The translations under genes were made by a program, and so were the position numbers. Positions 1 to 64,000 of a stretch of 64,000 bases of DNA are shown here, piece after piece. The first letter of the stretch is position 1; every line of letters begins with the position of its first letter. The notes beneath the pieces were generated by a model. That model did no database searches. It was not told the origin of the DNA and saw nothing but the letters and a program-made list of their open reading frames with translations. The stretch spans positions 1,550,001 to 1,614,000 of the forward strand of contig NZ_CP132343.1 of assembly GCF_040529065.1 (NCBI RefSeq), written 5' to 3'. The DNA is from Xanthomonas sacchari (GTDB lineage Bacteria > Pseudomonadota > Gammaproteobacteria > Xanthomonadales > Xanthomonadaceae).

Positions 1-1
1 T

Positions 2-604
2 TCGCTGAAGGCGCAGGGCCTGGGCCTGCCGGATACCCGCGGCGCCCTGGTCAACCAGTTGGTCCAGGGTAGCCCGGCGGCCAAGGCCGGGCTGGAAGTG
101 GGCGACGTGATCCGCACGGTCAACGGCACCGAGATCGGCGCCTCCAGCGACCTGCCGCCGATGATCGGCGCGATGCAGCCGGGCGCCAAGGTGCGCCTGG
201 GCATCCTGCGCGACGGCAAGCCGCGCGAGCTGACCGTGCAGTTGACCGCGCTGGCCGACGACGCCCAGCCCAATGCCGGCCCGGCGGTCGGCGACAACGC
301 CGCCCCGGCCACCGGTGCCAATGCGCTGCTCGGCATCGAAGTGGCCGACCTGGATGCCGCCACCCGCCAGCAGCTGGGGGTGGAGCCGGGCAAGGGCGTG
401 CGCATCACCGCGGTGACCGGCCGCGCCGCGCGCGACGCGCAGCTGGTGCCGGGCATGGTCATTCTGCAGGTCGGGCGCACCCCGGTCGGCAGCGTGGCGG
501 CCCTGAACCAGCAGCTGAGCGCCTACAAGAAGGGCGACGTGGTGATGCTGCTGATCCGCGTGCGCGACACCACCAGCTTCGTCGCGGTGCGCGCCGGCGG
601 CTGA
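2..604 (+). CDS. mucD: Do-like periplasmic serine protease (MucD/DegP family), C-terminal part
   Basis: The reading frame is open from the window edge and ends at a TGA at 604, so only about 200 C-terminal residues are present. They form two PDZ domains: one around the motif GSPAAKAGLEVGDVI (residues ~22-36 of the fragment) and a second one ending in a typical PDZ carboxylate-binding and beta-strand pattern. The trypsin-like catalytic domain lies outside the window. The family degrades and refolds misfolded envelope proteins in the periplasm; in Xanthomonas and Pseudomonas it sits directly upstream of lepA, as here. The N-terminus, signal peptide and catalytic triad cannot be checked. Confidence 0.88.
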   Translation, partial: SLKAQGLGLPDTRGALVNQLVQGSPAAKAGLEVGDVIRTVNGTEIGASSDLPPMIGAMQPGAKVRLGILRDGKPRELTVQLTALADDAQPNAGPAVGDNAAPATGANALLGIEVADLDAATRQQLGVEPGKGVRITAVTGRAARDAQLVPGMVILQVGRTPVGSVAALNQQLSAYKKGDVVMLLIRVRDTTSFVAVRAGG

Positions 605-763
605 TCCCGCGCGCCCGGCGGAGGCTGGGCGCCATCCCGGGCGCCGATCCGGACGGGTCGGCACCCCGGGGCCAGGGGCGAACCCGGCGGCCGTCACCAG
701 CGGCCGCCGGCCATGCGATAATGGCCCGTTATCCTGACGACGGTCCTGGCCGCCGCCCACCTC

Positions 764-2569
764 ATGTCCTCTGATTCGATGCGGAACATCCGCAACTTCT
801 CCATCATCGCCCACGTCGACCACGGCAAATCGACCCTGGCCGATCGCATCATCCAACTCTGCGGCGGCCTGCAGGCGCGCGAGATGGAAGCGCAGGTGCT
901 CGACTCCAACCCGATCGAGCGCGAACGCGGCATCACCATCAAGGCCCAGTCCGTGTCGCTGCCGTACACCGCGCAGGACGGGCAGGTCTACCACCTGAAC
1001 TTCATCGATACCCCCGGCCACGTCGACTTCTCCTACGAGGTCAGCCGCTCGCTGGCCGCCTGCGAGGGCGCGCTGCTGGTGGTGGACGCGGCGCAGGGCG
1101 TGGAGGCGCAGTCGGTGGCCAACTGCTACACCGCGGTGGAGCAGGGGCTGGAAGTGGTGCCGGTGCTGAACAAGATCGACCTGCCCACCGCCGACATCGA
1201 CCGCGCCAAGGCCGAGATCGAGGCGGTGATCGGCATCGACGCCACCGACGCGGTGCCGGTCAGCGCCAAGACCGGGCTGAACGTGCGCGACGTGCTGGAG
1301 GCGATCGTGCACCGCATCCCGCCGCCGGTGCCGCGCGACACCGACAAGCTGCAGGCGCTGATCATCGATTCCTGGTTCGACAACTACCTGGGCGTGGTCT
1401 CGCTGGTGCGGGTGATGCAGGGCGAGATCAAGGCTGGCGACAAGCTGCTGGTGATGTCCACCGGCCGCACCCACCAGGTCGACAACGTCGGCGTGTTCAC
1501 GCCCAAGCGCAAGGTGCTGGCGGCGCTGCGCGCGGGCGAGGTGGGCTGGGTCACCGCCAGCATCAAGGACGTGCACGGCGCGCCGGTCGGCGACACCCTG
1601 ACCCTGGCCGGCGACCCGGCGAGCAAGCCGCTGCCGGGCTTCCAGGAAATGCAGCCGCGCGTGTTCGCCGGCCTGTTCCCGGTCGATGCAGAGGACTACA
1701 CCAACCTGCGCGAGGCGCTGGACAAGCTGCGCCTGAACGACGCGGCGCTGCGCTTCGAACCGGAAAGCTCCGAGGCCATGGGCTTCGGCTTCCGCTGCGG
1801 CTTCCTCGGCATGCTGCACATGGAGATCGTGCAGGAGCGCCTGGAGCGCGAGTACAACCTGGACCTGATCAGCACCGCGCCGACCGTGGTCTACGAGGTG
1901 CTGAAGACCGACGGCAGCATCATCAGCATGGACAACCCGGCCAAGCTGCCGCCGGTGAACATGGTCGAGGAGATCCGCGAGCCGATCATCCGCGCCAACA
2001 TCCTCACCCCCGAGGAATACATCGGCAACATCATCAAGCTGTGCGAGGAAAAGCGCGGCAGCCAGATCGGCATCAACTACCTGGGCAGCCAGGTGCAGAT
2101 CAGCTACGAGCTGCCGATGGCCGAGGTGGTGCTGGACTTCTTCGACAAGCTCAAGTCGGTCAGCCGCGGCTACGCCTCGCTGGACTACCACTTCGTGCGT
2201 TTCGACACCGGCCCGTTCGTGCGCGTGGACGTGCTGATCAACGGCGACAAGGTCGATGCGCTGTCGCTGATCGCCCACCGCAGCCACGCCGACCGCCGCG
2301 GCCGCGAACTGTGCGAGAAGATGAAGGACCTGATCCCGCGGCAGATGTTCGACGTGGCGATCCAGGCCGCGATCGGCTCGCAGATCATCGCCCGCACCAC
2401 GGTCAAGGCCATGCGCAAGAACGTGCTGGCCAAGTGCTATGGTGGCGACGTCTCGCGCAAGAAGAAGCTGTTGGAAAAGCAGAAGGAAGGCAAGAAGCGC
2501 ATGAAGCAGGTCGGCCGCGTGGAAATCCCGCAGGAAGCCTTCCTGGCTGTGCTGCAGATGGACAAGTAG
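764..2569 (+). CDS. lepA: Elongation factor 4 (LepA), back-translocating GTPase
   Basis: A 601-residue translational GTPase, the usual LepA length. The N-terminus carries the G1 motif AHVDHGKST, followed by G2 (RERGITI), DTPGHVDF (G3) and NKIDLP (G4). The C-terminal signature [15 protein letters not shown] and the LepA-specific C-terminal domain ending in [12 protein letters not shown] are present. The protein acts on the ribosome in the cytoplasm, remobilising stalled elongation complexes. An alternative start at 779 would begin directly with MRNIRNF, the common family start; 764 is kept because it adds a plausible five-residue leader. A heptamer repeat array begins two bases after the stop codon. 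Confidence 0.97.
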
Positions 2570-2570
2570 C

Positions 2571-2664
2571 CGGGATTGGGGATTCGGGATTGGAGATTGG
2601 CCAAGGCAGGTACGCCTGCCGCCGTCCCGCTCTTGCGAATCCCATATCCCCAATCCCAAATCCC
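2571..2664. repeat. Inverted GGGATTS heptamer arrays between lepA and lepB
   Basis: Direct heptamers (GGGATTGGGGATTCGGGATT) run from 2571 to 2600. A reverse-complement array with the head GCTCTTGCGA runs from 2629 to 2664. Between them is a short hairpin (GGCAGG/CCTGCC). The element fills almost the whole gap from the lepA stop to just before the lepB ribosome-binding site. It belongs to a family seen repeatedly in the first 25 kb. Confidence 0.85.
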
Positions 2665-2681
2665 GTTCCGAAGGAACCCGA

Positions 2682-3482
2682 ATGAAATGGTTTGAAATCG
2701 CGCTGGTGGTCCTGACCTTCGCCACCGGCATCATCACCCTGCTGGACAAGCTGTTCTTCGCCAAGCGCCGCGCTGCGCGGGCCGGCCTGCTCGACAGCGA
2801 GCCGGTGATCGTCGACTACTCGCGGGCGTTCTTCCCGGTGCTGGCGGTGGTGCTGATCCTGCGCAGCTTCATCGCCGAGCCGTACAAGATCCCGTCCAGC
2901 TCAATGATGCCGAACCTGCTGGTCGGCGATTTCATCCTGGTCAACAAGTTCTCCTACGGCTTCCGCCTGCCGATCACCAACCAGAAGATCATTCCGGTCG
3001 GCGAGCCCAAGCGCGGCGACGTGGTGGTGTTCAAGCCGCCGCACAAGCCGGACGAGAACTGGATCAAGCGCGTGATCGGCCTGCCGGGCGATCGCATCGG
3101 CTTCCACGGCGACACCCTGTACATCAACGGCACGCCGATGAAGTACAAGGTCATGGGCGAGTACGTCGGCAAGGGCAAGGGCGCGGAAATGACCGGTGCC
3201 ACGCTGCTCACCGAGTACCTGCCGGGCCGCACCCACACCGAGCTGGAGTGGATCGACCGCAACAATCCGGCCGGCCAGGGCGACTGGGTGGTGCCGCCGG
3301 GCAAGTACTTCGTGATGGGCGATAATCGCGACAACAGCGAGGACAGCCGGTTCTGGACCCAGACCCATTTCTTGCCCGAGGAGAACCTGCGCGGCAAGGC
3401 GTTCCTGATCTGGCTCAATTGCGAAGGCTGGTTTTGCAGCGGCAGTTTCGATCCGTCGCGGATCGGGACGACCATTCAGTGA
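2682..3482 (+). CDS. lepB: Signal peptidase I
   Basis: A 266-residue inner-membrane serine protease that cleaves Sec and Tat signal peptides on the periplasmic face. Two N-terminal hydrophobic segments (~4-22 and ~48-64) precede the catalytic domain. The nucleophile Ser is in PSSSMMPNL (about S74) and the general-base Lys is in IKRVIGLPGD (about K129). The C-terminal box MGDNRDNSEDSRFW is intact. The start is ATG with an AAGGAA motif about eight bases upstream, which is the only Shine-Dalgarno-like signal among the genes directly preceded by heptamer arrays. It lies in the lepA-lepB-DUF4845-rnc-era operon. Confidence 0.97.
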   Translation: MKWFEIALVVLTFATGIITLLDKLFFAKRRAARAGLLDSEPVIVDYSRAFFPVLAVVLILRSFIAEPYKIPSSSMMPNLLVGDFILVNKFSYGFRLPITNQKIIPVGEPKRGDVVVFKPPHKPDENWIKRVIGLPGDRIGFHGDTLYINGTPMKYKVMGEYVGKGKGAEMTGATLLTEYLPGRTHTELEWIDRNNPAGQGDWVVPPGKYFVMGDNRDNSEDSRFWTQTHFLPEENLRGKAFLIWLNCEGWFCSGSFDPSRIGTTIQ

Positions 3483-3502
3483 CTTGCGTGAGGGGAAGCG
3501 CG

Positions 3503-3880
3503 ATGAAGCACAAGCAAAGTGGCATGACCTTGACCTCGTTCGTGATCGTGCTGGCGGTGGTCGGATTCTTCGTCTACATCGGCATGAAGCTGTTCCCGAT
3601 GTACATGGAGTTCTATGCGGTGCGCTCGGCGATGAAGGGCCTGGCGACCGAAGCCGGCAGCGCCGAGATGGATCCGTCTCAGGCCAAGGCCTCGCTGTTC
3701 CGGCGCCTGGACATCAACAATTCGGACAACGTCAAGCCCGGCGACGTCACCTTCGAGCGCACCGACACCGGTGTGAAGATGCACGTGGCCTACGAAGTGC
3801 GCCGCCCGCTGATCGCCAATCTGGACGTGGTCGGCAAGTTCGACGCCACCCAGGACCTGACGACGCGTGGTGGCCAGTAA
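3503..3880 (+). CDS. DUF4845 family single-pass membrane protein
   Basis: A 125-residue protein starting at the ATG at 3503, preceded by GAGGGGAAG; in-frame codons further upstream are inside lepB. It has a short basic N-terminus, one transmembrane helix (~10-30) and a soluble domain predicted to lie in the periplasm. Members of this family are found between lepB and rnc in gammaproteobacteria; the function is not known. The N-terminus (QSGMTLTSF) superficially resembles a type IV prepilin leader, but the rest does not look like a pilin. Its last four codons overlap the start of rnc. Confidence 0.88.
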
Positions 3881-4550
3881 GACCATCCTGCGCGGTGACC
3901 GCATCGGTCACCGCTTCGCCGAGCCGCAGTTGCTGGCGCAGGCGCTGACCCATCGCAGCGCCGGCGCGCCGCACAACGAACGTCTGGAATTCCTCGGCGA
4001 CGGCATCGTCAACCTGCTGATCGCCGAGGCGCTGTACCAGCGCTGGCCCAAGGCCGACGAGGGCGCGCTGACCCGCGCCCGCGCCGAGCTGGTGCGCGAG
4101 GCCTCGCTGGCCGCCATCGGCCGGCAACTGGAACTGGGCGAACACCTGACCCTGGGCCCGGGCGAGATGAAGTCCGGCGGCCATCGCCGCGACTCGATCC
4201 TGGCCGATGCGGTGGAGGCCGTGGTTGCGGCGATCTACCTGGACGCCGGCTTCGAGACCTGCCGCGCCACCATCCTGCCCTGGTTCGAGACCGCACTGGC
4301 GGCGCTGCCGGTGGGCAAGGTGGAGAAGGACGCCAAGACCCGCCTGCAGGAATGGCTGCAGGCCCGGCAGCGGACCCTGCCGGCCTACGAACTGATCAGC
4401 GAGACCGGCGACGACCACGCCAAGCTATTCCGGGTACGCTGCGTACTCGCCGAGCCCGCCCTGGTGACCGAGGGCGAGGGCACCTCGCGGCGCCTGGCCG
4501 AGCAGCAGGCCGCCGCCGCCGCCATCGAGCAACTGGATTCGAGCAAGTGA
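3867..4550 (+). CDS. rnc: Ribonuclease III
   Basis: A 227-residue double-strand-specific endoribonuclease that processes rRNA precursors and structured mRNAs. The catalytic domain contains the signature [19 protein letters not shown] (~residues 33-51), and the second acidic pair lies in the [16 protein letters not shown] segment. The C-terminal dsRNA-binding domain ends in [17 protein letters not shown]. The GTG start at 3867 lies within the end of the DUF4845 gene; a GTG at 3870 is an alternative. The stop overlaps the GTG start of era, consistent with translational coupling. Confidence 0.96.
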
Positions 4551-5452
4551 ACGAACAAGCCACTCCCCCTTACCGCAGCGGCAGCGTGGCCGTGATCGGC
4601 CGCCCCAACGTGGGCAAGTCCACCCTGACCAACGCCCTGGTGGGCGCCAAGGTCAGCATCGTCTCCAACCGCCCGCAGACCACCCGGCACCGGCTGCTGG
4701 GCATCGCCAGCTTCCCGGCCGGTCAGTTGCTGCTGGTCGACACCCCCGGCCTGCACCGCGAGCAGAAGCGCGCCATGAACCGGGTGATGAACCGCGCTGC
4801 GCGCGGCTCGCTGGAAGGCGTGGACGCCGGCCTGCTGGTGATCGAGGCCGGGCGCTGGGACGAGGAGGACACGCTGGCGTTCAACGTGCTCAGCGACGCC
4901 GGCATCCCGGTGGTGCTGGTGGTCAACAAGGTCGACCGGCTCAAGGACAAGACCGCGCTGCTGCCGTTCCTGCAGCAGGTCAGCGAGGGCCGCAGCTTCG
5001 CCGCGGTGCATCCGATCTCCGCGCTCAAGCGCAAGGGCCTGGAGGCGCTGGTGCGCGACCTGCTGGCCTTGGTGCCGGAAGCGCCGCCGATGTTCGGCGA
5101 AGACGAGATCACCGACCGCAGCCAGCGCTTCCTGGCCGGCGAACTGGTGCGCGAGCAGTTGATGCGCCAGCTCGGCGAGGAACTGCCGTACGCGACCACC
5201 GTGGAGATCGAGCGCTTCGCCGAAGACGGCGCGCTGCTGCGCATCGGCGCGGTGATCTGGGTCGAGCGCGAAGGCCAGAAGGCGATCGTGATCGGCAAGG
5301 GCGGCACCCGCCTGAAGGACATCGGCGCCAAGGCCCGCCAGCAGATGGAGCGCCTGTTCGGCGCCAAGGTGTTCCTGGAGACCTGGGTGCGCGTGCGCGA
5401 GGGCTGGTCCGACGACGAGGCGGCGTTGAAGGCGTTCGGGTACGGGGAGTAA
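4547..5452 (+). CDS. era: GTPase Era, 30S ribosomal subunit assembly factor
   Basis: A 301-residue essential GTPase that binds the 3' end of 16S rRNA during 30S maturation. The start is the GTG at 4547, which overlaps the rnc stop (GTGA); it puts the Walker A motif GRPNVGKST at about residues 18-26, normal for the family. DTPGLH (G3) and NKVD (G4) follow. The C-terminal KH domain contains [18 protein letters not shown]. The long in-frame stretch upstream of 4547 is an overlap with rnc and not part of Era. recO normally follows in the same operon, but here an IS110 element separates them. Confidence 0.96.
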
Positions 5453-5455
5453 AGC

Positions 5456-5520
5456 CGGGATTCGGGATTCGGGATTCGGGATGACCAGCCTGCGGCTGTT
5501 GCAAGCCGGAATTCGGGATT
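5456..5520. repeat. GGGATTC heptamer array after era
   Basis: Four direct copies based on GGGATTC (5456-5481) follow the era stop codon, and one more degenerate copy (GAATTCGGGATT) lies at 5509-5520. The matching reverse-complement array is at 6942-6980, on the far side of a REP palindrome and an IS110 element. Without the IS, array, REP and inverted array would form one composite about 300 bp long. Confidence 0.8.
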
Positions 5521-5551
5521 TTCTGAGGGTGCGCAGCGCATCTGGCGTTTT

Positions 5552-5615
5552 GTAGGAGCGGCTTCAGCCGCGACAGGCTGTCCCGGTAACGCGCGTCGCG
5601 GCTGAAGCCGCTCCT
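5552..5615. repeat. GTAG-headed REP palindrome, split by IS110 insertion
   Basis: The left arm GTAGGAGCGGCTTCAGCC-GCGAC (5552-5574) pairs with the right arm at 5595-5615, which ends in GCTCCT. The expected terminal AC of the right arm is missing here but is found at 6849-6850, directly after the IS110 element. When rejoined, both arms extend symmetrically to TTTGTAG/CTACAAA. It is the same family as the palindromes at 7918, 16141 and 60793. Confidence 0.9.
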
Positions 5616-5640
5616 TGTATCTGGACATGTCGCCCCTAAA

Positions 5641-5820
5641 CAGGCGTCATGTCTTCCGACTGATCATCGGAGGAGGTGTGGGAGGCCCAGTCGCTCCTAA
5701 AGCTTCGAGCTTGCATCGTAGATCGGCTCCGCCCTCCACATGCTGGCCCTTGTGTGTCCGAACGGTATCCAGAGTCCGCTCCCGGGCGTGAACTCGCATC
5801 GACAAGGCAGGACCGGGCCC
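5641..5820 (+). ncRNA. Putative IS110 bridge RNA (ends approximate)
   Basis: The 5' non-coding region of the element shows two successive loop units. Target loop: CGCTCCTA (5692-5699) equals the target's left side plus one base. The hairpin AAGCT-TCG-AGCTT (5700-5712) follows, then GTAG (5718-5721), the reverse complement of the target's CTAC. Donor loop: ACGGTATC (5762-5769) equals the element's right end. A hairpin-forming segment closed by GAGT/ACTC (5772-5795) follows, then ACAAG (5802-5806), the reverse complement of CTTGT at the element's left junction. This ordering matches the target- and donor-binding loops of described IS110 bridge RNAs. Transcription and exact ends are inferred. 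Confidence 0.68.
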
Positions 5821-5859
5821 AGCGCCGATCATGACCCTGACACGATGGAGGAATCGCGT

Positions 5860-6831
5860 ATGTCTCCCGTCATCGGCATCGACGTCGCCAAACGCAGTTT
5901 CGATGCGGCCATCGATCTGACCAATGGCAAGCACCGTACCAAGGCCAAGTTGTCCAACGATGCCAAGGGCTTCCAGGCCCTGCAGGCATGGCTGCAGACG
6001 CATGCGCAGCCCGATAGCTGGATCGCCATGGAGGCCACCGGCACCTATCACCAGGCGCTGGCCGAGTTCCTCCACGCACGAGGCTATCAGGTGTGCGTGC
6101 TCAACCCTGCGCAGACGGCCGCGTACGCACGCAGCCAGCTCAGCCGGGTCAAGACCGATCGCAGCGATGCCAAGCTGATCGCCAGTTATGCCCTGCGTCA
6201 CCGCGAGCAGTTACGCCGTTGGCACCCTGATCCGCCGGCGCTCAAGCAGCTCAAAGCGCTGGTGCGCCGGCGCCAGGATCTGCAACAGATGCTGCAGATG
6301 GAGCGCAACCGGCTGGACGTCGCTCCGGCCCAGGTGAAGGACTCGATCCAGGTCCATTTGGCCGATCTGCAACACCACATCGCCCAGATCGAGCAGGCCA
6401 TCGATGACCACATCGACCAGGATCCGACCTTGCGTGGGCAGCGCGAGCTGCTGGTGAGCATCCAGGGGATTGCCGACACCAGCGCGGCCTTGATGCTGGC
6501 CGAGCTTGGCGATGTGAGGCGCTTCGCCGATGCCGCGGCGGTGACCGCCTTCGCGGGCCTGAATCCGTGCCTGCAGCAGTCGGGCGACCGCAAAGGCCAC
6601 GTCTGCATCTCGCGCACCGGCTCGCCCCGCCTGCGTGCGGGCCTGTTCATGCCGGCCCTGGTGGCCATGACCCACAACCCGATCATCCGGACGCTGAAAC
6701 AGCGGCTGAGCGAACGCGGCAAAGCCGGCAAGCAGATCGTGTGCGCCGCCATGCGCAAGCTCCTGCACCTGGCCTACGGGGTTCTCAAATCGGGTACGGC
6801 GTTCGATCCGAAAAGGGGACTTGCCTGCTAG
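5860..6831 (+). CDS. IS110-family DEDD transposase/recombinase
   Basis: A 323-residue recombinase. The N-terminal RuvC-like DEDD domain shows GIDVAK (D8), AMEATG (E58) and TDRSDAK (D100, D103). A coiled linker (~120-190) leads to the C-terminal transposase domain with SIQGIADTSAALMLAELGD, AFAGLNP and ISRTGSPRLR, which carries the family's conserved serine. The ATG at 5860 is chosen because GGAGGAA lies 7 bases upstream and the protein then starts MSPVIGIDVAK, as in the family. The gene is complete with no frameshift, so the element may be active. It inserts between era and recO in the sense orientation. Confidence 0.96.
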   Translation: MSPVIGIDVAKRSFDAAIDLTNGKHRTKAKLSNDAKGFQALQAWLQTHAQPDSWIAMEATGTYHQALAEFLHARGYQVCVLNPAQTAAYARSQLSRVKTDRSDAKLIASYALRHREQLRRWHPDPPALKQLKALVRRRQDLQQMLQMERNRLDVAPAQVKDSIQVHLADLQHHIAQIEQAIDDHIDQDPTLRGQRELLVSIQGIADTSAALMLAELGDVRRFADAAAVTAFAGLNPCLQQSGDRKGHVCISRTGSPRLRAGLFMPALVAMTHNPIIRTLKQRLSERGKAGKQIVCAAMRKLLHLAYGVLKSGTAFDPKRGLAC

Positions 6832-6941
6832 GGGGTAAGACGGTATCTACAAAGAAACGCGGCCCTTTCTTGCGTGGTCCCGTTTAACTCGGTATAGCAC
6901 CGCTTCCCGCGCATCCGCACGCGTTCCGTTCCCGGGCCGCT

Positions 6942-6980
6942 GCTGTTGCGAATCCCCAATCCCCACTCCCGAATCCCCGC
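6942..6980. repeat. Inverted heptamer array abutting the recO start codon
   Basis: The head GCTGTTGCGA is followed by AATCCCC/AATCCCG-type heptamers up to position 6980; the recO start codon is at 6982. It is the reverse-complement partner of the array at 5456-5520. No purine-rich ribosome-binding site remains between it and recO. Confidence 0.82.
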
Positions 6981-6981
6981 C

Positions 6982-7836
6982 TTGATAGAGCACGAACCCG
7001 GTTTCGTCCTGCACGCCCGGCCCTGGCGCGAGACCAGCCTGCTGGTGGAGGTGCTGAGCGTGCACCACGGCCGGCTCGGGGTGCTGGCGCGCGGCGTGCA
7101 GGGGCCGAAGAAGCAGGCCTTGCGCGCGGCGTTGCAGCCGCTGCAGTCGATCCGCTTCAGCGCGCAGCGCCGCGGCGAACTGGCGCAACTGCGCGCGGCC
7201 GAGGCGCTGGATGCGGCGCCGCGGCTGAGCGGCGAGGCGATGCTGGCCGGCTTCTACATCAACGAACTGACCCTGCGCCTGGCCCCGCGCGACGACCCGG
7301 CGCCGGACCTGTACCTGGCCTATGCGCGGGTGCGCGCACGGCTGGCGGCCGAGGCGCCATTGGCCTGGTCGCTGCGCTGCTTCGAGCGCGATCTGCTGGA
7401 GGCGCTGGGCGTGGGCTTCGACCTGCGCCACGACGGCGACGGTGAGCCGATCGACCCGGCCGCGCGCTACGTGCTCGACGCCGAACACGGACCGCGCCGG
7501 TTGTTGAGCGACCGCGGCCACGACCAGCGCAGCGGCATGGCCACCGGCCGCGCGCTGCTGGCCCTGGCCGACGACACCGAACCGGTCGCCGAGGATCTGC
7601 CCGGCCTGCGCCGCGGCATGCGCGTGGTGCTGCTGCATCACCTCGGTGGGCGCGGCCTGAAATCCTGGGAAATGGTCGAGGACTTGGCACGGCAGCGCAG
7701 CGCGGCCACCGCGGCGCCGGAGGCGGCACTCCGCGCGGCGACGCCCGACGCGGACGCCGATCCGGAGTCCACGTCCGACGCGATGGCGGAGTCCACGGCG
7801 GAAGAGGCGAAGGTGCCGCCGTCCGCGGCGTCGTGA
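6982..7836 (+). CDS. recO: DNA repair protein RecO
   Basis: A 284-residue protein that loads RecA with RecR on SSB-coated single-stranded DNA. The N-terminal OB fold contains [17 protein letters not shown]; the central helical region includes [11 protein letters not shown]. The family zinc-finger cysteines are not present, as in other gammaproteobacterial RecO. The start is a TTG at 6982 (protein [13 protein letters not shown]); other in-frame codons upstream lie in the repeat array. The last ~50 residues are an Ala/Asp/Glu-rich tail beyond the usual RecO end. It is normally co-transcribed with era, but here it lies downstream of an IS110 element. Confidence 0.9.
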
Positions 7837-7917
7837 TCGTACAGGGTCGGCGTCGCGAGCGCCGCGGCCAGACGGGCACCCAGGCGACCGCACACGTCAC
7901 CAGATGCACGTTTCTCT

Positions 7918-7983
7918 GTAGGAGCGGCTTCAGCCGCGATGGCCGTTCCCGGTAACGCCTGTCGCGGCGGAAGCCGCGCCTAC
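7918..7983. repeat. Degenerate GTAG REP palindrome after recO
   Basis: The left arm GTAGGAGCGGCTTCAGCC is followed after about 25 bases by a mismatched right arm ending in GCCTAC. Two substitutions in the right arm (GGAAGCCGCGCC instead of TGAAGCCGCTCC) make it imperfect. It lies in the gap between the convergent genes recO and the receiver-Hpt gene. With the heptamer array at 8106-8140 it accounts for most of the 308 bp gap 7837-8144. Confidence 0.82.
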
Positions 7984-8105
7984 GTGAGATTGGAGACGGC
8001 AGGTAGGCGAGGGCGGCCGCGGCCTGCGCCGCCCTGGCAACGTCCGGGAGCGCGCGGATCGCAACCGAGGCCGCGTTTCCCCCAGCCCAGGCGGACGCCG
8101 ATCGG

Positions 8106-8140
8106 CATCCCCAATCCCGAATCCCCAATCCCCAATCCCG
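8106..8140. repeat. Inverted GGGATTS heptamer array
   Basis: Five heptamers of the AATCCCC/AATCCCG type end four bases before the stop codon of the minus-strand receiver-Hpt gene. No clear direct-orientation partner array is visible on the other side. Confidence 0.75.
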
Positions 8141-8144
8141 GCTT

Positions 8145-8855
8145 TCAGTGCAACAACGCCGCCACCGCCTCGCTGAACTGGTGGCGGGCCTGCGAGGAGG
8201 CCGGGTCGCCATGCAGTTGGCGCACAGCGCGCGCCAGGCGCGCGGCGCCGACGAAGCCGCAGCTGGCCTGCAGCCGGTGCAGGTGGTTGCGCACGGCCTG
8301 GTCGTCGCTGAGCTGCAGGGCCGAGGCGACCGCGTCGCGGGTGCCCGGCAGCTCGGCCAGGAACAGCTCGCGCAGCGCGATCAGATGCGCGCGCTCGCCG
8401 TTGAGCGCGGCCAGCGCGGTGGTCTCGTCCCAGTCCAGGGTCGGCTCGGCAGTCCCCGGCGTGCCGCCGGAGTGGCCGCGCGCCAGCAGCCGGCGCACCG
8501 ATTGCAGCAGCCGTTCGGTGCTGAGCGGCTTGAGCAGCACGTCGGCGAACCCGGCATCGAGCAGCTGCGCGCGAACGGTGCCGCTGGCGTCTGCCGTGTG
8601 CGCCAGCCCGAGGGTGCCGGGGCGCTGCCGCTGCAACTGGCGCAGCAGGTCGCTGCCGCTGCCGTCGGGCAGGTTGGCGTCGATCAGCCACAGGTCGTGG
8701 GCCTGCGTCTGCGCGCGGTCGAGGGCGCTGGCGACGGAGTCGGCCAGGTCCACCTGCGCCGGCAGCGCCTGCAGGGTCGCGTCGAAGAAGGTGCGGCTGA
8801 TCGGGTCGTCTTCGACGAGCAGCAGTCGCGTTACCGGGTCCTGGGTCGATGCCAT
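8145..8855 (-). CDS. Response regulator with C-terminal Hpt domain
   Basis: A 236-residue cytoplasmic signalling protein. Residues ~9-120 form a receiver domain: acidic pair in LLLVEDDPIS, phospho-acceptor Asp in LWLIDANLPDGSG, and the conserved Lys in LLKPLS. Residues ~140-230 form a histidine phosphotransfer domain with the phospho-acceptor in NHLHRLQASCGFVGAARL. No DNA-binding or enzymatic output domain is present, so it probably relays phosphate in a phosphorelay. No histidine kinase gene lies nearby, so its partner is unknown. It is transcribed divergently from rlmD. Confidence 0.85.
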   Translation of the reverse strand: MASTQDPVTRLLLVEDDPISRTFFDATLQALPAQVDLADSVASALDRAQTQAHDLWLIDANLPDGSGSDLLRQLQRQRPGTLGLAHTADASGTVRAQLLDAGFADVLLKPLSTERLLQSVRRLLARGHSGGTPGTAEPTLDWDETTALAALNGERAHLIALRELFLAELPGTRDAVASALQLSDDQAVRNHLHRLQASCGFVGAARLARAVRQLHGDPASSQARHQFSEAVAALLH

Positions 8856-9004
8856 GCTGAGCCTCCATGCGGCGTGGTCGCATCCCGCGCGGCGGCGCGC
8901 GTGCGTGCGCCACTTTGCCTCGCCGGCGCGGCAATCGCAAGCCGGTCCCGGCCCGGCCCATCTGCGACAATAGCCGCCCTTTTCCGCCCGCAGCCTGTTG
9001 CCAC

Positions 9005-10351
9005 GTGGCCCGATCCAGAAACCGTCTCGACCGCACGCCCTTCCAGACCGACATCGCCGACCTCAGCCACGATGGCCGCGGCGTGGCCCGCCGCGAGGGC
9101 GACAAGGTCGCCTTCGTCGCCGGCGCGCTGCCTGGCGAGACCGTCCTGGCCGAACCGACCGCGCGCAACCGCCACTTCGACGAGGCGCGCACCGTGCAGG
9201 TGCTGCAGGCCTCGCCGCAGCGGGTAACGCCGCGCTGCCCGCATTTCGGCGTCTGCGCCGGCTGCGTGCTGCAGCACCTGGCCGAGGACCAGCAGATCGT
9301 GGCTAAGCAGCGGGTGCTGACCGAGAACCTGGAGCGCATCGGCCACGTGACCCCGCAGGCGGTGCTGCCGGCGCTGACCGGCGCGCCGTGGGGCTACCGG
9401 CGCAAGGGTCGCTTCTCGGTGCGGCGGGTGGAGAAGAAGGACAAGACCCTGGTCGGCTTCCGCGAGCAGGATCCGCGCTTCGTCGCCGACCTGTCGGTCT
9501 GCCATACGGTGATCCCGCAGATCGGCTTCAAGGTGACCGCGCTGGCGGAACTGGTCGAGAGCCTGGACGGCAAGCGCGACATCCCGCAGATCGAGTTCAT
9601 CGCCGGCGACGCCGCGGTGGCGTTGACCTTCCGCCACATGCAGCCGCTGAGCGCCCGCGACCAGGACGCGCTGATCGCCTTCGCGCAACAGCACGACTTC
9701 GCCATCTTCCTGCAGCCCGGCGGCGTGGACAGCGTGCATCCGCTGTATCCGCAGGAGGTGCCGCTGTCGTTCCGGCTGCCGCAGTGGGACGTGGAACTGG
9801 CGTTCCGGCCGCTGGACTTCATCCAGGTCAATGCCGCGCTCAACGAGAAGATGATCGCGCACGCGCTGGCGCTGCTCGACGCGCAGCCCGGCGACCGGGT
9901 GCTGGACCTGTTCTGCGGCCTGGGCAACTTCACCCTGCCGCTGGCGCGCACCGTGCGCGAGGTGGTGGGCGTGGAGGGCGACGCCGGGCTGGTGGCGCGC
10001 GCGCGGGAGAACGCGCAGCGCAGCGGCCTGGACAACGCCCAGTTCTTCGCCGCCGACCTGACCCAGGACCAGCGCCAGGCGCCGTGGATGCGCCAGGGCT
10101 TCGACAAGCTGCTGCTGGACCCGCCGCGCTCCGGCGCGTTGGAGGTGCTGCAGCAACTGCCGCTGAAGCAGTTCCAGCGCATCGTCTACGTCAGCTGCCA
10201 TCCCGGCTCGCTGGCGCGCGACGCCGGCTACCTGGTCAACAAACAGGGCTTCGTGCTCAAGGCCGCCGGCGCGATGGACATGTTCCCGCATACCGCGCAT
10301 GTGGAGAGCATTGCGGTGTTTGAGAAGCCGGGAATGGGGAATCGGGATTAG
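9005..10351 (+). CDS. rlmD: 23S rRNA (uracil-1939-C5)-methyltransferase RlmD
   Basis: A 448-residue SAM-dependent RNA methyltransferase (RumA family). The GTG start at 9005 gives MARSRNRLDRTPF followed by an N-terminal TRAM-like domain. The four [4Fe-4S] cysteines are visible: C78, C84 and C87 in RCPHFGVCAGC, and C166 in LSVCHTV. The SAM motif is DLFCGLGNFTLPLA, and the catalytic Cys is in YVSCHPGSLARDAGYL. The expected end is near VFEKP; the last residues (GMGNRD) and the stop codon come from a heptamer repeat array. Confidence 0.95.
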   Translation: MARSRNRLDRTPFQTDIADLSHDGRGVARREGDKVAFVAGALPGETVLAEPTARNRHFDEARTVQVLQASPQRVTPRCPHFGVCAGCVLQHLAEDQQIVAKQRVLTENLERIGHVTPQAVLPALTGAPWGYRRKGRFSVRRVEKKDKTLVGFREQDPRFVADLSVCHTVIPQIGFKVTALAELVESLDGKRDIPQIEFIAGDAAVALTFRHMQPLSARDQDALIAFAQQHDFAIFLQPGGVDSVHPLYPQEVPLSFRLPQWDVELAFRPLDFIQVNAALNEKMIAHALALLDAQPGDRVLDLFCGLGNFTLPLARTVREVVGVEGDAGLVARARENAQRSGLDNAQFFAADLTQDQRQAPWMRQGFDKLLLDPPRSGALEVLQQLPLKQFQRIVYVSCHPGSLARDAGYLVNKQGFVLKAAGAMDMFPHTAHVESIAVFEKPGMGNRD

Positions 10352-10420
10352 GGATTCGTCACGGCGGCTGCGCGCGCGGTTTAAGCTTTTTCCATTCTCC
10401 TTTCCCCATTCCCGATTCCC
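10329..10420. repeat. Paired heptamer arrays spanning the rlmD stop and the CYTH gene start
   Basis: Direct heptamers (GGGAATGGGGAATCGGGATTAGGGATT) run from 10329 to 10357 and encode the last codons and the TAG stop of rlmD. The reverse array runs from 10391 to 10420 and ends immediately before the ATG at 10421. The 33 bp between the arrays is not clearly palindromic. Confidence 0.82.
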
Positions 10421-10945
10421 ATGGCCATCGAAATCGAACGCAAATTCCTGGTGACCGGCGACGGCTGGCGCGCGGCCGCGCATGCGGTGATGCCGATGGC
10501 GCAGGGGTATCTCAACGACCAGGCGGCGCTGGCCAGTGGGGCGCAGAAGGCGTCGGTGCGGGTGCGGGTGCAGGGCGAGGCCGCGTTCCTCAACCTCAAG
10601 TCGCGCGAGCTCGGGCACACCCGCCAGGAGTTCGAGTATCCGATTCCGCTTGACGATGCGCGCGCGCTGCTGGCGCTGTGCGTGGGCGGCCTGATCGACA
10701 AGCGCCGGCATCTTGTGCAGTACCAGGGCCACCTCTGGGAAGTGGACGAGTTCCTCGGCGACAACGCCGGGCTGGTGGTCGCCGAGATCGAGCTGGACAG
10801 TGCCGACGAGGCATTCGCCCGGCCGGACTGGCTCGGTGCCGAAGTCACCGACGATCCCCGGTACTACAACGTCGCGCTGGCGAACTGTCCATTCTGCGAA
10901 TGGACGGGATTGGGGAGTCGGGATTCGGGATTGGCAAAAGCGTAA
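10421..10945 (+). CDS. CYTH domain protein (triphosphate tunnel metalloenzyme family)
   Basis: A 174-residue protein beginning MAIEIERKFLV, the signature EIERKFLV of CYTH proteins, with the tunnel Lys/Arg residues VRVRVQ and the acidic strand VVAEIELDS. Family members hydrolyse inorganic triphosphate or, in class IV cyclases, make cAMP; the short single-domain bacterial type usually is an inorganic triphosphatase. The start ATG is directly preceded by a C-rich repeat array with no Shine-Dalgarno. The native end appears to be near ALANCPF; the terminal TGLGSRDSGLAKA is encoded by a heptamer array that also supplies the stop. Confidence 0.88.
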   Translation: MAIEIERKFLVTGDGWRAAAHAVMPMAQGYLNDQAALASGAQKASVRVRVQGEAAFLNLKSRELGHTRQEFEYPIPLDDARALLALCVGGLIDKRRHLVQYQGHLWEVDEFLGDNAGLVVAEIELDSADEAFARPDWLGAEVTDDPRYYNVALANCPFCEWTGLGSRDSGLAKA

Positions 10946-11006
10946 AGCCAAACGCCGCGCGCGGCCCGCTTTTGCGAATCCCCACTCCCCAATCCCGAAT
11001 CCCCGC
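10906..11006. repeat. Paired heptamer arrays at the CYTH gene end
   Basis: A direct array (10906-10933) lies inside the 3' end of the CYTH gene. It is followed by GGCAAAAGCG and, after a GC-rich spacer, by the complementary head GCTTTTGCGA (10968) and a reverse array to 11006. The whole element is therefore a large imperfect palindrome with CAAAAGCG/CGCTTTTG at its core edges. Confidence 0.85.
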
Positions 11007-11028
11007 TTCTCGCAGCGATCGGGCTTAT

Positions 11029-11060
11029 GCTTTTGCGACTCCCCAATCCCCAATCCCCGC
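11029..11060. repeat. Second inverted heptamer array before the DsbA-family gene
   Basis: It repeats the head GCTTTTGCGA and continues as CTCCCCAATCCCCAATCCCC, ending 2 bases before the ATG at 11063. It looks like a duplicate of the right half of the preceding element. Confidence 0.8.
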
Positions 11061-11062
11061 TC

Positions 11063-11737
11063 ATGCGCATCGATATCTGGTCCGACGTGGTCTGCCCCTG
11101 GTGCTGGATCGGCAAGCGCCGGTTGCAGCAAGGTCTTGCGTCGCTCGGCGCGGAGGCGCCGGCGCTGGAGATCCACTGGCATCCGTATCAACTGGATCCG
11201 GATGCCGGCACCGAGCCGGTGCCGTTGCGCGAGGCCTATGCGGCCAAGTTCGGTGGTGCGGCGCGCACCGAGCAGATCCTCGCGCAGACCCAGGCCACCG
11301 CGCGTGCCGAAGGTCTGCCGTTCGACTTCGGCCGCGGCCAGGTGCGGGTGACCACGCTGCCCGCGCACCGGCTGCTGTGGCTGGCCGCGCGCGAGGGCGA
11401 TGTCGACGCGGTCGCCGAGGCGCTGTTCCACGCGCACTTCGCCGAGGGCCGCAACCTGGCAGAGGCGCAGACGCTGTGCGAGGCCGGCGCCGCGGGCGGG
11501 CTGTCGGTGGCGCGGGTGCAGGCGCTGCTGGACGGCGACGAGGGTCTGGACGAGATCGAGGCGGAATTGCAGCAGGCGCAGGCCATGGGCATCCGCGCGG
11601 TACCCACCTACGTGATCGATGGCCGCCAGGCGCTGCAGGGCGCGCAGCCGCCGGAGGTGTTCGCCGCCACCGTGCGCGGCCTGCTCGCTGACGCCCAGGC
11701 GGGCCACGATTGCGGCCCGGACGGCTGCGCGGTCTAG
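11063..11737 (+). CDS. DsbA-family oxidoreductase (FrnE-like)
   Basis: A 224-residue thioredoxin-fold protein without a signal peptide, so probably cytoplasmic. The N-terminus MRIDIWSDVVCPWCWIGKRR contains the CPWC active site at ~C11/C14, and the cis-proline region is GIRAVPTYVIDG. FrnE-type proteins act as disulfide isomerases or chaperones in stress protection. The C-terminus has an extra Cys pair (HDCGPDGCAV). The start is well fixed by the family N-terminus, but it is preceded by a repeat array instead of a ribosome-binding site. Confidence 0.9.
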   Translation: MRIDIWSDVVCPWCWIGKRRLQQGLASLGAEAPALEIHWHPYQLDPDAGTEPVPLREAYAAKFGGAARTEQILAQTQATARAEGLPFDFGRGQVRVTTLPAHRLLWLAAREGDVDAVAEALFHAHFAEGRNLAEAQTLCEAGAAGGLSVARVQALLDGDEGLDEIEAELQQAQAMGIRAVPTYVIDGRQALQGAQPPEVFAATVRGLLADAQAGHDCGPDGCAV

Positions 11738-11889
11738 ACGTCCCGCGCCAGACGTCGTCGCAGGAGGCAACGGGCCGCAAGGCCGCCTTGCGCGCGTGAA
11801 CCGGGCGAACGGCAGCGCGGCGCGGCCCTGCTGCGCTGCGCTGCGCTCGCCGCGCGTGCCTCAACTCGGACGCGTTCATTACCGCGACG

Positions 11890-11901
11890 TGTCAGCTGAC
11901 A
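11890..11901. promoter_or_regulatory. Perfect 12-bp palindrome TGTCAGCTGACA upstream of nagZ
   Basis: A perfect dyad about 87 bp upstream of the nagZ start, within a 250 bp gap. The position and symmetry fit an operator for a dimeric regulator, but no regulator can be assigned from the sequence. Confidence 0.3.
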
Positions 11902-11987
11902 GAGGGGCGACCTGCCGCCGACGCCGGCATCTGCGACAATGCCGGCCCACAGGCGCCTGAACCGCGCCGGCAGGAGGAATCCCCCGC

Positions 11988-12995
11988 ATGCTCGCGATCG
12001 GCGTTGCCGGTACCGAACTTACCGCGCAGGAGCGCGACTGGCTGCAGCACGATGCGGTGGCCGGCGTGGTCCTGTTCAAACGCAATTTCGCCTCGCGCGC
12101 GCAGGTGACCGAGTTGAGCGCGGCGATCCGCGCCGCCACGCCGCGACCGCTGCTGATCTGCGTGGACCAGGAAGGCGGCCGCGTGCAGCGCTTCCGCGAG
12201 GGCTACAGCGCATTGCCGCCGCTGCAGGGTTTCGGCGCGCTGTATGCACGCGATCCTGCCGCGGCGCTGGAGATGGCCGAGCAGCACGCCTGGCTGATGG
12301 CCAGCGAGATCCGCGCCAGCGGCGTCGACCTGAGCTTCGCCCCGGTGCTGGACCTGGCCCGCGGCAACCGCGCCATCGGCGACCGTGCATTCAGCGACGA
12401 TCCGCAGGTGGTCGCCGCCTTCGCCGCGGCCTATGTGCGCGGCATGCACAGCGTCGGCATGGGCGCCACCCTCAAGCATTTCCCCGGCCACGGCACCGTG
12501 CTCGAGGACACCCACGTCGACGACGCCGAGGATCCGCGTCCGCTGGAGACCCTGCGCCAAGAAGACCTGGTGCCGTTCGCCGCCGGCATCGCCGCCGGCG
12601 CCGACGCGGTGATGATGGCGCACGTGGTCTATCCGCAGGTGGCGCCGGAACCGGCCGGCTACTCGCCGCGCTGGATCCAGCAGATCCTGCGCCAGGAACT
12701 GGGCTTCCGCGGCGTGGTGTTCTCCGACGACATCGGCATGGCTGCTTCGTTCGCCGCCGGCGGCGTCGCCGCGCGGGTCACCGCGCACCTGGATGCCGGC
12801 TGCGATGTCGTGCTGGTCTGCCACCCGGAACTGGTCGAAGACTCGCTGCAGGCCGTACGCGACCGCCCGCTCAACACCGCCGCGCTGCTCGGCCTGATCG
12901 GCCGCGGCGGCCTCGGCTGGGACGGCCTGCTGGCCGATGCCCGCTACGGCCACGCCCAATCCCATCTCCTCTCCACCTTCGGAAAAACCGCCTGA
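11988..12995 (+). CDS. nagZ: Beta-N-acetylhexosaminidase NagZ (peptidoglycan recycling)
   Basis: A 335-residue glycoside hydrolase family 3 enzyme that removes N-acetylglucosamine from 1,6-anhydro-muropeptides in the cytoplasm. Signature regions are VDQEGGRVQRF, the flexible catalytic loop KHFPGHG, and the nucleophile Asp in FSDDIGMAASF. The ATG at 11988 follows CAGGAGGAATCC, a strong ribosome-binding site. Its stop codon overlaps the start of hpt by one base (TGATG), so the two are translationally coupled. Confidence 0.95.
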   Translation: MLAIGVAGTELTAQERDWLQHDAVAGVVLFKRNFASRAQVTELSAAIRAATPRPLLICVDQEGGRVQRFREGYSALPPLQGFGALYARDPAAALEMAEQHAWLMASEIRASGVDLSFAPVLDLARGNRAIGDRAFSDDPQVVAAFAAAYVRGMHSVGMGATLKHFPGHGTVLEDTHVDDAEDPRPLETLRQEDLVPFAAGIAAGADAVMMAHVVYPQVAPEPAGYSPRWIQQILRQELGFRGVVFSDDIGMAASFAAGGVAARVTAHLDAGCDVVLVCHPELVEDSLQAVRDRPLNTAALLGLIGRGGLGWDGLLADARYGHAQSHLLSTFGKTA

Positions 12996-13549
12996 TGTCC
13001 ACTCTCACCATCGCCCAGGCCCTGGCCCAGGCCGACCTGCTGGTCGATCGCCCGCGCATCGACCAGGCCATCGCCCAGATGGCCGACGCCATCGCCGCCG
13101 ACTACCGCGGCGAAACCCCGGTCTACCTGACCATCATGCACGGCGCGCTGCCGTTCGCCGGCCAGCTGGCGCTGGAACTGGGCAGCCGTGGCCAGGACCT
13201 GCAACTGGACTACCTGCACGCCACCCGCTACCGCGGCGAGACCGTCGGCGGTGAGCTGGTGTGGAAGCACCGCCCGGCCACCGCGCTGTACGGCCGCCGC
13301 GTGCTGCTGCTCGACGACATCCTCGACGAAGGCCTGACCCTGAAGGCGGTGCGCGAGTGGTGCCTGGAGCAGGGCGCCACCGACGTGCGCATCGCCGCGC
13401 TGACGGTCAAGCGTCATGACCGCTGCGTGCCGGGGGTAAGCGCCGACTACATCGGTGTCGAGGTGCCCGACCGCTACGTGTTCGGCTTCGGCATGGACGT
13501 CAACGAGGCTCTGCGCAACTTGCCGGCGATCTACGCGATGAAGGAGTAA
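12995..13549 (+). CDS. hpt: Hypoxanthine-guanine phosphoribosyltransferase
   Basis: A 184-residue purine salvage enzyme converting hypoxanthine and PRPP to IMP. The PRPP motif is VLLLDDILDEGLTL (~residues 103-116), and the catalytic-loop and purine-binding parts are as in the hypoxanthine-guanine type (VKRHD). The ATG at 12995 overlaps the nagZ stop; the longer open frame upstream lies inside nagZ. Directly downstream is a 6-oxopurine-type thionucleoside phosphorylase that would produce hypoxanthine, so the pair likely forms a salvage route. Confidence 0.93.
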   Translation: MSTLTIAQALAQADLLVDRPRIDQAIAQMADAIAADYRGETPVYLTIMHGALPFAGQLALELGSRGQDLQLDYLHATRYRGETVGGELVWKHRPATALYGRRVLLLDDILDEGLTLKAVREWCLEQGATDVRIAALTVKRHDRCVPGVSADYIGVEVPDRYVFGFGMDVNEALRNLPAIYAMKE

Positions 13550-13640
13550 GCGCGCAGGCGAGCTTCGCCTCCGCCGCCGTCGTTTGCCGCTGCCGGCGCG
13601 CGTCGCCGGCGCAGGCGTTCCCTTCCGTTCGAGGATCCGC

Positions 13641-14387
13641 ATGGACAACATCGCACTGGCCGTCATCGGCGGCACCGGCGTCTACAAGCTCGCACAGCTC
13701 GACGACGTGCAGACCCACGAGGTCGAAACGCGCTACGGCGCGCCCTCCGGCCCGGTGCGGGTCGGCACGCTGCTCGGCCATCGCGTCGCCTTCCTGGCCC
13801 GCCACGGCGAAGGCCATTCGCTGCCGCCGCACAAGATCAACTACCGCGCCAACCTTGCTGCGCTGCAGCAGATCGGCGCTACGCGGGTGCTGGCGCTGAA
13901 CACCGTCGGCGGCATCACCGAGCGCTTCGGCCCGCGCGTGCTGGCCTGTCCGGATCAGCTCATCGACTACACCTGGGGGCGCATCTCCACCCTGTGCGAG
14001 GAGCCGGGCAGCGAGGTGCTGCATGTGGATTTCGGCCATCCGTATTCGCCGCTGCTGCGCAGCAAGATCCTGGCCGCCGCGCGCGTCACCGGCACCGCTC
14101 TGGTCGATGGCGGTTGCTACGCCGCCACCCAGGGCCCGCGCCTGGAAACCATTGCCGAGATCGCGCGGCTGCGCCGCGACGGCTGCGACTTGGTCGGCAT
14201 GACCGGCATGCCCGAGGCCGGGCTGGCGCGCGAGCTGGGCCTGGACTACGCCTGCCTGGCGATCGTGGCGAACTGGGCGGCCGGCTGCGGCGACGCCGAG
14301 GAGATCACCCTGGCCGAGGTGCTGGCCAACGTGGAGGCGGCCTCGGTGGGCCTGCCGGAGCTGGTGGGGGAACTGGCGCGCGGGTGA
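13641..14387 (+). CDS. S-methyl-5'-thioinosine phosphorylase (MTAP/PNP family)
   Basis: A 248-residue nucleoside phosphorylase. The phosphate motif GGTGVY is at residues ~10-15, with [18 protein letters not shown] and NTVGGI following. The base-binding segment reads [15 protein letters not shown]...[11 protein letters not shown]. In MTA phosphorylases the matching segment usually has ATD with an Asp for the 6-amino group, whereas Asn here (VAN) fits a 6-oxopurine such as methylthioinosine. The product hypoxanthine would feed the upstream Hpt. The start is the ATG at 13641 after GAGGA. Confidence 0.88.
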
Positions 14388-14475
14388 TTGTCTTCGCTGC
14401 GCAAGCTTTGCATACTCCGCCGGTGCGGCTGCCGCACAACCACCACCCATTCACTGCAAAAGGTCTCGCATCACC

Positions 14476-14682
14476 ATGCCGAACGGTACCGTCAAGTGGT
14501 TCAACGACGCCAAGGGATTTGGTTTTATTTCTCCGGAAGACGGTAGCGCCGATGTGTTCGCGCACTTCTCCGCGATCAACTCCAAGGGCTTCCGCAGCTT
14601 GCAGGAAGGACAGCGTGTCAGCTACGACGTGACCCAGGGTCCGAAGGGCGCGCAAGCCTCGAATATCACGCCGGTCGAGTAA
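14476..14682 (+). CDS. cspA: Cold-shock protein (CspA family)
   Basis: A 68-residue single OB-fold RNA/DNA-binding protein. RNP1 is KGFGFI and RNP2 is DVFAHFS; the first strand GTVKWFN is canonical. It melts RNA secondary structure in the cytoplasm. The gene is monocistronic, with an ~88 bp 5' region and a strong terminator starting 29 bp after the stop. Which paralogue it is cannot be decided from the sequence. Confidence 0.95.
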
Positions 14683-14710
14683 GCGCTCGCGTTGACTCGG
14701 TTGTGCCTTG

Positions 14711-14735
14711 AACCCCGCTTCGGCGGGGTTTTTTG
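14711..14735 (+). terminator. Rho-independent terminator of cspA
   Basis: AACCCCGC-TTCG-GCGGGGTT followed by TTTTT: an eight-base stem with a TTCG tetraloop and a T-run. Confidence 0.92.
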
Positions 14736-14780
14736 TGGGAGACGTCGCCGCCGTGGCGGCGTTCGCAGACAGTGGATGCA

Positions 14781-16031
14781 ATGAAGCAAGGACTGCAGAT
14801 CGGGATCGTCGGTTACGGCACCGCGGGCCAGGCGCTGGCGCTGCTGCTGGCGCGCGACGGGCACCGCGTGCAGGTGTTCGAGCGCGCCGCCGAGCCGGGG
14901 CCGGTCGGTGCCGGCTTCCTGCTGCAGCCGACCGGCCTGCAGGTGCTGTGGCGGATCGGCCTGCTCGAGCAGGCGCTGGCCTACGGCGCGCCGGTGCACC
15001 GCCTGTACGGCGAGACGCCGTGCGGACGCGCGGTGATGGACATGCGCTATCGCGACCTGGACGCGCGCCTGTTCGGGCTGGGCATGCAGCGCGGCGCCTT
15101 GTTCGCCCTGCTGGCGCAGGCCTGGGACGGCTACGCCACCTTGCAGCGCGATACGCGCATCGTCGCCATCGACGACACGCTGCGCCGGGTGCAGGACCAG
15201 CACGGCCGCTGGCACGGGCCGTTCGACCTGGTGATCGCCTGCGATGGCTCGGCCTCGACGCTGCGTGGGCAGGTGCAGGCGACCCGGCTGGATCGGGTCT
15301 ATCCCTGGGGCGCGTTGTGGTGCCTGCTGCCGCGCGGCGACTGGGCCTTCGCCGACGAACTGCGCCAGCGCTACGTGGCCGCGCGCAAGATGATCGGCCT
15401 GCTGCCGGTTGGCACGCGCCCGGGCGACGCCGAGCCGCGGGTGAGTTTCTTCTGGAGCCTGCCGACCGCCGACTTCGAGGCCTGGCAGGCGCGCGGCATG
15501 CAGCCGTGGCTGGAGGAGATCGCGCAGCTGTGGCCGCAGGCGCGCGAACGCCTGGCGCAGATCGACGCACCCGCGCAACTGGCGCGGGCCAGCTACCGCG
15601 ACGCGGTGCAGCGGCACTGGTACCGCGGCCGTCTGGTCCTGGCTGGCGATGCCGCGCATGCGATGAGCCCGCAGCTGGGGCAGGGCGTCAACATGGCGCT
15701 GATGGACGCCTGGGCGCTGAGCGAGAGCCTGCGCACCGCGCCGGACATCGACGCGGCGCTGGCGCGCTACCAGGCGCAGCGCCAGGCGCACGTGGCGGTG
15801 TACCAGTTCTGGAGCCGCTGGCTGACCCCGCTGTTCCAGTCCGAGCGCGACCTGGCGGCGCGGCTGCGCGACGTGGGGATGCTGCCGGCCGGGCGCATGC
15901 CGGGTGGCCGCGGGCACATGCTGCGCGTGCTCAGCGGTACCCAGCACGGCTGGTTCGGCAAGCTGCCGCTGGCGCCGGAGTTTTTCGCGGCGTTGCAGGA
16001 GGCGATGACGCGACGCGTGGCGCTGCCGTAG
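14781..16031 (+). CDS. FAD-dependent monooxygenase (PHBH/UbiH-like)
   Basis: A 416-residue group A flavoprotein monooxygenase. The N-terminal Rossmann motif is GIVGYGTAGQALA with the acidic strand end VFERA. The FAD/NAD(P)H motif is LVIACDGSAS and the second FAD motif is VLAGDAAHAMSPQLGQGVNMALMDA. The substrate is unknown; the family hydroxylates aromatic or related compounds. The start ATG at 14781 follows the cspA terminator closely. No pathway partners lie next to it. Confidence 0.85.
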   Translation: MKQGLQIGIVGYGTAGQALALLLARDGHRVQVFERAAEPGPVGAGFLLQPTGLQVLWRIGLLEQALAYGAPVHRLYGETPCGRAVMDMRYRDLDARLFGLGMQRGALFALLAQAWDGYATLQRDTRIVAIDDTLRRVQDQHGRWHGPFDLVIACDGSASTLRGQVQATRLDRVYPWGALWCLLPRGDWAFADELRQRYVAARKMIGLLPVGTRPGDAEPRVSFFWSLPTADFEAWQARGMQPWLEEIAQLWPQARERLAQIDAPAQLARASYRDAVQRHWYRGRLVLAGDAAHAMSPQLGQGVNMALMDAWALSESLRTAPDIDAALARYQAQRQAHVAVYQFWSRWLTPLFQSERDLAARLRDVGMLPAGRMPGGRGHMLRVLSGTQHGWFGKLPLAPEFFAALQEAMTRRVALP

Positions 16032-16140
16032 GCGGCGAGATCGCGGACGCGATCGGACGCGAGCTTCGGTGACTCGTCGCGGCGACGGCGCGTGCAGAGC
16101 GCAACGCAGCGAGCGCGGTCCGGCGGCGATGGTGCCGTGG

Positions 16141-16216
16141 TGTCGTAGGAGCGGCTTCAGCCGCGACCGGGCGTTCCCGGGAACGCCCGGTCGCGGCTGA
16201 AGCCGCTCCTACGACA
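16141..16216. repeat. Perfect 76-bp REP palindrome
   Basis: The same GTAG REP family as at 5552, but with perfectly complementary halves of 38 bp each and no loop: outer TGTCGTAGGAGCGGC, centre GTTCCCGGGAAC. It lies between the convergent FAD monooxygenase gene and pdeM and could form a cruciform or act as a bidirectional terminator. Confidence 0.92.
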
Positions 16217-16295
16217 GATGGCAGGGCATCCGTGGTTCCACGGTTGTTCTGTGTTTGCACTTGCAACACTGTCGTGCCGCGATTCGCCAATCTTG

Positions 16296-16360
16296 TGTGG
16301 GAGGGGCTTCAGCCCCGACACCCTTCAGTTGGTCGCGTCGGGACTGAAGTCCCTCCCACA
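16296..16360. repeat. TGTGGGAGGGGCTTCAGCCC-type palindrome, copy 1
   Basis: Inverted arms TGTGGGAGGGGCTTCAGCCC and GGACTGAAGTCCCTCCCACA are separated by about 25 bases. The arms resemble those of the GTAG REP (GGAGCGGCTTCAGCC) with changed stem bases and a TGTG head. Confidence 0.85.
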
Positions 16361-16458
16361 CCAGGGCAGTGCAGTTGTTGCTTTGATCGTGGTCATGGGC
16401 TGCCCGGCGCGATACCTAAGCGTGGTTACCAACACTCGCGCGATGTTTGCGATTGCAC

Positions 16459-16523
16459 TGTGGGAGGGGCTTCAGCCCCGACGCCTTTGAGTCGGACGCA
16501 TCGGGACTGAAGTCCCTCCCACA
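16459..16523. repeat. TGTGGGAGGGGCTTCAGCCC-type palindrome, copy 2
   Basis: It has the same arms and spacing as the copy at 16296 and the same orientation, about 163 bp further on. The two copies and the 76-bp palindrome fill most of the 551 bp gene-free region 16032-16582, in which I see no gene. Confidence 0.85.
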
Positions 16524-16582
16524 GCACGGCAGCGCACCGGCCAGGTCGGTTGCAGTCACGACCATCTGCCACCGCGCCCGAT

Positions 16583-17233
16583 CTACGCCGTCGCCACTGG
16601 AAGGGCGAAGGCCGCACCCTCCACGCAGGCGACCAGGCGCTCGCCCGGCGCCAGGACCGGGGCGACGCCGGCGGTGAAGTGCGAGAACGCCGGCAGCACG
16701 GTCATGCCGTCGCGCAGCCAGAACGCCGGCCAGCGCGGGCGAAGGCCCGGCAGTTTGGCCAGCGGATGCAAGTGTCCGCACAGCACGTGGCGCTGCGTAT
16801 CCGTCACCGGATCGTGGCGCAGCACGAACGGGCCGTCCTCCACCTGCGCGCCGAGCAGGGCGATGTCCAGCCCGGCGCCGGCCAGAGCGCGGTCATGGTT
16901 GCCGGCGATCGCCGCCACGCGCAGCTGCGGATGCTGCGCGCGCCAGGCATGCCATTGGCGTTGCCAGTCGGCATCGGGCGCGGCGCCGTGCAGCACATCG
17001 CCGAGGATCCAAAGTTCCACCGCATCCTGTGCCTGCAGCAGGGCCGACAGCCGCGCCAGGTCGAGCGCGGTGCCGCCGCGCGGCAGGCCGATGCCGGCGC
17101 GGCGGAAGACGTCGGCCTTGCCCAGGTGCAGGTCGGCGATCAGCAGCCGTCGCCGCGCCGGCCAGTACAGCGCGCGGTCGCCGAGCAGGCGCATCGGTTC
17201 GCCGGCCAGCAGCCAGTCCAGTTCAGCGCGCAT
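16583..17233 (-). CDS. pdeM: Ligase-associated metallophosphoesterase PdeM
   Basis: A 216-residue calcineurin-like phosphoesterase. The metal-binding motifs are in order: ADLHLGK, GDVLHG, GNHD and GHLHP. In bacteria this protein is encoded with an ATP-dependent DNA ligase, an Lhr-type helicase and an MBL-fold exonuclease, and is named for that association. It is the last gene of the operon, starting within the helicase gene (overlap 11 bp). It probably processes DNA or nucleotide ends; direct substrate evidence is not in the sequence. Confidence 0.92.
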   Translation of the reverse strand: MRAELDWLLAGEPMRLLGDRALYWPARRRLLIADLHLGKADVFRRAGIGLPRGGTALDLARLSALLQAQDAVELWILGDVLHGAAPDADWQRQWHAWRAQHPQLRVAAIAGNHDRALAGAGLDIALLGAQVEDGPFVLRHDPVTDTQRHVLCGHLHPLAKLPGLRPRWPAFWLRDGMTVLPAFSHFTAGVAPVLAPGERLVACVEGAAFALPVATA

Positions 17234-19769
17234 GGCGTTGCTCCAGTTGCGCCGCCGCGCGCATCACACGTGCCTTCCAGTCTTCGGTGCTGAGCTGGCC
17301 GCGGATGCTCTCGGCCCACAGCGGGAATGCCAATGGCGTAAGGCTGCGAGGACTGTGCAGCGCCAGTTCGCGCGCGGCGCAATCGTCCAGGGTGGCGGCG
17401 AGCCGGGTCAGTTCCATCTGGCCCTGCAACACCTCGCGCTCGGCCTGCGCCAATAGCAGGTGCTCGGGATCGAAGCGGCTCAGCACGTCGTATAGCAGGC
17501 CGCTGGAAGCCTGCAACTGGCGCAGGCTGCGCGGCAGGCGGCCGGGCAGGCTCGGCGGCAACAGGCCGGCGACGCGGGCGATCTCGCGGAACTGGCGGCG
17601 CGCCAGTTCGCCCAGGTTGAGGCTCTCGCGCAGATCCTCGAACAACTGCGCCGGACTCAGCAGCTCGCGCAGCAGCGCCGCGTCGATCGGCGCATCCTCC
17701 GCCGGCGACAGCACGAAGCCATAGTCGTTGGCGGCGAAGCTGAAGGTATTGCGCTGCCGCCGGCCCCAGCGCAGCGCCAGCAACGCGGCCAGGCCTTCGT
17801 GCACCTGGCGGCCGGCGAACGGATACACGAACAGGTGCTGGCCGTCGCGGGCGCGTACGCGCTCGGCCAGCAGCCGCTGCGGCGCCGGCAGATCCGACAG
17901 CGCGCGCTGCAGGCCGAGCAGCGGCGCCAGCGCGCGCAGTTCGGCCTCGCCGCGCGGATCGGCGAACACCGCTTCCACCTCGCGGCCCAGTTCCGAAGAC
18001 AGCGGCATGCGCCCGCCCATCCATTTGGGCACGCTGCCGTCGCCGCCCTTGGCCAGGCGCACGTAGGCGGTCATGTCCTCCAGCCGCACCAGTTCCAGCA
18101 GGCGCCCGGCGAACTGGAAGCGGTCGCCGCGGCGCAGGCGGCCGACGAACTGCTCCTCCACCGCGCCGAGCCGGCCGCCGCGCAGGAAGCGCACCGCGAC
18201 GCTGCCGTCGCTGGTGATGGTGCCGATCGACAGGCGATGACGCAGGGCGATGCGACGGTCGTGCACGCGGTACAGGCCGTCTTCGTCCAGCACCACCTTG
18301 CGGTAGTCCGGATACTGCGCCAGCGCGCGCCCGCCCTGCACGACGAATTCCAGCACCGCCTGCCAGGTCGGTGGGTCCAGCGCGGCGAAGGCGGCGGTGC
18401 CGCGCACTTCGGCGTACAGCGCCTCGGCGTCGAAGCCGCCGCCCAGCGCGCAGGTGATGCAGTGCTGCGCCAGCACGTCCAGCGACAGTCGCGGCGACGG
18501 CCGCGATTCGATGCGGCCATGGGCGATGGCGCGGCGCGCGGCGGCGTATTCGACCAGTTCCAGCGCATGCGAGGGCACGCACAGCACGTGGCCGGCCTCG
18601 CCGGGGCGGTGCTTGGCGCGGCCGGCGCGCTGCAGCAGCCGCGCCACGCCCTTGGGGCTGCCGACCTGCAGCACCTGGTCGACCGCGGGGAAGTCCACGC
18701 CCAGGTCCAGGCTCGAGGTCGCCACCACGCAGCGCAGGCTGCCGTCGCGCAAGCCTTGCTCGGCGGCACTGCGCAGCGCCGGATCCAGCGAGCCGTGGTG
18801 CAGCGCCAGCGTGTGCGCCTCTTCCGGCCACACCGAGGTCAGCGCCTGGTGCCACAGCTCGGCCTGCGCGCGGGTGTTGGTGAACAACAGGCTGGTGCGC
18901 ACCGTGAAAAGCTTCTCTAGCACCCGCGGCAACTGCGCCAGGCCCAGGTGGCCGGCCCAGGGGAAGCGTTCGCCGACCGCCGGCGCCAGCGTCTCCAGGG
19001 TCAGCGTGCGCGGCTTGACCCCGGCCACGATCGGCGCCTGCGGCAGGTGCGGCAGCAGCACGTCGCGCGCCTCGTCCAGGTTGCCGAGCGTGGCCGACAG
19101 GCCCCAGGTGCGCAGCGCCGGCGCCCAGCCGCGCAGCCGTGCCAGGCAAAGCTGCAGCAGCACGCCGCGCTTGTTGCCGAGCAGTTCGTGCCACTCGTCG
19201 ACGATCACGCAGCGCAGCGTCGCCAGTTGCGGCGCGGTATCGGGATAGGACAGCAGCAGTGCCAGCGATTCGGGCGTGGTCACCAGTACGTCGAGCTTGC
19301 CGCTACGCGCCAGGCGCTTGTCGCGCGCGCTGGCATCGCCGGTGCGCAGGCCGACCTGCCAGTCCAGGCCCAACGCCTGCGCCGGTTCGCGCAGCGCGCG
19401 CACGGTGTCGGCGGCGAGCGCACGCAACGGGGTGATCCACAGCACCTTGAGGTCGCGCTGCGCCTGCCGGCGCGTGCGCGGCGGCGAGACGGTCTTGGCA
19501 GCCGCGCTGGCGCCGTTGCCACGGGCGGGCTTCTGTTTGGCGGCGGCCGCCTGCGCCGCGGCCTGCGCACGCAGGCCCTCCAGCAACGGGCCGCCGAACG
19601 CGGCCAGGGTCTTGCCGCTGCCGGTAGGCGTGTGCAGCAGCCCCGAGCCGCCGTCCAGGTAATGCCCCCACAGCGCGCGCTGGAACGGCAGCGGTTGCCA
19701 GCCCTGCTGCGCGAACCAGGCGTACAGCGGCGCATCGGCCGGGCGCCGCCGCGCCGCCGATCCGCTCAT
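17223..19769 (-). CDS. Ligase-associated DEXH-box DNA helicase (Lhr family)
   Basis: An 848-residue superfamily 2 helicase. Walker A is TPTGSGKTLAA (~residues 46-56), motif II is VDEWHELLG (DEWH), motif III SATLGNL; a helicase C domain and the Lhr winged-helix/C-terminal region follow. The start ATG at 19769 gives MSGSAARRRPADAPLY and overlaps the ligase stop (ATGA). The reading frame stays open upstream into the ligase gene in another frame, but that is GC-driven and not a fusion. It likely unwinds damaged DNA for the ligase and nuclease of the operon. Confidence 0.93.
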   Translation of the reverse strand: MSGSAARRRPADAPLYAWFAQQGWQPLPFQRALWGHYLDGGSGLLHTPTGSGKTLAAFGGPLLEGLRAQAAAQAAAAKQKPARGNGASAAAKTVSPPRTRRQAQRDLKVLWITPLRALAADTVRALREPAQALGLDWQVGLRTGDASARDKRLARSGKLDVLVTTPESLALLLSYPDTAPQLATLRCVIVDEWHELLGNKRGVLLQLCLARLRGWAPALRTWGLSATLGNLDEARDVLLPHLPQAPIVAGVKPRTLTLETLAPAVGERFPWAGHLGLAQLPRVLEKLFTVRTSLLFTNTRAQAELWHQALTSVWPEEAHTLALHHGSLDPALRSAAEQGLRDGSLRCVVATSSLDLGVDFPAVDQVLQVGSPKGVARLLQRAGRAKHRPGEAGHVLCVPSHALELVEYAAARRAIAHGRIESRPSPRLSLDVLAQHCITCALGGGFDAEALYAEVRGTAAFAALDPPTWQAVLEFVVQGGRALAQYPDYRKVVLDEDGLYRVHDRRIALRHRLSIGTITSDGSVAVRFLRGGRLGAVEEQFVGRLRRGDRFQFAGRLLELVRLEDMTAYVRLAKGGDGSVPKWMGGRMPLSSELGREVEAVFADPRGEAELRALAPLLGLQRALSDLPAPQRLLAERVRARDGQHLFVYPFAGRQVHEGLAALLALRWGRRQRNTFSFAANDYGFVLSPAEDAPIDAALLRELLSPAQLFEDLRESLNLGELARRQFREIARVAGLLPPSLPGRLPRSLRQLQASSGLLYDVLSRFDPEHLLLAQAEREVLQGQMELTRLAATLDDCAARELALHSPRSLTPLAFPLWAESIRGQLSTEDWKARVMRAAAQLEQRHAR

Positions 19770-21358
19770 CGCGCCAACGCCTGCAGCGTGCTCAAGCGGT
19801 CGGCCTCGGCGAACGGCTTGTCGTGGCGCCAGCGCAGGATGCGCGGGAAGCGCACGGCGATGCCGGACTTGTGCCGGCTGCTGCGATTCACCGCCTCGAA
19901 GCCGAGCTCGAACACGTGATACGGCGTCACCGCGCGCACCGGGCCGAAGCGCTCGGTGGTGTGCGCACGGATCCAGCGGTCCAGCGCCAGAATCTCGCTG
20001 TCGTCCAGGCCGGAGTACGCCTTGGCCACCGGCACCAGTTGCTCGCCATCCCACAGGCCGAAGGTGTAGTCGGTGTACAGCGTGCTGCGCCGGCCGTGGC
20101 CGGCCTGCGCATACAGCAGCACCGCGTCGATGGTCAGCGGCGCCACCTTCCATTTCCACCAATCGCCGCGACGGCGGCCGGACTGGTAGGGCGACGTCGC
20201 ACGCTTGAGCATCAGCCCTTCCACGCCGCGCACGCGCGCATCCTCGCGCAGCGCCGCCGCCTGCTCCCACGTCGTCGCCTGCACCTGCGGCGACAGGGTC
20301 AGGCGCGGATCGGCGTGCGCTTCCAGCAAGGCCTGCAGCTGCGCGCGGCGCTGCTGCAGCGGCTGCTCGCGCAGGTCGTGGCCGTCCAGTTCCAGCAGGT
20401 CGTAGGCGAGCACGCGCGCCGGCGTGTCGGCCAGGGTCTTGGCGCCGGGCTTGCGGCGCTGGATGCGGGTCTGCAGCGCGGTGAACGGCAGCGGCGCATC
20501 CTCGCCCTCGCGCCACGCCAGCAGTTCGCCGTCGATCACCGCATCGCGCGGCAGCGTCGCCGCGGCGGCTTCGATTTCCGGGAAGCGCCCGTCCAGGCGT
20601 TCCTCGCCACGCGACCACAGCGCTACCTCGGCGTCGCGGCGGATCAGTTGCAGGCGGATGCCGTCCCATTTCCACTCCAGCAGCCAGTCGTCGAGGGCGC
20701 CGAGCGTGGCGGCCTCGGCTTCCAGTGGCGAAGCGAGGAAGAACGGGTAGGGCTGCTGGCGGTCGCTGGGCAGCACCTCGTCGGACAGCAGTTGCTCCAG
20801 CGCCTGCGGCGTCGGCGACCAGGCGCCGAGCATGCGCTGGGCAATGCGTGCGATGTCGATCCCCGACATCGCCGCCAGCGCCTGCTGCACCAGCCGCTGC
20901 GAAACGCCCACGCGCAACGCGCCGGTCAGCAGCTTGTTGAACAGCAGGCGCTCGTCGAAGGCCAGGCTGCGCCAGCCCGCCACCACCGCGGCGCGGCGCG
21001 CGGCGTCGTCCTGTGCGGCCACCGGCAGCAGGCGCTCCTCGATCCAGTCGCGCAGCGGTGCCGGGTCCGGGGTTTCCGCCGGATCGTCGAGCAGCAGGGT
21101 CAGGGTTTCGGCCAGATCGCCGACGTGGTCGTAGCTGTCGTCCACCAGCCAGCCGGGCAGGCCGCTTTCCTGTGCGATCCACTCGCGCAGTTCGCGGGTG
21201 TTGGCGATGCGCCGCAGTTTGCCGCCGCTGAGCAACCAGATCGCCCAGGCCGCGTCCGCCGGCGGCGCCTGCTCGAAATACGCCACCAGCGCGGCGCGCT
21301 TGTCCAGCGTCGCGGTGCTCTGGTCCAATTGCCGATACAGCGCGGCGAAGCGTTTCAT
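19766..21358 (-). CDS. ATP-dependent DNA ligase of the ligase-associated repair operon
   Basis: A 530-residue ATP-dependent ligase. An N-terminal DNA-binding helical domain (~1-200) precedes the nucleotidyltransferase domain; the adenylated Lys is in LEWKWDGIRLQL, followed by ELLAWR and the ligase motif region VEGLMLKR, and then a C-terminal OB domain ending in the conserved RFPRILRWRHDKP. It is distinct from the NAD-dependent replicative LigA. Start and stop overlap both neighbours by four bases (ATGA), indicating a tightly coupled operon. Confidence 0.94.
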   Translation of the reverse strand: MKRFAALYRQLDQSTATLDKRAALVAYFEQAPPADAAWAIWLLSGGKLRRIANTRELREWIAQESGLPGWLVDDSYDHVGDLAETLTLLLDDPAETPDPAPLRDWIEERLLPVAAQDDAARRAAVVAGWRSLAFDERLLFNKLLTGALRVGVSQRLVQQALAAMSGIDIARIAQRMLGAWSPTPQALEQLLSDEVLPSDRQQPYPFFLASPLEAEAATLGALDDWLLEWKWDGIRLQLIRRDAEVALWSRGEERLDGRFPEIEAAAATLPRDAVIDGELLAWREGEDAPLPFTALQTRIQRRKPGAKTLADTPARVLAYDLLELDGHDLREQPLQQRRAQLQALLEAHADPRLTLSPQVQATTWEQAAALREDARVRGVEGLMLKRATSPYQSGRRRGDWWKWKVAPLTIDAVLLYAQAGHGRRSTLYTDYTFGLWDGEQLVPVAKAYSGLDDSEILALDRWIRAHTTERFGPVRAVTPYHVFELGFEAVNRSSRHKSGIAVRFPRILRWRHDKPFAEADRLSTLQALAR

Positions 21359-22359
21359 TCCTCGCCACCGTAGTCGGTACGGAACGCCTCGGCGGCGACG
21401 CCGCGTTCGTTGAGCGCGCGGATGATCGCGTCGGTGTTGCCGTGAGTCGCAATCACGCGCCGCGCGCCGGTCTCGTCGATGGTGCGCAGAAGGTCGGGCC
21501 AGTCCGCATGGTCGGAGACCACGAAGCCGCGGTCGTAGTTGCGCCGGCGGCGGTTGCCGCGCAACCGCATCCAGCCCGAGGCGAAGCCGAGCTGCGCGTG
21601 GCGGAAGCGGCGCAGCCACGGGCTGCCGGCGGCCGAGGGCGGCGCCAGCACCAGTTGCCCGGCGTAGTCGGCGCGCTTGTCCAGTTCGGACACGGTGCGC
21701 GTGTCCAGCATCGCCACGCCGGCCTCGCGGTACACCGCCACGCCGGCCGCTACCGCGCCGTGCAGCAGCGCCGGCTGGTCGTCCCAGGGCTGCAGTTCGG
21801 CGAGCACGCGCTGCGCCTTGCCCAGCGCATAGCAGAACAGCACCGCGGCTTCGCCGCGCGCGCCACACTCGCGGCGCCAGGCGACGATCTCGCGCGCCAC
21901 CGCGCTGGTATCCGGCCAGCGGTACACAGGCAGGGCGAAGGTGGCTTCGGTGATGAAGGTGTCGCAGCGCACCACCTCGAACGGCGCGCAGGTCGGATCG
22001 GGCTGGCGCTTGTAGTCGCCCGAGGCGACCCAGACCTCGCCATCCACTTCGATGCGTACCTGCGCCGAGCCGAGCACGTGTCCGGCCGGATGCAGCGACA
22101 CTTGCGCGCGGCCGAGCGTGAAGCGGGTGCCGTAGTCGTAGGCGCGATAGGCCTGCTCGCCCAGCCGCCAGCGCAGGATCGGCAGGCCGGCGGCAGCGCA
22201 GTGGTATTCGCCCATCCCCGAGCGCGCGTGGTCGCCGTGGCCGTGGGTGATGACCGCGCGCGGCACCGGTCGCCAGGGATCGATATGGAAGTCGCCGGCG
22301 GGGCAGTACAGCCCTTCCGGGCGCAGCACCACCAGGTCCTGGGAAGCGGCATTCGGCAT
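21355..22359 (-). CDS. Ligase-associated MBL-fold DNA exonuclease
   Basis: A 334-residue metallo-beta-lactamase/beta-CASP nuclease (SNM1/YSH1 type). The metal-binding motif is ITHGHGDHARSG, further ligands lie in HPAGHVLGSAQV and SGDYKR, and the C-terminal beta-CASP motif is SDHADWPDLL. It is the first gene of the operon exonuclease-ligase-helicase-pdeM. The start at 22359 gives MPNAASQDLVVLRPEGLYCP, as in homologues. The 111 bp upstream separate it from the divergent aidB, so the two share an intergenic promoter region. Confidence 0.92.
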   Translation of the reverse strand: MPNAASQDLVVLRPEGLYCPAGDFHIDPWRPVPRAVITHGHGDHARSGMGEYHCAAAGLPILRWRLGEQAYRAYDYGTRFTLGRAQVSLHPAGHVLGSAQVRIEVDGEVWVASGDYKRQPDPTCAPFEVVRCDTFITEATFALPVYRWPDTSAVAREIVAWRRECGARGEAAVLFCYALGKAQRVLAELQPWDDQPALLHGAVAAGVAVYREAGVAMLDTRTVSELDKRADYAGQLVLAPPSAAGSPWLRRFRHAQLGFASGWMRLRGNRRRRNYDRGFVVSDHADWPDLLRTIDETGARRVIATHGNTDAIIRALNERGVAAEAFRTDYGGEE

Positions 22360-22470
22360 GGGCGCCACTGTGTCCAAGCCGGTGTGCAGGAGATGAGAAT
22401 CCGCCGCGCGCGTTCGCGGCCGCGCGACGGATCGGCCACAATGCGTGCAGCGCTTCTGGGAGGGAGATGC

Positions 22471-24111
22471 ATGCACACGGACCTGCCGGCCTTCGCCACG
22501 CATACGGTCGACAACCAGCCGCCACCGTTCGAACCGCGCGATCTGTGGGCCGACGACGCGGTGCTGCGCGAGGCCATCGCACGCGAGGGCGCGGCCGGCT
22601 TCGCCACAACGCTGGCGCAGTACGGCGCGCTGGCCGGCGATGCGCTGTATCGGCTCGGCTTCGACGCCAACCGCGACCGACCGCGGCTGCGCACGCACGA
22701 TCGCTACGGCCACCGCATCGACACGGTCGAGTTCCACCCGGCCTATCACCAGTTGCTGGATGCGGCCAAGCGGCATGGCGTGGCCGGACTGTCCTGGCAC
22801 GCCCCGCAGCCGGGCGCGCATGTGGCGCGCGCGGCGCTGAGCTACCTGCACCACCAGGCCGAGGCGGGCACCAGTTGCCCGCTGACCATGACCCACGCCG
22901 CGGTGGCGGTGCTGCGCCAGGACCCGGCCTTGCGCGAATGGGCCGACAAGGCCGCCGCGCCGCACTACGACCCGCGCGATGTGCCGATCGCCGACAAGGC
23001 CGGCATCACCCTGGGCATGGGCATGACCGAGAAGCAGGGCGGCTCGGACGTGCGCCGCAACGCCACCGTCGCCACGCCGCTGGACGGCGCCGGCGCGTAC
23101 AGCCTGGTCGGGCACAAGTGGTTCTTCTCCGCACCGATGTCCGACGGCTTCCTGGTACTGGCGCAGGCGCCGGGCGGCCTGACCTGCTTCCTGCTGCCAC
23201 GGCGCCTGCCCGATGGCCAGCTCAACGCGCTGCGGCTGATGCGGCTGAAGGACAAGCTGGGCGACTGGTCCAACGCGTCCAGCGAAGTGGAGTTCGCCGG
23301 GGCCTGGGCGCAGCGGGTCGGCGAGGAAGGGCGCGGGGTGGCGCGGATCATCGGCATGGTGATGCTGACTCGGCTCGACTGCATGCTCGCCGCCGCCGCG
23401 CAGATGCGCATGGCGCTGGCGCAGGCGCTGCACCACGCGCGACATCGCGTCGCCTTCGGGAAGCGCCTGGTCGAGCAGCCGCTGATGCGCAACGTGCTCG
23501 CCGATCTGGCCCTGGAATCGGAAGCCGCCACCGCGTTCGCGCTGCGCGTGGCGCGCGCGGTGGACGCGGCCGACACCGACGCGTCGGAGGCGGCGTTCGC
23601 GCGCATCGCCACCGCGCTGGGCAAGTACTGGCTGTGCAGGCGCGCGCCGGCCTTCGTCAACGAGGCGCAGGAATGCCTGGGCGGCGCCGGCTACGTGGAG
23701 GAGTCGATCCTGCCGCGGCTGTACCGGCAGGCGCCACTGAATTCGATCTGGGAGGGCAGCGGCAACATTCAGTGCCTGGACGTGCTGCGTGCACTGGCGC
23801 GCGAGCCGGCCACCGGCGCCGCGGTGCTGGCGGAACTGCAGACGGCGGCCGGCAGCGACCCAGCGTACGACGCGGCGCTGGACGCACTGCGCGCGCCGCT
23901 GGCCGGCCACGCCGAGGTGGACGAGTACGGCGCAAGGCGCCTGGCCGAACGTATCATACTGGCCTTGCAGGCCGCACTCCTGCTACGCAGCGCCAGCCCG
24001 GCCGCCACCGCGTTCGTGCACAGCCGCCTGGCCGGCGCGCACGGCCTGGCGTTCGGCACGCTGGAGCCGGGTGTGCCGGTCGAGGAACTGCTGGTGCGTG
24101 CGTTGTCGTAG
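22471..24111 (+). CDS. aidB: AidB-like acyl-CoA dehydrogenase family protein (alkylation response)
   Basis: A 546-residue flavoprotein. The resemblance to E. coli AidB covers the whole length: HTVDNQPPPFEP at the N-terminus, GMGMTEKQGGSDVR, GHKWFFSAPMSD, RLKDKLGDWSNASSEVEF and LYRQAPLNSIWEGSGNIQ. AidB binds DNA and FAD and protects against alkylation damage; it has only weak isovaleryl-CoA dehydrogenase activity. The ATG at 22471 follows GGGAGGGAGATGC. It is divergent from the ligase-associated repair operon, supporting a repair role. Confidence 0.9.
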   Translation: MHTDLPAFATHTVDNQPPPFEPRDLWADDAVLREAIAREGAAGFATTLAQYGALAGDALYRLGFDANRDRPRLRTHDRYGHRIDTVEFHPAYHQLLDAAKRHGVAGLSWHAPQPGAHVARAALSYLHHQAEAGTSCPLTMTHAAVAVLRQDPALREWADKAAAPHYDPRDVPIADKAGITLGMGMTEKQGGSDVRRNATVATPLDGAGAYSLVGHKWFFSAPMSDGFLVLAQAPGGLTCFLLPRRLPDGQLNALRLMRLKDKLGDWSNASSEVEFAGAWAQRVGEEGRGVARIIGMVMLTRLDCMLAAAAQMRMALAQALHHARHRVAFGKRLVEQPLMRNVLADLALESEAATAFALRVARAVDAADTDASEAAFARIATALGKYWLCRRAPAFVNEAQECLGGAGYVEESILPRLYRQAPLNSIWEGSGNIQCLDVLRALAREPATGAAVLAELQTAAGSDPAYDAALDALRAPLAGHAEVDEYGARRLAERIILALQAALLLRSASPAATAFVHSRLAGAHGLAFGTLEPGVPVEELLVRALS

Positions 24112-24169
24112 GCCTGCGCCATGGCGCCCCACTGCGCCGTCGCCAAGTGGGAAATGAGTGGGCCGGCAC

Positions 24170-24312
24170 TTCCTTCTCCCTCCGGGAGAAGGTGCCCCGC
24201 AGGGGCGGATGAGGGTACGGCTGCCAGCGTAACCAGGCAGCAAGTGCAGCGATCACCGGCGTCGCGCAACCTTACCCTCACCCCAACCCCTCTCCCGAGG
24301 GGAGAGGGGCTC
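24170..24312. repeat. ~143-bp repeat, copy 1 of 3
   Basis: It begins TTCCTTCTCCCTCCGGGAGA, contains GGGCGGATGAGGGTACGG and GCAGCGATCACCGGCGTCGC, and ends with CCCTCTCCC/GGGAGAGGGG. Three short hairpins are visible. It is followed by a less conserved ~70 bp spacer, so the tandem unit is about 215 bp. Confidence 0.88.
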
Positions 24313-24382
24313 AGCTTCTGCGATGCCTTGGACTGCGCTATGGAGACCAGCGCCCTCGACATGTGGAAAAGCTAGCCGGCGT

Positions 24383-24524
24383 TTCCTTCTCCCTCCGGGA
24401 GAAGGTGCCCCGAAGGGGCGGATGAGGGTACGGCCGCCAACGTAGCCAGGCAGCAAGTGCAGCGATCACCGGCGTCGCGCGACCGTACCCTCACCCCAAC
24501 CCCTCTCCCGGTGGGAGAGGGGCT
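24383..24524. repeat. ~143-bp repeat, copy 2 of 3
   Basis: Nearly identical to the copies at 24170 and 24601. The unit period to copy 1 is 213 bp. Confidence 0.88.
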
Positions 24525-24600
24525 GCACTTCTGGGCGCTGGTGTACGGCATCGCAGCCCATGGCGTCTTCACTAGCTGGGAAGGGAAGCGGGCCGGCGCC

Positions 24601-24742
24601 CCCTTCTCCCTCCGGGAGAAGGTGCCCCGTAGGGGCGGATGAGGGTACGGCCGCCAGCGCAGTCGGGCAGCAAGTGCAGCGATCACCGGCGTCGTGCGGC
24701 CGTACCCTCACCCCAACCCCTCTCCCGATGGGAGAGGGGCTA
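24601..24742. repeat. ~143-bp repeat, copy 3 of 3
   Basis: Nearly identical to copies 1 and 2; the period is 218 bp. The three copies fill most of the 695 bp gene-free region 24112-24806. A partial single copy of the end hairpin recurs at 51946 in inverse orientation. Confidence 0.88.
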
Positions 24743-24743
24743 G

Positions 24744-24796
24744 GCTCTTGCGAATCCCGAATCCCGAATCCCGAATCCCGAATCCCGAATCCCCGC
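24744..24796. repeat. Heptamer array with GCTCTTGCGA head
   Basis: Six AATCCCG/AATCCCC heptamers follow the head GCTCTTGCGA, directly after the third 143-bp repeat and 10 bp before the 3' end of the zinc-ribbon gene. This is the most regular array of the window. Confidence 0.85.
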
Positions 24797-24806
24797 GTCA
24801 AAGCCG

Positions 24807-25169
24807 CTAATGCCTCCCGCGCTTCCCCCCACGCACCGGCGTCGCCTCCACCGACAGCGTGAAGCTGCGTTCCTCGCCGTCGAGCATGGCGCCGACGCCG
24901 ACCAGTTGGCGCTTGATTTCCTCGCCGCGGCCATTGCGAATGCTGACCAATACGGTGTATTCCCACGCGCTGCCGTCGTCCGGGTGGCGGATGCTGCCCT
25001 CCACCCGCAGCGGCACCAGCGCCGACGGCGCCGACTGCTGCAGCACCGCCGAATCGAAGCGCAGATGGTGCTTGCACGCCGGGCAGACGCTGGCGCTTTC
25101 GAGGATGGTGGCCTTGCAGTGCGGGCAGGTCCGGGTCGCCCCCGGACTGCCGGGACGCGGGCTGCTCAT
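24807..25169 (-). CDS. Zinc-ribbon protein
   Basis: A 120-residue protein with an N-terminal treble-clef/zinc-ribbon: CPHCKATI and CPACKHHL give four Cys. The remainder (~50-110) is a beta-rich domain (EGSIRHPDDGSAWEYTVLVS), ending in a basic tail. No signal peptide is visible. The start overlaps the stop of the upstream bactofilin gene by four bases, so they are co-transcribed and may act together at the cell envelope or cytoskeleton. The specific function is unknown. Confidence 0.82.
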   Translation of the reverse strand: MSSPRPGSPGATRTCPHCKATILESASVCPACKHHLRFDSAVLQQSAPSALVPLRVEGSIRHPDDGSAWEYTVLVSIRNGRGEEIKRQLVGVGAMLDGEERSFTLSVEATPVRGGKRGRH

Positions 25170-25711
25170 GCGCCGGCGTCGGACTCCGCGGGCTTGCCGC
25201 CCTTGCGGGCGTGCTTGTCGTCGTCCCAGCCGAAGTCGGCCTGGCCGCGCATGCGCGAGCCGGCGGCCACGGTCAGCGAGCCGGCCTTGACGTCGCCGAT
25301 CAGTGCGCCGGAGGCGAGCAGTTCCACCCGCGAGGCCGACTCGATGTTGCCCTCCAGCTCGCCGGCGATGACCACCTTGTCGGCGCGCACGCCGCCGCTG
25401 AGCTTGGCGCCGGTCTCGATGGTGAGGTCGCCCTGCACGTTGACGTCGCCCTTGAACTTGCCGGCGATGCGGATGTGCCCGGTACCCTCGATCTTGCCCT
25501 CGATGCTGATGTCGGCGGCGATCAGCGATTCCTTCGCGGCGGGTGCCGGCGCAGGGGCGCGGGCGGCAGGGGCGGCGGCCGCGACCGCGGCGAGCGGTTC
25601 GCCCTGGGCGGCATCGCCCGGCGGGCGCGGCTCCGGCGGCAACGCGCCGTTACCGGGAACGGGCGGCAGGCCATCCTTGCGCGCGGGACCCTGGTCTTTC
25701 CAGATGGACAT
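25166..25711 (-). CDS. Bactofilin (polymer-forming cytoskeletal protein)
   Basis: A 181-residue protein. An N-terminal Pro/Ala-rich flexible region (~1-60) is followed by the bactofilin beta-helix (~62-155) with its repeated pattern of Gly and hydrophobic residues (SIEGKIEGTGHIRIAGKFKG, LSGGVRADKVVIAGELEGNI), and a charged C-terminal tail. Bactofilins polymerise without nucleotides and organise cell-shape or peptidoglycan enzymes at the membrane. It forms an operon with the downstream zinc-ribbon gene. Confidence 0.93.
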   Translation of the reverse strand: MSIWKDQGPARKDGLPPVPGNGALPPEPRPPGDAAQGEPLAAVAAAAPAARAPAPAPAAKESLIAADISIEGKIEGTGHIRIAGKFKGDVNVQGDLTIETGAKLSGGVRADKVVIAGELEGNIESASRVELLASGALIGDVKAGSLTVAAGSRMRGQADFGWDDDKHARKGGKPAESDAGA

Positions 25712-25815
25712 GGGCTGTCGTCTCCAGTCGGGGGAAGCGCGACTATCGCCGCTCTATCGCGTCGGTTTTGTGACGCTTTCTTCAAAACGGCGGCCCGACC
25801 GCGACCGCCGCCGGT

Positions 25816-27525
25816 TCAGCCCATGCCGTCCAGCGCCGGGTCGTAGACCTGTACCTGGTTGCGGCCGCAGCGCTTGGCCCGGTATAGCGCCGCATCGGCC
25901 TTGCGCAGCAGGGTGGTGGCGACCACGCCGTCGCGCGCATAGCTGGCCACGCCGATCGACATGGTCACCGCCGGCAGCGCCTTGCCGTCCACGGTTGCGC
26001 TCAATTGCTGGGCAGCGCCGCGGATCTGTTCGGCGATGGCCTGTGCCTGTTCCGGCCCGGTCTCCGGCAGGATCACCGTGAACTCCTCGCCGCCGTAGCG
26101 GCAGGCGATGTCCTCGCCGCGCAGCCGCGTCGACAGCATCTGCCCGACCGCGGCCAGCAGGGCGTCGCCGCCGCCGTGACCGTGAAGGTCGTTGAACTGC
26201 TTGAAGTGGTCCACGTCCAGCATCAGCAGCGACAGCGGCATCTGCCGGCGTCCGCAGCGGGCCAGTTCGTGGTTGAGCGATTCTTCCAGGTAGCGCCGGT
26301 TGAACAGGCCGGTGAGCGGGTCGCGGATCGACTGCAGGCGCAGCGACTCGCGCAGGCGCAGGTTGCTCAACGCCAGCGACAACTGCTCGGCGGCGGCCTC
26401 GGCGATGGCAATGCGCGGCAGCGGACCGGTGCCGCGCCCGGCCAGGAACACGAAGCCCAATTGCGTGCCCTGCGCGGAAAGCGGAATGCAGGCGGTGCTG
26501 GCACCGGCGGCGTAGGGATCCTCGCGCAGATGCGCGCAGGCCGAGTCGTGGCCCTGCGCATGCACGAAATGGCTCTTGTCGCGACGCAAGGCCCAGCAGT
26601 CCTGCGGCGCCACGGCCGGCTCGCTGCCAACCGGCGGCTCGCCCCAACTGACGATCTCCTCGGCGCGGTCGCGCGAGGCGCGCAGCAGGTAGACGCTGCC
26701 GCCGGTGTCGGGCATCAGCGCGGCGAGCAGGCGTGCGGTCACGGTCAGTGCCTCGGCCGGCTCCACGCAGCTCTGCAGCAGGCCGGTATAGCGGCTGAGC
26801 GCGTTGAGGTCGGCACTGGTGCGCTCCAGCTCGGTGATGCTGGCTTCCATTTTCTCGTTGGCGACCGAGGCGGCCTGTTCGGCGTTGCTGCGGTTGCGCA
26901 GTTCGCGGAACAGCAGCGCGTAGACCACGCCGACGCTGCCCAGGCCGAACGGGATGCCGGCCAGGGCCAGCGCCAGCAGCATGTCCGAACTGCGCTGGTT
27001 GGACAGGTCGCGGCGCTGCAGCAATTGCTGCTCCACGTCGATCATCTGCTGCACCTGATCGCGGATCGCGCTGGAACTCTGATACACGTTCGGCGCCATC
27101 GCCCGCTGCAACGCTTCCAGGCCATCGCGCTGGTATACCGCCAGCATCTGCCGCATCTGCGTCAGGCGCGTGTTCATCAGTCGCTCCAGCGTCTGCACAT
27201 TGGCGACCTGGACGGGATTGTCGGAGACCAGCTTGCGCAGTTGCGCCAGTTGCCGTGGCACGCGCTCGGCACTGTCGTAATAGAGGGTCAGGAAGGCTTG
27301 GTTGTTGGTCAGTTCGTAGCCACGCAGCGAGGACTCGGTCATCAGCAAGGTGGCTTGCACCTCGTCGATGTTGCGCAGGACTTCATGGGTGTGGGCGACG
27401 CGTTCGGCATCGGAGATCGAGCGCTGCGCGCCTGAGAAGACACCGAAGCCGATCAGCACGAAAACCGCAGCGGAGAACAGGAGGGCTAGGCGGGTCCTGG
27501 CCCGCACGCGAAGAAGGATCGGCAT
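25816..27525 (-). CDS. Membrane diguanylate cyclase with CHASE3, GAF and GGDEF domains
   Basis: A 569-residue inner-membrane sensor. TM1 (~11-31), a periplasmic CHASE3-like four-helix domain (~35-175, SSLRGYELTNNQAFL), TM2 (~185-208) and a coiled coil are followed by a GAF domain (~250-395) and a GGDEF domain (~400-565). The active site is intact (RYGGEEF, about residues 476-482), and the product-inhibition I-site RGED lies five residues upstream. It makes cyclic di-GMP, which controls motility, biofilm and virulence in Xanthomonas. The signal sensed is unknown. Confidence 0.93.
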   Translation of the reverse strand: MPILLRVRARTRLALLFSAAVFVLIGFGVFSGAQRSISDAERVAHTHEVLRNIDEVQATLLMTESSLRGYELTNNQAFLTLYYDSAERVPRQLAQLRKLVSDNPVQVANVQTLERLMNTRLTQMRQMLAVYQRDGLEALQRAMAPNVYQSSSAIRDQVQQMIDVEQQLLQRRDLSNQRSSDMLLALALAGIPFGLGSVGVVYALLFRELRNRSNAEQAASVANEKMEASITELERTSADLNALSRYTGLLQSCVEPAEALTVTARLLAALMPDTGGSVYLLRASRDRAEEIVSWGEPPVGSEPAVAPQDCWALRRDKSHFVHAQGHDSACAHLREDPYAAGASTACIPLSAQGTQLGFVFLAGRGTGPLPRIAIAEAAAEQLSLALSNLRLRESLRLQSIRDPLTGLFNRRYLEESLNHELARCGRRQMPLSLLMLDVDHFKQFNDLHGHGGGDALLAAVGQMLSTRLRGEDIACRYGGEEFTVILPETGPEQAQAIAEQIRGAAQQLSATVDGKALPAVTMSIGVASYARDGVVATTLLRKADAALYRAKRCGRNQVQVYDPALDGMG

Positions 27526-27623
27526 CGCAAAAGTCTACTGTGACGGCGCAAACGCCTTGGACCGGCGTCACAAAAAAAGACCTCCTCTACCGGTGCGCCG
27601 CGGCATGCGCCGCGCCGCAGCTG

Positions 27624-27647
27624 CCGCCCCCGCGCAGGCGGGGGCGG
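27624..27647 (-). terminator. Strong GC hairpin downstream of the 27.7-kb lipoprotein gene
   Basis: CCGCCCCCGC and GCGGGGGCGG form a ten-base stem with a four-base loop, just after the minus-strand stop codon. No T-run follows directly, so it may stall rather than terminate transcription. Confidence 0.5.
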
Positions 27648-27654
27648 CGGTAAC

Positions 27655-28008
27655 TCAGCGGTGCTCGCGGTCGCCGTTGTGCGGATCTTCGTTGGCGTTC
27701 TCGCGGGCTTTGTCGGCGACCTTCTGTGCGGCCTGGGCGGTGGCCTCGCTGGCATCGGCCGCCATTTCCTTGGCCGCGGCCGAGGCATCCTGCACCGCAT
27801 CGGAGTTGGCGGCGCGGTGCGCGGCGTCGCGTGCGTCGGCGGCCACTTCGCGCCCGGCCTGCGCGACCTGGCCCGCGGCCTCCTTGGCGGCCTCGCCGGT
27901 CTGCTCGGCGGCGACCTTGGCGTCGCGTTGCGCCTGCTGCGATTCGGGACCCTGGCAGCCGGCCAGTGCGAGGGCGCCCAGCAGGGCGACGATCGGGGTC
28001 TTGTTCAT
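27655..28008 (-). CDS. Small Ala-rich helical lipoprotein
   Basis: A 117-residue protein. The signal peptide ends in a lipobox LALAGC (Cys ~18). The mature part is almost entirely helical with heptad-like Ala, Asp and Lys residues (AAKEAAGQVAQAGREVAADA) and a polar tail. It resembles short Ala-rich lipoproteins that associate with the envelope; the function is unknown. A similar protein is encoded 600 bp upstream on the same strand. The start at 28008 is preceded by GGAGAAGCC. Confidence 0.82.
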   Translation of the reverse strand: MNKTPIVALLGALALAGCQGPESQQAQRDAKVAAEQTGEAAKEAAGQVAQAGREVAADARDAAHRAANSDAVQDASAAAKEMAADASEATAQAAQKVADKARENANEDPHNGDREHR

Positions 28009-28546
28009 GCGGCTTCTCCGTCCACGGGTGGGTGACGCGGCGCAGCCTAGGCGGGCACGCATGCAGCCTGCGTCAAGGCGGGGCCGTGGCGCTGGACAGT
28101 GTTCAGGAAGGCGCTGCCGCTGGTGGGGGAGGTGTGCCGCGGGTGCGGAGCCAGACACGGCGATACACGCCCTCGCAGTCGTATGCCGACGATGGGTGCA
28201 ACGCAGATGCCCGACGTCGGCGCGTACATGCCCGCACTTGCGCGGCGCATGGCGGCAGTGCCTATGGATGGCGTCGCTCGACGCTGGCGTCCAGCAAGTC
28301 GCGCGGTCGCTGCCGGCGGTGCGACGCGTGGGTGCGGGTCATGCGTACAGCGCGCACGCGCACAACGCGATGGCGACGCAATGGCACCGAAAATCCTGCG
28401 GGGACGCGCGTTTGTGAGGCGACGTCAGCGGCGGAAGACGGTGCGGCATTCGCGCGAGGCGAACATGCGCACTCGCCGCCCTTCGTGACACGTTGTGCCG
28501 GCACGCTGCTGGCGCCTTCGCCGCGCTCCTCGGCAAACACCAGGCA
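28009..28546. other. Gene-free region, 538 bp
   Basis: No reading frame here has a recognisable product, ribosome-binding site or start supported by a family. It holds the upstream region of the lipoprotein gene at 27655. I see no repeat of the families found elsewhere. Confidence 0.5.
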
Positions 28547-28547
28547 A

Positions 28548-28575
28548 AGAAAAAGCCGCTGGCGGACCAGCGGCT
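28548..28575 (-). terminator. Rho-independent terminator of the 28.6-kb lipoprotein gene
   Basis: On the minus strand GCCGCTGG-TCCG-CCAGCGGC is followed by TTTTTCTTT. An eight-base stem and T-rich tail lie 30 bp after the stop codon. Confidence 0.9.
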
Positions 28576-28604
28576 CTTTCAGGACTGCAAAAAGCAAGAA
28601 GTGA

Positions 28605-28946
28605 TTACTTCTTGGCTTCCTGAGCAGCGTCCTTCGCCTTGTCGGCGGTGTCTTCCGCAGCCTTGGCGGTGTCGGCAGCCTTGTCGGCAGCGGCATCGGT
28701 CGGGGCAGCGGCGGCAGCGGCCGAAGCGTCGGCAGCGGTGTTGGCGGCGGTCGCGGCGGTGTCGGCAGCGGCCTGAGCGGCGTCGGCGGTCTGGGCGCCG
28801 GCGGCAGCCGACTGGTCGGCAGCAGCCTGGGCGTCGGTGGCGGCTTCGTTAGCCGACTGCGCGGCGTCCTGGGCCTGCTCCTGCTTCGAGCACGCGGCCA
28901 GGGCCAGACCCAGGGCCATTGCGATCAGCAGCTTGTTGATGCTCAT
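28605..28946 (-). CDS. Ala-rich helical lipoprotein, second copy type
   Basis: A 113-residue protein, about half Ala. The signal peptide MSINKLLIAMALGLALAAC gives a lipobox with Cys19. The mature part is an amphipathic Ala/Asp/Lys helix repeat (TADAAQAAADTAATAANTAA) ending in KK. It is similar in build, but not clearly homologous, to the lipoprotein at 27655. It has its own terminator and is therefore probably monocistronic. The function is unknown. Confidence 0.83.
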   Translation of the reverse strand: MSINKLLIAMALGLALAACSKQEQAQDAAQSANEAATDAQAAADQSAAAGAQTADAAQAAADTAATAANTAADASAAAAAAPTDAAADKAADTAKAAEDTADKAKDAAQEAKK

Positions 28947-29068
28947 TGTGTCTATCCTCGTCGTTTAGTTAGGCAACGCGCGAATGCGCGCCCTCAACAT
29001 GATGACAAGCCAAAGTCGGCTGTCAAGCGCACGCGCATTCATTTTTGTGTTTCAGGGGTTAATCCCAA

Positions 29069-30244
<1,176 letters not shown>

Positions 30245-30434
30245 GGCAAACCCTTACGAAAGTAGTGTTCCGATTATCTGCCGCGGCGCGGGGTCTTGCC
30301 AAATCGCAGGGACCCGGGGCGGCCGTCCCGTGGGCGATGTTTCGGTGTAGATTGGCGTGGGTCATCGCCGTCGACGGCCGATGAATGGGAATGGCACCGG
30401 ACGGTGCGGCAGATCAAGGGAGAGGGGAACGACA

Positions 30435-33275
30435 ATGCGGGCATTGATGACACGGTCGCTGCTGGCGGCCGCGGTGGCGGTTGCGCTGACCTCGTGCGGT
30501 GGCGGCGGTGGCGGTGGTGGCAATCTGGTCCACGGCAGTCCGCCGCCGACGTCGCCACCTCCGACCTCGCCGCCGCCGCCCCCTCCTCCGCCGCCGCCGA
30601 CGTCGCCTCCACCCACCTCGCCGCCGCCGCCCCAGCCGGCGTTCGACGCGCATCTGACCCTGACCAATACGCTGGCCGCGCACAACGCCGGCTACGACGG
30701 CGGCGGTTACCGCATCGGCGTGGTCGATACCGGCGTCAACCGCAACCATCCGGCGCTGGCCGGACGGGTGGTGTCGAACCTGATCTACGTCGATCCGAGC
30801 CAGAACAACACCAAGGTCGACGACGTCGACGGCCATGGCACCACCGTGGCGCAGCTGGCGGCGGGCAAGTCGGTCGGGCAGTGGCCGGGCGGCATCGCGC
30901 CGGGCGCGCAGATCGTGTCCGCGCGCATCATCTCCGACACGCCGCCCAAGGACGACGGCACCGGCAACGGCAACCAGGTCAGTGGCGGCCTGGGCCTGAC
31001 CCAAGTGCACCAGGACCTGATCAATGCCGGGGTCAAGGTGATGAACAACTCCTGGGGCGGCATCTACTGGACCGACCTGAACTCGACCAACGCCATCGCC
31101 GACGAGTACCGCCCGTTCGTGCTCGGCAACGGCGGCCTGGTGGTGTTCGCCGCCGGCAACGAATCCAAGGCCACGCCCTCGGATATCGCCTCGCTGCCCA
31201 GCAAGGCCGGCCCCAACGGCACGCTGCCGGCGGCTGACCTGGAGCGCGGCTGGCTGGTGGTGGCGGCCACCGATTCCACCACCGGCACGCAACTGGCCTC
31301 GTATTCCAACGCCTGCGGCGCGGCGATGCGCTACTGCCTGGTCGCGCCCGGCACCGAGGTGTTTGTCGATCCCAAGGCGACCACCTCCACCAGCAACCCC
31401 GACTACTACTACGGCAGCGGCACCTCGTTTGCGGCGCCGCTGGTGTCCGGTGCGGCGGCGCTGGTCTGGCAGGCCTTCCCGTACTTCACCAACGACCTGG
31501 TCCGGCAGACCCTGCTCGGCACCGCCACCGACCTGGGCACGCCGGGCGTGGATGCGACCTTCGGCTACGGCCTGCTCAACGTCGGCAAGGCGGTGCAGGG
31601 ACCGGGCCGCTTCGACTGGGGCGACGTGACGGTGGGATTCACCGGCAGCTCGACCTGGGCCAACGACATCGCCGGCAGCGGCGGCCTGATTAAACAGGGC
31701 AGCGGCACGCTGACTCTGAGCGGCACCCAGAACACCTACAGCGGCGACACCCAGGTGCAGGGCGGCACGCTCAGCGCGGCCAGCCTCGGCAGTTCCAACG
31801 TGGCGATCAGCAACGGCGCGACCTTCATCGGTACTGGCGCGCTCGGCGGCAGCGTCGCCAATGCCGGCACCTTCCAGGTCGGCGCGGCCACCCTGAGCCT
31901 GAGCGGCAACTACGTGCAGAGCAGCAACGGCCGCCTGGCCCTGCTGGTCGGTGACAAGCTCTCGGTCGGCGGCAGCGCCGTGTTGCAGGGCGGTTCGCTG
32001 TACGTGCTGGGCAAGCGCGACTACGTGGTCAACAACACCGCGTACACGGTGCTGCAGGCCAACGGCGGGCTCACCGGCACCTTCACCTCGGTGACCACGC
32101 CATCGAACGTGTTCCTGACCTCGTCGCTGTCCTACGACGCCACCAGCGCCTCGATCACCGTGCAGTCGCTGAGCGTCACCGCTGCCGCGGCCAGCTTCGG
32201 CAACATCACCGCCGCCACGCTGGCCTCGGCGACGCGCGTGGATGCGGCGTTCGCGCAGCTCAACACGCAGCTGAGCCAGGCTCCGGCCACGGTCGGCGGC
32301 GCGCTGCTCAAGGCGGCCGGCGCCGTGCAGCAGTCGCCGAGCGTGGCAGCGGCGTCGGCGACGCTGCGCAGCCTGTCCGGCGAGGCGCATGCCGCGGCCA
32401 CCGCAATGACCTTCGACACCATGGACCTGCAGCGGCGCGCGCTGTCCAGCCGCTTCGACACGCTGGTCGACCAGCCGCGCGCGGTCGGCGCCTGGAGCCA
32501 ACGCCTGGGCGAGACCGGGCAGGGCAGCTTCGCCGGCAGCCAGTTCCAGCTCGATGGCTGGCTGATGGGCCAGGACCTGCGCCTGAGCGAACACGCGGTG
32601 GCCGGCTTCGCCTTCGGCGAAAGCCGCGCCAACGACGCCGGCGGCCTGGACCGCAGCCGCAACCGCCAGGTGCAGGGCCAGGTGTACCTTGGCGCGGTGG
32701 CCGGCGACGCCTACGCGCTGGCGCAACTGGGCACCGGCCAGTACCAGCGCCAGCTCGACCGCAGCCTGCTGCTCGGCGACGCCGTCGCCGATGCGTCCAG
32801 CCGCTATGCCGGTCGCTTCCTGTCTTCCAGCGTCGAGGTCGGCTATCGGCTCGGACGCGGCCCGACGTGGCTGACGCCGTATGCCGGCGCCGACTACAGC
32901 CGCATCGACAGCGATGGCTTCCGCGAACAGGGCGGCGATGGCTTCGGATTGATGGCCGGTGCCGCCAGTTCCTCGCGCAGCCAGGCGCTGGCCGGCCTGC
33001 GTGGCGGCGTCGGCGGGCGCGGCTGGTCGCTGCAGGGCTACGCCGAGTGGCAGCAGACGCTGGCCGCGCAGGGCCTGGACCGGCAGGCCAGCTTCGTCGG
33101 CGTGAACGCCTGGGCGCCGCTGGTGGACCTGCAGCCGGCGCGTTCGGGTGGCCTGTTCGGCGCCAGCCTGCAGACCCGCTGGAACGGCGGGCTGCTGGGG
33201 CTGGGCTACGACCAGCGCTTCGGCCCGCGTGGCGACGACCGCGCGGTGTCGCTGCGCTATCGCCTGGGCTTCTGA
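30435..33275 (+). CDS. Lipoprotein autotransporter with subtilisin-type protease domain
   Basis: A 946-residue type Va secreted protease. The signal peptide ends in a lipobox LTSC (C21), followed by eight Gly and a Pro-rich linker (~35-68). The S8 catalytic triad is D98 (VVDTGVNRNHP), H134 (DGHGTTVAQ) and S331 (GTSFAAPLVSG). Next come passenger repeats of the autotransporter-associated type (GSGTLTLSGTQNTYSGDTQV) and a C-terminal beta-barrel (~670-946) ending in LRYRLGF. This build matches SphB1 and NalP, surface-anchored autotransporters that process other secreted proteins. The ATG at 30435 follows GAGAGGGGAACGACA. Confidence 0.92.
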   Translation: MRALMTRSLLAAAVAVALTSCGGGGGGGGNLVHGSPPPTSPPPTSPPPPPPPPPPTSPPPTSPPPPQPAFDAHLTLTNTLAAHNAGYDGGGYRIGVVDTGVNRNHPALAGRVVSNLIYVDPSQNNTKVDDVDGHGTTVAQLAAGKSVGQWPGGIAPGAQIVSARIISDTPPKDDGTGNGNQVSGGLGLTQVHQDLINAGVKVMNNSWGGIYWTDLNSTNAIADEYRPFVLGNGGLVVFAAGNESKATPSDIASLPSKAGPNGTLPAADLERGWLVVAATDSTTGTQLASYSNACGAAMRYCLVAPGTEVFVDPKATTSTSNPDYYYGSGTSFAAPLVSGAAALVWQAFPYFTNDLVRQTLLGTATDLGTPGVDATFGYGLLNVGKAVQGPGRFDWGDVTVGFTGSSTWANDIAGSGGLIKQGSGTLTLSGTQNTYSGDTQVQGGTLSAASLGSSNVAISNGATFIGTGALGGSVANAGTFQVGAATLSLSGNYVQSSNGRLALLVGDKLSVGGSAVLQGGSLYVLGKRDYVVNNTAYTVLQANGGLTGTFTSVTTPSNVFLTSSLSYDATSASITVQSLSVTAAAASFGNITAATLASATRVDAAFAQLNTQLSQAPATVGGALLKAAGAVQQSPSVAAASATLRSLSGEAHAAATAMTFDTMDLQRRALSSRFDTLVDQPRAVGAWSQRLGETGQGSFAGSQFQLDGWLMGQDLRLSEHAVAGFAFGESRANDAGGLDRSRNRQVQGQVYLGAVAGDAYALAQLGTGQYQRQLDRSLLLGDAVADASSRYAGRFLSSSVEVGYRLGRGPTWLTPYAGADYSRIDSDGFREQGGDGFGLMAGAASSSRSQALAGLRGGVGGRGWSLQGYAEWQQTLAAQGLDRQASFVGVNAWAPLVDLQPARSGGLFGASLQTRWNGGLLGLGYDQRFGPRGDDRAVSLRYRLGF

Positions 33276-33328
33276 GTCCGGGGACCCGGCCCGGCGCATG
33301 CGGCGCCGGTGCGGGGTCGATCCGTCAA

Positions 33329-33354
33329 GCAGGGCCGGGACGTCCCGGCCCTGC
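33329..33354. terminator. Perfect 26-bp palindrome between convergent genes
   Basis: The halves GCAGGGCCGGGAC and GTCCCGGCCCTGC are perfectly complementary with no loop. The position between the autotransporter gene and the dehydrogenase gene, both ending here, suggests a bidirectional terminator, although no T-run is present. Confidence 0.55.
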
Positions 33355-33395
33355 GATCTGCGGCATTCCGCCTGCGGTGCAGGCGGTGCGTGGCG

Positions 33396-34496
33396 TCACT
33401 CGCCGCGCAGATGGCCCATCGAGCGCGGTGCGGTGCGGCCCAGCGGCAGCTTGAGCTTGCCGATCGCCTGCATGCGCGCCTCGGCGATGCGGTCGGCGGC
33501 CTGTTGCGGCGGAATGTTCTCACGCTCGGACAGGTCGAAGATCTTGCCGAGGTTGTGGTACATGCTGCGGATCAGCCGCATCGCGCGTTCGCGGTTGTAG
33601 CCGTCGATCTCCAGCGACACGTTCATCACGCCGCCGGCGTTGACCGCGTAGTCCGGCGCGTAGAGGATGCCGCGGCGGTGCAGTTCCTCGCCGACCGCGG
33701 GATTGGCCAACTGGTTGTTGGCGGTGCCGCAGACGATCTTGACCTTGAGCCGCGGCAGCTTGGCTTCGTCGAGTGCGCTCTCCAGCGCGCACGGGGCCAG
33801 CACGTCGGCGGCGACGTCGTAGATGTCGTCCGGGTCCACTGCTTCGGCGCCATACTCGGCCACCGCGCGTGCGACCAGCGCCGGATCCAGGTCTGTCACG
33901 TACAGCTTGGCGCCGCGTTCCTTGAGCAGCTTCACCAGCTCCATGCCGATGTGGCCCAGGCCCTGCACGGCGATGCTGGTCTTGCCGATCTCCTCGTGGC
34001 CGAACTTGCGTTGCAGCGAGGCCATCAGCGCCTGCAGCGCACCGTAGGCGGTGAACGGGGCCGGGTCGCCGGAGCCGCCATGCACCTGGTGCACGCCGGT
34101 GACGTACTCGGTCTCCAGGTAGATCTGCTCCATGTCGTTGACGTCGGTGCCGACGTCCTCGGCGGTGATGTAACGGCCGCCCAGCGAATCGACGTAGCGG
34201 CCGAAGGCGCGGAACAGCGCTTCGGACTTGTCGCTCTTCGGGTCGCCGATGATCACTGCCTTGCCGCCGCCGATGTTGAGCCCGGCCAGCGCGTTCTTGT
34301 AGGTCATGGTGCGGCTGAGCCGCAGCGCGTCCTGCAGGGCGGATTCGGTGTTGGCGTAGGGGCGCATGCGCACGCCGCCCAGTGCCGGGCCGAGCACGGT
34401 GTTGTGGATGGCGATGATCGCCTGCAGTCCCACGTCGCGGTTATGGCAGAAGACGACCTGTTCGTGGCCGGTGTTGGCTAGCGTTTCGAAAAGCAT
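33396..34496 (-). CDS. Leucine dehydrogenase-type Glu/Leu/Phe/Val dehydrogenase
   Basis: A 366-residue NAD-dependent amino acid dehydrogenase converting branched-chain amino acids to 2-oxo acids. The N-terminal dimerisation domain has LGPALGGVRM, the catalytic region MTYKNALAGLNIGGGKAVI with the active-site Lys, and DVGTDVNDM. The Rossmann motif is VQGLGHIGMELV. The length fits leucine rather than glutamate dehydrogenases. It lies near a fused isobutyryl-CoA mutase and a thiolase, so it may initiate valine/leucine breakdown or supply branched precursors. The start at 34496 gives MLFETLANTGHEQVVF. Confidence 0.9.
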   Translation of the reverse strand: MLFETLANTGHEQVVFCHNRDVGLQAIIAIHNTVLGPALGGVRMRPYANTESALQDALRLSRTMTYKNALAGLNIGGGKAVIIGDPKSDKSEALFRAFGRYVDSLGGRYITAEDVGTDVNDMEQIYLETEYVTGVHQVHGGSGDPAPFTAYGALQALMASLQRKFGHEEIGKTSIAVQGLGHIGMELVKLLKERGAKLYVTDLDPALVARAVAEYGAEAVDPDDIYDVAADVLAPCALESALDEAKLPRLKVKIVCGTANNQLANPAVGEELHRRGILYAPDYAVNAGGVMNVSLEIDGYNRERAMRLIRSMYHNLGKIFDLSERENIPPQQAADRIAEARMQAIGKLKLPLGRTAPRSMGHLRGE

Positions 34497-34962
34497 GGGG
34501 GCTCCGCTGGCGTTGCAGGTGTCGGGCACCATGGTCCAGGACCGTGCCTGGGGGTGGCGCAAAACAAAAACGCGACGGTTCCGGAACAGGCCCTGAGCGT
34601 CGCGATGGCGGCATTTTAAAGCAATTGCCGCGCGCCGGTGCGATGGCGTGGTGGCCGGGCTGTGCGGGCATCTCGCGGCGCTGTGCGACGCCACCGGCGG
34701 TGTGCGCGCGTTCGCCGAGGGGCGCGTGCGTGGCGGGAGAGGGCGGTTTTGGCGCGGGGCGCACGGGGGCGGGCGGCGCGATGTGGCCTTGGCCGGTCCT
34801 GCGGTCGCGGTGACCGACGCTGGTGCGGCGGGAGGGGGCGCACGTTGGCGCCATGGGCGGCAGCGATTGTTGACGCCTTGCCGCGGCCCAGCACGCCGCG
34901 GCGGCGTTGCCCGCGATCGCCGCCGGCACGGCGATCGCGGGCCCTGTTTGGGGGAACTGGGA
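34497..34962. other. Gene-free region, 466 bp
   Basis: It contains the upstream region of the dehydrogenase gene with an A/T-rich stretch (ATTTTAAAGCAATTG at 34611-34625) that could hold its promoter. The remainder is very GC-rich with no convincing reading frame. Confidence 0.45.
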
Positions 34963-35280
34963 CTAGTGACGCGCCCAATAGCCGGCGTGGAAGCGATAGG
35001 CTGGGCCGTAGTGCTCCCAGCGCGGGCCGACGTAGACGTAGCCCGGCCGTTCCACCACGTAGCGGCCGGCGACCCAGACGTGGCGGTGGCCGTTCCACCG
35101 CCAGTAGCCGGGCATCCACACGTAGCCGGGCCGCACCACCACCCGTTCCACGATCGGCGGCGGTGGCGCGGTGCGGACCGACAGTTCCACCACTTCGCGC
35201 GCCTGCGCGGGCGCGGCGGCCATACCGCCGGCGAGCGCGCCGCCGAGCAGGGTAGCCAGCAACAAGGGACGAGCGAACAT
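34963..35280 (-). CDS. Secreted YXWGXW repeat-type protein
   Basis: A 105-residue exported protein with a Sec signal peptide ending in APAQA (~25). The mature part has repeated aromatic motifs [21 protein letters not shown] and a further [14 protein letters not shown], typical of the YXWGXW repeat family found in periplasm or outer membrane. The function is unknown. The start at 35280 is the first ATG giving a signal peptide; the longer frame upstream has none. Confidence 0.8.
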
Positions 35281-35498
35281 GCGATGTCTCCGAAGGCATC
35301 GGCGGGGTGCCGACGCGGGAGGAAACGCCGCGACCGACACGGGTGTTGACGCGCGGCCGAGGGCGTATTCATGCAGCGGATAGCCAGGCGCGACGTCGCG
35401 TATGCGGTTTGCCGCCCGCGTGCGGATGCTGCAGCGCAACCTGCCCGTGTCGCGCTGCGCGCCTAGAATCGCGGCATTCTCTTTTCGATGTCCGCACG

Positions 35499-38400
35499 AT
35501 GAGCCTTCCCGCGTCCCGCGTTCCGTTGCCGCAGACCGACGCCAGTCCCCTGCGTTTCGTCACCGCCGCCAGCCTGTTCGACGGTCACGATGCGGCGATC
35601 AACATCATGCGCCGCCTGATCCAGGCGCAGGGCGCCGAGGTGATCCATCTCGGCCACAACCGCAGCGTCGAGGACGTGGTGCGCGCGGCGCTGCAGGAGG
35701 ATGCCGACGCGATCGCGCTGTCGTCCTACCAGGGCGGCCACGTGGAGTACTTCAAGTACATGGTGGACATGCTGCGCGAGCGCGGCGCCTCTCATGTGCG
35801 GGTGTTCGGTGGCGGTGGCGGCACCATCACCCCGGAGGAGATCGCCGAACTGCAGGCCTACGGCGTGGAGCGCATCTACCACCCCAACGACGGCATGAAG
35901 ATGGGCCTGGTGGAGATGATCGAGGACGTGGTGGCGCGTGCCGGGCAAGGGCGCGAGACCGCGGCGCAGGCGCGTGGCGCGTCGCCGGCCGGCCCCCCGC
36001 TGCCGGACATCGACGACGAGATCGGGATCGGCCGGATGCTGTCGGCGATCGAGGACGGCGCGTTCTCGGAGGCGGAACTGGCGCTGTTGCGCAAACAGTG
36101 GCAGTCCGGCACGGCGTCCGTGGCGGAGCCGCGTAGCCGGCGCGCCGCACCGGTGCTGGGCCTGACCGGCACCGGCGGTGCTGGCAAGTCCTCGGTCACC
36201 GACGAACTGCTCAACCGCTTCCTGGCCAGCTTCCCGCAGATGCGCATCGCGGTGGTGTCGGTGGACCCCAGCCGGCGCCGCACCGGCGGTGCGCTGCTCG
36301 GCGACCGCATCCGCATGAACGCGCTGCGCAGCCCGCGCGTGTACATGCGCTCGATGGCCACGCGGCGCCAGCACGCCGCCACCAACCGCGTGCTGAAGGA
36401 CTGCATCGCGCTGCTCAAGGGCATCGGCTACGACCTGGTGATCGTAGAGACCGCCGGTATCGGCCAGAGCGATTCGGAGATCGTCGACCTGGTGGATTTC
36501 CCGGTGTACGTGATGACCAGCGACTACGGTGCGCCGAGCCAGCTGGAGAAGATCGACATGCTCGACTTCGCCGAGTTGGTGGTGCTGAACAAGTACGACC
36601 GCCGCGGCGCCGAGGACGCGCTGCGCGACGTGCGCAAGCAGTGGCGGCGCAACCGTGCGGCGTTCCAGCTGGAGGACGAGGCGGTGCCGGTGTACCCAAC
36701 CATCGCCAGCCAGTTCAACGACCCCGGCGTGAGCTGGATGTTCGTCAATCTGTGCCGCCTGCTGCGCGACAAGCTGACCGCGCAGGCCGATGCCGCCGCT
36801 GGCCCGCCGGCGCACTGCGATTTCCGCCCGCAGCTCGACACCACGCTGAAGGAGCCGCGCGCCACCGTGCTGATTCCCGGCGCACGCGTGCGCTACCTGG
36901 CCGAGATCGCCGAGCAGGGCCGGGCGCTCAATGCCGGGGTGCTGCGCCAGGCCGAGGCCGCCGACCGCGCGCAGGCGTTCTGGCAGGCGTTGCATGAGCT
37001 GCAGGATCCGCAGTTGCCGGCGCAATTGGAACTGTATGCGGCACAGGACCTGCTGCCGGCGTCGCGCGCATCCGCCGAGGCGTCCGACGCTGCCGTGGAC
37101 GCGACCCTGCTGTTGCTGCGCCAGCGTTACAACGATGCCTTGCAGTCGCTGTCCAGCGAATCGCTGAAGCTGCTGCGCGAGTGGCCGCAACGGCTGAAGT
37201 CGATCACCGATCCGGTCACCGAATACGCGGTGCGCGGCAAGTCGATCCGGGTGGAGAACTACCGGGAGTCGCTGAGCCACCAGTCCATTCCGAAGATCGC
37301 CGCGCCGCGCTACAAGAGTTGGGGCGAACTGCTGACCTTCCTCGGCAAGGAGAACCTGCCCGGCAGCTATCCGTACACCGGCGGCGTGTATCCGTACCGG
37401 CGCACCGGCGAGGACCCGATCCGCATGTTCGCCGGCGAGGGCACGCCCGAGCGCACCAACCGGCGCTTTCATTACCTGAGCGTCGGCCAGCCGGCCGCAC
37501 GCCTGTCCACCGCCTTCGACAGCGTCACCCTGTACGGCGAGGACCCGGCGCCGCGCCCGGACATCTACGGCAAGATCGGCAACTCCGGGGTCAACATCCC
37601 GACCCTGGACGACATGAAGAAGCTGTACTCCGGCTTCGACCTGTGCGCGCCGACCACCAGCGTGTCGATGACCATCAACGGCCCGGCGCCGATGATCCTG
37701 GCGATGTTCATGAACACCGCCATCGACCAGCAGGTGGAGAAGTATCTGAAGGCCGACGCGCAGCGCTGGGCGCAGGCCGAGCAGGCCCTGGCGCAATTGT
37801 TCGAGGGCCGCGAACGCCCGCGTTATCACGGCGAGCTGCCGCCGGGCAACGACGGTCTTGGCCTGGCCCTGCTCGGGGTCAGCGGCGACCAGTTGATGGA
37901 CGCGCAGACCTATGCGCAGATCAAGGCGCAGACCCTGTCCAGCGTGCGCGGCACGGTGCAGGCCGACATCCTCAAGGAGGACCAGGCGCAGAACACCTGC
38001 ATCTTCAGCACCGAGTTCGCGCTGCGCATGATGGGCGACATCCAGCAGTATTTCGTCGAGCAGAAGGTGCGCAACTTCTACTCGGTCTCGATCTCCGGCT
38101 ACCACATCGCCGAGGCCGGGGCGAACCCGATCAGCCAGCTCGCCTTCACCCTCAGCAACGGGTTCACCATCGTCGAGTACTACCTGGCGCGCGGCATGCA
38201 CATCGACGATTTCGCGCCGAACCTGAGCTTCTTCTTCAGCAACGGCATGGACCCGGAGTACACGGTGATCGGCCGGGTGGCGCGGCGCATCTGGGCGCGG
38301 GCGATGCGTGAGCGCTACGGCGGCAACGAGCGCAGCCAGATGATGAAGTACCACATCCAGACCTCCGGCCGCTCGCTGCACGCGCAGGAGATCCAGTTCA

Positions 38401-39062
38401 ACGACATCCGCACCACGCTGCAGGCGCTGTACGCGCTGTTCGACAACTGCAACAGCCTGCACACCAACGCCTACGACGAGGCGATCACCACGCCGACCGA
38501 GGAAAGCGTGCGCCGCGCGGTGGCGATCCAGATGATTATCAACAAGGAGCTGGGGCTGAACTTCTGCGAGAACCCCTGGCAGGGCAGCTTCATCGTCGAG
38601 CAGCTCACCGACCTGGTCGAGGAGGCGGTGTACAAGGAGTTCGAGGCGATCAGCGAGCGCGGCGGCGTGCTCGGCGCGATGGACACCATGTACCAGCGCG
38701 GCAAGATCCAGGAAGAGAGCCTGTACTACGAACACAAGAAGCACGACGGCAGCCTGCCGCTGGTCGGGGTCAATACCTTCCTGCCCAAGGAGCACGCCGG
38801 CGAGACCGCGACCGAGATCGAGCTGATCCGCTCCACCGAGCAGGAGAAGGACCAGCAGATCGGCAACGTGCAGGACTGGCAGCGGCGCCGCAACGCGCTG
38901 GCGCTGGCCGTCGACAGCGCCGGTCTGAGCGCCCTGCAGCGCACCGCGCGCGAGCGCCGCAACGTGTTCGCGGCGCTGATGGAGGCGGTCAAGACGCATA
39001 GCCTGGGCCAGATCAGCCACGCGCTGTACGAGGTGGGCGGCGAGTATCGGCGCAACATGTAG
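35499..39062 (+). CDS. icmF: Fused isobutyryl-CoA mutase with chaperone GTPase (IcmF)
   Basis: A 1187-residue cobalamin enzyme. Domains in order: B12-binding (~20-155, [24 protein letters not shown]), MeaB-like GTPase (~220-450; Walker [28 protein letters not shown]), and mutase substrate domain (~590-1187; [19 protein letters not shown] and [18 protein letters not shown]). It interconverts isobutyryl-CoA and n-butyryl-CoA through radical chemistry, with the G domain loading the cofactor. It is somewhat longer than characterised IcmF proteins. The start ATG at 35499 is the first fitting codon; the upstream open frame has no domain. Confidence 0.93.
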
Positions 39063-39102
39063 CGCCCACGAGTGCAGGCGCCGCCGACGCCGTCGGTGGC
39101 GA

Positions 39103-39138
39103 GCATGCCTGCCGCGCGCCTCGCTGCGGCAGGCGTGC
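39103..39138 (+). terminator. Hairpin after icmF
   Basis: GCATGCCTGCCGC pairs with GCGGCAGGCGTGC (one G-T pair) across a ten-base loop, 40 bp after the stop codon. No T-run is visible. Confidence 0.5.
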
Positions 39139-39232
39139 GTCGCGCAGGCGGCCGCGCGCCCGCATGCAGCCGTGTTGCGGCCGCTGTCGCGACAGGCCCA
39201 TAGTGGCGTATCGACACACGGGGAAGTTGCCG

Positions 39233-39715
39233 ATGAAAGCCTGGGGAGCGTTGTGGCTGATCGCATGCACGGCGGTGGCCGGCGCGGCGGAACCGGCCGA
39301 TGACGGCGCGGCGGGGCCGCTGTTCGACACCGTCGCGGCGCTGGATCAGCGCCTGTTCGATGCCTACAACCGCTGCGACATGACCGCGTTCGAGTCCATG
39401 TTCGTGCCGGACGTAGAGTTCTATCACGACACCGGCGGCGTCACCCGGGACCGCGCGAGCGTCGTCGACAACACGCGCAAATGGATCTGCGGCAAGGTCC
39501 GCCGCGAACTGCTGCCCGGCACGTTGCGGGTCTACCCGGTCAAGGACTTCGGCGCGATCGAGGAAGGCGAACACCGCTTCTGCGAACTGGCCAGCGGCCG
39601 CTGCGAGGGCATCGCCAAGTTCGTGATGGTGTGGCGCCAGGACCCGGACGGCTGGAAGCTGACCCGGGTGCTCAGCTACGGCCATCGCACGGTGCCCGCG
39701 CCGGCGCCGCACTGA
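39233..39715 (+). CDS. Exported NTF2-like (SnoaL/DUF4440) protein
   Basis: A 160-residue protein with a Sec signal peptide (AVAGAAE, ~20). The mature part is an NTF2-fold domain: ALDQRLFDAYNRCDMTAFESMF, then VEFYHDTGGVTRD and a C-terminal strand WKLTRVLSYGHR. Two extra Cys (CELASGRC) could form a disulfide in the periplasm. DUF4440 proteins have diverse enzymatic or binding roles; no substrate can be assigned. The ATG at 39233 follows GGGGAAG. Confidence 0.85.
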   Translation: MKAWGALWLIACTAVAGAAEPADDGAAGPLFDTVAALDQRLFDAYNRCDMTAFESMFVPDVEFYHDTGGVTRDRASVVDNTRKWICGKVRRELLPGTLRVYPVKDFGAIEEGEHRFCELASGRCEGIAKFVMVWRQDPDGWKLTRVLSYGHRTVPAPAPH

Positions 39716-40032
39716 GCGCGCCCGGTCCCGTCGCCGCCGAGAGGCGAGTCGTCGTGCGTCCCTGGGCCTGGACCCGGATCGGCCGCGCACATTGCGCGGT
39801 GCGCTGTGGACATCGGCGCAGCAGCGGGACAGGGCACTGGCGGGCGCTGCGGCACGCCGCTTGCTTGCCACCGGCTTGTGCGATCGCGCGCTGTCCATGG
39901 CCACCTGACGGAGGTCGGCGGCTGCGTGACGCCGACGTTGCGCAGAAACCCGCGCGGCGTGCTTGAATGACATGGCGCGCCGCATGGGCGCGCACCGGTG
40001 GCCGGGCGCGGGGACCTGGCGATGTTTTGCGG
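39716..40032. other. Gene-free region, 317 bp
   Basis: No repeat, RNA or supported reading frame seen. It separates the NTF2-like gene from the HDOD gene. Confidence 0.45.
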
Positions 40033-41091
40033 ATGACGACGATCGTGCCGATCATGTGGATTGCCATCAGTGCGGGTGTGCTGGTGCTGGGAGCCGGACT
40101 CTGGTGGTGGCTGCGCCGTGGCGAAGGCGATGCGGCCGAGGCGCCGCAGGCGCGCGTCGGCGCCGACGATGCCGGCCTGCCCGACACGCCGGCCGCGTCT
40201 GCACGCACTGCGCCAGCCGCGCCTGTCGACGCCGCGGAGCAGGGCGTCGACCCGTTCGCCGACCCGGCCCTGCTCGACCTGGAGCCGGTGCCGGACGCCG
40301 CGATCCTGGCGCGGCTGTGCGAACTGGCGTTCGCCGGGCGGCCGGTCACTGCATCGGCCGCGGTCGCACCGGCGGTCATGGCCGATGCCGCCGCAGTGCT
40401 GGCGCGCATCGACGCGCATCCGCGCTATACGCCGCGGCGCCCGCATCTGCTGCCGCAGCTCACCCGTGCGATCAACGATCCGGCTGCCGGCGCCCATGCC
40501 ATCGCCACGATCCTCGGCCAGGATCCGGCGCTGGCCGGCAATCTGCTGCGCATCGCCAACAGCGTCGTCTACCGCCGCCATCCCGAGCCGATCGAGAACC
40601 TGGAGCGGGCGGTGGCCCTGCTCGGTACGGAGGGCCTGCGCCAGATCGTGCTGGCGGCGCTGCTGCAGCCGGTGATCGTCGACGACGGCAGCGTCTTCGG
40701 CCGCTGTGCGGCGGTGCTGTGGGAACACACCCTGCTGTCGGCGCATGCCGCCTCCCAGGTCCCCGACCGCGAGGATGCGAACGCCGCGCAATTGCTGGCG
40801 CTGTTGTGCGGGCTGGGCGCGGTCTCGGTGGTGCAGGTGCTGCGCGATGTCCATGCACGCCACGCCGAGGCAGCCCCCACGCCGGCGGCGATGACCGAGA
40901 TGCTGGAGGCGTGGTCGGCGCACTGCGCCAAGGCCATTTCCGCCGACTGGGGGCTGTCGCCACGGGTGCAGCGCGCCCTGGAAGAGCAGTCGGGCGACGC
41001 CGATGTCGCCACCATGAGCCCGCTCGGGCTGGCGCTGCGCCGGCATCGCGCCGCCGCGGCCGCCCAACTGGCGGTGCGCTATCGTCGCTAG
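40033..41091 (+). CDS. Membrane-anchored HDOD domain protein
   Basis: A 352-residue protein. One N-terminal transmembrane segment (~5-25, VPIMWIAISAGVLVLGAG) is followed by a Pro/Ala-rich linker and a HDOD domain (~135-330; LLRIANSVVYRR, ENLERAVALLGTEGLRQIVL). HDOD domains are catalytically inactive relatives of HD domains and act as signalling scaffolds; Xanthomonas GsmR is an example. The ATG at 40033 is chosen since it places the TM segment at the N-terminus; the frame is open further upstream to 39967. It lies upstream of an M50-type membrane protease gene. Confidence 0.85.
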   Translation: MTTIVPIMWIAISAGVLVLGAGLWWWLRRGEGDAAEAPQARVGADDAGLPDTPAASARTAPAAPVDAAEQGVDPFADPALLDLEPVPDAAILARLCELAFAGRPVTASAAVAPAVMADAAAVLARIDAHPRYTPRRPHLLPQLTRAINDPAAGAHAIATILGQDPALAGNLLRIANSVVYRRHPEPIENLERAVALLGTEGLRQIVLAALLQPVIVDDGSVFGRCAAVLWEHTLLSAHAASQVPDREDANAAQLLALLCGLGAVSVVQVLRDVHARHAEAAPTPAAMTEMLEAWSAHCAKAISADWGLSPRVQRALEEQSGDADVATMSPLGLALRRHRAAAAAQLAVRYRR

Positions 41092-41223
41092 TCGCGACAG
41101 GCGCACGCTCGGACGGCACAGGCGAAACGTGCAAGGACTCGGTAGACGACGAAAGACGCGGTACGGCGCGGGGGGCGCGCTGCGCGGTGCGGTGCTGGGC
41201 GCGCAGCACGAGGGCAGGTGCGG

Positions 41224-42381
41224 ATGAGTGCCGGGGCACAACCCGCCATGCCCTGGGCGCCGCCGCCTTGGCTCGATCTGCTGTTCCGTGGCGTCCGCTG
41301 GGTCCTGATGAGCGTGGGGGCGCTGGCGATGCTGGCCGGCTGCTTCGCCCTGGCGCACGTGGTCACGTCCTCGCTGGAGCCGTTCCTGGTGATGCTGCTG
41401 TTCCCGCTGGCGGCATTGGTCACGGTCGCCATCCACGAAGGCGGGCACGTGTTGGCGGGGCGGGCGATCGGCATGACCGTGTACCGGGTGCACGTGGGGC
41501 CGCTGCAGTTGCTCGCGCGCCGTCGCGGCTGGCGGATCCGCTGGCAGCGGCAGCGTCCGGGTGACAACGCGGGCAGCGTGATCGCGGTGCCCAATCCCTA
41601 CGCGGCGGTACGCCGGCAATATTTGCTGCTGATCGCCGGCGGTCCGCTGGCCAATCTGCTGACGGCGGCCGGGTGCGGATTGTTGGCATGGCGCCTGGGA
41701 CTGGGCAGCACCAGCGGCGCGTTCTGCACCGGCGCAGCCGCGTTCAATCTGGCAGTCGGGTTGGGCAACCTGGTGCCGTTGCAGAGCGCACTCGGCGGCA
41801 GCGATGGTCTGAAGTTGCTCGAACATGCGCGGCGGCGCGATCCGGACGCCCTGTCCGATGTACTGGCCGAACTCAATGGCCTCTCGCTTCGCGGCGTCAC
41901 TGCGGACAAGTTGCCGGCACACCGCCTGGCCCTGCTCGCGGACGGCGATGGCTGGTTTTTCTATGTCTGGTTCACGCTGAAAGCCATGCAGAACCGTGGC
42001 GAGTGGACACAAGTCGCGGCCCTGCAGCCGGACTTCGAGGCGCAGGTCGCGACGCTGCCTGCGCCGGTCGCCGAATCCTGGCACACCATGATCGCGCTGC
42101 TGCGTTGCGAACTTGCGTTCTCACGGGCGATAGCCGGTGAGGACACTGCCGATCCCCTGGATGCGGCGCTGACGGCCGACCTCGACTGGGCGGTGCCGGC
42201 GTTGCGGCCGCGCTGCCAGGCGCTGATGGCGGCGCGGCGTGGCGACCAACGTGCCGCACTGGTTGCATTGGCGCGTGCCGAAGCCTTGGCCGAGAACGAC
42301 GTGGACGCAGCGACGCGACAGTGCGAACGCGGGCTGCGTGAGGCCATCCGCCAGCGTTTGCCGGTCGCGTCGGTTCGTTGA
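41224..42381 (+). CDS. M50-type (site-2 protease-like) membrane metalloprotease
   Basis: A 385-residue membrane protein. Transmembrane segments lie at ~24-46 and ~52-80, the latter containing the zinc motif HEGGH (H71, E72, H75). The GGPLANLL segment and NLVPLQSALGGSDGLKL supply the second S2P motif with the third ligand Asp. A ~190-residue helical C-terminal domain, probably cytoplasmic, follows. It lacks a PDZ domain, unlike RseP. Members of this branch are annotated only as M50 family; the substrate is unknown. The ATG at 41224 follows GAGGGCAGG; a GTG at 41218 is an alternative. Confidence 0.8.
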   Translation: MSAGAQPAMPWAPPPWLDLLFRGVRWVLMSVGALAMLAGCFALAHVVTSSLEPFLVMLLFPLAALVTVAIHEGGHVLAGRAIGMTVYRVHVGPLQLLARRRGWRIRWQRQRPGDNAGSVIAVPNPYAAVRRQYLLLIAGGPLANLLTAAGCGLLAWRLGLGSTSGAFCTGAAAFNLAVGLGNLVPLQSALGGSDGLKLLEHARRRDPDALSDVLAELNGLSLRGVTADKLPAHRLALLADGDGWFFYVWFTLKAMQNRGEWTQVAALQPDFEAQVATLPAPVAESWHTMIALLRCELAFSRAIAGEDTADPLDAALTADLDWAVPALRPRCQALMAARRGDQRAALVALARAEALAENDVDAATRQCERGLREAIRQRLPVASVR

Positions 42382-42389
42382 TGGTATCT

Positions 42390-42414
42390 GCCAGCCGGCG
42401 AACGGCCGGCTGGC
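42390..42414. terminator. Bidirectional hairpin between convergent genes
   Basis: GCCAGCCGGC and GCCGGCTGGC form a ten-base stem with a GAACG loop, between the M50 gene and the stress protein gene. Confidence 0.65.
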
Positions 42415-42435
42415 GTGCATCGCGTTGCGTGCCGC

Positions 42436-42924
42436 TCAGCGCAGCGGCACGTCGGCGACCTTGTCCTGGTAATCGCGCTTGGGGTCGATGCCGAACAGCA
42501 CCTTGATGCCGGCCATCAGGCTCGAACCGTTGAGCCAGATCTGCGCGTGGTCCGGATCCAGGCGCAGCAGCGCCAGCTTGGGATCGTCCTTGCCCTGTTC
42601 GTACCAGGCGTCGATGAAGCCATTCCACAGGCGCTCGATCACCGCTTGGTCGTTATCGACGCTGAGGGTGCCGCTGATGCTGGCGAACAGATCGTGGTTC
42701 TTGGCGCTGAACGCCGCGATCACCCGCTGGCTCTGCGTCAGCTTCTGCACCAGCGCGTTGTCCTTGGAGGTGAAGAACCAGATCGGGCCGCCGCGATCGC
42801 CCTCGAACTGCGCGGTCATCGGGCGGGCGTGGCCGTCCTCGACGCCGTCCAGGCCCAGCATCACGGTGCGGTCGGACTTCAATGCCTTCCAGAATTTCTC
42901 TTCCAGTTCCTGCGGGCTGGCCAT
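42436..42924 (-). CDS. FMN-binding general stress protein (pyridoxamine 5'-phosphate oxidase-like)
   Basis: A 162-residue split-barrel protein. The fold signature is HARPMTAQFEG, IWFFTSKDNALV and AFSAKNHDLFASISG, the last holding flavin-binding positions. The same family in Xanthomonas citri has been described as a general stress protein that binds FMN and FAD but not PLP. It acts in the cytoplasm, probably in redox stress. The start at 42924 gives MASPQELEEKFWKAL after CGGAGATCCG. Confidence 0.9.
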   Translation of the reverse strand: MASPQELEEKFWKALKSDRTVMLGLDGVEDGHARPMTAQFEGDRGGPIWFFTSKDNALVQKLTQSQRVIAAFSAKNHDLFASISGTLSVDNDQAVIERLWNGFIDAWYEQGKDDPKLALLRLDPDHAQIWLNGSSLMAGIKVLFGIDPKRDYQDKVADVPLR

Positions 42925-43245
42925 GCGGATCTCCGAGCGGGCGACAGTGCCCGGCTGCACTGTGCCGGGCGGGGCGCGCGCGGTCCGTGACGGGAGGGTG
43001 GAGGCGATGTGCAGAGGCGGTGCGTGCATGCGCAGGTTCCGCGCGTGTTGCTGCAGCACTGCACCGCCAACATGCGGTTAGTGCTTCAGCATACGTGGTG
43101 GCGATGCGTGCACGGCGCGTGCATCCGCGTTTCACCACGTGCGCATCCCGCGCTGGCTAGTCTCCGACATCAGCGCCGGCCATTTGCCGGCGCCAGTGCA
43201 CGCCGCGACGGCGTGCGCATGTCCTCGTTTCGGGAAGACCGCATC
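42925..43245. other. Gene-free region, 321 bp
   Basis: It lies between divergent genes (stress protein and DUF1328 protein) and must contain both promoters. A less GC-rich stretch (GGTTAGTGCTTCAGCATACG near 43076) is visible; no repeat or small gene is seen. Confidence 0.45.
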
Positions 43246-43419
43246 ATGATCAAGTGGGCCATCATCATCGCCATCATCGGACTCATCGCCGGCGCGCTCG
43301 GCTTCAGCGGCGTGGCAGGCGCGGCGATGGGCGTCGCCAAGTTCCTGTTCTGGGCCGGCATCGTCATCGCCCTGGTGCTGTTCGTGCTGGGCACGATGCT
43401 GGCCAAGAAGGTCGACTGA
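43246..43419 (+). CDS. DUF1328 small membrane protein
   Basis: A 57-residue protein with two transmembrane helices (IKWAIIIAIIGLIAGALGF and KFLFWAGIVIALVLFVLG) separated by SGVAGAAMG, and the C-terminal KK. It is typical of the DUF1328/UPF0391 family, often induced by osmotic or envelope stress; the precise role is unknown. The ATG at 43246 gives MIKWAIIIAI, the family start. Confidence 0.9.
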   Translation: MIKWAIIIAIIGLIAGALGFSGVAGAAMGVAKFLFWAGIVIALVLFVLGTMLAKKVD

Positions 43420-43522
43420 GCGCGAGGCCGGTCAGGTCGCGCCGATGCAGGTGTGTCGCGCGACAGGGGCACTGGATGGAAGCGTCACGCTGGGCGGCAG
43501 GCGCCTGCCATGCCGCGATGGC

Positions 43523-43690
43523 CTAGGTGTCGCTGGCGCTGTCGGTGTCGTTCGGTGCGGCGTCGCCGTCCGCGGCAGGCTTGGCGGCTGCGGCACGCGC
43601 TTCGCGCTTGCGCGCTTCCTTTTCTTCCTGCTGTTTCTTCTTGGCCAGCTCGCGCTGACGCTTTTCGAAAGAGTAATTGGGCTTGGCCAA
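43523..43690 (-). CDS. Small basic coiled-coil protein, 55 residues
   Basis: A TTG start at 43690 gives MAKPNYSFEKRQRELAKKKQ, followed by a Lys/Glu-rich helix (EEKEARKREARAAAAKP) and an acidic tail ending TDSASDT. The charged helix pattern and clean N-terminus resemble a small conserved Xanthomonadaceae protein. No in-frame ATG exists upstream and no clear Shine-Dalgarno is seen. The function is unknown; the build could suit an RNA-binding or chaperone role (inference). Confidence 0.72.
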   Translation of the reverse strand: MAKPNYSFEKRQRELAKKKQQEEKEARKREARAAAAKPAADGDAAPNDTDSASDT

Positions 43691-43752
43691 TGCGCATCTG
43701 CCGGTAGGGGAATGCGTCGAGTGTAGCCGGTGTGTGCCACCGCGTGCGAAAC

Positions 43753-43783
43753 GGACAGGCCGCCCGTGTGAGACGGCCTGTCC
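43753..43783 (-). terminator. Hairpin after the lysyl-endopeptidase-like gene
   Basis: GGACAGGCCG and CGGCCTGTCC form a ten-base stem with an 11-base loop, 40 bp beyond the minus-strand stop and followed by GTTTCG. It is plausibly the terminator. Confidence 0.6.
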
Positions 43784-43823
43784 TAGGCGCAGGTGCGGGA
43801 GTACGGCCCTCCCGGACCTTGGC

Positions 43824-45224
43824 TTACGGGCTCAGGTACTGCTGGATCGACGAATACACGTCGGCGAAGCGCGAGTAGTAGTCCGGATCGCTCGGCGCGC
43901 TGCAGTACGAAGAGCCGCCATACAGGCCGCCGCGCAACTGATAGGCGCCGCTGCTGTTGACGGTGAACAGGCCGGAGCCGGACGAGCCGCCTTCGGTGAC
44001 TCCGGTGCTCCACTGCACGCGGTACAGCGGCGACTTGCCGTCGATGGAGCTGGACAGCGCGGTGACCTTGCCCAGCGAGTACTTCTTGACGTCGCCGGCC
44101 GGGTGGTGGATGCCCTCGATCGCGGTGCCGGTGGAGCCGATCGCCGAACTGCTCCAGCCCGCATAGAACGCGCCGCTCGGCGGAGCGCTCTTGAGCTCGA
44201 GCAGCGTGGTGTCGCGGGTTGTGTTGGTATAGCGCAGGTAGGCGCCGCCGCCGAGCGTGGTGTAGTTGGAATTGACCGTGGAGCCGCCGCAGGTGGTGGC
44301 GTCGTAGAACCAGTAGGTCTGCAGCGTATTGGCCACGGTCTGGGTGCTGATGCAGTGCGCCGCGCTCCAGAACATCGCTTTCTTCGGCGAATTGCTGTTG
44401 TTGAGCAGGGTGCCGGTGCACAGGTAGGTGCTGCCGCCGCTGGTGAAGGTCATGCGCGCCACCGACTTGGCCGCCGAGGTGAAGCCGGAGGTCGGATTGG
44501 CGCGGCAGACGATGTCGCGCTCGCACGAATCGCTCTCGCCGATCATCGGCCGCATCATCGTGTCGCTGGCCACCGGGCTGATGTCCAGGTGCGAGAGCTG
44601 CGGGATCTTCAGCGTGAAGCCTTGCGGGTACTGGCCGGCCGGCAGTTCGATCTCCACCACCATGCGTGCGCCGGCGATCACCGCCGACCAGCCGGGCTGG
44701 CTGCCGGCGAAATCGGCGCCGCTCTGCTGGAACACGCGGCCATCCTCGCCGGCGAAGCGCAGCGTCGCCTTGCGCGGATCGCCGGGCTGGGCGCCGCTGC
44801 CGCTGAGTTGCAGCGCTGCGCGCAGCGCCTGCGCATTGGTCGAGACGATCTCGAAGCTGGTGACCTGCGCGCCATTGGGCAGGGTCTGCCAGGACAGGCG
44901 GCGCAGGTTGATGTCGGGCTTGGCGACGTCGCGGGAGAAGCCGATCTGCAGCGGCTGGCCGTTCTTCACCTGTTGCCCGCGTGCCTGCTTCATCGCCGCC
45001 GCCTTGGTGCTGTCGGGCGCGGCCAGTTCGATCAGGCGCGGGGCGTGTGCGCTGCCCGGGGTGAGGCTGCGCAATTCGGCGCCACCGAGCGCGGCGGCAT
45101 CCGGGCGGGCTTCGACCGGGGCGGAATCCATTTCGGCTGCTGGGGGAGTGGCAGCCATGGCGACGGGGGACATGCCGGCAATGCCGGCCAGCAACGCCAG
45201 GTACAACGCATGCTTGCGATTCAT
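43824..45224 (-). CDS. Secreted trypsin-like serine protease, lysyl endopeptidase type
   Basis: A 466-residue protein. The signal peptide (MNRKHALYLALLAGIAGMSP...AMA) precedes a ~190-residue propeptide-like region with bacterial pre-protease features, then an S1 domain. His is in FWSAAHC, Asp in TTRDTTLLEL and the nucleophile Ser (about S415) in TEGGSSGSGLF. Six or more Cys fit disulfides as in Lysobacter/Achromobacter lysyl endopeptidase; true Lys specificity is inferred. The protease is likely secreted by type II and acts on external protein. It is divergent from the TonB receptor. Confidence 0.88.
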   Translation of the reverse strand: MNRKHALYLALLAGIAGMSPVAMAATPPAAEMDSAPVEARPDAAALGGAELRSLTPGSAHAPRLIELAAPDSTKAAAMKQARGQQVKNGQPLQIGFSRDVAKPDINLRRLSWQTLPNGAQVTSFEIVSTNAQALRAALQLSGSGAQPGDPRKATLRFAGEDGRVFQQSGADFAGSQPGWSAVIAGARMVVEIELPAGQYPQGFTLKIPQLSHLDISPVASDTMMRPMIGESDSCERDIVCRANPTSGFTSAAKSVARMTFTSGGSTYLCTGTLLNNSNSPKKAMFWSAAHCISTQTVANTLQTYWFYDATTCGGSTVNSNYTTLGGGAYLRYTNTTRDTTLLELKSAPPSGAFYAGWSSSAIGSTGTAIEGIHHPAGDVKKYSLGKVTALSSSIDGKSPLYRVQWSTGVTEGGSSGSGLFTVNSSGAYQLRGGLYGGSSYCSAPSDPDYYSRFADVYSSIQQYLSP

Positions 45225-45726
45225 CGATCTTCCTTTTGCGAAGAGGGACGAGACCATCCGGCAGGGGACCGGATGCCATTGCACCCGAGTTCAGGGTGCC
45301 TGCCGAGGCTACGGGCGACGCCCCCACGATTGCGTGCCAGGCGTCACGCTCGGAAGGCCGGTTTCGTAGACAGCTGCTCACATTGCGTGTGATGGCGCGA
45401 AAGAAGCGCCTCGCGCTGCTGGCATGTCGGTGCGTTCCATCGTGCCGCGCAGTGGACGTGAGGTGGCGCGATTTGCGTGGTGACGCGGCGACAGCGGTGA
45501 CAGCGCGGCACGGCCATCTGATCGATGCGACAGGCGTTCGCCAAGCGATGTTGCGCCGTCGGCGTCGCCTGGCGTGCCTGCTTGCGCGCCCTTCGCCGCA
45601 GCGCCAGACCCCTTGGGAGTCCCCGGACCGGCGAACTCGAAGCGGCTGCAACCTTTCTGTAAGCTTTCCGACAAATTTCAGTAGATTCAATTACTTAAAT
45701 CGAACCGCGTTGTGCTGCAACGCAGC
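45225..45726. other. Divergent intergenic region, gene-free part
   Basis: This is the upstream region shared by the protease and TonB receptor genes. The part from 45655 is notably A/T-rich (e.g. TAAGCTTTCCGACAAATTTC) compared with the window, and GCTGC-AAC-GCAGC at 45715-45727 forms a short dyad. No gene is supported. Confidence 0.5.
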
Positions 45727-45754
45727 TTGCATCGATTCAAATTCGGCCTATAAC
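45727..45754 (+). promoter_or_regulatory. Candidate sigma-70 promoter of the TonB receptor gene
   Basis: TTGCAT (45727-45732) and TATAAC (45749-45754) are separated by 16 bp; the match to TTGACA/TATAAT is 4/6 and 5/6. It lies within the A/T-rich island and would give a 5' leader of about 120 nt before the GTG at 45882. Confidence 0.45.
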
Positions 45755-45881
45755 GCTGGCGTCACATATATGAACTTTTTGTTCGTGTATGCACCGCTTC
45801 GCGGACGGCCCGCGCGAGGCCAGGGGGCTAGGGCGGGCTCGACACATCTCGAACATCGATCGCTCCTGTGGGGGGAGACCA

Positions 45882-48866
45882 GTGAACAGAATCGCTTTCC
45901 GGCGTGGACTCATCGCCAGTTCCGTTGCGCTCGCCCTGTGGGCGCCCTCTGTCATGGCGCAATCCGCGCCCGATGACGCGGCCCCGCCCAGTGGTGCCGG
46001 CAAGGCCGACAAGCCGGTCGAACTCAAGGCGGTGACGGTCACCGGATCGCTGATCCCGCGCGTGGAGGTCGAAGGCCCTGCGCCGGTGGTCACCATCACC
46101 GGCGAAGAGATCAAGAAGCAGGGCTACACCACGCTGTGGGAATTCCTCGACTCGCTGCCGCAGGTGGGCCAGCAGGTGTCCGACCCGGCCTCGTGGGGCT
46201 CCAGTTCGGTCAATGCGCGCTCGGTGAACCTGCGCGGACTCGGCCCCGGGTTCAGCCTGCTGATGATCGACGGCCATCGCGTGGTCGACTACCCGCAGCC
46301 GCTCAACAAGCAGAGCAACTTCCAGAACTTCAACAACATCCCCACCGGGATGATCGATCACATCGAAGTGCTGGCCTCCGGCGCGTCGTCGATCTATGGC
46401 TCGGATGCGGTCGCCGGCGTGGTGAACGTGATCCTGAAGAAGGACTACCAGGGCAACCAGTTGCAGGTCACCCTGGGCGGTGCGACGCGCGGTGGCCGCG
46501 ACTACGGCGACATCAACTTCGTCGGTGGCCGCGCGGGCGACAACTGGCACGTGACCTACAACCTGGAGCACTCCAACCGCAGCGCGCTGTGGGGCATGGA
46601 CCGGCCCTACCAGGATTCCGTGGCCGACGCGGGCTACGGCGCCTGGGGGCCGGCCTCGCGCATGTTCGGCTACCAGTACGACGCCGCCGGCGCGATCGCC
46701 CTGTCGGCCACCGACGCCAACGGCCGCTACATCACGCCGCCCGCCGGCACCTGCGACAAGTTCACCAACTCGCGCCTGACCCAGTCGCACTCGGTGACCA
46801 CCAACGGCACCCAGGTCACCGGCGTCACCGACAACGGCTTCTACTGCGCGCAGCCGGCGCTGTTCCAGAACTGGGTGCTGACCCCGGGCAGCATCAGCAA
46901 CAGCGGCTATCTGGCGGGCGAGTACGACTTCCAGAACGGTCTGCAGTTCTACGGCTCGGCCGCGCTGTACCAGACCGTGGGCATCTCCAACACGCAGCTC
47001 AACGTGTTCAGCGCCGGCCCGTTCTACGACCAGACCACCGGGCAGACGGTCAACCAGGTGATCCGCCAGCTAACCCAGAAAGAGATCGGCGTCAGCGCCA
47101 ACACCTACGACCGCGAGCGCAACTGGAACCTGCAGGCCGGCCTGCGCGGCACCGTGTTCGACGGCCGTTTCAACTGGGACCTCAACCTCAACACCCAGAA
47201 GTACATCGTCCGCGAGGAGTTCACCGGCTACAACGCGCAGGCCACCAACAACTTCTTCCTCGGCCAGCAGCAGGGCACCACCGCCGACGGCCTGCCGATC
47301 TACGCGTTCAACTGGCAGCAGTTCTGGAACCCGATCACCCCGCAGCAGTACGACCAGTTCGCGGTGACCGGCGTGAACACCGCTTCGTCCTGGCTCGACC
47401 AGGCGCAACTGCGCGTCAACGGCGACCTGTTCACGCTGCCCTGGGCCGATCGGTCGGTGGGCTGGGCCGCGGTGTTCGAAGCCGCGCACAACGGCTTCAA
47501 GCTGTCGCCCGACCCGCGCGCGGCCGATCCGTCCACCTTCCAGAACCCGTTCGGCGCGTATCTCACCGGCGCCGGTACCCGGCAGCGCTTCTCGCTGGGC
47601 ACGGAGTTCCGCTTGCCGGTGCTGGACACGGTGACCTGGACGCTGTCCGGTCGCCTGGACAAGTACAACGACGCCAGCCGTGCCGACATCGCCCGTACCT
47701 GGGGCTCGGGCCTGGAGTGGCGTCCGTACGACGGTTTGCTGCTGCGCGGCAGCTACGGCACCAACTTCAAGGCGCCGGACATGCAGGCCATCTACCTGAC
47801 CGGTTCGACCTCGCCGGTGGGCTTCTATGCCGACCCGCTGCAGTGCGTGAACGCGATCAAGGCCGGGCAGAACAACAACACTTGGTGCAACAGCGTGCAG
47901 CGCCCGACCTCGCAGTACTACACGCTCTACACCAACGGCAGCCGCCTGCTGCTGCCGCAGACCGGACACTCCTGGACCTACGGCTTCGTCTGGCAGGTGC
48001 CGGGCGTGCAGGGGCTTTCGGTGTCGGCCGACTACTGGAACATGGGCGTGGACAACGCCATCCAGTACCTGGGCCAGGACACCGTGCTCGCCGACGAGGC
48101 CGGCTGCCTGACCGGCCTGAAGCCGAACGGCACCTCGGGCCTGTCGCCGTACACGGCGCACGTGGCCGGATCGGAGTACTGCCGGATGGTCACCCAGATG
48201 GTGACGCGCGACGCCAACGGCCAGATCGTGTCGGTGCAATCGGGCCCGATCAACGAAGCCTCGCTGTACGTCGCCGGCGTCGACGCGACGCTGGACTACA
48301 AGTTCCACACCGACGGCTACGGCGATTTCCGCGCCGGCATCAACTACACCAACAACCTGTCGTACAAGCAGCGCGTGCTGGCGTCGGATCCGTTGCAGAA
48401 CACCCGCTACCAAAACGTGGCCAGCCGCATGACCTGGATCGCCGACTGGACCAAGGGCCGTTGGAACGTGTCGATCTCCGGCGTGCGCAACGGCCGGATG
48501 CGCGCACCCAACTACGCCGGCTGCGACGTGCTGCCCAACGGCATCCAGCCCAGCATGGTCACCGTGTCCAATGGCGGCGAGACGATCTCCACCGGCGTGT
48601 GCCAGGTCACCCAGGACGGCAACCAGGTCACCGTGCAGGACACCACCTACCGCGGCCATGCGCCGGCGTGGATCACCTGGAACGGCTCGGTCGGCCTGCA
48701 GATCACCCCGGATCTGCATGCAAAGCTCGCCGTGTCGAACATCTTCGACAAGGTCGGTGCGATTCCGTACTACGCCGGCGGCTTCGAGTTCGTCACCACC
48801 GGGCAGACCGCGAGCGAGTACAACGGCCGGGAAATGTTCCTGACGCTGGACTACACGTTCAACTGA
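45882..48866 (+). CDS. TonB-dependent outer-membrane receptor
   Basis: A 994-residue receptor. The GTG start at 45882 follows GGGGGAGA and gives a signal peptide cleaved near SVMAQSA. The TonB box region (ELKAVTVTGS) is followed by the plug domain (~50-180; GEEIKKQGYTTLWEFLDSLP, GASSIYGSDAVAGVVNVILK) and a long 22-strand barrel. The last residues LDYTFN place Asn after the usual terminal Phe. Such receptors import siderophores, plant glycans or peptides; the adjacent secreted protease hints at peptide or protein-derived substrates, but this is inference. Confidence 0.93.
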   Translation: MNRIAFRRGLIASSVALALWAPSVMAQSAPDDAAPPSGAGKADKPVELKAVTVTGSLIPRVEVEGPAPVVTITGEEIKKQGYTTLWEFLDSLPQVGQQVSDPASWGSSSVNARSVNLRGLGPGFSLLMIDGHRVVDYPQPLNKQSNFQNFNNIPTGMIDHIEVLASGASSIYGSDAVAGVVNVILKKDYQGNQLQVTLGGATRGGRDYGDINFVGGRAGDNWHVTYNLEHSNRSALWGMDRPYQDSVADAGYGAWGPASRMFGYQYDAAGAIALSATDANGRYITPPAGTCDKFTNSRLTQSHSVTTNGTQVTGVTDNGFYCAQPALFQNWVLTPGSISNSGYLAGEYDFQNGLQFYGSAALYQTVGISNTQLNVFSAGPFYDQTTGQTVNQVIRQLTQKEIGVSANTYDRERNWNLQAGLRGTVFDGRFNWDLNLNTQKYIVREEFTGYNAQATNNFFLGQQQGTTADGLPIYAFNWQQFWNPITPQQYDQFAVTGVNTASSWLDQAQLRVNGDLFTLPWADRSVGWAAVFEAAHNGFKLSPDPRAADPSTFQNPFGAYLTGAGTRQRFSLGTEFRLPVLDTVTWTLSGRLDKYNDASRADIARTWGSGLEWRPYDGLLLRGSYGTNFKAPDMQAIYLTGSTSPVGFYADPLQCVNAIKAGQNNNTWCNSVQRPTSQYYTLYTNGSRLLLPQTGHSWTYGFVWQVPGVQGLSVSADYWNMGVDNAIQYLGQDTVLADEAGCLTGLKPNGTSGLSPYTAHVAGSEYCRMVTQMVTRDANGQIVSVQSGPINEASLYVAGVDATLDYKFHTDGYGDFRAGINYTNNLSYKQRVLASDPLQNTRYQNVASRMTWIADWTKGRWNVSISGVRNGRMRAPNYAGCDVLPNGIQPSMVTVSNGGETISTGVCQVTQDGNQVTVQDTTYRGHAPAWITWNGSVGLQITPDLHAKLAVSNIFDKVGAIPYYAGGFEFVTTGQTASEYNGREMFLTLDYTFN

Positions 48867-48881
48867 GCAACACGCCGACAG

Positions 48882-48922
48882 GCCGGCGGGTTTCGTGGAA
48901 GCGAAGCCCGCCGGCTTTTTTT
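48882..48922 (+). terminator. Rho-independent terminator of the TonB receptor gene
   Basis: GCCGGCGGGTTTCG and CGAAGCCCGCCGGC form a 14-base imperfect stem, followed by TTTTTTT, 16 bp after the stop. Confidence 0.92.
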
Positions 48923-49017
48923 ATGCCCGCGCGAGGCGGTGCGTTCCAGATGCAACATCGCCCCTCCCGCTTGCGCAGGAGAGGCGATGGACGCGTTACC
49001 GCGAGCGCGGGCTGCGC

Positions 49018-50691
49018 TCAGCGCCGGCTCGACGGCACGAACTTGTACAGCTTGTTGACCCCGGTGCCGAAGTTGAAGCGGCTATAGCCGGCACCCCAGT
49101 ACACCGCACCATCGACGATCGCCGGTGCGCTGGACACCGAACCGCCGGCGTCGAAGCTCCACAGCGTGGCACCGGTCTTGGCATCGAGCACGGTCATCGC
49201 GCCGGACATCGAGCCGGCATAGACCAGGCCCGGCGACGACGCCAGCGGGCCGCGGCCGCCGGCGCCGAACGCGGTCTGCACCGGATCGGTCCCCGGCACC
49301 TTGACCTGCCACAGGATCTTGCCGCTGGCCGCATCCAGCGCGGCCCAGGAGCCGGCGTTCCAGGTTTCGGTGTTGCCCGGCGCCAGCGTGTACGGCGTGT
49401 GCTCGTTGTTGTTGATGGCCACGTACACGCGACCGGAGAACGGATCCACCGACGAGCCCCATTCGATGCCGCCGGCGGTGCCGCCCGGGCCGACCTGGGT
49501 CGACCACACGGTCTGCCCGGTATCGGCGTCGAACGCCCAGTACACGCCGCTCTTCTGGCCGGCACCGACCAGCGCCTGCGGCTTGCCGTTGCGGATCGCC
49601 GTGAACAGGTTGGCGCCGCCGCCGCTGAAGTCGTAGTCCGGTCCCTGCGGGTCCTGGCACAGGCCATTGGTCGGCGCGACCAGGCACGACAGCGACCATG
49701 CGTCGGCGCCCTGCAGGCGGCGCGTCCACACCGGCTTGCCGCTGCGCATGTCCAGCGCCAGCACCGAATCGACGTAGTTGTCCGGCGCCATGCAGGCCAG
49801 TTGCGCGGTCTTGTCGCCGTTGGCGTTCTTGACGCAGCTGGCCACCTCGGTCGGCACCGAGTAGTTGTTGCCGGTGGTGGCGTAGACGCGCTGACGCAGC
49901 GGATCGATCGCCAGCGTGCCCCACACCGATGCACCGGTGTAGCCCTCCGGCGCGGTGCGGAAGCTCCACAGCAGCTTGCCGGTCTTCAGGTCGAGTGCGG
50001 CGACACTGCCGCGAAAGGTGTACTTGTAGCCGGCGCTCAGCCCGCCCCAGTCGCCCGAGGACACGCCGACATACACGCGGTCGCCGTAGATCACCGGCGA
50101 GGCGGTGATGCGCGCCTGCGGGTTGGATTCGACCAGGGTCTTCCACAGCAGCTTGCCGGTGGTCTTGTCGATCGCCAGCACGGTGCCGCTGGCCTGGTCG
50201 CCGACCAGCACGCTGTCGCGCGCGATCGCCGGGCTGTTGCGCGACAGCGAGCCGGCGATGCCGGTGTAGTCGGCCAGCTTCACCTGCCACACCGCCTTGC
50301 CCAGGTCGGTGTCGATGCGATACAGCTGGCCGCCCCAGTCCGGCACGTACAGCGCCGTGCCCTGCACGGTCGGCGTGGCCGAGACGTCGCCTTGCGTGGT
50401 GAAGGTCCACGCGGTCTTCAGGCGCGCCGCGTTGAACGGGGTGATCTGCCATTCGCCGGGCGCGAAGCGGGTGTTGAGGAAGCCGCCGCCGGCACTGTCC
50501 CAGAGGCTGTGCGTGGCGAACGGCGTGCCGCCGGAAAAGGCGCTGCGCCATTGCGCGCTTGCGGCGCTGGTATCGGTCGCTGCCGCTGCGGTGCCTGCGG
50601 ACTGCGCCATCGCCACTGCGCTGAACATCAAGCCGGGAATCAACGCCAGCCGCAGGCGGGAGAGGTTCTGGTGTGCATCACGCGTTTTCAT
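49018..50691 (-). CDS. Exported PQQ-like beta-propeller protein (polyvinyl-alcohol-dehydrogenase-like)
   Basis: A 557-residue protein with a Sec signal peptide ending in SAVAMAQ (~30). It has at least six propeller blades with the quinoprotein pattern (SATPTVQGTALYVPDWGGQL, GTVLAIDKTTGKLLWKT, GVYWAFDADTGQTVW, MTVLDAKTGATLWSF). The overall order resembles periplasmic PVA dehydrogenases, but there is no cytochrome c CXXCH motif. Whether it binds PQQ is uncertain; it may be a non-catalytic propeller. It ends convergently with the TonB receptor. Confidence 0.84.
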   Translation of the reverse strand: MKTRDAHQNLSRLRLALIPGLMFSAVAMAQSAGTAAAATDTSAASAQWRSAFSGGTPFATHSLWDSAGGGFLNTRFAPGEWQITPFNAARLKTAWTFTTQGDVSATPTVQGTALYVPDWGGQLYRIDTDLGKAVWQVKLADYTGIAGSLSRNSPAIARDSVLVGDQASGTVLAIDKTTGKLLWKTLVESNPQARITASPVIYGDRVYVGVSSGDWGGLSAGYKYTFRGSVAALDLKTGKLLWSFRTAPEGYTGASVWGTLAIDPLRQRVYATTGNNYSVPTEVASCVKNANGDKTAQLACMAPDNYVDSVLALDMRSGKPVWTRRLQGADAWSLSCLVAPTNGLCQDPQGPDYDFSGGGANLFTAIRNGKPQALVGAGQKSGVYWAFDADTGQTVWSTQVGPGGTAGGIEWGSSVDPFSGRVYVAINNNEHTPYTLAPGNTETWNAGSWAALDAASGKILWQVKVPGTDPVQTAFGAGGRGPLASSPGLVYAGSMSGAMTVLDAKTGATLWSFDAGGSVSSAPAIVDGAVYWGAGYSRFNFGTGVNKLYKFVPSSRR

Positions 50692-51122
50692 GGATGTCCT
50701 TCGGGCTTGGGAGTGAGGATCCCCCCGTCACGTCCGCGGCCATCCTAGAAGTGGAAATCCTTGTGTGTCATGTACTTACGAAAAAGTTAGGGCGGTCGCA
50801 AAAGGTTGCGGTGATAGCGAAAAACGATGGCGACGGCATCGCGCTGTCATCGCCGCGGCACGCGCGTGACGCATGTCGGTGCACGGTGCGATGGCGGTCG
50901 CAGCCCTGCGTTGCAAGGCATCGACCGTGCGCCACGATGCACATGGCGACGGAGCCCAGCGATATGCGCCATCGATGCTGCCGGCGATCGCCGTAGCGTG
51001 AGCACCGGCTGAATCGCCTGCGATACGACGCAGTCGCGGCGGCGCTGCGGCAGCGCCGCATGGGCAATCCGGACGGTTGGTTACACTGTGCGATCACTGT
51101 TGTCCGCACAAGGAATGCCTCG
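50692..51122. other. Divergent intergenic region, 431 bp
   Basis: The upstream region of the PQQ-like gene and the SGNH hydrolase gene. It contains an A/T-richer stretch (50757-50830) likely holding promoters and a GC hairpin GGCGCTGC/GCAGCGCC near 51036. No gene or family repeat seen. Confidence 0.45.
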
Positions 51123-51929
51123 ATGAAATGCCCCTCGCTGTTGTCCCTCGCCATCGCGCTGTGCGCCACTGCTTCCGGCGCCGTGCAGGCGGCAACGCCC
51201 ACGTCCACCGCGGCGCTGGAGGGCAAGGTCGATGCGCTGTACACGCGTGCGCCGGACACGCTCAAGCCCGACGAAGTGAAGGCGATGCAGCAGCGGCTGC
51301 TGGACTGGGCGCAACTGCAGCGCTATCGCGCCGACAACGCCGCGCTGCCGGCGCCGGCAGCGGACGCGCCGCGCGTGGTGTTCTACGGCGATTCCATCAC
51401 CGACGCCTGGGGCCGCCGCGAAGGCACCACGTTCTTCCCCGGCAAGTCCGCCTACGTCAATCGCGGCATTTCCGGGCAGACCACGGCGCAGATGCTGGTG
51501 CGCTTCCGCCAGGACGTGATCGACCTGAAGCCGGCGGTGGTGGTGATCCTGGCCGGCACCAACGACCTGGCCGGCAACACCGGGCTGTCCACGCTGGAGA
51601 TGATCGAGGACAACTTGCGCTCGATGACCGAACTGGCCCAGGCCCACCACATCAAGGCGGTACTGGCCTCTGTGCTGCCGGTGACCGACTATCCGTGGCG
51701 GCCGGGCCTGCAGCCGGCGCAGAAGGTGCGTGCGCTCAATGCCTGGATGCAGCAGTACGCGCAGCAGCAGGGCGCGGTGTATCTGGACTACTACAGCAAG
51801 CTGAGCAACCGCGACGGCGGCATGGACAAGACCGTGGCCATCGACGGCGTGCACCCCAACAACGCCGGCTATGCGGTGATGGCGCCGCTGGCCGAGCAGG
51901 CCATCCAGCGCGCGCTGGCAAAGCCCTGA
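51123..51929 (+). CDS. Secreted SGNH/GDSL-family hydrolase
   Basis: A 268-residue protein with a signal peptide ending at VQAAT (~24). The SGNH blocks are all present: nucleophile S91 in FYGDSITD, Gly in NRGISGQT, Asn in ILAGTNDLAG and the D241/H244 pair in IDGVHPNNAGY. Such enzymes are esterases or lipases, in Xanthomonas often acting on plant polysaccharide acetyl groups; the substrate is not determined. The start is the ATG at 51123. Confidence 0.9.
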   Translation: MKCPSLLSLAIALCATASGAVQAATPTSTAALEGKVDALYTRAPDTLKPDEVKAMQQRLLDWAQLQRYRADNAALPAPAADAPRVVFYGDSITDAWGRREGTTFFPGKSAYVNRGISGQTTAQMLVRFRQDVIDLKPAVVVILAGTNDLAGNTGLSTLEMIEDNLRSMTELAQAHHIKAVLASVLPVTDYPWRPGLQPAQKVRALNAWMQQYAQQQGAVYLDYYSKLSNRDGGMDKTVAIDGVHPNNAGYAVMAPLAEQAIQRALAKP

Positions 51930-51945
51930 GCACGCACGCTCCTGG

Positions 51946-51968
51946 CCCCTCTCCCCCCGGGAGAGGGG
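51946..51968. terminator. Hairpin and partial repeat between convergent genes
   Basis: CCCCTCTCCC and GGGAGAGGGG form a ten-base stem with a CCC loop, followed by TTGGGGTGAGGGTACG. It is the reverse complement of the end of the 143-bp repeat found three times at 24.2-24.7 kb, and lies between the SGNH and pseudouridine-synthase genes. Confidence 0.7.
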
Positions 51969-52026
51969 TTGGGGTGAGGGTACGACCGCCGGAAACAATG
52001 ATCTTCGCCGCAGCGCCCGTCGCCCC

Positions 52027-52737
52027 TCAGAACCGCTCCCCCTCCGGCAAATAGCGCCACTCGCCCGGCGCCAGCTTGCCCAGCGAAATCCGGCCGATGC
52101 GCAGGCGGCGCAGTCCGCTCACCTGCAGTCCGACCTGCGCGCACATGTCGTGCAACTGGCCCGGCTGCACGTGCTTGATCGCAAAGCGCAGGCGCTGTTC
52201 GCTCTGCCAGCTGACCTTGCACGGCGGCAGCGTGCGCTGGCCATGGCGCAGGCCGTGCGCGAGCCGGTGCAGGCCATAGGGCTGCAAGGTGCCGCTGACC
52301 TCCACCACGAATTCCTGCTCCAGCGTGGCCGCGTCCTCGCTCAGCCGCCGCAGCACGCGGCGGTCCTGGCTCAGCACCAGCAATCCGCTGGCCTCGCTCT
52401 CCAATGGCAGCGGCAGGCTCAGGCGCAGGAAATGGCGCTTGAGCACACGCATGTCGCTGGCATCCAGCGCGCTGCGGGTGCCGGGCGTCGCCAGCGCGAG
52501 CGCGTCTTCGGCGCGCATCCCGGCCGGCTTGTGCAGCAGCAGCGTGACCGGCTGCGCCGGGCCGAGTTGCGCGTCGGGCGCCAGCGTCACCTGCTGGGTG
52601 GTGATCGGCGTCTGCGGTTCCTCGACCACCACCCCGTCCACGCTGACCCAGCCGCCCTCGATGTACTGCTGCGCCTCGCCGCGCGAACACGGCAGCAGGG
52701 CGGCGAGATGCTTGTCGAGACGGACGGGGCTGGACAT
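52027..52737 (-). CDS. RsuA-family pseudouridine synthase with altered catalytic residue
   Basis: A 236-residue protein. An N-terminal S4 RNA-binding domain (~5-50, RLDKHLAALLPCSRGEAQQY) precedes a pseudouridine synthase domain (~65-230) starting with LLLHKPAG. The family active-site motif RLDxxTSGL reads PLESEASGLLVL here, so the catalytic Asp is replaced by Glu (E113). The remainder (SEDAATLEQEFVVEV) is family-like. It could therefore be a slow enzyme or an RNA-binding protein without synthase activity. The start at 52737 matches the family N-terminus. Confidence 0.85.
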   Translation of the reverse strand: MSSPVRLDKHLAALLPCSRGEAQQYIEGGWVSVDGVVVEEPQTPITTQQVTLAPDAQLGPAQPVTLLLHKPAGMRAEDALALATPGTRSALDASDMRVLKRHFLRLSLPLPLESEASGLLVLSQDRRVLRRLSEDAATLEQEFVVEVSGTLQPYGLHRLAHGLRHGQRTLPPCKVSWQSEQRLRFAIKHVQPGQLHDMCAQVGLQVSGLRRLRIGRISLGKLAPGEWRYLPEGERF

Positions 52738-52805
52738 CGGCAGTACGCGATCGGTCGGGGGCGCAGTGTACGGGCGTCGCGGGGGCGCTGCCACGCAGCG
52801 GCGTC

Positions 52806-53303
52806 TCAGTGCTCGCCCAGTTCCAACTGGGTCAGGTACAGGCGCAGGTCGAACTCCAACTGGTGGTAGTCCGGCGTCATGTGCGCGCACAGCTGGTAGA
52901 AGGCCTTGTTGTGCGCGCTTTCCTTCAGATGCGCCAGTTCGTGGGCGACGATCATCGGCAGGAACGCCGCCGGCGCATCGCGGAACACGCCGGCGATGCG
53001 GATCTCGCGGCTGGCCTTGAGCTTGCCGCCCTGTACCCGCGACACCGTGGTGTGGGTGCCCAGCGCGTGCTTCACCGCCTGCAGGCGGTTGTCGTAGATC
53101 ACCTTGTGCAGCGGCTCGGCGCTGCGCATGCAACGGTCCTTGAGCGCCTGCGTGTAGTCGTACAACTGGCGATCGGTGCGGACCGTGTTGGCCTCGGGGT
53201 AGCGTCTGCGCAGCCAGTCGCCCAGGCGCTGGCGCGCGATCATCTCGCGGACTTGGTCCAGGACATGGGGCGGGTAGCCTACGAGATAGCGCAGGGTCTC
53301 CAT
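52806..53303 (-). CDS. YgjP/SprT-like zinc metallopeptidase
   Basis: A 165-residue protein with the zinc-binding motif VAHELAHLKESAHNKAFY (HELAH) in a DUF45/M48-type fold, and the conserved ASREIRIAGVFRDAP strand. No signal peptide or membrane segment is seen, so it is cytoplasmic. The family is widespread; substrates are not established. It is transcribed in the same direction as the pseudouridine synthase gene 68 bp downstream. Confidence 0.87.
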   Translation of the reverse strand: METLRYLVGYPPHVLDQVREMIARQRLGDWLRRRYPEANTVRTDRQLYDYTQALKDRCMRSAEPLHKVIYDNRLQAVKHALGTHTTVSRVQGGKLKASREIRIAGVFRDAPAAFLPMIVAHELAHLKESAHNKAFYQLCAHMTPDYHQLEFDLRLYLTQLELGEH

Positions 53304-53419
53304 GCCGCCACCTTAGCGTGCCGCGTGCGTCAGGGCATCCGACACCCGTGCCTTCGCGGGCGGCTGCCGGCGCTGCGGGTATCATGCGGCTCCCGAATCC
53401 GAGTCCGTGGACGCTTCCG

Positions 53420-53953
53420 ATGCGCAACCCCCTGCAGGAGCAACTGCTCAAGGCCGGCCTGGTGAAGAAGAGCCAGGTGGCGCAGGTCGCGCGCGAGCAG
53501 GCCAAGGCGCGCCAGGGCAAGACCCCGCCGCCGCCCAGCGCCGAGCAGCGCGAGAGCGAGCGGTTGCGGCAGGAGCGGGTGGAGCGCGACCGCGCCCTGT
53601 CCGCCGAACGCAACGCGCAGGCGCGTGCGCAGGAGCAGCGCGCGCAGGCGCGGCAACTGGTCGAAAACCACAAGCTCAAGGCCGACGGCGAGATCGACTA
53701 CCACTTCACCGATGCCGGCAAGATCCAGCGGCTGCGCGTGGATGCAGCGCTGCGCACGCAACTGATCGCCGGCAGCGTGGCGATCGCGCGGCTGGATGCC
53801 GGCTACGTGCCAGTGCCGCGCGCAGTGGTGGAAAAGATCGTCGCCCGCGATCCTGCGACCATCGTGTTCGATGCGCTGGCGGCGACGCCGGCCAGCGGCG
53901 AGGACGATCCCTACTACAGCCAGTTCAAGGTGCCGGACGATCTGATCTGGTGA
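53420..53953 (+). CDS. DUF2058 protein (YaiL-like)
   Basis: A 177-residue protein. The N-terminus MRNPLQEQLLKAGLVKKSQV is characteristic of DUF2058, followed by a long charged helix (~25-90, Arg/Glu/Ala-rich) and a C-terminal globular part (LKADGEIDYHFTDAGKIQRL to DPYYSQFKVPDDLIW). YaiL has been linked to nucleoprotein or polysulfide-related roles without a firm function. The ATG at 53420 is fixed by the family start. Confidence 0.9.
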   Translation: MRNPLQEQLLKAGLVKKSQVAQVAREQAKARQGKTPPPPSAEQRESERLRQERVERDRALSAERNAQARAQEQRAQARQLVENHKLKADGEIDYHFTDAGKIQRLRVDAALRTQLIAGSVAIARLDAGYVPVPRAVVEKIVARDPATIVFDALAATPASGEDDPYYSQFKVPDDLIW

Positions 53954-54060
53954 TTGCGGCGCGGCGCCGCATGAACGTCTCGGCTAGGTGAAGCCTGCGT
54001 GCATTGCATTTGCCGGTGCCGGCCGCATCATCCAGGCAAGGCAACAGTGCGGAGACGACC

Positions 54061-54327
54061 ATGGCCACTGGGTGGGCAGGCGACGGCGCGGTGCAGGACC
54101 AGATCGATGCGACCGTCGAGGATGCGATCAAGCGGGCGCGCAGCCAACTCCCGCAGGGCCCGGGGCTGAGCCACTGCGAGGACTGCGATGCGCCGATTCC
54201 CGAGGCGCGGCGCAAGGCGGTGCCGGGCGTGCGTCTGTGCGTGGCCTGCCAGGACGCGCAGGACCGCGCACAGCATGAGCACAGCGGCTACAACCGCCGC
54301 GGCAGCAAGGACAGCCAGCTGCGTTGA
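54061..54327 (+). CDS. DksA/TraR-type C4 zinc finger protein (YbiI-like)
   Basis: An 88-residue protein. The DksA-type zinc finger is CEDCDAPIPEARRKAVPG...CVAC (four Cys), as in short TraR/YbiI proteins that lack the long DksA coiled coil. It may bind RNA polymerase secondary channel, like TraR; this is inference. The ATG at 54061 gives MATGWAGDGAVQDQI. Confidence 0.88.
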   Translation: MATGWAGDGAVQDQIDATVEDAIKRARSQLPQGPGLSHCEDCDAPIPEARRKAVPGVRLCVACQDAQDRAQHEHSGYNRRGSKDSQLR

Positions 54328-54349
54328 TGCTCCAGCCGGCGCGGTCGGG

Positions 54350-54595
54350 TCAAGGCTTGGGCTGCGCGTGCAGCGCGATGTTGAGCTGATCGACCACGAT
54401 CGCCCAATCGGCGTCTTCCAGGCGTTCCTCGCGCAGCAACTGCGCCTGCGCTGGCGTCCAGAACGGTGCTTCTTCTAGGCGCATGTCATCGGGCAGCGGC
54501 GCGTGCCGGGCGATGAACTGGCGGATCTCGCTTTCGCTGTTGGGCAGGCCGAGCTGGGCGAAAAGGTCGGCGAACGGGGGGATGACGGGTTCCAT
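54350..54595 (-). CDS. DUF2789 family protein
   Basis: An 81-residue protein. MEPVIPPFADLFAQLGLPNS and the internal PLPDDMRLEEAPFWTPAQAQ correspond to the DUF2789 pattern (short helical protein). It is acidic, with no membrane segment. The function is unknown. It ends convergently with the zinc-finger gene, 22 bp away. Confidence 0.82.
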   Translation of the reverse strand: MEPVIPPFADLFAQLGLPNSESEIRQFIARHAPLPDDMRLEEAPFWTPAQAQLLREERLEDADWAIVVDQLNIALHAQPKP

Positions 54596-54693
54596 GCAGT
54601 ACCTGGTCGGGAAGAGAGGAGCGCCGCACGAGGCGGCTGGCGTCGACCATAGCGGCTGCGCCATGTGCATGGCGTCAGCGTCGGCGTCGAGGC

Positions 54694-55272
54694 TCAACCC
54701 AGGCCGGGCGGCACCGGATGGCCGCGCCAGCGGCGGGTGCTGCGCTGGAAGAACAGGCTGTTGGGGATCTGCAGCACGCTCTCGCCGTCGCCGTCGCGTT
54801 CCTCGCGCAGCGTCGTGTAGATCAGGTTGATGTCGATCACCTGGCCTTTCAGGCCGGGCTTCTCGCCGTTCTCCAGCAGCTCGATGTGATCGTGCAGGCG
54901 GAACGGGCGGGTGGTGAAGATCAGCAGCGTGCAGAAGATGTTGGACAGCACGCTCCAGGCGGCGAAGAACGCCACCGCCGCGACCGCGGCGAAGCCGGTG
55001 AAGGCGGTCCACAGCACGGTGCCGGACACGCCGAAGCGGTCCAGGATCAGCAGCAGCGCCGCCGCGTAGATCACGAAGCCGCTGCCGCGGCGCGCCATCA
55101 GCACCAGTTCCGGCGGCAGCGCGTGGTGCTCGCCCAGGCGCCGGATCAGCCGCCGCAACACGGTCCGCAGCAACCAGGCCGCAAGCACGATCAGCACGAT
55201 CTGCGCGCCGGGCACGATCACATCGAGCCAGCGGTGTGTCCACGGCGGCAGCAGGGTATGGAGCGAAGGCAT
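54694..55272 (-). CDS. Small MscS-family mechanosensitive channel
   Basis: A 192-residue protein. Three transmembrane helices (~17-40, ~58-80, ~85-110) are followed by the MscS beta domain start (RPFRLHDHIELL, GQVIDINLIYTTLR, VLQIPNSLFFQ). The family's long C-terminal alpha/beta domain is missing, so it belongs to the short MscS type. It would open under membrane tension. A longer start at 55311 is possible; 55272 (MPSLHTLLPPW) is preferred. Confidence 0.84.
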   Translation of the reverse strand: MPSLHTLLPPWTHRWLDVIVPGAQIVLIVLAAWLLRTVLRRLIRRLGEHHALPPELVLMARRGSGFVIYAAALLLILDRFGVSGTVLWTAFTGFAAVAAVAFFAAWSVLSNIFCTLLIFTTRPFRLHDHIELLENGEKPGLKGQVIDINLIYTTLREERDGDGESVLQIPNSLFFQRSTRRWRGHPVPPGLG

Positions 55273-55365
55273 TGCACTTCGGAGCGCGCAGGGGAGGCGC
55301 GATGGTCGCAAGCGTGGCCGCTGCGGGCAAGTCGTGCTGGCGTGCGCTGTGCGGCAGCGCGTCGC

Positions 55366-56160
55366 TCAGTCGGCGCGCTCCAGCGCGTCCCACTGCGCCT
55401 CGGTGACCTCGGGCAGCGCCTCCAGCGCCGGTTTTGCGAACAGATAGCCCTGGTAGAGATCGATGCCCAGCGCACGCAGTGCGCGGTACTCCTCGGGCGT
55501 TTCCACGCCCTCGGCGAGGATGCGGCAGCCCAGCGGCGCGGCCATCGCGACGATGCCGCCGACGATGTGGCGGCGTGCGGCACTGGCGTCGATGCCGCGG
55601 ATCAGCGCCATGTCCAGCTTGATCAGGTGCGGCTGGAAATCGGCGAGCAGGTTCAGGCCGGAGTGGCCGGCGCCGAAATCGTCGATCGCGGTGAGGAAGC
55701 CGCGCTGCGCATAGTCGCGCAGGATGCGCACGACCTTGGGCAGGTCGGCGACACGTTCGGATTCGCTCATCTCGAAGATCAGGTCGCCGGTCGGCACGCC
55801 GAAGTGCTCGGCCGCCTTCAGGGTCAGGCGGATGCAGGTCGCCGGCTCGTACACCGCGTTGGGGATGAAGTTGATCGACAGGCGCGTGCGCAGGCCCAGC
55901 TGCGCGGCGGTGGCGATGGCCTGCACCCGGCAGGTCTGGTCGAAGCGGTACATCTGCTCGGGGCGGACCCGCGCCAGCACCGCCGCCGCGCCGCTGCCGT
56001 CCTCGCCGCGCACCAGCGCTTCGTAGGCGTAGATCGAGCGGGTGGCGGCATCGACGATCGGCTGGAACGCCATGCGCACGACGAAATCCAGCGGCTCGCC
56101 ATCGCGGCAGTTGCCGCAGGCGGGCTGGCCGAGTTCGGCGGACAGAGAGCGCAGGAGCAT
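55366..56160 (-). CDS. EAL-domain cyclic di-GMP phosphodiesterase
   Basis: A 264-residue cytoplasmic protein. A short N-terminal segment with CGNC is followed by an EAL domain (~25-264). The catalytic and metal-binding residues look complete: EALVRG, NFIPN, FEMSESE, IDDFGAG, IKLDMALI, LAEGVET and YQGYLFAKP. It should hydrolyse cyclic di-GMP to pGpG. The start at 56160 gives MLLRSLSAELG. It may counter cyclases such as the one at 25.8 kb. Confidence 0.92.
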   Translation of the reverse strand: MLLRSLSAELGQPACGNCRDGEPLDFVVRMAFQPIVDAATRSIYAYEALVRGEDGSGAAAVLARVRPEQMYRFDQTCRVQAIATAAQLGLRTRLSINFIPNAVYEPATCIRLTLKAAEHFGVPTGDLIFEMSESERVADLPKVVRILRDYAQRGFLTAIDDFGAGHSGLNLLADFQPHLIKLDMALIRGIDASAARRHIVGGIVAMAAPLGCRILAEGVETPEEYRALRALGIDLYQGYLFAKPALEALPEVTEAQWDALERAD

Positions 56161-56402
56161 GCCGAGCCGAGACCGTGGAAGAGATCGCAGTATGCGCTTT
56201 CGGTGTGAAGGCGGCGCCGTGCTTCGGGCCGGTGCTGGCTCCGGAATACGCCGCATCGGGACTGGCCGGTGCAGGCGTCGACCACAACCGGAGGCGTCGT
56301 CTTGGCGTGCCGGGCGCCGCGCCATCGTTTGGCGCGGACCGGCGTCCAGGTGCTCGCGGCATCCTGCGCAGGCACGCGCAATGGCGGCGCGCGCGGGTGG
56401 CG

Positions 56403-56603
56403 CTAGCCGGCGTCGGCGACGTCGACCTTCTTCAGCACGCGGGTGGTGCCGAGCACCTCGACGCGGCCGCCGGCCTGGTGGAAGGCGGCCAGGTCGGCCT
56501 CGATGCGCTCGCGGCTGAGGCCCTTCTGCGCCTTGTCGGCGGCGCTGGCGCCGCGTGCGTTCCGTGCGCTGGGCGAAGCGGTGGTGCTGGTCGGTCGTGC
56601 CAT
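56403..56603 (-). CDS. Small hypothetical protein
   Basis: A 66-residue basic protein: a Ser/Thr/Ala-rich N-terminus followed by a helix (LSRERIEADLAAFHQAGGRV) and a strand (EVLGTTRVLKKVDV). It lies 16 bp downstream of the YkgJ-family gene in the same direction, so it is likely in the same operon. No family is recognised; the reading frame is supported by this position and its ordered C-terminal half. Confidence 0.6.
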   Translation of the reverse strand: MARPTSTTASPSARNARGASAADKAQKGLSRERIEADLAAFHQAGGRVEVLGTTRVLKKVDVADAG

Positions 56604-56619
56604 GCTGGAACTCCTGCAG

Positions 56620-56946
56620 TCAGTACATCGTCAGGGGAATGCCACGGGTCAGTTGCTCGTGGTGGGTGCGGCGGATCTCGCGGCAGTACGGGCCGGCCAT
56701 CGCGAACTTGCGGCAGACCGCCGGGCGCTGCGCATAGATCGAGCAGCACATGCGCGCGCCGTCCACCGCCACGCACCAGCCGTCCTCGTCGCGCGCCATC
56801 ACGTGCAGGCCCTCGCGGGTGTATTCGGTGAGATGCTCGGGAACCTGGTCGTCCGGCATCACCAGCACGGTCAGGCGGCAGCAGATCGCGTCGCAGCGGT
56901 CGCAGGCGATGGCCGGGTCGGCCGTGTCCCGCATCGGCTCGCTCAT
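56620..56946 (-). CDS. YkgJ-family cysteine cluster protein
   Basis: A 108-residue protein with the CxxCxxxCC cluster (CDRCDAICC) at ~15-23 and further CSIYAQRPAVCRKF and YCREIRR, the pattern of the zinc/iron-chelating CxxCxxCC family. It probably binds a metal or Fe-S cluster; the function is unknown. The start at 56946 gives MSEPMRDTADPAIACD. Confidence 0.86.
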   Translation of the reverse strand: MSEPMRDTADPAIACDRCDAICCRLTVLVMPDDQVPEHLTEYTREGLHVMARDEDGWCVAVDGARMCCSIYAQRPAVCRKFAMAGPYCREIRRTHHEQLTRGIPLTMY

Positions 56947-57265
56947 GCGCGGCTGCCGCGATCTGGGCGTGCCGGCCGGCGAGGTGGCTGGAGCGGCGAC
57001 GCCGGGCGCTGGGCCTGGAGCGTGGCAGGGGCGGGAGACATGGCGCTCCGAAGGATCCGGCCTGCAGCAGGACGGAGGGTGGCGCGAGAAGGAAGCGAGT
57101 CGGGCGACAGGAACGGCCGGACGAGACGCGCGTAGCGACGTGACGCTGAAGCGTACAGCCCATGCTACGCCAGTCGCGCCGCTGCAGTATGAACAACGTG
57201 GGGCGCAGCCAGTGCGCCGGCCGAGCACGGCCGGTCGGGGCGCGCCCCGCCAGGCCCGTGCTGCG
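56947..57265. other. Gene-free region, 319 bp
   Basis: It lies between the YkgJ gene and the upstream Hsp70-like gene, both on the minus strand. Very GC-rich, no repeat or supported reading frame seen. Confidence 0.4.
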
Positions 57266-58624
57266 TCAGTCCTGCGCGGCGGCCAGCGCCAGGCCCTGCA
57301 CCACGCCGAACGAAGGATCGCCGTGGACCAGGCGTGCCTGCGGGAACGCCGCGGCCACCAGGCGCTGCAGATAGCCGGCGCGCGACATGCCGCCGGTCAG
57401 GAACACCGCGGCCGGATCGCCGCCGATGTCCTGGCGGACCTGCGCCAGCAGCTCCTGCAGCGCCTCCAGGTAGCTGCGTGCGGCCTGCACCAGTTCGTCG
57501 GCGTGCACCTGCACCTGCAGCCCGGCTTCGATGTAGTCCAGCGTCTCTGCGTGTCGCTCGGCGTCGCTGAGGCGGATCTTGCTGCGCTCCACCGCGCGAT
57601 ACAGGCGCGCGGTGTTGCCAGGCTCCTGCAGCGCCTGCAGGCGTGTGTCGTAGGGGGCGGGCACGCCGTCGTAGCGGTGCTGGCGGAAATCGCGCTGGCG
57701 GGTGGTGTCCTGCACCATCGCCGCCTCGACGTAGTGGTGCGAGGGCACGCGAGTGATGCCGCGGCCGAACTGCGGCATGAATCCGGCCAGGCTCAGCGCC
57801 AGGTCGATGTCGGTGCCGCCGCGCGGGATGCCCCAGGCGCGGTGCACCTGCGGCGCGGCGTCGCCGCCGACACTGGCGTAGGCGATGTCGGTGGTGCCGC
57901 CGCCGATGTCGACCACGACCGTGGCGTGGCGCTCTCCGCTGACCGCATGGTAGTGCATCGCCGCGGCGGCCGGTTCCTCCAGGAAGGCGACGTCGTCGAA
58001 GCCGGCGGTGATCGCCGCGCCATGCAGGATCTCCAGCGCCTGCGCGTTGCCGGCCTCGCCGATCGAGCTGCGGAACTGCACCGGGCGCCCGAGCAGCGCG
58101 CGGCGCACCTGCACGCCCAGTTGCTGCGAGGCGGTCAGGCGGATGTGTTCGAGAATGTGCGCGGCGATGCCGGTGATGGTCTGGCGTGCGCGCGGGTGCA
58201 GGTTGTAGCCGAGCATCGACTTGGGGCTCTGCACCAGGTTGCCTTCGCCCTCGACGAAATACGCGTCCAGCGCATCGTCGCCGTACACCGCGTTCTGCAG
58301 CAGCGCCGCCGAACTGCGCGGCTCGCGCATCTGCGTTTCCATCCATTGCCGGCGCACCACCCGGATCGCATCGCGGCGCAACGCGTCGGGGCCGCGTTCG
58401 CGCCCGGCGGCGAGCGCATCGCGGCGGCCGGACTCGATCAGCTCGTCCACCTGTCGTTCCAGCGCCGGGGTCAGGTCGAACTCGGCCGGGTCGCGCATCA
58501 CCTCGGGGAAATACACCGTGGTGCGGAACTGCTGCTGCGCGCCGAAGTCGATCGGCACCACGCGGCCGTCGATCACCGCGGCGGCGGCGGAATTGCTGGT
58601 GCCGAAGTCGATACCGAGGCGCAT
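57266..58624 (-). CDS. Hsp70-like chaperone of the YegD type
   Basis: A 452-residue actin-fold ATPase. Phosphate motif 1 is GIDFGTSNSAAA, phosphate motif 2 is VVVDIGGGTTDIAYA and the adenosine motif is AVFLTGGMSRAGYLQRLV. The Hsp70 substrate-binding domain is absent and insertions in the ATPase domain match YegD. It is presumed to be a chaperone-like ATPase in the cytoplasm; substrates are unknown. The start is at 58624. Confidence 0.9.
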   Translation of the reverse strand: MRLGIDFGTSNSAAAAVIDGRVVPIDFGAQQQFRTTVYFPEVMRDPAEFDLTPALERQVDELIESGRRDALAAGRERGPDALRRDAIRVVRRQWMETQMREPRSSAALLQNAVYGDDALDAYFVEGEGNLVQSPKSMLGYNLHPRARQTITGIAAHILEHIRLTASQQLGVQVRRALLGRPVQFRSSIGEAGNAQALEILHGAAITAGFDDVAFLEEPAAAAMHYHAVSGERHATVVVDIGGGTTDIAYASVGGDAAPQVHRAWGIPRGGTDIDLALSLAGFMPQFGRGITRVPSHHYVEAAMVQDTTRQRDFRQHRYDGVPAPYDTRLQALQEPGNTARLYRAVERSKIRLSDAERHAETLDYIEAGLQVQVHADELVQAARSYLEALQELLAQVRQDIGGDPAAVFLTGGMSRAGYLQRLVAAAFPQARLVHGDPSFGVVQGLALAAAQD

Positions 58625-58745
58625 GACGGTGCCGGGGGCGGGAGGGCCGCGCACTGTGGGGCAAGCCGCGGCGCGACGCAAGCGCGGCCCGGAACGCACG
58701 GGGCCCGCATCGGCGGGCCTCGTTGGGAACAGGAAAGCGGGCCGC

Positions 58746-59216
58746 TTACAGCGCGGCGCCGGCGTGGCCCTGGTTCTTTTCCTGCTCGGTGGCCTCGCGC
58801 ACGCCGGCCACTTCCACCGCGAAGTGCAGCACCTGCCCGGCCAGCGGGTGGTTGCCGTCGATGGTCACCAGTTGCTCGCCGACCTCGGTGACCGTGACCA
58901 GCAGCGGGCCCTGGTCGGTCTGCGCCTGGAACTGCATGCCCGGCGCCAGCGATGCGGCATCCGGGAACGAACCACGCGGCACCTGCTGCACCAGTTGCTC
59001 GTGGCGCGGGCCGTAGCCTTCGGCCGGGATCACGTCGGCCTTGACCGACTCGCCGGTGCGCTTGCCGGTCAGCGCCTTCTCCAGGCCCGGCACGATGTTG
59101 CCGGCGCCGTGCAGGTAGCTCAGCGGATTGTCCGGCGAGGACTGGTCGATCACTTCACCGGCATCGTCGGTGAGGGTGTAGTGGATGGTGGCGACAAGCC
59201 CGTTGGCGATCTCCAT
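58746..59216 (-). CDS. slyD: SlyD-like FKBP-type peptidyl-prolyl isomerase
   Basis: A 156-residue protein: N-terminal FKBP half (IHYTLTDDAGEVIDQSS), the inserted chaperone (IF) domain around VIPAEGYGPRHEQLVQQVPR, and return to the FKBP fold (GNHPLAGQVLHFAVEV). The Cys/His-rich metal-binding tail of E. coli SlyD is missing and replaced by a short polar end. It catalyses prolyl isomerisation and assists folding in the cytoplasm. Confidence 0.92.
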   Translation of the reverse strand: MEIANGLVATIHYTLTDDAGEVIDQSSPDNPLSYLHGAGNIVPGLEKALTGKRTGESVKADVIPAEGYGPRHEQLVQQVPRGSFPDAASLAPGMQFQAQTDQGPLLVTVTEVGEQLVTIDGNHPLAGQVLHFAVEVAGVREATEQEKNQGHAGAAL

Positions 59217-59341
59217 GGGAAACCTCGTTCAGTGAGTAAGGGGGATACGCCGGCACAGTCACAGCGCGATGAGAGGGGTGCTACCCGGCTACCCTAACGA
59301 AAAGCGGCGCAGGGCCGCAAGTCGCGCCGGCACGTGCCCAT

Positions 59342-60298
59342 TCAGGCCGGCGGCGGCTGGCGCAGCGCGGTGCGCCGGGCCAGCCAGGTCTCCGGGGTCT
59401 GCGGCTTGACGAACAGCGCCTGCAGCTCCGGGTGCTCGGCGCGCGCGGCGGCCTCGATGCGCTCGATGCACGCCTCGATCTGCGCGGTGCTGCGCTGGTC
59501 CTCGAACTCGGCGCTGAGCGCGGCCACAACCTGGTCCGGCCCCATCTGCACGCTGAGCACGCCGTTGACCGCGCGCACGTCCGGATCGGCCGCGGCGATG
59601 CGCCGCAGCGCGTCGCCGAGCGGGCGCGCCGCCGGCTCGCCGATCAGCAGGCCCTTGGTCTCGCGCGCCAGCACGAAGGCCGAGCAGGCCAGCACCGCGG
59701 CGATGCCGACGGACGCGACGCCGTCCAGTTCCGGCATGTCCAGCCACTGCGCGGCGAGCAGCCCGGCTAGCGCGATCAGCAGGCCGATCAGCGCTGCGCT
59801 GTCCTCCACCAGCACGGTGAACAGGCTCGGATCCTTGCTCTCGCGGAACGCCTGCACGTAGCTCAGGCGGCCCTTGCGCGCGCGGAACTCGCGCAGCGAG
59901 ACCCACCACGAGCCGCCCTCGAACAACAGCGACAGCCCCAGCACGATGTAGTTGAGGGTGTGGTCGCTGGCCGGCTGCGGATCGCGGATATGGGCGATGC
60001 CCTCGTACAGCGACACCCCGGCGCCGAGTGCGAACACCAGCAGGGCGACGATGAAGCTCCAGAAGTACAGCTCGCGCCCATGCCCGAACGGATGGGTGGC
60101 ATCGGCTGGGCGCGCGGCGCGGCGCAGGCCGTACAGCAGCAACAGTTCGTTGACCGTGTCCACCAGCGAATGCACGCCTTCGCTGAGCATCGCCGAGCTG
60201 CCCGAGAGCCCGGCGGCGACGAACTTGGCGATGGCGATGGCGAGATTGCCGGCGAGCGCGGCGTAGATCGCGAGACGGGACCCGGACGAAGCGGACAT
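59342..60298 (-). CDS. Cation diffusion facilitator (CDF) transporter
   Basis: A 318-residue inner-membrane transporter. About six transmembrane helices with the metal-binding motif in TM2 (SEGVHSLVDTVNELLL) and VEDSAALIGLLIALAG in TM5, then a cytoplasmic ferredoxin-like domain (~210-300, VNGVLSVQMGPDQVVAA). It exports divalent cations (Zn, Mn, Fe or Co) using proton exchange; the ion cannot be read from the sequence. The start is at 60298. Confidence 0.92.
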   Translation of the reverse strand: MSASSGSRLAIYAALAGNLAIAIAKFVAAGLSGSSAMLSEGVHSLVDTVNELLLLYGLRRAARPADATHPFGHGRELYFWSFIVALLVFALGAGVSLYEGIAHIRDPQPASDHTLNYIVLGLSLLFEGGSWWVSLREFRARKGRLSYVQAFRESKDPSLFTVLVEDSAALIGLLIALAGLLAAQWLDMPELDGVASVGIAAVLACSAFVLARETKGLLIGEPAARPLGDALRRIAAADPDVRAVNGVLSVQMGPDQVVAALSAEFEDQRSTAQIEACIERIEAAARAEHPELQALFVKPQTPETWLARRTALRQPPPA

Positions 60299-60388
60299 GG
60301 CATTCCTGCGGCTGGGGCGGCCGCGCGGCGGCACGGGGCGGGCGGCTACAATAGGCGGCTCGCCGTCGTCGCCGTATCAAGGACTCCC

Positions 60389-60730
60389 ATGCCCGCCGCA
60401 CCCGCCTGCCCGCAATGCACCCTGGAAAACACCTATGTCGACGGCGCCAACTGGGTGTGCGCGGACTGCGGCCACGAGTGGCCGGTCGCGGCCGACGCTG
60501 CCAACGACGCGGCGACGGTGGTGCGCGACAGCAACGGCAACGTGCTGCAGGCCGGCGACACGGTGGTGGTGATCAAGGACCTGAAGGTCAAGGGCTCGTC
60601 GATCCCGCTCAAGCAGGGCACGGTGATCCGCGGCATCCGCTTTGTCGAGGACGATGCCGAACACATCGAAGGCAACTCGGACAAGATCAAGGGCCTGGTG
60701 CTGAAGACCTGCTTCCTGCGCAAGGCGTGA
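60389..60730 (+). CDS. yjdM: PhnA/YjdM family zinc-ribbon protein
   Basis: A 113-residue protein. An N-terminal zinc ribbon (CPQC and CADCGHEW) precedes the PhnA C-terminal beta-barrel (DSNGNVLQAGDTVVVIKDLK, IKGLVLKTCFLRK). Despite the old name it is not a phosphonoacetate hydrolase; the function is unresolved. It is divergent from the CDF gene with about 90 bp between starts. Confidence 0.92.
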   Translation: MPAAPACPQCTLENTYVDGANWVCADCGHEWPVAADAANDAATVVRDSNGNVLQAGDTVVVIKDLKVKGSSIPLKQGTVIRGIRFVEDDAEHIEGNSDKIKGLVLKTCFLRKA

Positions 60731-60792
60731 GCCTGGCGCGGCGGGGTCGCGCGCTGGCGGCGTTCGGTAGTCTGTAGGGAGGCAGATGCTCC

Positions 60793-60858
60793 GTAGGAGC
60801 GGCTTCAGCCGCGACTGACGTCATCAGGACTGCCCGTCGCGGCTGATGCCGCTCCTAC
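60793..60858. repeat. GTAG REP palindrome upstream of the S9 peptidase gene
   Basis: GTAGGAGCGGCTTCAGCCGC and its inverted arm ending GCCGCTCCTAC, with one mismatch (GATGCC for GAAGCC). The loop includes TGACGTCA. It occupies part of the 314 bp gap 60731-61044. Confidence 0.9.
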
Positions 60859-61044
60859 ACGCGATGCCGCCCGCCCGAGCGCCAGCTGCGCACGGCGTGC
60901 GTCCTGCCTGCGAAGGGGAGAAGCGACCACCCGCGACGTGGCCGTCGTCGCCACCGGCGCCCAGCGTGCGCGGTGCGGCGGCTATCATGTGCAACGGCGC
61001 CGGGGGGCGTCGCCGGCCGGACCGGCACAGACACGGAACAGGGG

Positions 61045-63576
61045 ATGCACATGCGAACGAACACAGGGGCGACGGCTGCCGGCCGTCTGGCGCGCACCTT
61101 GATCCTGGCCTTGGGGCTCTGCCTGCTGGCGCTGCCGGCCTGGGCGCGAATGCAGGAAGTCAAGCCGGGACAGACGCCGGAGTTGGCGCCGGGCGAAGGC
61201 CTGGTGGTGGTGGCGGTGGACACCGACGTCGCATTGAGCGGCGTGGAGTTGAACAAGGACGGCAAGGTCTTTGGTGGCGGCACCATGTCCGGTCTCAAGC
61301 CGGGCATCAGCTACCGGCTGTACATCGCGCCGGCCGGCGACTACGCCTGGCGCCGGGTGCTGTTGATCTCGCAGTTCGGCTACAACCTGCGCGACAGCGA
61401 CGAGTTCCGCTTCCGGCTCGAGCCGGGGCAGATCACCTACCCGGGCGACCTGCTGTTCCGGCCGTCCTCGTTCTTCAGCGGCGACATGGGCATGGTCAAT
61501 CGCGCCTTGGCGGCGATGGACTGGTTGCAGCAGACCCATCCGGTGCTGTGGGCGCGCTACACCCTGCGTTACGCCGGGCACTACCCGGACCCGTTTCCGG
61601 AGTTCTACCGCAAGGCGCTGGCGCAGCACCCCGACGCACGTCCCGCGGCGCAGGTGGCGCTGCGCGCACCGCCGGCGCCAGGCGCCCTGCCGATCGCGCC
61701 GGCCACGCTGTTCCGCGATAGCCGCATCACCGGCCTGAGCCTGAATCCGCGCGGCGACCTGCTGGCGTTGCAGGTGCGCGAGCGCAAGGACGAGTGGCGC
61801 ATCGAACTGCTCGACCTGTCCAGCGATCAGCAGCGGGTGCTCGCCACCAGCGTCGATCCGATCCGGCAGATGCTATGGGCCGGCAACGACGCGCTGTTGT
61901 TCACCGTGCCGGTCAAGAACGGGCGCGACGTGGTGCGCGGCATCCGCGCCGATACGGGGGCCGACGGCAAGCGCAAATGGAGCCCGCTGAGCTTGCCCGA
62001 TGGCGGGTTCCTGGTCGACGCGCTGCCGCAGCGCCCCAACCAGGTGCTCTACGCCACCACGCTGAGCAACGGCGACAATGCGGTGCAGGTCCTGGACGTC
62101 TCCAGCCAGGCGGCGATCGACCGCTGGCGGCCGCGCCTGCGCGACCGGGTCAACGTCGGCCTGGAGCGCGACGTCGGCTGGCTGACCGATGGGGAAGGGC
62201 GGTTGCGCCTGGCCATCGTGCGCCGCGACGACGGCTACGTGCTGCGCTACCGCGACAGCGAAGGAGCGCCCTATCGCGACGTGATGACGCTCGACCACTT
62301 GCGTGATTTTGAGCCGGTCGGCCTGTCCTACGCCGCGGACGAGATCTACGCGGTCACCGACGACGGACGCGCGCAGCGGGACCTGGTCGCCTACGACGTG
62401 GCCACGCGCAAGATCGTGCGCACGCTGTTCAGCCGCAGCGGGGTCGACGTGGTCGACCTGATCCAGGGCCCGCAGCGCACGCCGATCGGTGTCACCTATT
62501 ACGAGAGCGGACGCCTGGTCAGCCACTACTTCGAAAGCGCCGACGATCGTGTGGGCCGCGCGCTCAGCGCGGCCTTGCCTGGGCGCAACCTGCAGATCGC
62601 CGCGCGCAATGCCGACGGCAAGCAGATCGTGCTGTGGGCCGACGCCAGCGACCAGCCGCCGCAGCTCTACCATCTCGACCTGGACAAGCGCGCGGCGCGC
62701 GCGATCGGCGAGACCATGCCATGGCTGCACGGCATGACCTTCGCCCCCAGCGAGGTGTTGCGATTCAAGGGGCGCGACGGACTACCACTGGAAGCCTTCG
62801 TGACCCTGCCGCCTGGTGCCGGACCCAAGCCGCTGGTGGTGTTTCCGCACGGCGGGCCGATCGGCGTCGCCGACGCGCTGGGCTTCGATCCGGAGACCCA
62901 GTTCCTGGCCTCGATGGGCTACGCCGTGCTGCGGGTCAACTTCCGCGGCTCGGACGGCTACGGTCGCGCGTTTCGCGAGGCCGGGCGCGGCAGCTTCGGC
63001 ACGTTGATCGAGGACGATATCGATGCGGCGATCGTGCAGGCGCAGGCGCGCTATCCGCTGGATCCGCAACGCATGTGCGTGGTCGGCGCCAGCTACGGCG
63101 GCTATTCGGCGCTGGTGATGACGATCCGCTGGCCGCAACGCTTCCGCTGCGCCGTCTCCATCGCCGGCGTGGCCGATCGCATCCTGTTCTATACCGCCAG
63201 CGACGGCGCGCGCAGCGCCGAGGGACGCGCGAACCTGGAGAAGCGCCTGGGCGATCCCAAGGCGGAGCTGGCACAGATGATCGACACTTCACCGCTGTAC
63301 CACTACGACGCGATCAAGGTGCCGGTGATGCTGGCGCACGGCCTGGAGGACCGGCGGGTGGACTACGAACACACCCGGCGCATGCTGCGCATGCTGGACA
63401 TGGCCGGCAACGCGCCGGTGGGATTGAGTTTCAAGGACGAGGGCCACGGTTTCGGCGACGTCGAGCACCGCGTCGCATTGTGGAGCGGTGTGGCCGGCTT
63501 CCTGCAGACGCATCTGTCCGGGCCGCAAGCCGCGCCGGCGCCGACGGCGGCCGCCGCGCCCACGGCCGCGCCCTGA
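61045..63576 (+). CDS. Exported S9-family peptidase (prolyl oligopeptidase/acylaminoacyl type)
   Basis: An 843-residue protein. A signal peptide (~1-37, ending in LLALPAWARM) precedes a ~170-residue N-terminal domain, a beta-propeller (~200-560) and an alpha/beta-hydrolase domain (~570-825). The triad is S683 (GASYGGYSALV), D769 (LEDRRVDYEHT) and H801 (DEGHGFGD). The N-terminal domain before the propeller is additional to typical S9 enzymes. It probably degrades peptides in the periplasm. The start at 61045 (MHMRTN) or 61051 (MRTN). Confidence 0.9.
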   Translation: MHMRTNTGATAAGRLARTLILALGLCLLALPAWARMQEVKPGQTPELAPGEGLVVVAVDTDVALSGVELNKDGKVFGGGTMSGLKPGISYRLYIAPAGDYAWRRVLLISQFGYNLRDSDEFRFRLEPGQITYPGDLLFRPSSFFSGDMGMVNRALAAMDWLQQTHPVLWARYTLRYAGHYPDPFPEFYRKALAQHPDARPAAQVALRAPPAPGALPIAPATLFRDSRITGLSLNPRGDLLALQVRERKDEWRIELLDLSSDQQRVLATSVDPIRQMLWAGNDALLFTVPVKNGRDVVRGIRADTGADGKRKWSPLSLPDGGFLVDALPQRPNQVLYATTLSNGDNAVQVLDVSSQAAIDRWRPRLRDRVNVGLERDVGWLTDGEGRLRLAIVRRDDGYVLRYRDSEGAPYRDVMTLDHLRDFEPVGLSYAADEIYAVTDDGRAQRDLVAYDVATRKIVRTLFSRSGVDVVDLIQGPQRTPIGVTYYESGRLVSHYFESADDRVGRALSAALPGRNLQIAARNADGKQIVLWADASDQPPQLYHLDLDKRAARAIGETMPWLHGMTFAPSEVLRFKGRDGLPLEAFVTLPPGAGPKPLVVFPHGGPIGVADALGFDPETQFLASMGYAVLRVNFRGSDGYGRAFREAGRGSFGTLIEDDIDAAIVQAQARYPLDPQRMCVVGASYGGYSALVMTIRWPQRFRCAVSIAGVADRILFYTASDGARSAEGRANLEKRLGDPKAELAQMIDTSPLYHYDAIKVPVMLAHGLEDRRVDYEHTRRMLRMLDMAGNAPVGLSFKDEGHGFGDVEHRVALWSGVAGFLQTHLSGPQAAPAPTAAAAPTAAP

Positions 63577-63617
63577 CCGCTGCGGCGGCACCGTTGCGGT
63601 GCCGCCGCAGGACGTGA

Positions 63618-64000
63618 TCAGTCCAGCGTCGGGTAGTCGGTGTAGCCCTTGGCACCGCCGCCGTACAGCGTGTCGGCATCCACCTCGTTCAACGGGGCGT
63701 CGCGGCGCAGCCGTTCCACCAGGTCCGGGTTGGCGATGAACGGGCGACCGAAGGCCACCGCGTCGGCGCGGCCGGAGGCCACGGCGTCTTCGGCCAGCGC
63801 CTTGTCGTAGCCGTTGTTGACCAGCCACGGGCCATGGAACTTGGCGCGCAGCGCGGCGTAGTCGAAGGCGATGTTGTCGCGCGGGCCGCCGGTGGCACCT
63901 TCGATCACGTGCACGAAGGCCAGGCCCAGCGGATCCAGGCGTTCCACCGCGCGCTCGAACAGCGGCTGCGGGTCGCTGTCGCGCGCATCGTTGGCCGGGG
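63618..64000 (-). CDS. Old yellow enzyme-type alkene reductase, C-terminal part
   Basis: About 127 C-terminal residues of an NADH:flavin oxidoreductase; the N-terminus lies beyond the window end. LAFVHVIEGATGG and the FMN phosphate region GRADAVAFGRPFIANPDLVERL are characteristic of OYE enzymes such as NemA/XenB, which end like this one in GGGAKGYTDYPTL. It reduces activated C=C bonds or nitroesters with NAD(P)H. Confidence 0.93.
   Translation of the reverse strand, partial: PANDARDSDPQPLFERAVERLDPLGLAFVHVIEGATGGPRDNIAFDYAALRAKFHGPWLVNNGYDKALAEDAVASGRADAVAFGRPFIANPDLVERLRRDAPLNEVDADTLYGGGAKGYTDYPTLD

Follow-up and report, generated by a model that had tools for sequence, protein, structure and literature searches.

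The stretch of Xanthomonas sacchari DNA analysed here, 64,000 nt in length and referred to below as the window, includes a 1233 bp insertion sequence on the forward strand (positions 5616 to 6848) that, with a probability we put at about 95%, is an IS110-group element whose non-coding DNA ahead of the recombinase gene encodes a bridge RNA with guides that pair with the ends of REP sequences. According to this model, the RNA encoded ahead of the gene would base-pair through a first loop (5690-5698 and 5718-5721) with a GTAG-type REP end (GCCGCTCCTAC), while its other loop (5762-5769 and 5798-5806) would pair where the two ends of the element itself are joined; a DEDD/serine recombinase would exchange strands at the common CT core, and copies would thereby land in REP ends. 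By analogy with IS621, the RNA would be transcribed, bound by the recombinase and direct the reaction.

An IS110-group element within REP sequences

The element is flanked by two ordinary genes, which, judging by their sequences, we take to be era and recO. Its 323 aa recombinase ORF (5860-6831, forward strand) matches the Pfam domains PF01548 (DEDD, RuvC-like, N-terminal; E 9.5e-36) and PF02371 (Transposase_20, C-terminal; E 1.1e-21), and scores 241.6 bits against the NCBIfam model for IS110 RNA-guided transposases (NF033542), exceeding the cut-off of 140. Two solved relatives were detected, the better match being IS621 (8wt6, E 2.5e-63) and the other ISCro4 (9t56, E 1.7e-61). Residues D8, E58, D100, D103 and S241 align with residues of identical type in the IS621 chain, and are presumably catalytic; there appears to be a two-residue offset between this chain and the published numbering. 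The serine at 241 is singled out in a figure legend of the IS621 structure paper (PMC11208158). Non-coding DNA accounts for 244 bp ahead of the ORF and 17 bp past its stop codon. A long non-coding end, with the RNA upstream of the gene, is described as the mark of the IS110 group, as opposed to IS1111 (PMC11208160), and the element belongs to the former group.

In the genome carrying the window (G000; 4.96 Mb, one contig), a DNA search in which the best 40 of 173 first-look candidates were scored found 18 full copies, with identities of 97.5 to 100%, plus one 83 bp piece; a protein search, in which all 47 candidates were scored, likewise found 18 copies. All 18 full copies share the same ends, with CGCTCCT to the left and AC to the right, and the left REP end reads GCCGCTCCT at every one of the 18 insertions. 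Seventeen adjoin REP directly, and the eighteenth (L014) adjoins the 83 bp left-end piece, which itself adjoins a REP end. In the window, the left part of the split REP occupies 5595-5615, ending in the left target GCCGCTCCT, and the AC at 6849-6850 is what remains, on the right, of the REP end CTAC; the insertion point is CGCTCCT^AC, with the CT core at both junctions. At the orthologous era-recO site of a relative (L140, in genome G006) the REP is unbroken, with GCCGCTCCT running directly into ACAAGG, and this uninterrupted sequence fixes both the boundaries of the element and its CT core. In nine other relatives aligned across this site the sequence is also REP-like, but diverges to a greater or lesser extent. 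The REP-end pattern GCCGCTCCTAC has 387 sites in G000, as against 60 for the same pattern read backwards.

One of the copies (L018, G000:C1:115718-116950) has an in-frame TAG within its recombinase gene, and hence probably moves only with the help of others. Recombinase matches at E 1e-30 were found in eight of 20 genomes of the genus, with none in G016; in G017, a related recombinase at C1:830788-831755 was matched as two separate pieces, and intact copies are also found in that genome. The number of GCCGCTCCTAC sites over the 20 genomes ranges from 1 to 580. Some of the nearest named matches are short and partial, covering 34-35 residues at 97% identity, and lie on contigs of Xanthomonas sp. 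NCPPB 1128. To either side of the element in the window, close to the REP, are short GGGATTC / GAATCCC repeat tracts (5459-5520 and 6950-6979).

Guides and fold of the predicted upstream RNA

The initial annotation read the non-coding DNA upstream of the recombinase gene as the target-binding loop of a bridge RNA, with CGCTCCTA at 5692-5699 as the left guide. These letters are indeed present, but when the guide register is taken from the published account of the IS621 structure (PMC11208158), the left guide is instead GTCGCTCCT, at 5690-5698 on the forward strand, its nine nucleotides being composed of seven plus the CT core and aligning with A50-U58 of IS621. A5699 sits at the linker base of IS621, and its match to the A of the target is left out of the guide pairing, whereas T5691, which went unmentioned in the annotation, differs from the C of the target but could form an rU:dG wobble. 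The perfect inner hairpin that had been described at 5700-5712, AAGCT-TCG-AGCTT, was found as such; among relatives, stem pairs occur in which both partners have changed (alignment columns 52-65). Also present as described is the GTAG at 5718-5721, the reverse complement of the target CTAC, which is identified as the right guide by this identity and by an order and near-equal spacing like those of G77-G80 in IS621; it is followed by AT at 5722-5723, where IS621 has its handshake guide A81-U82. In the window, CGCTCCTA has seven occurrences, six of them REP ends (GCCGCTCCTAC) and the seventh the left guide, the only one outside REP ends.

A donor loop, overlooked by the annotation, lies downstream. 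Its left guide ACGGTATC (5762-5769; compare IS621 A123-C130) is the right end of the element through the core C, and its right guide ATCGACAAG (5798-5806; compare IS621 A157-U158/C162-G165) consists of A and U, two unpaired bases and ACAAG. Against the joined ends of the element, for which the donor sequence is GGTATCTTGTAT, the left guide agrees at 8/8 positions and the right at 7/7, the latter being the complement of CTTGTAT at the left end.

The consensus fold of 22 aligned elements, including that of the window, predicts a 5' stem-loop and both a target and a donor loop, each with an inner hairpin, in agreement with the two-loop structure expected of a bridge RNA. The 5' stem-loop (5655-5671 in the window; columns 6-22) has five consensus pairs, of which two are changed on both sides among the 22 elements, with one element breaking one pair. 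Overall, 10 of the 27 pairs in the fold of this alignment (A1) have two-sided changes. The outer stem of the target-binding loop is absent from the A1 fold, but its arms, at 5672-5689 (5') and 5725-5737 (3'), pair preferentially within elements: the mean duplex energy is -21.6 kcal/mol within elements and -16.0 kcal/mol between them, with none of 20,000 permutations as good, in a test that ignores relatedness. For the stem of the donor loop, the same test gave -19.1 kcal/mol within as against -16.7 kcal/mol between elements, with one of 20,000 permutations as good. The effect per element is modest, an element's own 3' arm being its best or tied partner in 8/22 cases for the target loop and 1/22 for the donor loop.

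The single-sequence fold of 5660-5860 is not unusually stable (z = +2.18, with 198 of 200 shuffles folding at least as well); as the guide loops are meant to be open, stability of this kind was dropped as a criterion and covariation was used in its place. Across the whole window no Rfam family reached its gathering score, although Rfam 15 may lack a family for IS110 bridge RNAs, and a permissive search of 5400-7000 returned eight matches, all under their gathering scores and six of them on the REP palindrome. A simple consensus scan found no sigma-70-type promoter.

A predicted RNA immediately upstream of an ORF might equally be expected of a structured 5' leader that merely regulates translation of the recombinase. 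Such a role has been proposed in ISPpu9 for its 5'-UTR and for the sRNA Asr9; ISPpu9 is a REP-targeting element of the IS110/IS492 family in which tnp is described as being under sRNA regulation (PMC8450116). Regulation does not, however, predict complementarity of guides to the target and to the donor, and we regard it as very unlikely to be all that this region does; being compatible with targeting, it would be an addition to the bridge RNA model and not an alternative to it.

Covariation of left guides with left targets

All copies in G000 have one guide and one target in common, hence within that genome pairing by a bridge RNA is inseparable from a guide-target identity that arose by chance or duplication, with the recombinase protein alone recognising the REP hairpin. 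The comparison was therefore extended to relatives, comprising the best 80 of 110, with 30 of the 58 listed genome matches taken as loci. The resulting sample consists of 78 element rows with a readable left end: L001-L018, 59 of the 110 rows L020-L129, and L130. The 51 excluded were those in which the tblastn match started after residue 10 (mostly contig-end fragments, but also L079 and L080) and L067, which is without a left end; L131-L135 are G000 copies that had already been counted. Six rows (L020, L028, L034, L039, L044 and L049) repeat G000 places among L001-L018, such that the sample represents at most 72 distinct places, with further overlap possible among nine rows from draft Pseudomonas sp. 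BN417 that are at or near contig edges. Guides were found through the inner hairpin, independently of the target.

All nine positions of guide and target match in 28 of the 78 rows, eight match in 49 and six in one; allowing for wobbles as well as Watson-Crick pairs, all nine can pair in 76 of the 78 rows (at most 72 distinct places). When rows were collapsed to 12 distinct guides, that of the window included, each with its commonest target, 82 of the 84 non-core positions matched, whereas permutation gave a mean of 46.6 (sd 5.6, maximum 76). None of 1,000,000 permutations reached 82, in a test that ignores relatedness and in which three of the 12 guides share one common target. Hence the contention that the match is beyond chance is borne out, as is the prediction that guides and targets would covary among related elements. 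The match to an element's own target exceeds the level of cross-pairs at all seven non-core positions, and the two misses, a guide T against a target C in the window type and a guide G against a target A in L050, could be rU:dG or rG:dT pairs. The rule of taking the majority target leaves L070 outside the permutation test, and the tie of one guide was assigned to its mismatching target (L050). When offsets were scanned in the upstream DNA of 16 representatives, a single peak emerged, at the guide register, with an excess of 3.26 matches; the next highest of 210 offsets had 0.55.

Relatives inserted at quite different targets (for example GCAGCGGCT, TTCGCCCCT and GACCGCCCT) have a guide to match, in the same position within the RNA, and together with the variation of left guide with left target this makes recognition of REP by the protein alone, with a chance or duplicated identity, highly improbable, even though there is hardly any variation in the right guide or the right target. 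Just one of the 78 rows, L070 (Pseudomonas mendocina FFL34), combines a guide with a clearly different target: it has the guide ATCCACCCT at the target GCGCACCCT, and of the three positions out of nine that differ, two are true mismatches. The left guide of L069, from the same strain, is identical, and of the two only L069 is at a matching target. In L077, the guide has lost the T of its core. The right guide is GTAG in 76/78 rows, the exceptions being one GTGG and one ATAG, and the right junction, which was readable by script in 76 rows, is CTAC in 75 of them and CTGC in the other. Being nearly invariant, the right guide is unsuited to a covariation test, and its assignment, which is suggested by identity and by analogy with IS621, is accordingly the more provisional half of the pairing. 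The original reading as a target-binding loop is thus supported by covariation and by the consensus fold, with its guide boundaries corrected and a donor loop added. Of the two outcomes that the annotation had named as refuting it, lack of a two-loop fold and identical guides at unrelated targets, neither materialised to a degree that would overturn it.

The guide in the window is one wobble away from the REP of its host: the wobble site GCCGCTCCTAC is present 387 times in G000, whereas the exact counterpart of the guide, GTCGCTCCTAC, has only two sites, as against eight for the backward-read pattern. In the published description of IS621, the specificity of the guide is ATCGGGCCTAC and the natural target is ATCAGGCCTAC, the difference being explained by an rG:dT pair, and 2 of 173 mapped insertion sites match the guide exactly (PMC11208160). 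This shared offset may reflect chance, drift or attenuation. A general rule that guides lie one non-canonical pair off the host REP is argued against by relatives with perfect guides, such as L072 in Pseudomonas and L130 in another genus of the same family.

The idea that T5691 allows two classes of REP to be read was not supported. Of the 20 genomes of the genus, only G016 has many GTCGCTCCTAC sites (112, followed by G002 with 28), and G016 has no recombinase match at E 1e-30. Of the 48 rows with a T in the guide, only L024 is at a GTC target site. Amongst the eight genomes with recombinase matches, the number of GTCGCTCCTAC sites is clearly above that of the backward pattern only in G017 (21 as against 3), an exception to this rejection; the other seven have between 0 and 10 sites, not clearly above the backward pattern.

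Related systems and a possible self-insertion

Choi et al. are said to have described REP targeting by IS110 elements in 2003. It was in print by 2006, when Tobes and Pareja reported REP insertions for 7/7 copies of ISPpu9 and 7/7 of ISPpu10 in Pseudomonas putida, and 6/6 copies of ISPa11 in P. aeruginosa (PMC1525189). By this published description, these elements resemble the one in the window in their REP-specific insertion; the word Xanthomonas is absent from that paper. ISPa11 differs in belonging to the IS1111 group, with its RNA downstream of the gene (PMC11187229). Durrant et al. reported the bridge RNA in 2024, including the fact that it covaries with targets and that most IS110s have one (PMC11208160), and the structure and guide register of IS621 were reported by Hiraizumi et al. 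in the same year (PMC11208158). Siddiquee et al. (2024) described the same concept under the name of seekRNA, including natural reprogramming between related elements; the examples considered here are four of IS1111 type and one of IS110 type, and the word Xanthomonas is absent (PMC11187229).

The closest likeness is to IS621 of E. coli, which shares the recombinase family, a bridge RNA in the left end, a REP target ending in CCTAC, a 9 nt left guide containing the CT core, a right guide complementary to CTAC, the AU handshake bases, an 8 nt left donor guide, a split (discontinuous) right donor guide and a guide that is one non-canonical pair off its usual target. The host and REP family differ, as does the guide, here GTCGCTCCT; the non-canonical pair involves guide position two in the window element (rU:dG) but position four in IS621 (rG:dT), and the spacing between target guides is 19 nt rather than 18 nt. 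Searches of an open-licence literature library found no description of the element at 5616-6848, nor of any copy inserted into itself. The element clearly exemplifies anew the mechanism published in 2024, without being a new mechanism, and as guides follow targets it serves, in a different group of bacteria, as an independent natural test of the bridge RNA model. A REP-targeting element can evidently have a guide that lies one wobble off the REP in use, an observation relevant to the stringency of natural bridge RNAs; a reporter assay could take its variants directly from the guide-target pairs found in nature.

The left guide's own DNA, viewed as an alternative target, reads GTCGCTCCTAAA, and one copy may bear on whether it is ever used as such. 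L014 is a full copy at G000:C1:3587387-3588619 on the minus strand (3587387-3588702 with the fragment), directly ahead of which lie bases 1-83 of the element, identical to its own first 83 bases and ending in the CGCTCCT of the guide. The simpler explanation is slippage during replication: the REP end and the guide constitute a 7 bp direct repeat, 83 bp apart, that guide-target identity itself creates, and slipping from one to the other would generate the same sequence. We consider it possible, though on balance doubtful, that L014 is instead a natural self-insertion, in which an element entered the left guide of another copy at the CT core and later homologous recombination left the 83 bp fragment. 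Rearrangement between distant loci is ruled out, as the site is collinear in G006 and G007.

A search of the 20 genomes of the genus for a second left junction of self-insertion (at most one mismatch, in this guide context) gave a hit in only one, G000 itself, and the exact pattern of the reciprocal right junction was found in none of the 20. Among 136 loci, the fragment junction is present only in L014, along with L019 and L136, which cover the same place; an apparent right junction in L060 proved merely to be the donor guide of that element. The two bases following the guide core are AA, GA, TA, AG or CA in 78/78 rows, and never AC. The second of these opens the stem of the inner hairpin, which alone may explain why it is never C. 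Were L014 truly a self-insertion, IS110 elements would risk hitting their own guide DNA, normally restrained only by the mismatch in the right half of the target, which would then play a PAM-like role. The REP at L014 also has a GGGATTC / GAATCCC tract beside it, similar to those around the element in the window.
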